Virus record (IMG/VR): IMGVR_UViG_3300044961_000578
Coordinates: 1-33,360 of that record
DNA from: a virus
Direction: 5' to 3' (one strand)
Length of the DNA: 33,360 bases
The translations under genes were made by a program, and so were the position numbers. Numbering within the stretch: position 1 is the first letter of the stretch; each line of letters opens with the position of its first letter. Shown here in pieces: positions 1-33,360 of this stretch. Below the pieces are notes generated by a model. The model saw nothing but the letters and a program-made list of their open reading frames with translations, made no database searches and had not been told where the DNA came from.

Positions 1-126
1 TAGGGGCTATTGTGCGCCCTGGTAAAGCGGGCACCCCGCAGAGCATAATATCAGCGCTAGAGGCCGCCGGATTCGAGTATCACGCCTGGCCTGAGCACTA
101 CATCTGGGCCAACGCCTGGACTGAGG
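1..126. repeat. Terminal redundancy, left copy
   Basis: Bases 1-126 match bases 33233-33358 exactly. Base 127 (T) differs from 33359 (C), and base 128 matches 33360. The repeat lies inside a reading frame that continues in phase across the join, so it is best explained as the overlap of a circular or circularly permuted assembly. A biological direct terminal repeat is less likely but not excluded. The unit length implied is 33,232 bp. Confidence 0.9.
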
Positions 127-566
127 TAGTGCACGATTTGGTAAACACCTGGCGGGGCAGCAGTCAACTAGCTGAGCAACTAGCCGTCTGGTTGGCTATA
201 GATGCTGCTGACGCTGTGGCTAGGCGGGGCTTAGAGCCCTGGGACGAAGTGGTGAAAACCTACCAGGGCATCGAGGCCAACCTGCCTCAGTACGGCCGCG
301 CACGGGCTCTCAGGCCGGTCTTGCGGAAGTGGCTCGAGGCCAACGGCAAGCGGGATGCGCTGCGGGCTAAGGGGCAGTGGCTTGAACCAGTAGAGGGCGA
401 CTACACCGGTTTGGTGCTTAGCGAGGCCGCAAGGCCCGTGCAGAGCGAATGCGAGCGTTGGGCCTGGCTGGTGGTTATCACAGAACGGTTGGCGGGCAAC
501 TGGCCCTGGATTGACCCATCGGGTTGGCTGGAACTGCTTGGGGCCTTGCACGAGGTGGCGGCATGA
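1..566 (+). CDS. TubC-like docking-domain protein, C-terminal part
   Basis: Continuation of the gene that starts at 32920 on the other side of the circular join; the frame is open from base 3 to the TGA at 564-566. A GTG at 12 is only an internal codon and has no ribosome binding site. This part supplies roughly residues 106-292. It is Trp-rich and helical, with no motif I recognise. Its TGA is shared with the ATG of the next gene (ATGA), which indicates translational coupling. Confidence 0.75.
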   Translation, partial: GAIVRPGKAGTPQSIISALEAAGFEYHAWPEHYIWANAWTEVVHDLVNTWRGSSQLAEQLAVWLAIDAADAVARRGLEPWDEVVKTYQGIEANLPQYGRARALRPVLRKWLEANGKRDALRAKGQWLEPVEGDYTGLVLSEAARPVQSECERWAWLVVITERLAGNWPWIDPSGWLELLGALHEVAA

Positions 567-1021
567 AGGAATCCGTCTTACAAGCCAAACTGATGGCCCG
601 TTGCCGCCGCGCCGAGGCTAATAACCCGGATTTTTTCTGGGTCTACTCCTACCCCGCTGGCCTCACGCTCGGCTACCGGCGCGACGCTGGCGGGCGAATC
701 TATAGCCCCCAGGCCATCAAGGCCGTCCAGAGCCCCGAGGAGGCCGCTGACAGGGCCGAGGCCGCCCGCAACTTCGGCGTGGTGCGGGTGCCCATCACCG
801 CCGATTACAAGCCGGAGTGGACCGGCCTGGTCGAGCGCGCCGTGAGCGTGCTGGCCCGCCGTTTCGAGGAACACGGCCTGGAGAGCATCGAGGTGGTGCC
901 CCCCGACGCCGCCGGGCTGCTGGTGCTGCGGGTCAACGCCGTCACCAGCCGCATGAGCGACGAGCAGTTCCGGCTGTGGCTCGAGGGCGCGTTCCACGCT
1001 GGAATGGAGGGACAGACATGA
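563..1021 (+). CDS. Conserved-looking phage protein of unknown function, 152 aa
   Basis: The ATG at 563 overlaps the previous stop (ATGA) behind a GAGGTGG site. The product begins MKESVLQAKLMARCRR and is a soluble, mixed alpha/beta protein with a hydrophobic beta-like stretch near residues 115-130. No signal peptide, membrane segment or metal motif is visible. It sits in a chain of four coupled genes leading to a PD-(D/E)XK nuclease, so a role in nucleic-acid metabolism is possible, but that is context only. I do not recognise the family. Confidence 0.7.
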   Translation: MKESVLQAKLMARCRRAEANNPDFFWVYSYPAGLTLGYRRDAGGRIYSPQAIKAVQSPEEAADRAEAARNFGVVRVPITADYKPEWTGLVERAVSVLARRFEEHGLESIEVVPPDAAGLLVLRVNAVTSRMSDEQFRLWLEGAFHAGMEGQT

Positions 1022-1506
1022 GTATCGCCGTGCAGGGGCTGATCGAAGGTTTGGGATTCGCCCCAGCGTCTACTCAATGGCTCGAGGTCAGAGACGGGCA
1101 TCCCGTGGTTTGGGCGCTGGCCCGAGGCCACTACAGCGCGGCCAAAAATTCGAGGCCAAAAATCCGGCAATGCGTAGGCCCCGGCGAAAAACTGGTGCTG
1201 CTCCACCGCACCGGTCTGGCCGCCTTCGCCTGGCGGCGTTTCATAGACGATTCCGGGCAACAGGGATTGAATAATGCGCTGTTCGTGAACCACGGGGCGG
1301 GTTTGTCGAGCCAACTCATCCTCGAGGCCGAACGGGTCGCCTGGACCAGATGGCCCGGCGAGCGGCTGTACACCTACGTGGACCCGCGCAAAGTCAAAAG
1401 CCCCAACCCCGGCTACTGCTACCTCTGTGCGGGCTGGCGGCGTTGGGGCTGGACTAAAGGGGGATTGTTGGTGCTGGAGAAGGAGGCTGAGAACAATGGC
1501 GGATAA
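1018..1506 (+). CDS. GNAT-like phage protein, 162 aa
   Basis: The ATG at 1018 sits in an ATGA overlap and begins MSIAVQGLIEGLGF. The C-terminal half carries a distinctive run: SSQLILEAERVAW near residues 101-113, then RLYTYVDPRKVKSPNPGYCY, then AGWRRWGWTKGGLLVLEK. I recall this pattern from many uncharacterised phage proteins. The last part resembles the C-terminal strand-helix of GNAT acyltransferases. One GNAT-fold phage protein, Mu Mom, modifies DNA, but nothing here shows that activity. Position between two coupled genes and a nuclease supports a DNA-related role only weakly. Confidence 0.7.
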   Translation: MSIAVQGLIEGLGFAPASTQWLEVRDGHPVVWALARGHYSAAKNSRPKIRQCVGPGEKLVLLHRTGLAAFAWRRFIDDSGQQGLNNALFVNHGAGLSSQLILEAERVAWTRWPGERLYTYVDPRKVKSPNPGYCYLCAGWRRWGWTKGGLLVLEKEAENNGG

Positions 1507-1948
1507 AACCCCGACCATGAGCGTCGAGGAGTACCGGGCACTGAAAAAGGCGGGGAAACTCGAGCAGACCGTGGCCGAGCGCCACGGGAAGCCCAAACTC
1601 GAGGCTACTGTACAGCAGCGCACGGCGTCGGAGGGCGAGGAGACCCTGGCCGCCCATATCCGGCTCTACGGCCTGCCCGAGCCCGAGCGGCAGTACCGGT
1701 TCCACCCCGAACGGCGCTGGCGCTTCGACTTCGCCTGGCCCGGGCGCAGGCTGGCTGTCGAGGTGGACGGGGTGCTGTGGGGAACGCAGGGCGGCCACCA
1801 GCGCCCGGACGACTACGCTGATGACTGCGAGAAGCTGAACGAGGCCGTGCTGCTGGGCTGGCGGGTGCTGCGCTTCACCCCCGCCCAGGTCGCCACCGGC
1901 GAGGCAGTGCTGGTGGTGCAGCGGGCGCTGTGGGAGGGGGTGGGCTGA
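1496..1948 (+). CDS. PD-(D/E)XK-type endonuclease, 150 aa
   Basis: The ATG at 1496 overlaps the previous gene by 11 nt. The AAGGAGGCTGAGAACA just upstream supplies the ribosome binding site. After a charged N-terminus, residues ~65-115 show the nuclease core: a basic RRWRFDFAW strand with the first acidic residue, then LAVEVDGVLW supplying the E-x-D pair, then a GGHQR segment and DDYADDCEKLNE, followed by GWRVLRFT. This is the order seen in small phage Vsr/DUF559-like and Holliday-junction-type nucleases of the PD-(D/E)XK superfamily. A likely role is resolving or trimming replication intermediates before packaging. The exact substrate cannot be read from sequence. Confidence 0.8.
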   Translation: MADKTPTMSVEEYRALKKAGKLEQTVAERHGKPKLEATVQQRTASEGEETLAAHIRLYGLPEPERQYRFHPERRWRFDFAWPGRRLAVEVDGVLWGTQGGHQRPDDYADDCEKLNEAVLLGWRVLRFTPAQVATGEAVLVVQRALWEGVG

Positions 1949-2079
1949 TGGGCCGGCTCGAGCGCATTCTTCAAGCAGTGTTTATCATTGCTAGAGAGGC
2001 CCCGCAAAAACGCAACCTTTATAAGAGCCCTGAAGGAAGAAGCATCAAGGCTATGCTTGCCGTGCCGGAGAATATATGA
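1948..2079 (+). CDS. Small ORF, 43 aa
   Basis: A short frame begins at ATG 1948, which shares a base with the TGA of the nuclease gene. It ends at TGA 2077-2079, which overlaps the ATG of the next gene (ATGA at 2076). The product starts MGRLERILQAVFIIAREA and is basic, with one amphipathic helix. Perfect coupling at both ends and the absence of any other explanation for this stretch argue that it is translated. No function can be assigned. Confidence 0.5.
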   Translation: MGRLERILQAVFIIAREAPQKRNLYKSPEGRSIKAMLAVPENI

Positions 2080-2531
2080 GCTATAATGAACCCATACGCC
2101 CCGCCCTCGGGGAAGCGGCAATGGTAGCCAACCTCGTGGGTATTATTTTGATTCCGGGTAGGGTTCAATCAAAATTTGGTACGCCCGAGTTTGAGCGCTG
2201 GCGCGCCTGCGCCAGCCGGGCCGTGCTGGACCAGATCGAGCGCCCGCCGCTATTCCCAGAGCAGCTATTGGCCGTCCAACTAGATATTTACTACGCCTAC
2301 GATGGCGAGATTACCGCTGACAATCTAGCTGACCATCGGATTCCCCGCATTACTGCCGCTGCTGAGGCTATACTCATCGCTCTATCTGGCCTACTCTACC
2401 GGCGGCGCAATCAGATAGAGCGATTGGTCATGCGCCGGATGATACGCCACCCCGATGAACTGATAGCAGAGTACGGTGCGGTGTGGCGCGCTGGCGGGTT
2501 CTGCGTGAAGTGGGATGTATGCCAAGGTTGA
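2076..2531 (+). CDS. Possible RusA-like protein, 151 aa
   Basis: The ATG at 2076 lies in an ATGA overlap. The product begins MSYNEPIRPALGEAAMVANL. The middle part recalls RusA Holliday-junction resolvases: a GRVQSK start strand, a strand LLAVQLDIYYAYDG, a DNLADH motif, then a helix leading to GLLYRRRNQIERL. In RusA the corresponding segment usually contains DD before the QI motif. Here it is RR, so either the family assignment is wrong or the metal site is altered. Placement immediately before the terminase genes is usual for such resolvases. Tentative. Confidence 0.45.
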   Translation: MSYNEPIRPALGEAAMVANLVGIILIPGRVQSKFGTPEFERWRACASRAVLDQIERPPLFPEQLLAVQLDIYYAYDGEITADNLADHRIPRITAAAEAILIALSGLLYRRRNQIERLVMRRMIRHPDELIAEYGAVWRAGGFCVKWDVCQG

Positions 2532-2998
2532 CTGCTGACCAGTGGGAATCTATTCGCGCAGAGCGCGAAGCTGGGGCGAGTTTCCCAGAGCTTGCGGCGA
2601 AGTGGGGCGTCTCGCACCAGGCGATTCAGAAGCGAGCAAAAGCCGAAGGGTGGGGGGATGGCTCAGACGTAGCCGACGTGATTCGGCGCAAAGTTGCAGA
2701 AAAAGTTGCAGGGGTAGTTGCAACCTACAACCCCAAAAAGCGCGCCCAGGCCATTGATTCTGCCGCAGACCGCGCAGCGGAGGTGGTCAGGAAACACCAG
2801 GCAGAATGGGAGGAGCACCGCACACGCTTCGGTAGCGTGCCAGCGGACTTCGACGACGGCAAGCTCGCCAAGATCAGCGCCGAGATGCTCAAGATCCGGC
2901 AGGAAGGTGAACGCCGTGCCTGGGGCCTAGACGATGCCGCAACGCAGCCCACCATCGTCATCGAGCGCAGCTACGGCAAAAAGCCCGATTCGTTATGA
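2519..2998 (+). CDS. terS: Terminase small subunit
   Basis: Start chosen at ATG 2519 (MPRLTADQWESIRAER), since the upstream in-frame GTG at 2483 lies deep in the previous gene and has no ribosome binding site. 159 residues. The N-terminal 45 residues form a helix-turn-helix of the terminase type (FPELAAKWGVSHQAIQKRAK), which in this family binds the packaging site. The rest is charged and helical, consistent with ring oligomerisation. The stop overlaps the ATG of the large subunit (ATGA), the classical terS-terL arrangement. Confidence 0.85.
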   Translation: MPRLTADQWESIRAEREAGASFPELAAKWGVSHQAIQKRAKAEGWGDGSDVADVIRRKVAEKVAGVVATYNPKKRAQAIDSAADRAAEVVRKHQAEWEEHRTRFGSVPADFDDGKLAKISAEMLKIRQEGERRAWGLDDAATQPTIVIERSYGKKPDSL

Positions 2999-4227
2999 AG
3001 CTCCACATCAAAATCCCACCGCCCGACCTGCACCAGGGCCAGCAGATGATTCTCGAGAGCCCGGCGCGGTTCAAAGTCGTTTCTGCTGGGCGGCGATTCG
3101 GGAAAACCCTGCTCGCCATCGAGTGGTTAGCGTTCGCGGAAGGCGGGGCGCTCGACGGCGCTTCGGTGGGGTTTTTCGCGCCCACCTACAAGCTCCTGAT
3201 GGAAGCCTGGAACGATTTTGAATATACCCTGACTCCCATCATGAAGCGCTCGAATAAAACCGAGATGCGTATGGAGCTAATCACGGTCGGGAAAATAGAC
3301 TTTTGGACGCTCGAGGACAACAGCGCCGGGCGTGGCCGTAAATACCATCGAATCGTCATCGACGAGGCGGCGCACGCACGCAACCTCAAAAACATCTGGG
3401 AGCAATCGATTAGCCCGACGCTGACCGATTATCGCGGCGAGGCGTGGTTTATCAGCACGCCCAGCGGGGTGAACTTTTTTTACGAGCTATACCAGCGCGG
3501 CCTCGACCCCGCCTACCCGGACTGGGCCTCATTCCAAATGCCTACGAGCGCAAACCCGTACATTCCCGCTGCCGAGATTGAGCAGATGCGCCAGCAGCTA
3601 CCGGAGCTAGTATTCCGGCAGGAGTACCTGGCCGAGTTCGTCACGATGGGAGCGGGCCTCATCAAGCCAGAGTACATCATCAGCGCACCAGCACCTACTA
3701 ACGCTCGAGTGGTGCTGGGCGTTGACCTTGCCATCAGCCAGCGCACCGGCGCGGATTACACCGCCATCTGTGCGATGAGCCGCGACGAGCAGAGCGGCAT
3801 CATCTACATTCACGAGGTGGAGCGATTCCGGGGTCAGTTTGCCGAGGTGCTCGAGCGCATCAAAGCGGCTGCCGCTCGCCACAATCCCGCTCTAATCGCC
3901 ATCGAAGAAACGCAATACCAGGCCGCCGTGGTGCAGGAGCTTGCACGTACCACCACGCTACCGGTGCGCGGCGTGCGACCAGACCGCGATAAAATCACTC
4001 GATTCGCGCCGCTGCTCACACGCTACGAGCGCCACATGGTACGCCATGACGAGAGCCGCATCCCTGCCGTATTCCGGGACGAACTGCTATCATTTCCTCA
4101 GGGAGAGCATGACGATATGGTAGATGCTGCATCCCACGCCTATTATGGATTGGAGCTGCTCAATGCATCGCAGGCTAATCCCACGCATGTGCTCCACACG
4201 CTGCGAGCAGTACGGAGGCAGCAATGA
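2995..4227 (+). CDS. terL: Terminase large subunit (packaging ATPase/nuclease)
   Basis: 410 residues. Walker A is at residues 30-38 (SAGRRFGKT), Walker B at 121-124 (VIDE), and the coupling motif STPSG at 154-158. The C-terminal RNase H-like nuclease has its acidic residues at D244 (GVDLA), E304/E305 (IEET) and D373/D374 with D377 (EHDDMVDA). All catalytic residues expected of a working packaging motor are present. The protein pumps DNA into the procapsid through the portal encoded next, and cuts the concatemer. ATGA overlaps on both sides give a tight terS-terL-portal unit. Confidence 0.95.
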   Translation: MKLHIKIPPPDLHQGQQMILESPARFKVVSAGRRFGKTLLAIEWLAFAEGGALDGASVGFFAPTYKLLMEAWNDFEYTLTPIMKRSNKTEMRMELITVGKIDFWTLEDNSAGRGRKYHRIVIDEAAHARNLKNIWEQSISPTLTDYRGEAWFISTPSGVNFFYELYQRGLDPAYPDWASFQMPTSANPYIPAAEIEQMRQQLPELVFRQEYLAEFVTMGAGLIKPEYIISAPAPTNARVVLGVDLAISQRTGADYTAICAMSRDEQSGIIYIHEVERFRGQFAEVLERIKAAAARHNPALIAIEETQYQAAVVQELARTTTLPVRGVRPDRDKITRFAPLLTRYERHMVRHDESRIPAVFRDELLSFPQGEHDDMVDAASHAYYGLELLNASQANPTHVLHTLRAVRRQQ

Positions 4228-5630
4228 AACTATTCGGCATCGAGATCAGGCGCATCAAAAACGCTCAGCCATCCTCGCCTGCGCTGCAACACGCCATCCG
4301 ACATCTGCGCGCAGTGCTCCCTACAGGCCGCCAGAGTACCGATGTCTACAGCCAGCTACGCGGCCTGCTGCGTACCGAGATGCCATTTGAGGGATATCCA
4401 AACGACAGCGCGTACCGATTACGCAAAATAATCCGCCTGCTCTGCCAGTACGACGAGGACGTGGCGCAGGCTGTGCGCAACTACCAGGCACTGGCTAATC
4501 CAGGCCATAGCCTGGAAATCATAGGCAACGAGCAGGCTGTTGCAGACGCCGCCGCTGAGATTGAGCGCTGGCAATCTACGGTGTATCCCGAGGGTGGAAG
4601 TCTTGATGCTCTCGCCAACAATCAAATCGCTGAGGCGTATAAATCCGGAGCCTCGAGCATCGAATGGATCACCCTCAACCGCTCAGGCGTGGACGCGGCT
4701 ATCGTGCTCGAGGCCGAGCGTATTGCCATCCAGCGTGATGCCACCACACAGCAGCTCATCTACATCCAGCACGATGCAGGTGTGCCCATCACGCTCAACA
4801 ACCAGACCTACAAATACGCCGCACTCTCCACCGACGGCGGCAGTCTTTACGGTATTCCTGTGCCTCTGGCTGCACTCGAGGCATTAGACCGCAAGGCGAG
4901 GCTTCAAAACATCGAGCTGCGCGTGCTCAAACTGATGGAGCGCATCGCGCTGATTACCGCAGAGGTGCCACCGCCTACTCCTGAGCAGCTAGGTCTACCG
5001 CCCGGCAGCTCCACCGGCACTAAAGAATACGAAACACGATTAACGCAGTTCTACAATGAAGTTGCCTCGCTGCTCGTAGACAACGCGCAGAGTGATGCAG
5101 GAGTATATCTCGCACCTGCTGGAGTCGAAATCAACGCCATCCCTACCTCGCCGGAAATCGCAGGCATCGAGCCTATTCTGCTGCACAACCGCCGCCGCGT
5201 GTGGACAGGTATCGCCTCGCTCTCGTTTTTGCACAATCACATGGACAGTACTACCGAAGCGCTGGCTAGCGTGGTGTTCCCCATCATGGAGGCCATCGCG
5301 GTGCAATTGCAAAAACCCGTCGCTACGCAAATGGAGTTTGGTATCAATCTGCATCTGCGCCTGCGCGGCATCCCCGCCACTATGCGCTGGGTATTTGACC
5401 AGGCCAAATCCGCGTTTGCGCGAGATGAAACCGAGATTGCGAAAATGCAGGCTGAGACGCACAAAATCATGGCCGAGTTGTTGGGCACTCCCTACTTGCG
5501 CCGCATTGCACAGGACTATGGGATAGATCCCGATGAGGTAGACAGCACAGGCGCTGCTGCATCGCGCGAAAACGCAACGCTCAAATTGCGCTATGATAGT
5601 GCGAGAAATACCTACCGCGCCGCGAGGTGA
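4224..5630 (+). CDS. Portal protein
   Basis: 468 residues, starting in an ATGA overlap with terL and followed directly by the head protease, which is the standard position of the portal. The size suits the family. It has a long alpha-helical central region, a C-terminal helix rich in Lys/Glu (FARDETEIAKMQAETHK near residues 395-410) and a SFLHNHMDS segment near residue 333. I cannot place it in a named portal family with certainty; it may be of the Mu gp29-like (DUF935) group. The call rests mainly on gene order, length and composition. Confidence 0.8.
   Translation: MKLFGIEIRRIKNAQPSSPALQHAIRHLRAVLPTGRQSTDVYSQLRGLLRTEMPFEGYPNDSAYRLRKIIRLLCQYDEDVAQAVRNYQALANPGHSLEIIGNEQAVADAAAEIERWQSTVYPEGGSLDALANNQIAEAYKSGASSIEWITLNRSGVDAAIVLEAERIAIQRDATTQQLIYIQHDAGVPITLNNQTYKYAALSTDGGSLYGIPVPLAALEALDRKARLQNIELRVLKLMERIALITAEVPPPTPEQLGLPPGSSTGTKEYETRLTQFYNEVASLLVDNAQSDAGVYLAPAGVEINAIPTSPEIAGIEPILLHNRRRVWTGIASLSFLHNHMDSTTEALASVVFPIMEAIAVQLQKPVATQMEFGINLHLRLRGIPATMRWVFDQAKSAFARDETEIAKMQAETHKIMAELLGTPYLRRIAQDYGIDPDEVDSTGAAASRENATLKLRYDSARNTYRAAR
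5624..5630 (+). promoter_or_regulatory. Recurrent GAGGTGA stop/ribosome-binding junction (example)
   Basis: The heptamer GAGGTGA, complementary to the 16S rRNA 3' end, lies at 5624, 6948, 7322, 8645, 9881 and 12083. In most cases it contains or touches the stop codon of the upstream gene and the next ATG follows after 1-6 bases. It decides the starts at 5633, 6958, 7332, 8655, 9889 and 12096 and couples translation of the head and tail genes. Confidence 0.75.
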
Positions 5631-5632
5631 GC

Positions 5633-6949
5633 ATGAAAACAGAAATCCATAACACCCTGGGAAAACTGCGCCACGCGCAGCTATGGGCCATCACCGAGGC
5701 CGGGTGGAGCCTGATTGAGCAGCGCATGAGCCAACTCAGCGCATTGCAGCAAGCACAGCTAGAGCCTGCTGCACCTTTGGCCGCACGAGTCAGCAACGGC
5801 GCAAAACCGAACATCAAAATCGTACACATCCCGCTGGTGGGCGTCATCATCAATCGCGCATCTGCACTAGAGCGCATCCTGTTTGGCGCAGTCTCGCCAC
5901 AGCAGTTTGCTGCAGTGGTGCGCGAGCAGGCCAATGATGCCAGCGTGTCGCACATCGTCATTGAGATTGATTCCCCAGGCGGAACCGTGGCAGGCACTGA
6001 GGCCGCTGCTGATGCTGTGGCCTATGCGCGGCGCAAAAAGCCGGTGATTGCCGTAGCCACCAGCATGGCCGCCAGCGCCGCCTACTGGATTGCCTCGCAG
6101 GCCTCGCGCATCGTCGTGGGCAACAACAGCGAGGTGGGCAGCATCGGTGTGCTGGCTGTGCATCTGGACTACAGCCAGATGCTCGAGCAAAACGGCATAC
6201 GCGCCACCGTGCTCCGCAGCGCGCCGAAAAAGGCGCTGGGCCAGCCCTACGAAGCATTGGATGAGGAGGCCCGCGCCGATTGGTCAAACATGCTCCAGCA
6301 GTACCACGAGCGATTCGCCGAGGCGGTGGGACGCGGGCGCAAACGCTCCGAGAGCTGGATCGAGAAAGTCGCCACCGGCGCAACCTGGATTGGCAACGAT
6401 GCGGTAGAACGCGGCCTGGCCGATGAGGTGGGCAGCCTCGAATCCGTAATTGCCGACATCGCCCAGGGCCGCTACAACAACGCGGCTCGAGCCGAACTTG
6501 AATCCCTGGATGTTGTTGTATCAGACGAGCGCAACGCTGATGCACAGCAAAAATCGAGCAATGGAGGTAATAGTGTGACACCTGAACAAATCGCAGAGTT
6601 GGAGAGCAACGCCCGCGCACAGGAAACCGTGCGTATTGCCGCTGCTCTGGGCCTCACCACAGATGAACTATCCGAGGCTCAGATTGGCGCAGTACGCCAG
6701 CGCCTCGAAGCCGGGCAGCGCTATCGCAGCAGTCTCGAGCAACGCCTGCGCGTTGCGCTCATCGCCATGGCGGGCCCGGAAGCGGAGCACAGCCCCGTGC
6801 TCCGCCTAGCCAGCCGCGCCAGCATGGATGAGCTCGAGCAGCTCGTACAGGCTGCCGAGGCCGACAAAAACGCTATGATTCCGGTTGGCCGCCAGAGCAA
6901 ACCGGAACCCGCACCCAGCGCCGCCAAACGGCGTGTGATGTATCCGTGA
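5633..6949 (+). CDS. S49 (SppA/lambda C-like) head maturation protease with C-terminal scaffold region
   Basis: Start chosen at ATG 5633, just behind GAGGTGA at 5624-5630, which also holds the portal stop; the GTG at 5627 would lie inside that site. 438 residues. The S49 core runs from about residue 60 to 285. It contains EIDSPGGTVAG at 111-121, the nucleophile Ser148 in MAASAAYW, NSEVGSIGV at 165-173 and the catalytic Lys at 199 or 200 (SAPKKALG). Residues ~315-438 are helical and charged, typical of scaffold. This matches the lambda C/Nu3 arrangement, in which the protease clears scaffold during capsid maturation. Confidence 0.9.
   Translation: MKTEIHNTLGKLRHAQLWAITEAGWSLIEQRMSQLSALQQAQLEPAAPLAARVSNGAKPNIKIVHIPLVGVIINRASALERILFGAVSPQQFAAVVREQANDASVSHIVIEIDSPGGTVAGTEAAADAVAYARRKKPVIAVATSMAASAAYWIASQASRIVVGNNSEVGSIGVLAVHLDYSQMLEQNGIRATVLRSAPKKALGQPYEALDEEARADWSNMLQQYHERFAEAVGRGRKRSESWIEKVATGATWIGNDAVERGLADEVGSLESVIADIAQGRYNNAARAELESLDVVVSDERNADAQQKSSNGGNSVTPEQIAELESNARAQETVRIAAALGLTTDELSEAQIGAVRQRLEAGQRYRSSLEQRLRVALIAMAGPEAEHSPVLRLASRASMDELEQLVQAAEADKNAMIPVGRQSKPEPAPSAAKRRVMYP
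6575..6949 (+). CDS. Probable nested scaffold protein, 124 aa (internal start in protease gene)
   Basis: Inside the protease gene, a perfect GGAGGT at 6563-6568 is followed six bases later by an in-frame GTG at 6575 (product MTPEQIAELESNARAQ). It lies exactly at the junction between a Ser/Asn-rich linker and the helical C-terminal region. Lambda Nu3 and several relatives make free scaffold from such an internal start in the protease gene, which is the precedent. The free product would be a coiled, charged assembly core with a basic, proline-containing C-terminus. Inferred from sequence; not proven by it. Confidence 0.6.
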   Translation: MTPEQIAELESNARAQETVRIAAALGLTTDELSEAQIGAVRQRLEAGQRYRSSLEQRLRVALIAMAGPEAEHSPVLRLASRASMDELEQLVQAAEADKNAMIPVGRQSKPEPAPSAAKRRVMYP

Positions 6950-6957
6950 GGTGAGAG

Positions 6958-7323
6958 ATGAAACGAGCAGGTATCGAGTTCGCGCCCCTAGCGCATAACG
7001 TGCTGCACACGTTCGCAAACAACAACGGTCAGGTCGGTGATGCAGTAACGTTTTCCGCAGATGCCACCGTAGGCCGCGGCGCTGCCGAGGGTTATTTTGT
7101 GGGCAAGCTGGAAAACCTCGATGGTACTACTGCTACCGTGACCATCGGTGGATACAACGTGTTCGTGCCCTATGTGACGAGCGGATTCCCCGCACGAGGC
7201 CGCGCCGAGGTCGCCGTGGACGGCGCAGGCAAAATCAAAATTGTTGCAACGCCTGGCACTGGCCGCGTCGTAACCGTCGTTTTTGTAGATGCGGCTAGCG
7301 GCCTGGCCTGCATCAATTTCTGA
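6958..7323 (+). CDS. Head decoration-type protein, 121 aa
   Basis: The ATG at 6958 follows GAGGTGA (6948-6954), which overlaps the protease stop. The product is Gly/Val/Ala-rich and all-beta in character, with a repeated pattern of short strands (GDAVTFSADATVG, GYFVGKLENLDG, RAEVAVDGAGKIKIVA). Small beta proteins directly between protease and major capsid gene are usually capsid decoration or stabilising proteins (lambda D or DUF2190 position). The call is by position and fold impression. Confidence 0.65.
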   Translation: MKRAGIEFAPLAHNVLHTFANNNGQVGDAVTFSADATVGRGAAEGYFVGKLENLDGTTATVTIGGYNVFVPYVTSGFPARGRAEVAVDGAGKIKIVATPGTGRVVTVVFVDAASGLACINF

Positions 7324-7331
7324 GGTGAGAG

Positions 7332-8441
7332 ATGGCAACGATTACTAGCAAATCTGATCTATTCGACGCGGGGCTCTACCAGGAGGCTGCTAATCGCGGG
7401 ATGTACCTTGCAGATTACCTCGAGCAGCTCGCGCAGAGCGGCGAGATTTCCGACGAGCTCTACAATCCAGAGGCCCGCAGCCGCCGCACCGGGCAGCCTG
7501 TGAGCGCGTTCAAACAGGCCCTGGCCGCTATCGGTATTACGTTCGACCGCAACGGCTACGCGCAGCAAACCGGCGATGTGTTTTTCAGCGACCCCAACAA
7601 CCGCGTGTTGTTCCCCGAGTTCGTGCGCACCACCTACGCCGATGCGGCCAAAAACCCCATCAGCGACGAGGTGACGCTGGATGACCTGGTGCTCACTCGC
7701 GTGCCGGTCAACGCCCGCGATTATCGCTATGGCGAGCTGGACGTAGAGGGCGACCAGGATAGCGACCTCGAGTTCGGTGTGATTGCCGAGGGCGCCGAAA
7801 TCCCCGTGTACAAAATCAGCGACAGCCAGAAGGCGGTCACCGGCGCGAAATATGGTGGTGCGCTGCGCTACACCTACGAGCGCATCTCTCGCATTCGTCT
7901 CGCGGAGTTGCAGCGCCACGTCGAAAAACTGGGCCGTGCTCAGGCGCGCAGGAAGGTCAAAGCCGCGCTTGCTACGCTGCTCAACGGCGACGGCAACAGC
8001 AATCCCGCAGTGGCTACGCCCAACGTAGCCTCGTGGTCGCTGGCCGCGTTCGTGAACGTGCGCCTCGAAGCCGCTCGTGTTGGCGCTCAGCCCAACATCG
8101 TGATTGCCAACGACACCGAGCTGTCCAACATCCTCGCCATCCCGCAGGTGCTCGACGCTGCTGCTACCACCACCGCCGCCGGTTTCCGCGACACCGGCAC
8201 GTTCCCGAGCATCCTCGGAATGCGCCCTCGCATGGCCCCCTCTGGCAGCGTGCTTCAGAGCGTCCAAACCGCGCTGTTCGTAGACTCTGCACTGGGCCTC
8301 GAGGAGTTCTACGACCCCTCGCTGACGTTGCAGGAGTCCATGCGGATGATCAACAACCAGACCGAGATCGTCACCATCAGCGAGTTTGTTGGTTACGCGA
8401 AGGTGGATCGTTATGCCGCATTCACCAAAACCCGCTCGTAA
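7332..8441 (+). CDS. Major capsid protein
   Basis: 369 residues, with ATG at 7332 after GAGGTGA (7322-7328). Position directly downstream of protease and decoration genes, length and composition all fit an HK97-fold major capsid protein. The N-terminal ~90 residues are charged and helical and may act as a delta/N-arm region. An acidic stretch DVEGDQDSDLEFG lies near residues 138-150, followed by a long basic helix around residues 190-215 (RIRLAELQRHVEKLGRAQ). The C-terminal third alternates short strands as in the A domain. Confidence 0.85.
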   Translation: MATITSKSDLFDAGLYQEAANRGMYLADYLEQLAQSGEISDELYNPEARSRRTGQPVSAFKQALAAIGITFDRNGYAQQTGDVFFSDPNNRVLFPEFVRTTYADAAKNPISDEVTLDDLVLTRVPVNARDYRYGELDVEGDQDSDLEFGVIAEGAEIPVYKISDSQKAVTGAKYGGALRYTYERISRIRLAELQRHVEKLGRAQARRKVKAALATLLNGDGNSNPAVATPNVASWSLAAFVNVRLEAARVGAQPNIVIANDTELSNILAIPQVLDAAATTTAAGFRDTGTFPSILGMRPRMAPSGSVLQSVQTALFVDSALGLEEFYDPSLTLQESMRMINNQTEIVTISEFVGYAKVDRYAAFTKTRS

Positions 8442-8655
8442 ACCGGCGGTGAAAACCGCTGAGGTAAACGAGACTTCCGAGGTGCAGGAGGTGCGTATCC
8501 TGGTTGTACGCACCTCGCCTCAGGTGACTCGCGGCGGTCGCTACACACTGCCCGATGGCATCCAGATTGGCGAACAGCCTGTCGAGGTGGAGTTCTCGCC
8601 GCACATCCAGCGGTTGCTAGAGCGCGGCGAAATCATGATTATTCGAGGTGAATGA
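8413..8655 (+). CDS. Small head-associated protein, 80 aa
   Basis: Start chosen at ATG 8413 behind AAGGTGG (8400-8406), overlapping the capsid gene by 29 nt; the upstream TTG at 8386 lacks a site. The N-terminus is Lys/Pro-rich (MPHSPKPARKPAVK) and disordered. The rest looks like two or three strands with PDGIQIGEQPVEVEF. Many siphoviruses have such a short ORF between the capsid and connector genes. Function unknown. Confidence 0.65.
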   Translation: MPHSPKPARKPAVKTAEVNETSEVQEVRILVVRTSPQVTRGGRYTLPDGIQIGEQPVEVEFSPHIQRLLERGEIMIIRGE

Positions 8656-9044
8656 TGCTGACTCTCGAGCAGTTTCGGCACGTAGTACCTGAGGCCGTCT
8701 GGTATCACTCCAACGCCGACCAGCAGCGCCAGGCGATTGATATGGCAGTGACCGAGGCCGAGGCATATCTCGCTCGCGTCTACAATCTGCCGTTGATTGA
8801 TCCAGGTGTGAGCATCCCCATCCAGGTTGCCCACATTGCAGCCTGGCATCTGGCGGTATCGGTCAACGTGATACCCGAGGCTGCTGCACAGAGCGGCATC
8901 TACCTGCGGGCCAAACACGCTCGAGAGTTTTTGCAATCCGTCGCCAACCGCGAGCTCGTGCTGTGGGATGTGCAGGATACACCCAGCGAGCAGACCATCG
9001 ACCCGCGCGGTACGGGCCGCGCTTTTGCCGGAGTTCGCAAATGA
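8655..9044 (+). CDS. Head-tail connector, gp36/DUF1320-like
   Basis: Two adjacent ATGs occur at 8652 and 8655. The second keeps the three-base gap after GAGGTGA (8645-8651) used at the neighbouring junctions, so 8655 is preferred. 129 residues, helical, with AIDMAVTEAEAYLARVYNLP near residues 28-47 and a second helix pair. This matches the pattern of Mu gp36-like/DUF1320 adaptor proteins that sit under the portal (AI-dA-eid-yLa-rY-lPl). Position four genes after the portal supports the call. Confidence 0.7.
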   Translation: MLTLEQFRHVVPEAVWYHSNADQQRQAIDMAVTEAEAYLARVYNLPLIDPGVSIPIQVAHIAAWHLAVSVNVIPEAAAQSGIYLRAKHAREFLQSVANRELVLWDVQDTPSEQTIDPRGTGRAFAGVRK

Positions 9045-9448
9045 TTGACGATAGCCTGTTCGATGCGGCATTCGAGCAAACGGCCCTACGCTGTGTGCAG
9101 GCCGCCGCCGAGGCTGCCGCTGAGCAGCTATCCATCAACGTCCAGCGTGGCAGGCGCACCGGACGCAAATATCCTAACCTGCCCTATATAAGCTCTGCTC
9201 CCGGCGAGTATCCGCAGGAGCAGAGCAGCGAATCCCGCCGCAGCATTGGCGCAGAGCTCGAGGCCGATGGCGTGTACCTGGTGGGCTACCATGAGGCGCC
9301 AGCGTATGTGTTTTACCTCGAGGGCCTACTGCCTGATGGCGGGGCTAAACTCACTGAGCTGGGCGTGCGCTATCCAGTGACTCGCACCATGGAGTCACCG
9401 GATACGCAGCGCAGAATGGCGGAGGCGATTAGACGTGAATCCCGTTGA
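9041..9448 (+). CDS. Neck/tail-completion protein, HK97 gp10-like
   Basis: The ATG at 9041 is in an ATGA overlap. 135 residues: an N-terminal helix, then a basic RGRRTGRKYPN turn and the segment SSAPGEYPQEQSSESRRSI near residues 50-70. That segment matches the SAPGE-P--dTG-LrrsI hallmark of gp10-like/virion morphogenesis proteins. These join the connector to the tail terminator. C-terminal residues form strands and a final helix. Placement between the connector and a tail-terminator-sized protein is as expected. Confidence 0.7.
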   Translation: MIDDSLFDAAFEQTALRCVQAAAEAAAEQLSINVQRGRRTGRKYPNLPYISSAPGEYPQEQSSESRRSIGAELEADGVYLVGYHEAPAYVFYLEGLLPDGGAKLTELGVRYPVTRTMESPDTQRRMAEAIRRESR

Positions 9449-9887
9449 GGTGCTGCAAAAACCGGCCTTTGCACCATATCTGTTGCGCGATGGGCAATGG
9501 CAGATTTACCGCGACCCACCGCTTGCAAACCGGGTACATATGCACTGCGTGGTGTCTGTGCTACCTGGCGCAAGCAACGTCCAAGATAGCGGCGCAGTAG
9601 AGGCATCGAAAATACTGGTTTACACGCTCTTTGACCCGACGCAGATGCCGAGAGCGCCGCATGGTATCAATGTGGATTGGGGCCCCATCACCGACTGCTG
9701 GAACGAAATCAAGCGCCGCGACTATGACGGGTCGTTATTGCATCTACGCGAGATTGACTCCGATCTATACGGCGAGCCGCTGATGAGCAACCCAGCCGTG
9801 CTAGAGGCAGTTATCGAGCCTCTGGTGAATGAGGCCACAAAAACCTTGATTGCACAGATACGTGTGCGGCTGCTGTTGTGGAGGTGA
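9435..9887 (+). CDS. Tail terminator-position protein, 150 aa
   Basis: GTG start at 9435 with GGAGGCG upstream, overlapping the previous gene by 14 nt. The length (150) and position between the gp10-like protein and the tail tube candidate are those of a tail terminator or minor tail protein. The sequence begins MNPVEVLQKPAFAPYLLRDG and has no motif I recognise. Its stop TGA is part of the ribosome binding site of the next gene. Confidence 0.6.
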   Translation: MNPVEVLQKPAFAPYLLRDGQWQIYRDPPLANRVHMHCVVSVLPGASNVQDSGAVEASKILVYTLFDPTQMPRAPHGINVDWGPITDCWNEIKRRDYDGSLLHLREIDSDLYGEPLMSNPAVLEAVIEPLVNEATKTLIAQIRVRLLLWR

Positions 9888-9888
9888 G

Positions 9889-10179
9889 ATGACCTATTAC
9901 CAGCACATCAACGGCAGGCTTGAGCCCATTGCAGATGCGGATTGCATGGCGCATACCGAGGCCTACTGCGATTATCTGGATGCAGAGGAGCGCATCGCAA
10001 TACTCTACTCCGATAAGCGTCTGTGCGGCCTGGAGCCTCAATCCCGCCTAGAGATGGTGCGTGCTCATCCTGAGATACCGTGGTATGCGGTAGCGATTGA
10101 TGACGCGCAACACGTAGCCGAGCTGAGCAAAGCCCAGCTCAAAAAATTGCAAAAAATGTTGGAGGTAACAAATGGCTGA
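9889..10179 (+). CDS. Unknown tail-region protein, 96 aa
   Basis: Start chosen at ATG 9889, directly behind GGAGGTGAG, rather than the GTG at 9850 inside the previous gene. The product starts MTYYQHINGRLEPIADADC, is acidic in the middle and ends with a lysine-rich helix (SKAQLKKLQKMLEV). Nothing identifies it; small ORFs of this kind are common between neck and tail tube genes. Confidence 0.6.
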   Translation: MTYYQHINGRLEPIADADCMAHTEAYCDYLDAEERIAILYSDKRLCGLEPQSRLEMVRAHPEIPWYAVAIDDAQHVAELSKAQLKKLQKMLEVTNG

Positions 10180-10900
10180 ACCTACGACTCTACCAGCAAT
10201 CTCAACGCGCTCTTATGTGGTATCCAAGGATACCTATTTGCGCTTCGGGAAACGGCACAGCAACAATACGTACGCAACAGTGGCTATCACGGTCGGCACC
10301 GGTGGCGTTACTCTAAACGGCACTAGCATGCCGCTGACTGGTACGCGCACGCAAATCATCCCTGCAGGCAGCATCATCGTAGATAACACCGACCCCAGTC
10401 TGGTTACGAAATGGTGGAAAGTCACCGCTGATGTAGCCACCAACGCAACAAGTGCTACTATCGAGGCTGCCAAATTTACTGCAGCGGCCAACGATACGCT
10501 GCAATATATCGCGATGTGGGTAGTCAAACCTACGGAGTGGAAATCGTTTGAGGCACCGCCTGCAGAGCCGCAAACTGTAGAGGTGCGCGATGGGGCGGGC
10601 AACCGCGTACAGCTCGAGGATGGTGTGACGTTCCCATTGCACTCAGTGATTTTGAATCTCGCTGAGACTGATTGGCGCATCGAGCAACTGATGTCATGGC
10701 GCAAAATGAGCGGTACCGCCAGAGATATTGATGTAATTATTGCCGACGGTGGCAACGGCGCGCCTAACGGCGGTAAAACGATGCGAGCCAAATTTGCCTG
10801 GGTTGACCGTATCCGTGGCTCTGAGCCCGACCTGCCCTGGCGCGTCACGTTCTCGCCGCTGGATGACAATCCGTTCCGCGCTGACGGCACCTACTACTAG
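10172..10900 (+). CDS. Probable major tail (tube) protein
   Basis: 242 residues, ATG at 10172 after a strong GGAGGTAAC site. All-beta in character, with many Thr/Val/Gly strands and a helix near residues 168-182 (WRIEQLMSWRKMSG), as in tail tube proteins. It lies between neck genes and the chaperone pair/tape measure, which is the conserved position of the tube gene in siphoviruses. The strong ribosome binding site suits a product needed in many copies. No sequence motif proves the call. Confidence 0.65.
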   Translation: MAEPTTLPAISTRSYVVSKDTYLRFGKRHSNNTYATVAITVGTGGVTLNGTSMPLTGTRTQIIPAGSIIVDNTDPSLVTKWWKVTADVATNATSATIEAAKFTAAANDTLQYIAMWVVKPTEWKSFEAPPAEPQTVEVRDGAGNRVQLEDGVTFPLHSVILNLAETDWRIEQLMSWRKMSGTARDIDVIIADGGNGAPNGGKTMRAKFAWVDRIRGSEPDLPWRVTFSPLDDNPFRADGTYY

Positions 10901-10911
10901 GACTGGCGTCT

Positions 10912-11235
10912 ATGCTGACGAGCTACTATTTTGGCCTAGAGGGCGCATTGCTCCCGAGCCTGATTTTGTTCGGCGCTCGTCGCATAGACGACCGCATCAC
11001 AGCAGAGGCCTACGCCACGCGCTTTGCGTGCGCCGGGCCTCTGCTGCAAATGCGGCCTCGAGACGATGATGCAAAAACGTTCGAGGTTATCGAGGGCGGC
11101 CTCACCGTTTGGTGTGAGCCGCTAGAGGCGTTGATTTACAAGATCGAACCTTTTGAGGTCAGAGTTTATGCCGAGCAAAAAACAACAGACCGAGGCAGTG
11201 ATTACGCTACGTTTGAGCGATTTGACACCACCTGA
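10912..11235 (+). CDS. Tail-region protein of unknown function, 107 aa
   Basis: ATG at 10912, 11 nt after the previous stop; the only upstream purine-rich stretch is weak. The sequence starts MLTSYYFGLEGALLPSLILF and continues with beta strands and an acidic C-terminus. It overlaps the next gene by 68 nt. No family recognised; position suggests a minor tail component. Confidence 0.55.
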   Translation: MLTSYYFGLEGALLPSLILFGARRIDDRITAEAYATRFACAGPLLQMRPRDDDAKTFEVIEGGLTVWCEPLEALIYKIEPFEVRVYAEQKTTDRGSDYATFERFDTT

Positions 11236-11611
11236 TTTGAGCCGTGTGCAACGGTATCTGCCGACGTTGCGGAGTTTGCTCAAACCAGTGCCGGTACAAC
11301 TGGGCGAGACCGTGTGCGCACTCTATGCGCTGGGCCAGGGCACGCCGGAGCGCGAGTATCTGGTCAAGCTGTTCGAGTACTGGCTGACCGATGTGACCAC
11401 CATTGCACAGGCAAAAAACGCACGCGGCGAATACCAGCGCCTCGCGCGGCTGCTGGCTGAGAAAATCAAACCGTACATTGATTTGTTCAGGACAGAGGGG
11501 CCTGAGCTGGAGGTAGAGGCACTCGAGTATCTCGGCGTGGATGGCTGCTACAAACTGCTGGAGGCCATGATTACGGGCACCGACCCAAACGCCCGGAGCA
11601 CCGCGACCTGA
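11168..11611 (+). CDS. Tail assembly chaperone, short form (G-like)
   Basis: Start chosen at ATG 11168 with GAGGTCAG upstream; the GTG at 11153 lies in front of that site. 147 residues, helical and charged, directly before the tape measure gene, which is the position of lambda gpG. The zero frame ends at TGA 11609-11611, which falls inside the loop of a strong hairpin. Just before the end lies a -1 slippery heptamer at 11584-11590, so a fraction of ribosomes should make a longer G-T fusion. Confidence 0.85.
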   Translation: MPSKKQQTEAVITLRLSDLTPPDLSRVQRYLPTLRSLLKPVPVQLGETVCALYALGQGTPEREYLVKLFEYWLTDVTTIAQAKNARGEYQRLARLLAEKIKPYIDLFRTEGPELEVEALEYLGVDGCYKLLEAMITGTDPNARSTAT

Positions 11612-12096
11612 ATCCTCGCGGTGCAGAAATACTCACACTGCTGAGAGCCACAGGATTTAGCCATGAACACGCACCGGACATACTCGCAGAAGCGCACCTG
11701 CGCGGATTATCGAGCCTGTGGTTTTTCCTCTACTATCCGATCTACGATCTCATCGCAACCATACGTAATGCGCTGGGTGGCAAAAAAACGGAGGCAGATA
11801 TGAACGCAAAACCGATTGACCCGTACAATGCGATTGAGCTGATGCCTCCGTTCGCGCTCTCCGAGATTGGCCTGCGGCATTTGCCAAAGGGCTACCTCAA
11901 ACTGCTCGATCCAGCGTTGCTAAAACATTTCAAAATATCGCTCTATGAGGGCGTATCCGGCCTCCCTATCGCGGTCGAAACCGCCAAACAAATCCTTGAT
12001 GCCAACAATCGCGGCCTGTTTGTTGGTCGCTCCTATGAGCAGTTTAGGGAGATTGCAGCGCAGCTAATGGCAACCATCGAGCGAGGTGAGGATTGA
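11168..12096 (+). CDS. Tail assembly chaperone, frameshifted long form (GT-like, 309 aa)
   Basis: After a -1 slip on C CCA AAC at 11584-11590, the new frame is open without interruption through 11590-12096. It reads PKRPEHRDLNPRGAEILTLL and onward into the frame containing ATG 11800. One base is read twice, giving 309 residues. In lambda and many siphoviruses this fusion binds the tape measure protein and recruits tail tube subunits, while the ratio of G to GT is set by the slip rate. An independent start at ATG 11800 (98 aa, GGAGG just upstream) is possible as well. Confidence 0.8.
11584..11624 (+). promoter_or_regulatory. Programmed -1 ribosomal frameshift signal
   Basis: The slippery heptamer CCCAAAC at 11584-11590 is in the correct X XXY YYZ phase (codons GAC CCA AAC slip to CCC AAA). 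A spacer of 7 nt follows, then a perfect 9-bp inverted repeat: GCACCGCGA at 11598-11606 and TCGCGGTGC at 11616-11624, with a 9-nt loop. The zero-frame stop lies in the loop. All three elements of a canonical -1 frameshift site are present at the expected gene. Confidence 0.88.
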
Positions 12097-15000
12097 TGGC
12101 ACGGGCGTTTGTAATCGGTACTCTGGCATACCGCGTGGGCCTCGATGGCAACGCCAAATCGGATTTGCGCCGCCAGCTTCAGCAGCTCGAGCGCGACCTC
12201 AAACTGAACATCAGCGTCAACACCCGTGGAGCCGAGGCCGAGCTACGCCAGACCACGCAGGCTGTGCGTGGCGAGGCAGAGCGTCTCAGTGCCGCCATCA
12301 ACAATCAGATCGCCACCATCCGCAATCTCTACCAGGCCAACAAACTAGGCGCAGGCGAGGCCACACAGCAACTCGCGGTGCTCAAACAACGCGCGTTGGA
12401 GTTTGCTCAGAGCGCCCAACAGTTCGGAGGCAGCACCCGCGAGATACGCGCCTTTGCTCAGGCCGCACGTACTGCTGAGGCCACGATGGCCGGTATACGC
12501 GGCGAGATTAGCAAACTGGGTCTGTCGTCGCAGGTGCTGCTGGCGCTGCGGCAAAATGCCACCCTGCTCGGTCAGGGATTCGGAGCCGCAGGCCAGACGC
12601 TCGGTATCGTAGCAGGGCAGATTAGCGGCCTGGGCCCCATCGTCTCAGGGCTGGCCTCACCGCTGGGCATCGTGGGTGGCTCGGTTGCAGGATTGACCAC
12701 AGCGCTGGGTACGCTGGTGGCTCGAGGCCGCCCGTTGCTCAACGATCTCGAGCGCTCGTTCAACATTTTGCGAGCCTCTGGCGAGCGCGATATTGGCGGC
12801 ATTGCTGAGCGTATCCAGGAGTTGCAACAGCAACTCGGCAACGTCGGCGAGTCGTTCAACCGCGCCCAGCTCGCGCAAACCATAGCCGAGACCGTCAAAG
12901 CGGGTGCCTCGGCCTCGGACGCATTCCAGATTCTCGCATCGTCCGCTCAGCTCGCTGCTGCTGAGCAAACCAACCTCACCGAGACTACCGGCTTGCTGCT
13001 GACCAACCTCCGGCAGTTTGGATTGGCCGCCTCGGATGCAGCAGAGTTTGGCGATAAACTGGCTACTGCGGCCAACCTTGCCGCTGGCACTGCCGCTGAT
13101 TTGAGCCAAGGATTCAACGTCGTGGGCGCGACAGCGCGCAGCCAGAACCTTACGCTGGCTGATACATTGGCGCTGCTCGTAGACCTCGACAACAAAGGCC
13201 TCAAGGCCAGCGAGGAGGGCGCTCGTGGTCTGCGCGGAGTGTTGGCGGCGCTCTCTAAACCAACCGCCGATTTACAGCGAGCACTGCGAGACCTGGGCGT
13301 AGAGTTTACCGATGCCAACGGGCAGTTTAGACAGGCCGGGCCTCTGCTACTCGAAATCATCCAGCGATTCCAGGGCAACGAGGATGCAGCTCGCAGGCTC
13401 TCTACCGGATTCGATGTATTTGCCCGTAACGCATTTCTCGCGCTTGTGCAGGCTCCTGGCCAGGGGCAGATTAGTCTCGCGCAACTCCGGCAGGAGATCC
13501 AAAACAGCGAAGGCGCGCTCAAACGTTACGCGGACACACTCGCGACTGGCGGTAAAAAATCTGCCGACTCGCTCAAAAACGCCCTTGATGATTTGAGTAT
13601 CACAATTGCCGGATTGTTCGATACCAGCGCGCTAAACAGCAAACTGGCCTCGTGGGTGCGTGCCATTGATAACGCCATTCAGCGAGTGCGTAAATCGTTT
13701 GAGGACGCGGGCCTCAAAGGGCTACTAGCTCAGGGTTTATCGTTCACCGGCCCCGTCACCATCCCTGTGCAGTTGCAGCCTAGCGGGCCTCCAGGGCGAT
13801 TCACGATGGAGCGCGTAGATCAGTTGCGCAATCAAATATCGCCGCCGGTGCCGCTGCCTGCGTTTACGCCTCCCGCTGCTGCACCATCCTCTAGCGGCCT
13901 GACGCCTGCTCAAATCCAGCAGCGTCAAAATGCAGAGCTTCGGCAGGCATTGATAGAGGCGCGGCGTTTGGTGATTGCGGAGGAAAAAGCTACCGGAGCA
14001 GAGCGGCTCAAAATCGCGCAGGAGATCAATAAGTTCTTGGCCTCTGGCAATCGCGAACTACGCCGTGAGGCTGTGCAGATTGCACGGGATGAGCTGCGCG
14101 AGCGCGAGCGTCTGGCAAAAGAGGCCCAGCGCCGCCAGCAGCAGGCCGCTGAGCGAGCCACCAGAGAACGGCGGCAAGCAGCAGAACAGGCAGCGCGAAC
14201 TGAGCAGCAGCGTATCGCAACAATCGCCAGCCAGCGTGAGCGCGAGGAGACCGATGCCCTGCGCCGCACTATCAGCCAGCGCACCGCAGCGCAGCTAGAC
14301 GCGCTGAGAAAACAGCTCGAGCTAGAGCATAAAAACGCACGCACCGCTGATGCTCGCCGCATTGCCTATGAGCGCCTCAACATCGTACTCGATGAGTTGG
14401 CACGGCGGCAAAACTCCGCTAATGCTTCTGCTCAAGCGCTCGCACAAAATGGCGCCGTGCTCCGTGCGGGCGCAGTTGTAGCACAGGGGCTCTCTCCAGG
14501 TTTTGCTGATTTTGGCCGGTTCGTCACGCCGGGCACGCCGCAGGATTTTCAACGGTTTTCGCAAGCGCAACTACCGGTACTATCGCCTGTAGAGGTTGAA
14601 AAACTCATTGATTCGCTACTCGATGACATTCTAAGTTTGGACGAAAAATATGGTGATGAAATCGGGCAGGCTGGCGCTAATCTAGCCGCAGAGTTCTGGC
14701 GGGGATTTTTTGTAGCAGGCGCTGAGACTCTTACTCCAGAACAGCAACAGGCGCTGATTGACCAGATCACTGACGATATTCTTGCAGCAGATAGCGCCCT
14801 AGGCGATACCGTAGGCCAATCAGGAGAGGCGCTGGCAAACGAGTTCTGGCGCGGCTATGCTCAGGCAGAGACCGGCGCGACGCTTGCACAACAGGCCGAA
14901 GAACAAGCCGCGCTTATCAACAGGCTGACGCTGGAGGCTGTGGAAGATGCGCAGGCCGATCTCGAGCTTGACCGCCTGCGCCTCGATGAAATCCTTGCCG

Positions 15001-16301
15001 GTGGCCTCACGCCGCAAAATGTAGATCAGGCGGTAGCCCTGGCCGAACGGCTGGCTAACTCCGGTCTGGATGTATCCAGCGCCTTCGAGGCTATAGCCGC
15101 AGCCAGCGCGGATGTAGCCGCAGCGGAGAACGAAAACGTAGATAATCTAGCTGCTATACAGGTCGGCTTTGAATCAGCATCTGACCGTGTAGCCGAATAC
15201 AGCGTAGAGACGCAGCGCCTGCGCAATGAGGAGGAGCTGAATAATCAGCAGCGTGAGAAAATTATCAGGCTCACTCAGGAGGCCGTAGAGGATACCCAAG
15301 CCCAGCTCGAGGTAGAGCGGGAACTGGCTCAAGCCAGACAGAAGCAGTTACAGGATTTGACGCAATTCGTTGATGCTACAGCCAACGCGGTGCGTGGCGT
15401 ATTCGATGCGTTCAACGCACAGACGTTCTCGCAGTTTGCAAACAGTATCTCTAGCGGTGTGGCCCTGGTTGCTAACACCTTGGCGCCTGGTTCCGGGCCT
15501 CTGGCTCAAACCGTGCTGGGGTTTATCGGCTGGGCAGTAGATGGCCTGCTCTCGGTATTTGATAACGGGTTTGCCGAGGTGGAGCGCCGCATCAGCCAGA
15601 GAGTCAAAACATTGCAGTTTGCCACCAGAGCTATATTCGATGGTGCCGTTGAGACCTATACCGAGAGCTATCTATTTGGCATCATCCGTGTGACCAAGCA
15701 GCGACTCAATGAGGAGCGAGCGGATCTGATCCAATCGGTTGCCCAGGGCGTCAGCGGTCAGCTCGCCAACGCGATAGGTAAGGGCTTCAAGGACGCGCTT
15801 GAGACCGGCGATTTCAGCGCCTTCCGCGCCGCGCTCAATGCAGGCCTGGCTGATACTGTGACCTCGGCGTTGATTGATAGCCTGCTGCGTAGCAAGCTGT
15901 TAGAGGGCGTTTTAGACAACGTAATCGTTGCCCTGACCAACGACATCGAGGGCGATGAGGAAGAGGCATTTAGGGAGCTACAGCGTCGTCTGGATAGCCT
16001 CTCGCCGGTGTTTGAAAATCTCTATGACCGCCTGCTCAAAATCCGCGAGCAGTTTGGCATCACACCAACGCGGCCTGAGACTCAGCAGCCCGCCGCACCG
16101 ACACCTGCTGCGCCAGAGCCAACCACACCGACTCTCCGTGTGGGCCTGGGCCCGGTGTTTGCCGTGCCAGACTGGTGGAGTCGCCCGCCGCAATGGCTGG
16201 ATACATTCGGGGCATACATCAATCGGCTCGTAGAGCAGGGCATCCGTATACGTATCGAGAGCACCGGGGGATTGGCAACCGTGCTCAATGCCAGGGGATG
16301 A
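12096..16301 (+). CDS. Tape measure protein, 1401 aa
   Basis: ATG at 12096 behind GAGGTGAG (12083-12090); the TTG at 12093 is less likely. This is the largest gene. Residues ~20-140 are coiled-coil. About 230-430 resemble the phage minor tail/tape measure core (segments LAQTIAETVKAGASASD and LADTLALLVDLDNKGLKASE). Residues ~609-778 are a long Arg/Glu/Gln/Ala coiled coil. A hydrophobic stretch at ~1110-1155 (ALVANTLAPG to WAVDGLLSVF) could be membrane-active during DNA entry. By the usual rule of about 0.15 nm per residue, the tail would be roughly 200 nm long. Confidence 0.93.
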   Translation: MARAFVIGTLAYRVGLDGNAKSDLRRQLQQLERDLKLNISVNTRGAEAELRQTTQAVRGEAERLSAAINNQIATIRNLYQANKLGAGEATQQLAVLKQRALEFAQSAQQFGGSTREIRAFAQAARTAEATMAGIRGEISKLGLSSQVLLALRQNATLLGQGFGAAGQTLGIVAGQISGLGPIVSGLASPLGIVGGSVAGLTTALGTLVARGRPLLNDLERSFNILRASGERDIGGIAERIQELQQQLGNVGESFNRAQLAQTIAETVKAGASASDAFQILASSAQLAAAEQTNLTETTGLLLTNLRQFGLAASDAAEFGDKLATAANLAAGTAADLSQGFNVVGATARSQNLTLADTLALLVDLDNKGLKASEEGARGLRGVLAALSKPTADLQRALRDLGVEFTDANGQFRQAGPLLLEIIQRFQGNEDAARRLSTGFDVFARNAFLALVQAPGQGQISLAQLRQEIQNSEGALKRYADTLATGGKKSADSLKNALDDLSITIAGLFDTSALNSKLASWVRAIDNAIQRVRKSFEDAGLKGLLAQGLSFTGPVTIPVQLQPSGPPGRFTMERVDQLRNQISPPVPLPAFTPPAAAPSSSGLTPAQIQQRQNAELRQALIEARRLVIAEEKATGAERLKIAQEINKFLASGNRELRREAVQIARDELRERERLAKEAQRRQQQAAERATRERRQAAEQAARTEQQRIATIASQREREETDALRRTISQRTAAQLDALRKQLELEHKNARTADARRIAYERLNIVLDELARRQNSANASAQALAQNGAVLRAGAVVAQGLSPGFADFGRFVTPGTPQDFQRFSQAQLPVLSPVEVEKLIDSLLDDILSLDEKYGDEIGQAGANLAAEFWRGFFVAGAETLTPEQQQALIDQITDDILAADSALGDTVGQSGEALANEFWRGYAQAETGATLAQQAEEQAALINRLTLEAVEDAQADLELDRLRLDEILAGGLTPQNVDQAVALAERLANSGLDVSSAFEAIAAASADVAAAENENVDNLAAIQVGFESASDRVAEYSVETQRLRNEEELNNQQREKIIRLTQEAVEDTQAQLEVERELAQARQKQLQDLTQFVDATANAVRGVFDAFNAQTFSQFANSISSGVALVANTLAPGSGPLAQTVLGFIGWAVDGLLSVFDNGFAEVERRISQRVKTLQFATRAIFDGAVETYTESYLFGIIRVTKQRLNEERADLIQSVAQGVSGQLANAIGKGFKDALETGDFSAFRAALNAGLADTVTSALIDSLLRSKLLEGVLDNVIVALTNDIEGDEEEAFRELQRRLDSLSPVFENLYDRLLKIREQFGITPTRPETQQPAAPTPAAPEPTTPTLRVGLGPVFAVPDWWSRPPQWLDTFGAYINRLVEQGIRIRIESTGGLATVLNARG

Positions 16302-16302
16302 T

Positions 16303-17949
16303 ATGCGATGGATCATACTGAGCCTAATCCTGCTGCTAGGATGCAGCAAACCGCCACAGCTACCGTTAGCTGCAGCGTGGTACTCAAACCAATCAGGAGC
16401 GCACACTATGCCGTGGAGACTGACAGTTTGGACACCAAATAAATCAACGCAGAAGGCGCAGTACCAGCCGCCAACCAGTACAGGCGGCATTGACCATACG
16501 CGCCCGATGCGGTGGAAACTGCGCGGCGACGGCAATCCGCTGGAGCTGCGGTTTTTTGGTCAGCCCTCGCTGCTCGATATTGCCGCCGGGGACATTGTGC
16601 GACTGGAGGTGCAGGACTCGAGCAGCAACTGGCACGCGGTGTTTTACGGCTACATGGATACCGCCTACAACAGCCAGGAGACGCGCATACAGGAGTACGT
16701 TGCCATCGGCGGATTTGAGCTGTTGCGGAGTGTGTGGTTCGACGCGGGCTATGAGTTGCAAAATATCAACAACATTGCACTCAACGTCGGTCAGAATTTT
16801 GGGCATCCCGCACTGTCGGCTACCAGTGGAGATTTCTTGAATCCCGGCCAGCAAATCGCAATCGAGTTTGGCTCGTTTGCGAACGCCGCTGATGTGCTCG
16901 AGGGATTGGCGCGTAGCATTGTGGCCAGCCCTCCGTGGACAGCACGCATTGATGGCAATGGCAATCTCACGCTCTCGCCGCGACCCACGACTGAGCGAGC
17001 TATTGGCTACCGTGAATCTGGATTTAGCACCCTGCCATCGAGAGCCAGCAACATCTACACCGAGGGCATCGCAGTAGCCTATACGGGCGGCGCATCTCGA
17101 GAGCGGTTTGTGCGAGCCTACGAAACCATCAACCCAGGCGGTATCATCCTGCCCTACAAACCAAACGCGATTGCTGCATCGGTGCAAAGCTCGCTGCATG
17201 GGACATATAAGCGTTCGCGGGTTGAGGTATTTCCCGGTGATCCGTTTGTGCTCACGACGCCGAGCGCGGCGACAGGCAGCGGGTTTGCAAATGCCAACAA
17301 TGTGCGCGACGGAAACAACAGTACGTATGCCAACAACACCGGTGGGTTCAGCTCGCTGGAGGCAACCCTCAATCGGCCCATCTACGGCGTCGAGATTGTC
17401 TACGAGATACTCGGCTCCTACCAGGCTATTTTGAGCGTGCGACGTACCAGCCTACCATCAGGATTCCAGTACGACGACTACGTGACGTATCAGCTCGAGC
17501 GCACATCGCAAATCAGCACCTTCTATGCGATTGCCCCCGTGAGCGGCATCCACAACAATCAGCCGTTCAACCAGAGCACCATTGCAATCACGATAGACGC
17601 GCCTTCCGATAGCATTCGCATCTACGAAATTAGAATGATAGAGCTATCCCCTACCGTGACTGAGTTTGCACGCTCGCTCATTGCCGAGCCGGTCAGTATT
17701 CCATCCGAGGTGCGCTGGTCTGAGTTTTTCGTACCGACTGCCAACCTGCGTATTATCAACGCGCCTGGAGGCGATATAGTCGCGCCGGTCGAGACCTGGG
17801 AAGGCGTGATCCAAAAAACACAAACGGTTTGGATTGCTCGCATTGGCGACACAGGGGCAAACGAGGACGGGGCTACGCTGCTGCGGGCTTTGAATCAGAG
17901 CGCAAATATCGCCACCATCAACGCCCAGACGTTGCTCTCTAGGAGGTAA
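16303..17949 (+). CDS. Tail tip/baseplate-type protein with optional lipoprotein leader
   Basis: Two in-frame starts look usable. ATG 16303 (AGGGGA four bases upstream) gives a short signal peptide, MRWIILSLILLLGC, ending in the lipobox LLGC with Cys14. ATG 16408 (AGGAG at 16395-16399, eight bases upstream) gives MPWRLTVWTPNKSTQ and a 513-residue protein without leader. The body is beta-rich and follows the tape measure gene, the place of tail tip or hub proteins. Residues ~60-110 (LELRFFGQPSLLDI to VFYGYMDT) resemble hub-like domains. ATG 16288 upstream is less likely. Precise family unknown. Confidence 0.75.
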   Translation: MRWIILSLILLLGCSKPPQLPLAAAWYSNQSGAHTMPWRLTVWTPNKSTQKAQYQPPTSTGGIDHTRPMRWKLRGDGNPLELRFFGQPSLLDIAAGDIVRLEVQDSSSNWHAVFYGYMDTAYNSQETRIQEYVAIGGFELLRSVWFDAGYELQNINNIALNVGQNFGHPALSATSGDFLNPGQQIAIEFGSFANAADVLEGLARSIVASPPWTARIDGNGNLTLSPRPTTERAIGYRESGFSTLPSRASNIYTEGIAVAYTGGASRERFVRAYETINPGGIILPYKPNAIAASVQSSLHGTYKRSRVEVFPGDPFVLTTPSAATGSGFANANNVRDGNNSTYANNTGGFSSLEATLNRPIYGVEIVYEILGSYQAILSVRRTSLPSGFQYDDYVTYQLERTSQISTFYAIAPVSGIHNNQPFNQSTIAITIDAPSDSIRIYEIRMIELSPTVTEFARSLIAEPVSIPSEVRWSEFFVPTANLRIINAPGGDIVAPVETWEGVIQKTQTVWIARIGDTGANEDGATLLRALNQSANIATINAQTLLSRR

Positions 17950-17951
17950 AA

Positions 17952-18386
17952 ATGGCGCTGCCCAGCACACTGATCGCCCAGGGATTTGTGCCTCTCGTGC
18001 TGATAGGCTCAGGCACACTGAATATGCTCATGATCAACGATGCGTTGTGGCAGCACGATTATGGCATCAGCTACGAAATGGCGCTGAGCGGCCCAGTAGT
18101 CAGCGGCGACCGCCTGCCGATGCCTATGGTGGTGCGTTGCACGGTTGCACATGAGGGCGATCTCAACAGCAAAATCACGTTTATCAAAAATCTACGGGCG
18201 CGGCTGCAAAATGCCTCGGAGCTGCAAATTACGCTCGATGGTCAGCTCTATATCAGAGCATTGCGCAACGGTGGCTACTACGTAATGCAGGATTGGAAGC
18301 CCTCGTACTGCATTGTGCAAATCGTGGTTTTCCCGTCCTACTCGTACTGGGTGCGCGGCGGGAATCCGGTCTATCTAGGAGTCTGA
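17952..18386 (+). CDS. Tail protein, 144 aa (first of a MALP pair)
   Basis: ATG at 17952 with AGGAGGT four bases upstream. It begins MALPSTLIAQGFVPLV and is beta-rich with few charged residues. The next gene begins MALPNTLPTST, and both have a central 'ITxxxxLxxxLx' segment followed by strands (KITFIKNLRARLQNASELQI here). The two may be diverged paralogues or share an N-terminal assembly signal. Position after the tail tip gene suggests tail-tip or baseplate components. Confidence 0.65.
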   Translation: MALPSTLIAQGFVPLVLIGSGTLNMLMINDALWQHDYGISYEMALSGPVVSGDRLPMPMVVRCTVAHEGDLNSKITFIKNLRARLQNASELQITLDGQLYIRALRNGGYYVMQDWKPSYCIVQIVVFPSYSYWVRGGNPVYLGV

Positions 18387-18387
18387 C

Positions 18388-18894
18388 ATGGCGCTGCCCA
18401 ACACGCTACCAACCAGCACGACCGAACCAGTCTGGGCCGATAGTGGCGCTACGCAGCGGCAGGTGTTGCTCACCGATTTGGCACGCCTGTTTGATTCCGA
18501 CGTGGATTACGAGCCGTTTGTGGCCTACTCCGGCAGTCTGTATTTTGTGGCTGGTACAGGGCAGGAGCAGCCAACAGAGATAGGTGTAGAGCTGGTTGTA
18601 TCCGAGAGCAACATCACCAATGCAATCACGCAACTCTACAACCTCGAACAAGCGCTTCGTACCACGACCATGTTTGTGTTGGCGCAGAGCAACGGCGAAT
18701 GGCGGCTGGGCCGAGAGATATTGGGCCTGATCAGCATCGGCACAGCACGCCGTATGACCAACGGACAGGGGTATATCGTCCGAGCGCGATTTGCCGCGTG
18801 GAGACTGGCAGAACTCAACTATCTGACCGATGAGACCGACGATATACTGACCGCAGAGGACGATGATTATTTGATTGTGGAGGAGGTAATCTAA
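18388..18894 (+). CDS. Tail protein, 168 aa (second of a MALP pair)
   Basis: ATG at 18388 behind TAGGAGTCTGAC. The N-terminus MALPNTLPTST repeats that of the preceding gene. A middle segment, NITNAITQLYNLEQALRT, parallels its neighbour. The C-terminus is strikingly acidic (DETDDILTAEDDDYLIVEE). The stop shares a base with the next ATG, and the strong GGAGGAGGTAAT site for the next gene lies in its last codons. Likely tail-tip structural protein; function not known. Confidence 0.65.
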   Translation: MALPNTLPTSTTEPVWADSGATQRQVLLTDLARLFDSDVDYEPFVAYSGSLYFVAGTGQEQPTEIGVELVVSESNITNAITQLYNLEQALRTTTMFVLAQSNGEWRLGREILGLISIGTARRMTNGQGYIVRARFAAWRLAELNYLTDETDDILTAEDDDYLIVEEVI

Positions 18895-19355
18895 TGCCGA
18901 AAAGAATCTCGCAACTCACACAGGTAGCAGTAGCCGCAGGCGATGATGTGCCGATTGTCAAATCGGGCAACACGCGCAGAGCAAAGGCCGGTCAGGCATC
19001 GGGATTTGCAATCCTTGATGCTGCGGGCATGGTGCTCGATTCTAACAACCGCAAAATAGTACGGCGCGTCAGCAACTCAAACGGCGTCTCTGTGCGGTTT
19101 TCTGACAATCTGCAAATTTGTTATTTCATAACCCCTGGGAGTGCTAATACTGAGACATGGACGTTTCCGGAGGCATTTAGTGAGAACCCTATAGTTATCC
19201 CAGCAATAAATAGTTTGATGCAGGATTTTTTGATTCGCGTAGGCAATATAACCACTACGCAATGTCAGGTTCGCAAACGGTATTTTTCTGGAGGTAGTTT
19301 TACCGATGCTATTACAGAGCAGGCGATGCTACTAGCAATAGGGAAGTGGTACTGA
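18894..19355 (+). CDS. Short tail fibre with gp53-like C-terminal domain
   Basis: 153 residues. The N-terminus MPKRISQLTQVAVAAGDDVP looks like a virion attachment motif seen at the start of many phage fibre proteins. From about residue 62 the pattern is VRFSDNLQIC, then ETWTFPEAFSENPIVIP, then a strand-rich end. This is the 'FADG-QIC ... W-FP-aF--PpvV' signature of tail fibre C-terminal (gp53-like/H-type lectin-like) domains. It is a candidate receptor-binding protein. Its C-terminal coding half is visibly more AT-rich than its surroundings, suggesting exchange. Confidence 0.7.
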   Translation: MPKRISQLTQVAVAAGDDVPIVKSGNTRRAKAGQASGFAILDAAGMVLDSNNRKIVRRVSNSNGVSVRFSDNLQICYFITPGSANTETWTFPEAFSENPIVIPAINSLMQDFLIRVGNITTTQCQVRKRYFSGGSFTDAITEQAMLLAIGKWY

Positions 19356-19906
19356 TGAGTGGTCTAAAAATCGCCGAAACCGCAATCCAGGCTGTGCGGC
19401 GGGAGTTGCCTGGATTAATTACTGCCCCCGGCTGGTGCATGGCGTTCGCATTCGAGGCCATTGCCAGAGCCTACAACACCAACCGCTGGTTGATCTACGC
19501 CAAACTGCTCGACAAACACAACGCCGATCCAGACCGTAGCCGCTGGGCCATTGATGGCGAACTGGCAGTACAGCGCGCGCAGTGGGCCATTACCACGCAG
19601 GATTTGAATCCTGCAATAGCGACGCATCGAGAGATGCTGCTCAAGCTGCTCAAACCTGGAGACCTGCTTTTTAGCAGCAGGCGCTTTGACGAAGCGCCAA
19701 TCAGCAGCCGCACCGCACCGGATAGAGAAGGCCACGTCGGGATTTTCGTGGGCGAATACGAGGGCGTACAGTGCGTGGCGGAGAATACTCGAGCCGATAG
19801 AGGCCGCTATTTTGGCAGCAAAAACGCCATGCGTCTCACGCCGCTCGAGCAATGGGATACTGTGACCACCATTGCTCGTATCCCGCAAAACTGGAGACCG
19901 GTGTAA
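19355..19906 (+). CDS. Endolysin, papain-like/NlpC-type cysteine peptidase
   Basis: Start chosen at ATG 19355 (TGATGAG overlap); the GTG at 19346 is inside the previous gene. 183 residues. The catalytic Cys28 is in APGWCMAFAFEA at the N-terminus of a helix, His127 is in REGHVGIFVG and a polar third residue follows in CVAENTRA (Asn144). This is the Cys-His-Asn layout of CHAP/NlpC-P60 enzymes that cut peptidoglycan cross-links. There is no signal peptide, so release needs a holin. Position next to a holin-like gene supports a lysis role; a virion-associated hydrolase is the alternative. Confidence 0.8.
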   Translation: MSGLKIAETAIQAVRRELPGLITAPGWCMAFAFEAIARAYNTNRWLIYAKLLDKHNADPDRSRWAIDGELAVQRAQWAITTQDLNPAIATHREMLLKLLKPGDLLFSSRRFDEAPISSRTAPDREGHVGIFVGEYEGVQCVAENTRADRGRYFGSKNAMRLTPLEQWDTVTTIARIPQNWRPV

Positions 19907-20021
19907 AATATCGGCAAGGAGGTAAATCTATCACAGCCGTCTGAGGTCAGCAGCGTTCTTCCTGGCCCTGTTCGCCTCCTTGCAGGGCCAGGCCACCTGA
20001 TAGGAGGCACAGGAGGGACCT
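19907..20021 (+). promoter_or_regulatory. Structured leader between endolysin and holin-like gene
   Basis: A 10-bp perfect inverted repeat (CCTGGCCCTG at 19961-19970, CAGGGCCAGG at 19983-19992) encloses a 12-nt loop whose CCTCCTTG (19975-19982) is anti-Shine-Dalgarno. It is fully complementary to CAAGGAGG at 19915-19922, which has no ORF, and partly to the two AGGAGG sites just before the gene at 20022. No T run follows, so it is not a standard terminator. A translational switch on the next gene is possible. Confidence 0.5.
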
Positions 20022-20195
20022 ATGTGGTGGTTGAAGAGTAAAACGTTCTGGGCGGGCATTGCGGCCATCGCAGCAGCGCTCGCAGGTTACTTCGGCGGCG
20101 AGGCTAGTTTGGTGGATACGCTACAACTCGTGTTCACCGCGCTTATCGGGATTTTCCTGAGGAGCGGCGTCGAGGGGATGATGCGCCGTGAATAG
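20022..20195 (+). CDS. Holin-like small membrane protein, 57 aa
   Basis: ATG at 20022 with two AGGAGG sites close upstream. The product begins MWWLKSKTFWAGIAAIAAAL and has two hydrophobic segments (residues ~8-24 and ~32-47) separated by a short GGEASLVDT turn, with a basic C-terminus (MMRRE). This KSKTFWAG...FLRSG layout is common in small phage membrane proteins near lysis genes. It probably acts as a holin or accessory lysis protein in the inner membrane. Confidence 0.65.
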   Translation: MWWLKSKTFWAGIAAIAAALAGYFGGEASLVDTLQLVFTALIGIFLRSGVEGMMRRE

Positions 20196-20427
20196 GCTAA
20201 TCCAGCTGATCAACGTATTGGTAGACATCGCTTTCGACGAGCTTGTCGCACGCTATCCCTCGCTGCCCCTGGCGTGGGCACAGCAGTTTGCCCGCGAGCT
20301 GGTAGAGGTGCTCGTGCGCTGCGCTTATGACCACGTGCAGCGTGAGGCCGAGCTACGGGCCGTCTACGCCAAAATCGAGGCCCTGCTAGCAGGAGAGGAG
20401 GCCGCTAATGCGAATCCTGGCGATTAG
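20188..20427 (+). CDS. Small helical protein, 79 aa
   Basis: GTG start at 20188, overlapping the previous gene by 8 nt. It begins MNRLIQLINVLVDIAFDELV and is almost entirely amphipathic helix, without a clear membrane span. It ends 20 nt inside the following lipoprotein gene. Its place between a holin-like protein and a lipoprotein suggests a lysis-cassette accessory, but no family is recognised. Confidence 0.55.
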   Translation: MNRLIQLINVLVDIAFDELVARYPSLPLAWAQQFARELVEVLVRCAYDHVQREAELRAVYAKIEALLAGEEAANANPGD

Positions 20428-20704
20428 TCTGGTGCTGATGCTGGCCGGATGCCTGCCAGCACTCAACGATAATCGAGCCATCCCTGAGCCTGTAGAAGCC
20501 CCGTGGACGCATGGCTACCGCGTCGAGGTAGCTGGAGTATTCGTGGCCGCCTCGAGCGCGCCTATCGTGGCTGTGGATGGCCCAGGATGCGTTCTACGCA
20601 GCACGCTGGCAGGAGGCCCCAACAGCGCCGTGTCGTGCGAGGCTCCGGGCCGATACAAACTGCAAACTGCCGGGCGTGTCTCGGCGGGGGTGGTGGTGCG
20701 ATGA
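20408..20704 (+). CDS. Small lipoprotein, 98 aa (o-spanin or exclusion candidate)
   Basis: ATG at 20408. The first 15 residues, MRILAISLVLMLAGC, form a signal peptide ending in the lipobox LAGC, so Cys15 should be lipidated. The mature part is short and beta-like with two Cys in PGCVLRS and AVSCEAPG. In phages of didermic bacteria such proteins are outer-membrane spanin subunits or superinfection-exclusion lipoproteins. The lysis-region location fits the first, but no partner i-spanin with a periplasmic coiled coil is evident. Confidence 0.65.
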   Translation: MRILAISLVLMLAGCLPALNDNRAIPEPVEAPWTHGYRVEVAGVFVAASSAPIVAVDGPGCVLRSTLAGGPNSAVSCEAPGRYKLQTAGRVSAGVVVR

Positions 20705-20898
20705 GCGAGGTGCGCTCGTGGTTTGAGGCTCGAGGCTGGCGGCTGATTTTGTGGTCTGAGTACGCTGAGGCACGCAAACCAGGGCGTACCTCGCACTCAA
20801 TCAAGCTCGATGAGTACAGTACACTGGAAGCAGAGCTCTGGCGGCTGAGCCATTACATCTGCCAGACATATCCGGAGGAGAGAGATGTTTGCAAGTGA
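20701..20898 (+). CDS. Small unknown protein, 65 aa
   Basis: ATG at 20701 in an ATGA overlap with the lipoprotein gene. It begins MSEVRSWFEARGWRLILWSE, soluble, mixed helix and strand, with two Cys near the C-terminus. It overlaps the next gene by 14 nt and contains that gene's strong GGAGGAGAG ribosome binding site. Function unknown. Confidence 0.55.
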   Translation: MSEVRSWFEARGWRLILWSEYAEARKPGRTSHSIKLDEYSTLEAELWRLSHYICQTYPEERDVCK

Positions 20899-21493
20899 TT
20901 ATCAGGAGGGACAGATCGCGGGTCTGTTTCCGAACCCCGTATATATCATGCCTACCGATGCGTTCCCTGGAGAGGATGGCACCGGTGGTACAAACATGGC
21001 CGCAGCGCGCACGAGTGTGGCGATGGCCGCAGTATCGGGCTCGAGCCGTGCTAGCAGCGCGCAGGTGGAGATTACGCTCAACGCCAGCGGCAGAGTGCGG
21101 TTTTTCAAGGTTTACGATGCGGCATCGGGCGGCAACTTTTTGGCCTATGCACCGCTCGGGGCCAACCAGCCGCAGGGATTCCAGCTCACCGATACCACCA
21201 ACGACGACTTTGTGTGTGTTGGACACGGATTTTCGGCTGGCGATGAGGTATTTTTCGTGCAGGAGTTCAGCGCAAAATCGCTTCCTGGCGGCATTACTGC
21301 AGGCACGCCGTACTATGTGATTAGCGCTGGGTTGACTGCAAACGCATTTCGCGTCTCCACCACTCCAGGCGGCGCAGCAGTCAACGTGAGTGCGGCGGGC
21401 GCAGGCCTTGTGTGCCGCACTGCTGCGGTGGACATGAGCAGCGGCCAGATTCTGCGTATAGCCGCTGGCGATTTGATTTTCACAGGATTCTAA
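20885..21493 (+). CDS. Virion structural protein, 202 aa
   Basis: ATG at 20885 directly behind GGAGGAGAGAG. Beta-rich and low in charge. Residues ~108-180 carry a domain I have seen in many phage structural proteins: VGHGFSAGDEVFFVQE, then LPGGITAGTPYYVI, then a FRVSTTPGGAAVNV strand. It precedes the large fibre gene and may link the fibre to the tail or decorate the capsid. Confidence 0.65.
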   Translation: MFASDYQEGQIAGLFPNPVYIMPTDAFPGEDGTGGTNMAAARTSVAMAAVSGSSRASSAQVEITLNASGRVRFFKVYDAASGGNFLAYAPLGANQPQGFQLTDTTNDDFVCVGHGFSAGDEVFFVQEFSAKSLPGGITAGTPYYVISAGLTANAFRVSTTPGGAAVNVSAAGAGLVCRTAAVDMSSGQILRIAAGDLIFTGF

Positions 21494-21521
21494 AATGCCA
21501 TAGCTCGTTTGAGGTTGCCGC

Positions 21522-24344
21522 ATGGCTATTACATACAATGCCCAGGTTGCGGCAAACTGGAACAAGACTTCTGGGACCACGCTTACAGCGAACCCGACGA
21601 CGGCGATTCCGGCGGGTTCGTTTCTAATTGTCGAGTGCGTGGCCGATAACACAGGTACAGCCAACCAGACCAGCGGCTCAAACGAAATTTCGTTCTCGGA
21701 CAACGCCGGGAACACCTACACCAAAATCCGAGAGGTACTGCGGGGCGCGGGCTCGGCAAACGCGGGCGTGACCACGGCGTTGTTCTGGTGTCTCACGTCC
21801 AATGCCCTGAGCACCAGCAATAGCTTCACCACGACGCTGAGTGCCTCGAAAACGGCTAAGGCGTTCAGGGTGCATCGGTTCAATTTTGACGGTGGCAACA
21901 TTGTACTCGAGGCCCACAACGGCGCACAGGAAGCGAGCACCACCCCATCGGTAGCCCTGAGCGGCCTGACCAGCCGTAGCTATCTGTTTTTTGGGACGGT
22001 AGGCCGCGAGCGACCCACAACCGATAGCGAAACCCAGGACGCGGATTACACCAACCCGAACACCCTCGATTACGGTACAAGTGGCGGAGTTGCGGCTACG
22101 AACGTAAGCATGGTTTCGGGCTATCGTATCGCTACGCTCACGGGCGACACGTACAATCCCACTTTGGGTACTTCGGGTGACTGGGGCGCGATACTCGCGG
22201 CGTTTTACGAGACAACCCCCAACCCGCCCTCATCGGCCCCTGGAAACTTTCAGGCTACCGCTGGAGATGCCGCCGTCGCACTCTCCTGGGACGCGGTGAG
22301 CGGGGCAACCTATTACGAGGTTGCGATTGGAGAAAGCGCGGCCCCTACCAATTGGTTTAGCGTCGGGAACGTCACGAGCTACACCGCCGGAGGCCTCAAA
22401 AACGGGACGACTTACTACGTTCGGGTACGGGCAGCCAACAGTGGGGGCGCTGGCCCTGCTACATCAGATTTGAGTCCTACACCTTCTGATACCAGCGGCT
22501 ACCAACAGGTAGAAGCTGATGCTGGCTGGCGGTTCCCAAACCGGACGCTTGACCAGGACAATACGCAGTTTAACCAGGCATATGGCGGCATACCAAATGG
22601 ATTTACACGTGCTGTACGTGGTTTTTACAACAACTCTGGAAGTTATCCCGAGGCGTACCTTTCGGCTGGGAGCAACCCCGGAAGACGTTTCCGCTATAGA
22701 GTGCGCGATGGTAGCTCGGTTAGCGACCAGCTAGTCTTTTACTTCCGCAACCCCACAAAGAGCTACAACAGTACGGCAGCCTGGTACGTTATATGGTTAA
22801 CTGGCGGCACTCTTGAACTAACTGAGCGCATCAACGGTACGCCAAACGTGCGAGCCTCTGGAAGCGTTAGCCGCTCTGCAAATGCAAACTATCTGGTAGA
22901 GATTTTAGACGACGGTTCTCAGATTACTCTTAACGTTGATGGTTCTCAGATATTGCAGTACTCAAGCACGTCGCAGAACTCAAACGTAAACTTTGGCTTT
23001 TCCATTTACACAACATCTAATGCAAGCATTGATTGGTTCAGCGCCGATATTGAAGGCGCCAGTACCGTCAACACCAGCGCGCGCGGTGTAGCTACCTCGA
23101 TTGGTCGCGCGGCATCTGTGCGGATCGCATCTGTGCAAGCGCGTAGCATTGCCGCCGCGATTAGCCGCGCTTCTGCCAGTCGCATAGTTCTGACGCAATC
23201 TAGGAGTATCGCAACGCTCACGGCCAGGGCCACCAGCCAGACCGTGCAACCTGTGACTGCACGTTCGGCAGTTGCGGCGTTGGCGCGGGGCACGACGCAA
23301 ACCCTACAGCCGGTAGCTGCTCGAAGCATTGCGGCGGCTATTTCTCAGGCTCAGAGCAGCCGCATCGTGCCTATCCAGGCCCGCAGTGTGAGCGCAACGC
23401 TCAGTAGATCAACTACCGTAAAAATCGCACCGATTAGCAGCCAATCGGTAGCCGCCCTGCTGAGCCGTGCGGTGCTGGCCGATGCTTCTATTAGCGTCTC
23501 TGCTCGCTCGGTGCTGGCCGCGCTGGGCCGTGCTCCGGTGCAAAGCATTGCGCCCGTAGCTGCGCAATCGGTAGCTGCTGCCACAGGCCGAGGGGGGCCG
23601 ACAGAAACGATACAGCCAGCATCAGGCCGCAGTGTAGCTACTGCTACAGGCAATGCCAGCTACACCCGCATCGCTCCAGTCCAGGCGCAGAGCACGGCTA
23701 CAGCAGCAGCCAGAGCCAGCTACACCCGCATCGCGCCGGTGGAAGCTCGCGCTGTTGCTGCTGCATTGGGCCGCAGCACGCCGGTGCGCATCGTGCCGAT
23801 TAGCAGCCAATCGGTTGCGGCGCTTCTGGCTCAGGCAGTGCTTGGCGGTGCGTTTGTATCGGTATCCGCTCGCTCCGTGATTGCCGCGCTGGGCCAGGCC
23901 AGCGCTACCCTCATTGCGCCGGTATCGGCGCAATCGGTGCTGGCGGCTACAGGCAGGGTGCAGGCGGTGCAAATCATCCAGCTCGCTTCAGGACAGAGCG
24001 TGATGGCGCTGGGTGCTCGAGCTTCCACTACTCGCATTGCGCCTGTGCAGGCTCGCAGCATCGCCAGCACTACAGGCTCGAGCAGCTATACCCTGATTGC
24101 GCCGGTCAGCGCCTCGAGCATCTCCACCACCATTGCTCGAGTGCGGCTTGCCCAGGGCGCTATTATCGGCTCCTGGCTGTCGCAATCGGGCGCGGCTGGA
24201 TATGGCACGGGAGCACAGGCGGCAGGATACGCCAGCCAATCGGGGCAGCAGGCATACAATACGGGTGAGCCTGTGGTCGGCTACGACACAGCCAGCACCA
24301 GTACCATATGGCACACTGGCGAGCAACCGGAGGATGAGCAATGA
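21522..24344 (+). CDS. Large fibre/adhesin-type protein with FN3 domain and 20-residue repeats, 940 aa
   Basis: ATG at 21522 after GAGGTTG. Residues ~1-230 form a beta-rich N-terminal domain. About 236-322 is a fibronectin type III domain (PGNFQATAGDAAVALSWDAV, ending TTYYVRVRAANSGG). About 330-517 looks like a concanavalin/LamG-like domain (LVEILDDGSQITLNVDGSQI). Residues ~520-878 are about 18 tandem repeats of 20-21 residues. A Gly/Tyr/Gln-rich tail follows. A long, repetitive virion protein of this kind probably works as a side or tail fibre that binds the cell. No chaperone domain or enzyme motif is visible. Confidence 0.75.
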   Translation: MAITYNAQVAANWNKTSGTTLTANPTTAIPAGSFLIVECVADNTGTANQTSGSNEISFSDNAGNTYTKIREVLRGAGSANAGVTTALFWCLTSNALSTSNSFTTTLSASKTAKAFRVHRFNFDGGNIVLEAHNGAQEASTTPSVALSGLTSRSYLFFGTVGRERPTTDSETQDADYTNPNTLDYGTSGGVAATNVSMVSGYRIATLTGDTYNPTLGTSGDWGAILAAFYETTPNPPSSAPGNFQATAGDAAVALSWDAVSGATYYEVAIGESAAPTNWFSVGNVTSYTAGGLKNGTTYYVRVRAANSGGAGPATSDLSPTPSDTSGYQQVEADAGWRFPNRTLDQDNTQFNQAYGGIPNGFTRAVRGFYNNSGSYPEAYLSAGSNPGRRFRYRVRDGSSVSDQLVFYFRNPTKSYNSTAAWYVIWLTGGTLELTERINGTPNVRASGSVSRSANANYLVEILDDGSQITLNVDGSQILQYSSTSQNSNVNFGFSIYTTSNASIDWFSADIEGASTVNTSARGVATSIGRAASVRIASVQARSIAAAISRASASRIVLTQSRSIATLTARATSQTVQPVTARSAVAALARGTTQTLQPVAARSIAAAISQAQSSRIVPIQARSVSATLSRSTTVKIAPISSQSVAALLSRAVLADASISVSARSVLAALGRAPVQSIAPVAAQSVAAATGRGGPTETIQPASGRSVATATGNASYTRIAPVQAQSTATAAARASYTRIAPVEARAVAAALGRSTPVRIVPISSQSVAALLAQAVLGGAFVSVSARSVIAALGQASATLIAPVSAQSVLAATGRVQAVQIIQLASGQSVMALGARASTTRIAPVQARSIASTTGSSSYTLIAPVSASSISTTIARVRLAQGAIIGSWLSQSGAAGYGTGAQAAGYASQSGQQAYNTGEPVVGYDTASTSTIWHTGEQPEDEQ
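23079..24155 (+). repeat. About 18 tandem repeats of 20-21 codons in the fibre gene
   Basis: Unit consensus is approximately ARS(V/I)AAALxRAsxxRIAPVx. Units 6-10 and 12-16 match one another better than their neighbours, including the two unusual 21-residue units beginning SQSVAALL. The DNA string CCGATTAGCAGCCAATCGGT occurs at 23430 and again at 23796, 366 bp apart (six units). This shows a later block duplication on top of the basic repeat. The unit probably folds as a beta-strand stack or fibrous shaft. Confidence 0.85.
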
Positions 24345-24673
24345 GTGTATATCGAGTCAAACAGGGCGAGCAGCGCGTGAATCTAGCGGTGCATACCACG
24401 TTCGGCGGGGCCAAACCCAACCCCGTGCCTACCGCGGCTACTATGCGTCTCATCAGCAAAACCACAGGCCAGGTGTACGAGCGAGCCATGACCATTGATG
24501 CGACGCCGACCACGCACATCTGGCTGCTCTACGATTGGCAATCAAGCGATTGGAGCGGGCCTAACGCAATACCAGCGGGCGTGTACCGCGTACTGTGGCT
24601 GATGACGCAGAGCGGCGAGCAAACCATCGCACCGGGCATCGGCTACGACACCCTGATAATCGAGGCCACCTAA
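24341..24673 (+). CDS. Ig-like/baseplate-type protein, 110 aa
   Basis: ATG at 24341 in an ATGA overlap with the fibre gene. All-beta sequence (MSVYRVKQGEQRVNLAVHTT ... AGVYRVLWLMTQSGEQTI), recalling the N-terminal Ig-like domain of baseplate upper proteins. Tight coupling to the fibre gene suggests a partner or attachment protein for it. Family assignment is tentative. Confidence 0.55.
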   Translation: MSVYRVKQGEQRVNLAVHTTFGGAKPNPVPTAATMRLISKTTGQVYERAMTIDATPTTHIWLLYDWQSSDWSGPNAIPAGVYRVLWLMTQSGEQTIAPGIGYDTLIIEAT

Positions 24674-25053
24674 TGCGCCCACCGCTCGCCAGCATCGTCC
24701 TCTGTGCCAGCGTCGCCCTGGCCGCCTCGCCATTAGCTCCTTATGATGCCAGCGAGATCAACTCAGTGTGGCGTGCGATTATAGCGGCATTTATCGCATT
24801 TGCTGTTTATCTCCTCGCTATCCTCCAGCGGCCTCGAGAGCAGCGCCCCAGCTGGGATGTGGCACTCGCCAGTGCCCTGCTCACTGCCATTTTTGCCGTT
24901 GTGGCCGTGCTACTGGTGCGCACCATCAGCCGCGATAATCTGGCGGCAGAGTGGCTCACGGCAGCAGTGGTTGGAAGCGAGGGGCCGGGTGCAATCCGCT
25001 ATCTGCGCGAGCGGTTCAAGGCAGTATGGAAGGGAGGTAGCAATGATGATTGA
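24673..25053 (+). CDS. Membrane protein, holin candidate, 126 aa
   Basis: ATG at 24673 shares a base with the previous TAA. The N-terminal hydrophobic segment (residues ~5-20) may be a signal or first span. Two further spans follow at about 32-52 and 64-84 (IIAAFIAFAVYLLAI, ALASALLTAIFAVVAVLLV). The C-terminus is soluble and basic. Three spans with a charged tail fit class I holins. It lies 5 kb from the endolysin, so another membrane role is possible. Confidence 0.55.
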   Translation: MRPPLASIVLCASVALAASPLAPYDASEINSVWRAIIAAFIAFAVYLLAILQRPREQRPSWDVALASALLTAIFAVVAVLLVRTISRDNLAAEWLTAAVVGSEGPGAIRYLRERFKAVWKGGSNDD

Positions 25054-25441
25054 GTGGCTTTTTACGCCGTGGCTGCCGTATTACTACACAGCAGCATTGA
25101 CGGCAATCGGGGTGGCGCTGGCGCTGCGGGCCTACACGGTGGCGCGGGAGCACAAACGCAGGTTGTTGATGCGGGCTCTGGGCGCTATTGTGCTGATTGG
25201 GCTGTGCATCGCGCTGGGCAGCATATACAAACAGTTTCCACCGCTGTCGCCGCTGTTTTTGGCAGCGGGCCTATCAGGCTGCTGGCTGCTATTCGTGCTG
25301 GGCATCGAGCGGGTACGAGGCAATGCTCGGGGTGCTGCGTATTTACCTCGAGGCCCTGAGCCAGCGCGCGCCTACAGCAAACGACGTGCTGGAGCTGCTC
25401 GAGAAACTCTGCGTAGCGAGCGGCGCAGAGGATTGCTCTGA
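25043..25441 (+). CDS. Membrane protein with three spans, 132 aa
   Basis: Start at ATG 25043 (or the adjacent ATG 25046) after GGGAGGTAGCA. Three hydrophobic segments lie near residues 10-28, 42-60 and 68-86. The last ~40 residues are Arg/Ala-rich and low in complexity. They overlap the more protein-like frame of the ORF at 25323, so the functional part may be just the membrane region. A pair of consecutive multi-span genes resembles a holin/antiholin arrangement, but that is conjecture. Confidence 0.55.
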   Translation: MMIEWLFTPWLPYYYTAALTAIGVALALRAYTVAREHKRRLLMRALGAIVLIGLCIALGSIYKQFPPLSPLFLAAGLSGCWLLFVLGIERVRGNARGAAYLPRGPEPARAYSKRRAGAARETLRSERRRGLL

Positions 25442-25475
25442 CAAAGTTCATATGCTAAAATCTAAGCACCAATAA
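25323..25475 (+). CDS. Small ORF overlapping the membrane gene, 50 aa
   Basis: ATG at 25323 in another frame, running to the TAA at 25473-25475. The product MLGVLRIYLEALSQRAPTAN continues with a regular helical pattern (DVLELLEKLCVASG) and looks more like a real protein than the frame it overlaps. It ends five bases before a strong hairpin. There is no strong ribosome binding site, so coupling or readthrough would be needed. Confidence 0.4.
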   Translation: MLGVLRIYLEALSQRAPTANDVLELLEKLCVASGAEDCSDKVHMLKSKHQ

Positions 25476-25479
25476 AAAG

Positions 25480-25499
25480 CCCCCGGCGGGAACCGGGGG
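25480..25499 (-). terminator. Intrinsic terminator for - strand transcription
   Basis: Stem CCCCCGG (25480-25486) and CCGGGGG (25493-25499) with a 6-nt loop. Read on the - strand, the hairpin is followed by CTTTTTATT, a proper U-tract. On the + strand it is preceded by AAAAAG and followed by purines, so it should not stop + strand transcription. It lies downstream of the only - strand gene, tnpB, and would insulate the late genes from antisense RNA. Confidence 0.6.
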
Positions 25500-25514
25500 A
25501 GAAAGAAGGAAGAC

Positions 25515-25718
25515 ATGGAAAGTATATCACAGAAGCCAAAAGAAGACAACTTTGAAGAGCGCATGAAAGCTCGGTTCGCCAAGGCGATGGCCGCCAATGG
25601 CCACCGCGTGTTCGAATGCGTTGAATGCGGGGAAAGGTACGACTATTCATGGATTTATGAATACGGCCTCCGCTGCCACGTGGAGTGCGACCACGAGTTG
25701 GTGGAGGTGCGCAAATGA
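25515..25718 (+). CDS. Zinc-ribbon-like small protein, 67 aa
   Basis: ATG at 25515 with GAAGGAAGAC upstream. Lys/Glu-rich N-terminus, then a CVECGERYDYSW segment and a second pair CHVEC near the end. This gives four cysteines (CxxC ... CxxxC, plus nearby His) able to hold zinc. Such small proteins may bind nucleic acid or protein. Its TGA overlaps the ATG of the next, also zinc-finger-bearing, gene. Confidence 0.65.
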   Translation: MESISQKPKEDNFEERMKARFAKAMAANGHRVFECVECGERYDYSWIYEYGLRCHVECDHELVEVRK

Positions 25719-26137
25719 AATGCCCCCGCTGCAATGGATTAGGCGAAATTGAGCACCCCGCCTACCAGGAGCTCGACCGGCTCTGGAACAAAGGCCTTGT
25801 TTTCGATGAGGAAGGGATTACCGATTTTTGGCTGAATCGCGGGTACAACCCCGACAACCCGCCCGCTCGCTACAGCGTGTGCAACGCGTGTGGCGGCACG
25901 GGCGATATGGAAATCCACGAAAATAAAGCCCTCGAGGCCCGCGCCCTGGCCGCCTGGCGCGAGGCCAACCCCCAAGGGCTGGTGGGCCGGCTGGTCGAGC
26001 TGCACCGGCGCGCCCCCCGGTTGGCGCTGACCCTAGCCCGCTATATCGAGCGCTATTACGCCCGGCAGACCCCGCTTGGCCAGCCCTGGCCCTACCAGTG
26101 GTTGCTGGCCGATGTGGCGAGTTGGAGGCTGCCATGA
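25715..26137 (+). CDS. Zinc-finger protein with DnaJ-like cysteine pairs, 140 aa
   Basis: Start at ATG 25715 in an ATGA overlap. CPRCNGLGE lies at residues 3-11 and CNACGGTGD near 58-66. The two CxxCxGxG repeats are of the type found in the DnaJ central domain and in many phage proteins. The C-terminal half is helical and basic. Because the finger halves are separated by ~50 residues, a single split zinc site is likely. Function unknown; protein-protein or nucleic-acid binding inferred. Confidence 0.65.
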   Translation: MKCPRCNGLGEIEHPAYQELDRLWNKGLVFDEEGITDFWLNRGYNPDNPPARYSVCNACGGTGDMEIHENKALEARALAAWREANPQGLVGRLVELHRRAPRLALTLARYIERYYARQTPLGQPWPYQWLLADVASWRLP

Positions 26138-26370
26138 TTCCCCGTGCAATCGTTGTGCTGTTGCTGTTTGGCGCTGCGTTGTTTTTGCCCGCTGCCCTGG
26201 TAGCCACCGGAGGCGGCAACTGGGTGCTGACCCTCCTCTACGGTGGCGGATTTGCCATGTTTTTGAGCGCAGCGGTGGTGTATGCGGCGCTGGTAGTAAG
26301 CGGGAGATGGGACGGTAACAATCCCACGGCTAAAGCGCGTGGGCTTTCGGGAAGGGACGATGCAGAGTAG
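26134..26370 (+). CDS. Small two-span membrane protein with transposon-derived C-terminus
   Basis: ATG at 26134 in an ATGA overlap. Two hydrophobic spans (residues ~5-22 and ~30-52) are followed by SGRWDGNNPTAKARGLSGRD. The last ~15 residues are encoded by the transposon end: codons from about 26323 onward lie in its terminal hairpin and the tnpB 3' end. The original C-terminus was therefore probably replaced when the element inserted. Confidence 0.6.
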   Translation: MIPRAIVVLLLFGAALFLPAALVATGGGNWVLTLLYGGGFAMFLSAAVVYAALVVSGRWDGNNPTAKARGLSGRDDAE

Positions 26371-26450
26371 AGATTCCCAAAATCGGGGCCGTGTTACGGC
26401 GGCCCGCGCCCGTCGAGCCCGCTCTCTGGGCGATGTTGGCGGATGCGTTC
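26300..26450 (-). ncRNA. Predicted omega RNA of TnpB (approximate extent)
   Basis: TnpB nucleases are guided by an RNA derived from the 3' end of tnpB and the element's right end, with the guide copied from flanking DNA. Here that would cover the end of tnpB, the hairpin at 26323-26343 and the first bases of the phage sequence to its left. The location is from family knowledge; the boundaries and the actual transcript are inferred. Confidence 0.35.
26323..26343 (-). repeat. Right-end hairpin of the tnpB element
   Basis: Perfect stem CCCACG/CGTGGG plus inner GC/GC, TAAA loop and one unpaired G. The tnpB stop codon (26330-26332) lies inside it, as is usual where the omega RNA overlaps the 3' end of tnpB. 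Confidence 0.75.
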
Positions 26451-27469
26451 AGGTCGGCGTTTTGCTGATACCCGCACCGTTGGCAGCGGAACAGGGCTTG
26501 GCTCTTGCGGTTGGCCCCGTCGCAATGCCCGCACCGGCTGCACGTCTTGGAGGTGTCGCGGGGGTCAACGGCGACCACCCGCACCCCCTTCAGGGCCGCC
26601 TTGTACTCCAGCAGGGAGCGGAAGCGGGCGTAGGGCCAGAGGTTGTGCAAATGCCGGACCTCCTTGCCTCGCTTGGCAGTGCGACTTCTAAGCCCCGTCA
26701 AGTCCTCGATGGCGAGCGTATCGCCGGGTTCGAGGCTGTCCACAATCCGCTTTGCCAGGGTGTGCAGGGTGTGGTCCACGAAGCGCCGCTCTTTACCGCT
26801 AAGCCGTTCCCAAAGGGCGCTCAGCCCCTTGGTGCGTTCGGTGTCGAGCTTACTCCGTACCTCGGCGCGCTTGTTGCGGAGGTGGATGCGCCGAGACTTC
26901 ACGCCCCCGCCCGAGACCTGGATGCCGTTGGACAGGGTAGCCATGTAGCGCTGCCCCATGTCCAAACCAACCACTTTACCGCCGCCTGTGGGCGGGGTGG
27001 GGACTTCCAACCTGAGTATCAGGTTGATGTACCACTTGCCCTTCGGCCCCTTGGTGAGCACCCCGCCCTGGACGCTCTTGGCCCTCGCCAGCATCCCCCG
27101 CTGGTAGTTCCCGAGCTTCATCGGGACGATGAGCCGCCCCGCCGTGGTGGTCAAGGACACCGACTCACCCCGGAGGGACAGGGTGCGAACGTCAAAGGCG
27201 GCCGAGGTGGGCTGGTAGAACCTGGCCCGGCTGCCCTTCTTGCGACCCACGCGGGCAATCGCTTGTATGGCGAGGTTGGCACTGAGCCCCATCGAACGGA
27301 GGTCGTTATAGACCAGGCGGTGCAGGCTGAACCGCCGGAACTCCCCCTTCTCCCGCGCAACCCGCAGGGCGTGGTTGCAGCCCTCGGCAAACAGCCGCAC
27401 CGTGGCCTCCAGCGCTGCCGCCTGTTCAGGGGCGGGCTTCAAGGTGCAGCGGAGCGTGAGGGTCTGCAT
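26330..27469 (-). CDS. tnpB: TnpB RNA-guided nuclease (IS200/IS605 family)
   Basis: 379 residues. The RuvC-like catalytic residues are all present: Asp170 (VVGLDMGQRY), Glu255 (LAIEDLTGLR) and Asp339 (NADLNASANI). The zinc ribbon has CSRCG at 310-314 and CQRCG at 329-333, preceded by the typical DPRDTSKT. The enzyme should therefore be catalytically intact. TnpB proteins cut DNA next to a short target-adjacent motif and favour retention of the element. The gene is the only one on the - strand and its stop is inside the right-end hairpin. Confidence 0.93.
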   Translation of the reverse strand: MQTLTLRCTLKPAPEQAAALEATVRLFAEGCNHALRVAREKGEFRRFSLHRLVYNDLRSMGLSANLAIQAIARVGRKKGSRARFYQPTSAAFDVRTLSLRGESVSLTTTAGRLIVPMKLGNYQRGMLARAKSVQGGVLTKGPKGKWYINLILRLEVPTPPTGGGKVVGLDMGQRYMATLSNGIQVSGGGVKSRRIHLRNKRAEVRSKLDTERTKGLSALWERLSGKERRFVDHTLHTLAKRIVDSLEPGDTLAIEDLTGLRSRTAKRGKEVRHLHNLWPYARFRSLLEYKAALKGVRVVAVDPRDTSKTCSRCGHCDGANRKSQALFRCQRCGYQQNADLNASANIAQRAGSTGAGRRNTAPILGISTLHRPFPKAHAL

Positions 27470-27497
27470 AGGGCTATTCTAACACGTCATAGCATTT

Positions 27498-27532
27498 GGG
27501 GGTATCCAGCGCTCTTCCAGAGCGCAACCCCC
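27498..27532. repeat. Composite hairpin upstream of tnpB
   Basis: GGGGGT (27498-27503) pairs with ACCCCC (27527-27532) and encloses a second stem, GCGCTCT (27509-27515) with AGAGCGC (27519-27525). It lies between the left-end hairpin and the tnpB start, thus in the tnpB leader. It may limit read-through into tnpB or be part of the left end. Confidence 0.5.
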
Positions 27533-27537
27533 TTCCT

Positions 27538-27558
27538 CCCAGGGCTAAAGCCGCTGGG
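27538..27558 (-). repeat. Left-end hairpin of the tnpB element
   Basis: CCCAG/CTGGG plus GGC/GCC with TAAA loop and one unpaired G, mirroring the right-end hairpin in architecture and orientation. It lies 19 bp from the start codon of the beta-helix gene. Confidence 0.75.
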
Positions 27559-27576
27559 TTTCCGGGGGTCATCTCT

Positions 27577-28134
27577 ATGAAAACAGAGATTAGTCCGTCG
27601 GCGAGAATCAGCCCGTCGCTGAAAATCGGTAATTCTGTAAAGATAGGACACTTCACTGTCGTCAAGGACGATGTTGTCATCGAGGACGATGTTGTCATTG
27701 GCGACAACGTATACATTGGCGACAACGCACATATCGGCAGGGGTGCACGCATTAGCGATTATTGCCGCATTGGCGAGAATGTGAGGATTGGTAATGATGC
27801 CGTCACAGGGTTTCATTGCATTATAAAAGATGGCGCCCACATTGGTCACGGCGTCATTTTAAAGCCCAATACCCAGATAAATCCCTCTACGCATTGGACG
27901 TTCGCTCCGACGCAAATCGCAGGCTCGATGCACAAATGCTGGCACTCCGGGCCCGGACGTATCAGTATTGGGTGCAAAAATCACACGATTGAATATTGGC
28001 TGAGAAATTACCGGAAAATCGGCGAGCAGCACGGTTATACCGATGAGCAAATCGAGGAGTATCGTTGCTACATCGAGCTGATTGCCGAGGAAGATAAGCG
28101 GAGGTTCGGAGGCAATGACACCCAAGGCCGCTAA
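27577..28134 (+). CDS. Hexapeptide-repeat (left-handed beta-helix) protein, 185 aa
   Basis: ATG at 27577 with only a weak upstream site; an ATCTCT/AGAGAT inverted repeat flanks the start codon. Residues ~4-90 consist of about 14 hexapeptides with I/V at every sixth position (ISPSLK IGNSVK IGHFTV), diagnostic of the LbetaH fold of acyl- and sugar-nucleotide transferases. The C-terminal ~60 residues are helical (HTIEYWLRNYRKIGEQHGYT). A catalytic His typical of acetyltransferases is not clearly identifiable (candidates HFT, FHC, HIGHG). An enzyme modifying surface glycans is one idea; a purely structural or binding role is equally open. Confidence 0.75.
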   Translation: MKTEISPSARISPSLKIGNSVKIGHFTVVKDDVVIEDDVVIGDNVYIGDNAHIGRGARISDYCRIGENVRIGNDAVTGFHCIIKDGAHIGHGVILKPNTQINPSTHWTFAPTQIAGSMHKCWHSGPGRISIGCKNHTIEYWLRNYRKIGEQHGYTDEQIEEYRCYIELIAEEDKRRFGGNDTQGR

Positions 28135-28351
28135 ACTGCTGAACCTCGCCAACGGCCTACCTCCAGCGCTTCGCCTCGAGGTAGCCGCCGCCATCACCGA
28201 GGCTGACAATCAAGCCGAGCTTGGCGATTCTAGCGCTTGGCGCTGGCTGCCCGAACAGATCGCCTATCTGGCGCGCCGCCATCCAGAGGCTATGTATCGT
28301 CTACGGCGCATTTACCGCGCACTCCTTGAAATGGAGAGCCAGCAGTGCTAG
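28115..28351 (+). CDS. Small unknown protein, 78 aa
   Basis: Start chosen at ATG 28115 with GGAGG five bases upstream, overlapping the beta-helix gene by 20 nt. It begins MTPKAAKLLNLANGLPPALR, is helical and moderately basic, and has no motif. It is the last gene before the + strand terminator at 28449-28480. Confidence 0.6.
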   Translation: MTPKAAKLLNLANGLPPALRLEVAAAITEADNQAELGDSSAWRWLPEQIAYLARRHPEAMYRLRRIYRALLEMESQQC

Positions 28352-28365
28352 AGTATGCCAAAACT

Positions 28366-28400
28366 ACAACCCGCCCTGCTATGGCTGGCGGGCGGGTTGT
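28366..28400 (+). repeat. Perfect 11-bp inverted repeat
   Basis: ACAACCCGCCC (28366-28376) and GGGCGGGTTGT (28390-28400) enclose a 13-nt loop. The stem is very stable but no T run follows on the + strand. It may protect the 3' end of the upstream mRNA or act with the terminator 50 bp further on. The intergenic stretch 28352-28563 contains otherwise only the terminator; no convincing gene is seen. Confidence 0.7.
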
Positions 28401-28448
28401 GGGAAAGGAACATATGCAGAATACACCAGCACAATCCGTTTGGCAAGT

Positions 28449-28480
28449 CGCACCAGGTCGTCATGGTCTGGTGCGTTTTT
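28449..28480 (+). terminator. Rho-independent terminator
   Basis: CGCACCAG (28449-28456) pairs with CTGGTGCG (28468-28475) around an 11-nt loop and is followed immediately by TTTTT (28476-28480). This is the clearest + strand terminator in the genome. It separates the structural/late genes from the replication module that begins at 28564, so a promoter for that module should lie in 28481-28560, but no convincing -35/-10 pair is visible. Confidence 0.85.
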
Positions 28481-28563
28481 GCAGTAGCGGCTTTGCCAGG
28501 TTGAGCCGCTGATCAACCCGGCACCAGGGCTAGCAGCCCAAAGAAACAGACAATGGAGGAAGT

Positions 28564-29406
28564 ATGGGAACAGAAATGGTAAAAAGCACGCAGTTTGATC
28601 TCGCCATCGCTACGGCGGAGGCGACTCCGCCTGAATTGCTGGAGACGTTGCAGGAAACCCTGGGGGGGCGTCTGCGGCCCTACGACCTGCAGCGCATCGT
28701 GTGGCCCAGCGGCAAGGCCACCACCTGGGAGATCCCCACGCTGGGTGGGGAGACCGAGCCGGCTAAGGAGATCGTGGCGGTGCCGGTGCTCACCACGGTG
28801 ACCCGGCAGTTCTGGGCGCGCAAGTCGGTGGGGCCGGACAACACGCCGCCGGTGTGTAAATCGGACGACGGCGAGCGCGGCGAGCCCACCGAGCGCGGGC
28901 GGGAACTGGGCGCAACTGGTGATTGCCGCTCCTGCCCCCTGGCCCAGTGGGGGCCGAACAACACGCCCACGGCCTGCAAGGAACGGCGGGAGCTTTTTCT
29001 GTTGATGGAAGGACAGTATTTCCCGATGGTGCTCTCCATCCCGCCCAGCAGCGTCAAGGTGTGGCGGGAGTTCGTCAAACCGTTGAGCCTCCAGGGCATC
29101 GCCCCTTGGACGGCGGTGGTGCGACTCAAGCTCACGACCGCCACTAACCCCGGCGGCGACCCTTACGCCCTGCTCAAACTCGAACTGGTGGGCAAGCTGC
29201 CGCCGGAGCACCGCGAGCGCTTGCGGCAATACCGCGAGGCGCTCACCGCGACCTTCCGGGCAAGTCTGGAAGCCACCCGGCTGGAGAGAAATAATCCGGC
29301 GCTCGTTGCATCCGCCACGCCCAGCGCCGGTGCGCCCGTGGCCACCGCCGAGCCGAAACGGCCCGAGTTCAACGACCTGGGCGAGGAAATGCCCCTCGAC
29401 GTGTAG
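28564..29406 (+). CDS. Replication-module protein with Cys cluster and acidic tail (ssDNA-binding candidate), 280 aa
   Basis: ATG at 28564 with GGAGGAAGT upstream. Cysteines occur as VCKSDDG, then CRSCPLAQWG, then ACKERR (residues ~98-143), suggesting a zinc site. The remainder is beta-rich, and the C-terminus ends in an acidic stretch (FNDLGEEMPLDV) such as ssDNA-binding proteins use to contact partners. It lies directly before the primase. Similar Cys-containing proteins adjoin phage primases in other genomes as I recall. The SSB idea is inference. Confidence 0.6.
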   Translation: MGTEMVKSTQFDLAIATAEATPPELLETLQETLGGRLRPYDLQRIVWPSGKATTWEIPTLGGETEPAKEIVAVPVLTTVTRQFWARKSVGPDNTPPVCKSDDGERGEPTERGRELGATGDCRSCPLAQWGPNNTPTACKERRELFLLMEGQYFPMVLSIPPSSVKVWREFVKPLSLQGIAPWTAVVRLKLTTATNPGGDPYALLKLELVGKLPPEHRERLRQYREALTATFRASLEATRLERNNPALVASATPSAGAPVATAEPKRPEFNDLGEEMPLDV

Positions 29407-29408
29407 CC

Positions 29409-30473
29409 ATGAGCCCCTTCGAATACGCCGAGCACTACACGCGCCTGGGCTTCGCCCTGGTGCCCATCGAGCCGGGGTCGAAGGGGCCGAGGGGCTGGGG
29501 CTGGCAGAAGCGGGGCGTGCCTGCCGCCTTCTGGCGGGTGCGCCCCGAGATGGGCATGGGGCTCATCCACGGGCTGTCTGGCACGGCGGCGCTGGACGTC
29601 GACCACCCCGAGTGGGCGGCGCTGGCGCTGAAGGCCGTGGGGATCGACCTGGAGGCGCTGGAGGCTTGCGCCCGCTACCGCATCCGGGGGCGCAAGGGGG
29701 CCAAGCCGGTTTATCTGCTGCCCGAGGGGGTGGCCCTCGGGCGCAAACCGCTGGCCTGGCCCCACCCTACCGAGCGCCTCGAGAACGGGCGGCCCCGGCT
29801 CGTCACCCTGTTTGAGCTGCGCTCGGCCTCGACGCAGGATGTGCTGCCGCCATCGCTGCACCCTGAGACAGGGCAGCCCTATGCATGGCTGCCCCGGATG
29901 CCCGAGGCCAGGGAAGAGCTTGACGTGCTACCCCCGGCACTGCTGGCGCTGTGGGAGAGCTGGGACGAGGCCAAAACGCGCATGAAGGCGGCCTGCCCCT
30001 GGGCGGAGCCGGAACCCGAGCCGCAGCACCCCGCCCCCCTGCGCCGCTGGGAGGGTGACCCCCAGCAGTCGGTAATCGCCGCCTTCAACCGGGCCTACCG
30101 GGTGGAGGAGATCCTCGAGCGCAACGGCTACAAACGGGTAGGCGCGCGCTATGTTTGCCCTTCCAGCTCGTCCGGGTTGGCGGGCGTTGCAATTCTCAAG
30201 GGCCGAGCCTACTCCCACCATGGCTCCGACCTGCTGGCCGCCGAACACGCCCACGATGCGTTCGACGTATACCGAATCCTCGAGCACGCCGGCGATTGGC
30301 GGGCAGCGGTGCGGGCAGCCGCCGAGTTGCTGGGGATGGTGCGGAGGGGCGAGCGCTGGGTGGAGCCGGTGGACGTGGTGGCGCCAAATCTAGCGGCGTC
30401 GACAGTGTCGGCCCAACAACGCCCACGCCGCGTGAACACCCTCAAGGCGCGGGAGGTACACCGGTGGCGCTGA
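29409..30473 (+). CDS. Bifunctional primase/polymerase (prim-pol) with C-terminal zinc-finger-like region
   Basis: 354 residues. The N-terminus YTRLGFALVPIEPGSKGPRG is typical of the prim-pol domain. The acidic catalytic pair lies in AALDVDHPE near residues 60-68, and FELRSASTQDVLPPSLHP near 138-155 supplies the other conserved segment. Residues ~235-330 resemble the C-terminal module of phage primases (RYVCPSSSS, then HDAFDVYRILEHAGDW, then AAELLGM). It makes primers for replication and may extend them. The helicase domain often fused to prim-pol is missing. Confidence 0.85.
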   Translation: MSPFEYAEHYTRLGFALVPIEPGSKGPRGWGWQKRGVPAAFWRVRPEMGMGLIHGLSGTAALDVDHPEWAALALKAVGIDLEALEACARYRIRGRKGAKPVYLLPEGVALGRKPLAWPHPTERLENGRPRLVTLFELRSASTQDVLPPSLHPETGQPYAWLPRMPEAREELDVLPPALLALWESWDEAKTRMKAACPWAEPEPEPQHPAPLRRWEGDPQQSVIAAFNRAYRVEEILERNGYKRVGARYVCPSSSSGLAGVAILKGRAYSHHGSDLLAAEHAHDAFDVYRILEHAGDWRAAVRAAAELLGMVRRGERWVEPVDVVAPNLAASTVSAQQRPRRVNTLKAREVHRWR

Positions 30474-31111
30474 TCCCCACCCCCGAGCAACGGACAGCGG
30501 CGTTATACGCGCTGACCACTAATTTTGGCCTGGAAATCCCCCGGATGGTCAAGTGGCTCACCGACCGACCCACCTTCACTGTCTGGGTGGGCGATGACCG
30601 CGTGGATTTAGGCCCCGTGGATACCCTGCTCTCCCAGCGCAAGTTCCGCAGCCGGGTGGCCGAGGTTATCGGACGGCTACCCAACTGGATCCACGAGCGA
30701 GATTGGGATAGCGCCGTGACCAACATGCTGCAAGCCTGTGAGTGGCTAGAAGTGCCCACTACTAGCCAGGCTGAAACCCTCACTCTCTGGCTGAGCTACT
30801 ACCTCGACCGCTACCGCCCTACACACCGCCGCGATGGCGAGATGCAATTCGATGCGGCTGTGCGAGCGAGAGCGCCCATCCAGGACGCGCGGGGCATCTG
30901 GATCAGCCTCGAGGATTTCCGCACGTTCGTGACCAATGAAATCCGCGAACGGGTCTCCCGTGCTGATTTGGGCACGACGCTGACCGTGCTGGGGGCCGTA
31001 ACCGAACGCATATCGGTGGGGAATCGAGAAACTCGGGTACAGCGGCGTTATTGGCTGCTACCCCCTGCCCTGCTGCCTGAAGAGCTAATCCCCGAAGAGG
31101 TCGTGCTGTGA
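30464..31111 (+). CDS. Replication-module protein, 215 aa
   Basis: GTG at 30464 with GGGAGGT upstream, overlapping the primase by 10 nt. N-terminal HTH-like segment (MALIPTPEQRTAALYALTTN). The C-terminal ~70 residues (WISLEDFRTFVTNEIRE, then RYWLLP) resemble the winged-helix end found on phage primase/helicases. It could be a detached accessory part of the primase, or a helicase loader. No ATPase motif is present. Confidence 0.6.
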   Translation: MALIPTPEQRTAALYALTTNFGLEIPRMVKWLTDRPTFTVWVGDDRVDLGPVDTLLSQRKFRSRVAEVIGRLPNWIHERDWDSAVTNMLQACEWLEVPTTSQAETLTLWLSYYLDRYRPTHRRDGEMQFDAAVRARAPIQDARGIWISLEDFRTFVTNEIRERVSRADLGTTLTVLGAVTERISVGNRETRVQRRYWLLPPALLPEELIPEEVVL

Positions 31112-31285
31112 CAACTTGCCATTGCCCGAAAAGTAATGTCACACGGGTTTTTGCCGTCCAGCACGCTGCAAAAGGGGGACGTGTGACAGTGACAGACCCC
31201 AAAAAAGTCGCAACTGCTAAAAAGTTGTGGCACTGTCACATGAGAGAAGTTTTATTCGTCCAGGACTACGTAAAAACGTGTGACA
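31107..31285. promoter_or_regulatory. TGTGACA repeat array, possible origin or operator
   Basis: TGTGACA occurs at 31107-31113 (+), 31137-31143 (-), 31182-31188 (+), 31234-31240 (-) and 31279-31285 (+). The inner four form two inverted pairs, and the second pair lies exactly 97 bp after the first in both orientations. Longer matches: TGTCACACG with CGTGTGACA (31137, 31180) and CACTGTCACA with TGTGACAGTG. The spacers contain A- and T-runs, unusual in this genome. Iteron-like origin or a repressor/activator binding array are both possible. Confidence 0.55.
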
Positions 31286-31332
31286 CTACTTTTTTCTCAT
31301 CGTCAACGTGGCACACCCCGGAGGGGCTATGA
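31108..31332 (+). CDS. Doubtful small ORF over the repeat array, 74 aa
   Basis: A frame from GTG 31108 to the TAG/TGA region at 31332 overlaps genes on both sides, but it consists largely of the TGTGACA repeats and AT-rich spacers and has no ribosome binding site. Cys/His residues (MTTCHCPKSN, LWHCHMRE) look coincidental. The stretch is more likely non-coding control DNA. Confidence 0.25.
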   Translation: MTTCHCPKSNVTRVFAVQHAAKGGRVTVTDPKKVATAKKLWHCHMREVLFVQDYVKTCDTTFFSSSTWHTPEGL

Positions 31333-32936
31333 CCAACGAGTATCGCCTGATTGGCGTGCCGGGAGCGGGGAAGACCACTACCCTCAAACGCCGGATCGAG
31401 AAGCTAGTAAGCGAAGAAGGCTATGAACCGTCCGATATCATTGCCACCAGTTTCAGCCGGGCGGGTGCTCGCGAGATCGCCGGGCGGGTGGACCTGCCTG
31501 AGGAAAACTGTGCGACGCTCCACAGCTTCTGCTTCCGGGCGCTGGGCCTAGATGAAAAACGGGTCGCGGATGGGAACGCGGCCAACCTGAGGAGCTGGGG
31601 CGCGGCGTTTCCGCTCTATGCCCTTAGCGGAGCCATCGACCCCACCGATTTGCAACCGGTCGGAGCGACGGGAAAAACGTTAGGGGATGAACTGATGGCC
31701 CGCTACCAGTGGCTCCGGGCTAGGCTGGTGCCCCGCGAGGACTGGCCGCCTGCCGTGCTGGCGTTTGCCCAGGCCTGGGAAGATTTCAAGGACCAGAACG
31801 GCTTCGTGGACTTCACCGACATGATCGAGATGTGCGAGGGCTCCATGCTGCCCCGCTGCGCCTGGCTGTTCGTGGATGAGGCCCAGGACATGAGCCCCCT
31901 CGAGCTGCGCCTGGTGCGGGATTGGGGGCGTTACGTAGAGCGCTACATCCTGGCCGGGGACCCCAATCAGGCCATCTACCACTTCAAGGGGGCCGATGGA
32001 GAGGGCTTCTACAACCCGCCCATCCCCCCCGAGCGCACCCACGTGCTCAAGCGGTCCTGGCGACTGCCCAAGAACGTGGCCGAAGTCGCCGCGCGCTGGC
32101 AGACTTTCCCCACGCCGGTCGAGCCGCGCCCGGAGCCAGGCGCGGTAACCTACACCGGCGACACGCTGGACGGGGCACGCACGCTGGGGATGCTGGAAGC
32201 GCTGCTGGGGGAGGACAAGTCGGTGATGCTGCTGGCGACGGCGGGCTACATGCTGGGCAAACTGCTGGCCGAGCTGCGACGCCGCGCCCTGCCCTTCCAC
32301 AACCCCTACCAGTTCAAAAACGGGGCCTGGAACCCCCTGAGCGCCAAGCGGCTTGGGGCCGTCGAGGCCTGGATGGCCGGGAAGGCCGATCTTGGGGTGA
32401 TCTGGAAACTCACCGAGCACCTGCCCGCCAAGCAGGCCTACCACCCCAACCGCAAGGGGATGCTGGAGCAGGAGGCCAAATCCCGCCAGCCTGCACCCGC
32501 CGACTGGGAGAACCTGACCTACTACTTCCCCGAGGGCGTTGCGGCCATGCTGGCTTCGCGGGAGCCCTGGACGCTGATCAACCTGCTGCATCTGGGGGGG
32601 GATAAAACCCGAGGGTTGCGGTACACCCTCGAGGTCATCGCCCGACACGGGCTAGAAGCGGCCCGCAACCCGCGCATCGTGGTGGGGACTATCCATTCGG
32701 TGAAGGGCGGGGAGGCCGACTGCGTGTTTCTCTGGCCGGACTTATCGCCCGCCGCGCGCAAAGCCTGGCGGGAAGGGGAAGCCGACCGAGCGGCTACCCA
32801 GCGGGCGGTTTATGTAGGCATGACGCGCGCCCGCGAGCGGCTATACCTGGGAAGCTTGCGCGAGGAGGGGTTGGATTGGATTTTGGACGCTCCCTCGAGC
32901 GCTTTTGAGGAGGAAGACGATGTTCTCATCATCTGA
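31329..32936 (+). CDS. UvrD/PcrA-like SF1 DNA helicase
   Basis: Start chosen at ATG 31329 behind GGAGGGGCT. 535 residues. Walker A GVPGAGKTT at 9-17; motif Ia TSFSRAGAREI; Walker B FVDEAQD near 182-188; motif III AGDPNQAIYHFKGAD; motif V GTIHSVKGGEADCV; and motif VI VYVGMTRARERLY near 493-505. All seven SF1A motifs can be placed. It translocates 3'-5' and probably serves phage replication or recombination. It is shorter than host UvrD (~720), lacking some of the 2B insertions. Confidence 0.9.
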   Translation: MTNEYRLIGVPGAGKTTTLKRRIEKLVSEEGYEPSDIIATSFSRAGAREIAGRVDLPEENCATLHSFCFRALGLDEKRVADGNAANLRSWGAAFPLYALSGAIDPTDLQPVGATGKTLGDELMARYQWLRARLVPREDWPPAVLAFAQAWEDFKDQNGFVDFTDMIEMCEGSMLPRCAWLFVDEAQDMSPLELRLVRDWGRYVERYILAGDPNQAIYHFKGADGEGFYNPPIPPERTHVLKRSWRLPKNVAEVAARWQTFPTPVEPRPEPGAVTYTGDTLDGARTLGMLEALLGEDKSVMLLATAGYMLGKLLAELRRRALPFHNPYQFKNGAWNPLSAKRLGAVEAWMAGKADLGVIWKLTEHLPAKQAYHPNRKGMLEQEAKSRQPAPADWENLTYYFPEGVAAMLASREPWTLINLLHLGGDKTRGLRYTLEVIARHGLEAARNPRIVVGTIHSVKGGEADCVFLWPDLSPAARKAWREGEADRAATQRAVYVGMTRARERLYLGSLREEGLDWILDAPSSAFEEEDDVLII

Positions 32937-33360
32937 GGCTAATAGGCTTATAGAGCAAGCCCACGCTGCTGGGTGCGTGGTCGCAGTGCTGGCAGATGGC
33001 AATATCAGCATCAGGCCGGCTAAAAATCTACCCCCCGAGCTGCGCTCGGAGATTGCGCGGCATAGGTTTTCCGTGCTGCTGCATCTCTACGGTGAGCAGT
33101 ATCGGGGGTGGTGGTATCTGGATAAAGCGCCCGAGGTGCGTAAGCTGCTGTACGAGGCCCGCGAAGCGGGGGCGAGCGTGACCGTCAAAACCCTAGACGG
33201 TGAAACCAGCGACCTCGATGCTACCGACGCTGTAGGGGCTATTGTGCGCCCTGGTAAAGCGGGCACCCCGCAGAGCATAATATCAGCGCTAGAGGCCGCC
33301 GGATTCGAGTATCACGCCTGGCCTGAGCACTACATCTGGGCCAACGCCTGGACTGAGGCA
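32920..33360 (+). CDS. TubC-like docking-domain protein, N-terminal part (spans contig ends)
   Basis: The ATG at 32920 follows a strong GAGGAGG site and overlaps the end of the helicase gene by 17 nt. The frame runs off the right end and re-enters at the left end, stopping at 566, for a full length of 292 residues. Residues 1-55 (start MFSSSEANRL, then PPELRSEIARHR and a short helix) resemble the TubC N-terminal docking fold, often annotated on phage proteins next to replication genes. Known family: small alpha/beta docking domains that pair proteins, first described in PKS/NRPS systems. Inferred: it could tether this protein to the adjacent helicase or primase. The remainder is unrecognised. 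The docking call is by pattern memory only. Confidence 0.7.
   Translation, partial: MFSSSEANRLIEQAHAAGCVVAVLADGNISIRPAKNLPPELRSEIARHRFSVLLHLYGEQYRGWWYLDKAPEVRKLLYEAREAGASVTVKTLDGETSDLDATDAVGAIVRPGKAGTPQSIISALEAAGFEYHAWPEHYIWANAWTEA
33233..33358. repeat. Terminal redundancy, right copy
   Basis: Right-hand copy of the first 126 bases. Two bases remain after the exact match, and the first of them (33359, C) conflicts with base 127 (T). The conflict changes one codon of the spanning gene from GTA (Val) at the left end to GCA (Ala) at the right end. It is either a real variant in the population or an assembly edge error. Confidence 0.9.

Follow-up and report, generated by a model that had tools for sequence, protein, structure and literature searches.

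A probable programmed -1 frameshift cassette between two putative tail assembly chaperone frames of an orphan long-tailed phage

Two overlapping open reading frames directly precede the tape measure gene in IMGVR_UViG_3300044961_000578, an IMG/VR virus record of which positions 1-33,360 were analysed (33,360 nt, referred to here as the window). The second frame is long and lacks a start codon near the end of the first, raising the question of how it is translated. In phage lambda the tail proteins gpG and gpGT arise through a frameshift on G_GGA_AAG, an arrangement conserved widely in tailed phages according to the account of Xu, Hendrix and Duda (2004) that is given in PMC5009743. The original prediction was that a -1 frameshift likewise joins the two frames here, as tail chaperone genes, and this is supported by the gene order, by the heptamer with its spacer and stem and by a coding-like, startless -1 frame. 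We conclude that the locus is very probably a programmed -1 ribosomal frameshift cassette between two tail assembly chaperone frames of a long-tailed phage. The features are collected in Table 1.

Table 1. Features of the G/T locus and its surroundings, in window coordinates.
Feature	Position	Strand	Basis
G-like ORF in the zero frame (147 aa), short form of a putative tail assembly chaperone	11168..11611	+	start ATG 11168
Slippery heptamer C_CCA_AAC	11584..11590	+	in phase; sole X_XXY_YYZ in overlap
T-like -1 frame extension, 168 codons + stop; predicted fusion GT, 309 aa	11590..12096	+	open, coding-like
7-nt spacer	11591..11597	+	direct reading
Putative stimulatory stem-loop, perfect 9-bp stem and 9-nt loop	11598..11624	+	reading, folding
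Candidate pseudoknot stem 2 partner GGATTTAG	11653..11660	+	pairs with loop 11608-11615 CTGAATCC, 8 bp, one G-U
Possible internal translation start, GGAGG 11790-11794 and ATG 11800; 98-aa C-terminal part of T	11790..12096	+	motif
Tape measure protein	12096..16301	+	PHROG matches

The tape measure assignment comes from strong matches to nine PHROG families, PHROG 1533 at an E-value of 3.6e-37 and eight other tape measure families at 6e-16 or better. The G-like ORF, which has GAGGT 8 nt upstream of its ATG, precedes this gene, and T runs straight into it, the tape measure ATG overlapping the T stop (TGATG, 12094-12098). Further upstream of G/T are the major head protein and terminase genes. The locus resembles lambda G/GT in having overlapping frames by the tape measure gene, a shift in the -1 direction, a slip site near the end of G and a T frame without an early start codon of its own.

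Coding character was scored from codon usage, with 18 other ORFs of the window as the training set. The G-like ORF scores +50 bits, compared with -87 and -43 in the other two frames. In the -1 frame (phase 1), 11506-12093 is free of stops, the flanking ones lying at 11503 and 12094, so that it does indeed run open to the T stop, as had been predicted, and its first ATG, GTG or TTG is the ATG at 11800. The stretch of this frame ahead of that codon, 11590-11799, scores +10.1 bits, which lies among the values of true in-frame windows (19% of these do no better), and none of the 161 equally long off-frame windows without stops reaches it, the best scoring -4.8. T is thus coding in character close to the junction and has no start there, and since the -1 frame offers no ATG, GTG or TTG before 11800, a change of frame is the simplest route by which 11590-11799 could be translated.

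The elements expected of such a change are present at the junction, and the original prediction gave the positions of the heptamer, spacer and stem exactly. The heptamer, whose zero-frame codons are CCA (11585) and AAC (11588), lies 18 nt before the G stop, and of the frame pairs of the window listed with a slippery heptamer only G/T has a -1 frame that is startless before the zero-frame stop. The spacer falls within the usual distance of 5-9 nt between heptamer and structure (PMC7618472). Of the stem strands, GCACCGCGA (11598-11606) pairs with TCGCGGTGC (11616-11624), and the zero-frame stop, TGA at 11609-11611, is held in the loop CCTGAATCC (11607-11615). The folding energy of the stem-loop is -15.4 kcal/mol at 37 C and -8.1 kcal/mol at 70 C. 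It had been suggested that the host might be thermophilic, for which nothing seen here gives support; no tRNA genes were found in the window. The minimum free energy of 11584-11660 is -20.2 kcal/mol, with a z of only -1.7 against dinucleotide shuffles, so what stands out is the combination of elements and not the folding energy by itself. In dinucleotide-shuffled strands of the window, the combination of XXXAAAN or XXXTTTN, 4-10 nt and a perfect stem of at least 8 bp with a loop of 3-12 nt is expected 0.03 times per strand, falling to 0.01 for a 9-bp stem; on both strands of the real window, with stems of at least 8 bp, it occurs once, at G/T. An intrinsic terminator can be ruled out for this hairpin, as there is no T run downstream (AGAAATACTC). 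An Rfam search gave nothing near the cut-offs, and searching with the hairpin as a DNA pattern matched nine viral contigs, none of which encodes a relative of the chaperone. Perfect 10-bp hairpins are also seen at 8488-8516, just after the major head protein gene, and at 19961-19992, outside or at the ends of large genes.

The anatomy of the junction bears on two other explanations of the overlap. G and T could be a single continuous gene of 309 residues, split by a one-base error of sequencing or assembly or by a real mutation. The base concerned cannot be checked, as the window comes from a single IMG/VR virus record and the searches gave no second copy; an error, however, would not place an in-phase heptamer, a well-spaced perfect stem and a stop within its loop at the junction, and a G/T overlap just before the tape measure gene is the usual layout in long-tailed phages. 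We consider this explanation highly improbable. The frame could instead change for real at another place in the overlap (11506-11608), or T could be reached by transcriptional slippage or from a non-standard start codon, and the -1 frame does contain several CTG, ATA and ATC codons. Against this, the overlap has no other in-phase heptamer and CCCAAAC does not contain a long homopolymer of the kind used in transcriptional slippage, and the chance that such a route is the correct one seems vanishingly small.

If the ribosome does slip on CCCAAAC, most ribosomes would keep to the zero frame on C_CCA_AAC, open the hairpin and terminate at the TGA of its loop to give G. A minority, made to pause by the hairpin, possibly a pseudoknot, that lies 7 nt further on, would slip back by one base, with tRNA-Pro on CCA and tRNA-Asn on AAC re-pairing on CCC_AAA. 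These would resume at CGC (11590) and continue into T to give GT, with a predicted fusion junction of DPN-RPEHR. The frames would give products of 147 and 309 residues, the lengths originally predicted. What the sequence itself shows is the elements, the frames, the coding-like -1 frame and the order of the genes; slippage, its rate and the chaperone role are inferred. By analogy with lambda, many copies of G for each GT would coat the tape measure protein, with the T part recruiting the major tail protein.

The heptamer had been described as a less usual one. This holds only in part. Sites of the form NNNAAAC have been reported in the tail chaperones of Loki (PMC5313236), KL1 (PMC3483164) and the haloviruses HCTV-1 and -2 (PMC5009743), and in actinophages PRFect has found each of the four bases at every position of the heptamer (PMC10885494); although no report naming CCCAAAC as a frameshift site was found in the literature searched, it is no departure in kind from known tail-chaperone sites. 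On the other hand, its predicted strength in E. coli is low. A systematic study in that organism found C_CCA_AAG to be the strongest motif, reaching 54% with the IS3 pseudoknot, while motifs with AAC in the A site were weak because the A-site tRNA-Asn re-pairs non-cognately on AAA (PMC4066793). This weakness counts against slippage at the site; beside a weak A-site codon of this kind the strong stem makes sense. Lambda needs a low share of GT, with a G:GT ratio of about 30:1 (PMC5009743), and a weak slip site combined with a strong stimulator would fit a similarly low share here.

Two features that did not form part of the original prediction were also seen. The first is the candidate pseudoknot, in which a stem 1 of 9 bp and a stem 2 of 8 bp would be connected by a loop 1 of 1 nt and a loop 3 of 28 nt. 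A match of this length was found in 0.3% of cases when the downstream 60 nt were shuffled and in 1.5% of other real 60-nt segments of the window (2.7% when judged by energy). Under synonymous recoding of the same amino acids, an 8-bp pairing with the loop arose in 11-18% of cases (p 0.11-0.18), and the partner strand can also be drawn into a small local hairpin of about -4.7 kcal/mol. The pairing may have arisen by chance, and that the pseudoknot is real is at best an even bet; the frameshift conclusion does not need it. The slip site of the NNNAAAC type, the 7-nt spacer and the proportions of the candidate stems and loops are similar to those of the coronavirus-type signal, in which stem 1 is about 11 bp and loop 3 about 30 nt (PMC7618472), whereas the virus and the type of ribosome are unrelated and the pseudoknot here is only predicted. 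That the phage has independently reached a signal in the coronavirus style, with an NNNAAAC site that has Asn in the A site and would be weak in E. coli, an H-type pseudoknot of long stem 1 and long loop 3 to help it, and three products (G, GT and an internally started C-terminus of T), is a doubtful idea.

The second feature is the possible start at 11800. The GGAGG is 5 nt from the ATG, which is in the T frame, and forms a consensus ribosome-binding site in a context also seen where the gene at 4224 starts (CGGAGGCAG). Translation from it may thus yield the C-terminal 98 residues of T separately as well as within GT, and 11790-12096 could encode a distinct product or be a once independent gene that has become fused in frame to T. 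Taken further, G and this 98-residue protein could be two separately started genes with 11612-11799 untranslated between them, leaving the heptamer and hairpin coincidental. The GGAGG ahead of ATG 11800 favours this, as does the count of GGAGG-ATG pairs of such spacing in the window, 21 compared with 5.6 expected, most of them at plausible starts. The 188-nt gap, however, would fall exactly where the -1 frame lacks stops and looks coding, the heptamer and stem would have to be present by a chance of about 0.01-0.03, and an internal start is compatible with the fusion, so that both can hold. We therefore regard two wholly separate genes as very improbable. The internal start leaves the coding-like stretch ahead of 11800 unexplained, so it would add to the frameshift and not replace it.

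Among phages in which joined G/GT genes are annotated, Acinetobacter phage Loki (AAAAAAC) and Burkholderia phage KL1 (GGGAAAC) share the AAC A-site codon with this locus, and their G proteins, of 146 and 142 residues, are close in length to the one here. In Loki a stem is found about 8 nt downstream of the heptamer, compared with 7 nt here. In both phages there is no gap (0 nt) between heptamer and stop, whereas here the stop is 18 nt on and within the loop, and both have a further gene between GT and the tape measure gene, where here there is none. The best direct alignment, to Loki G, is a weak match at 28% identity (E 0.13). The locus differs from lambda G/GT in its C_CCA_AAC heptamer, in the possible internal start and in that no protein similarity to known chaperones was detected. 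In another virus record, L009, a putative chaperone frame has CCCAAAA near its end (position 18770, VDPKGL), with a -1 extension of 218 nt whose first start codon comes 45 nt past the zero-frame stop.

Searches for relatives gave little. No homologue of G was found in phages (by tblastn), viral contigs or genome contigs and none of T in viral contigs or plasmids, GT gave only unrelated matches in phages with E-values of at least 0.3, and neither G nor T matched PHROGs, Pfam, NCBIfam or PDB sequences. AlphaFold single-sequence models of G and T had a pLDDT of 44, too poor for fold comparison. As these searches gave no homologue, the two frames are called tail assembly chaperones from position and anatomy, and the case for the frameshift is anatomical, not comparative. 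No relatives of the tape measure and capsid proteins or of those encoded at 10172-10900 and 16288-17949 were found in viral contigs, the N-terminus of the tape measure protein gave no match in genome contigs, and among isolate phages only distant relatives of the capsid and tape measure proteins were found. The terminase has three relatives, at 77-83% identity, in IMG/VR contigs (L002, L003 and L004). These share no tail genes with the window and have no comparable cassette in the DNA that was compared, and so cannot be used to test conservation of the frameshift. The terminase region, 2552-4130, is 76-81% identical in DNA to the three contigs, while their head and tail genes have no DNA or protein match to those of the window, an apparent exchange of modules beside the terminase. 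A further 374 bp of L002 match 26314-26687 at 98% identity.

The cassette is an ordinary, well-known device, here in a new example from an orphan phage. Its recognition enables the tail chaperone genes of such a phage to be annotated where protein similarity is silent, and the locus offers a clean natural test case for asking whether a weak bacterial heptamer, with AAC in the A site, can be made to work by a strong structure downstream.
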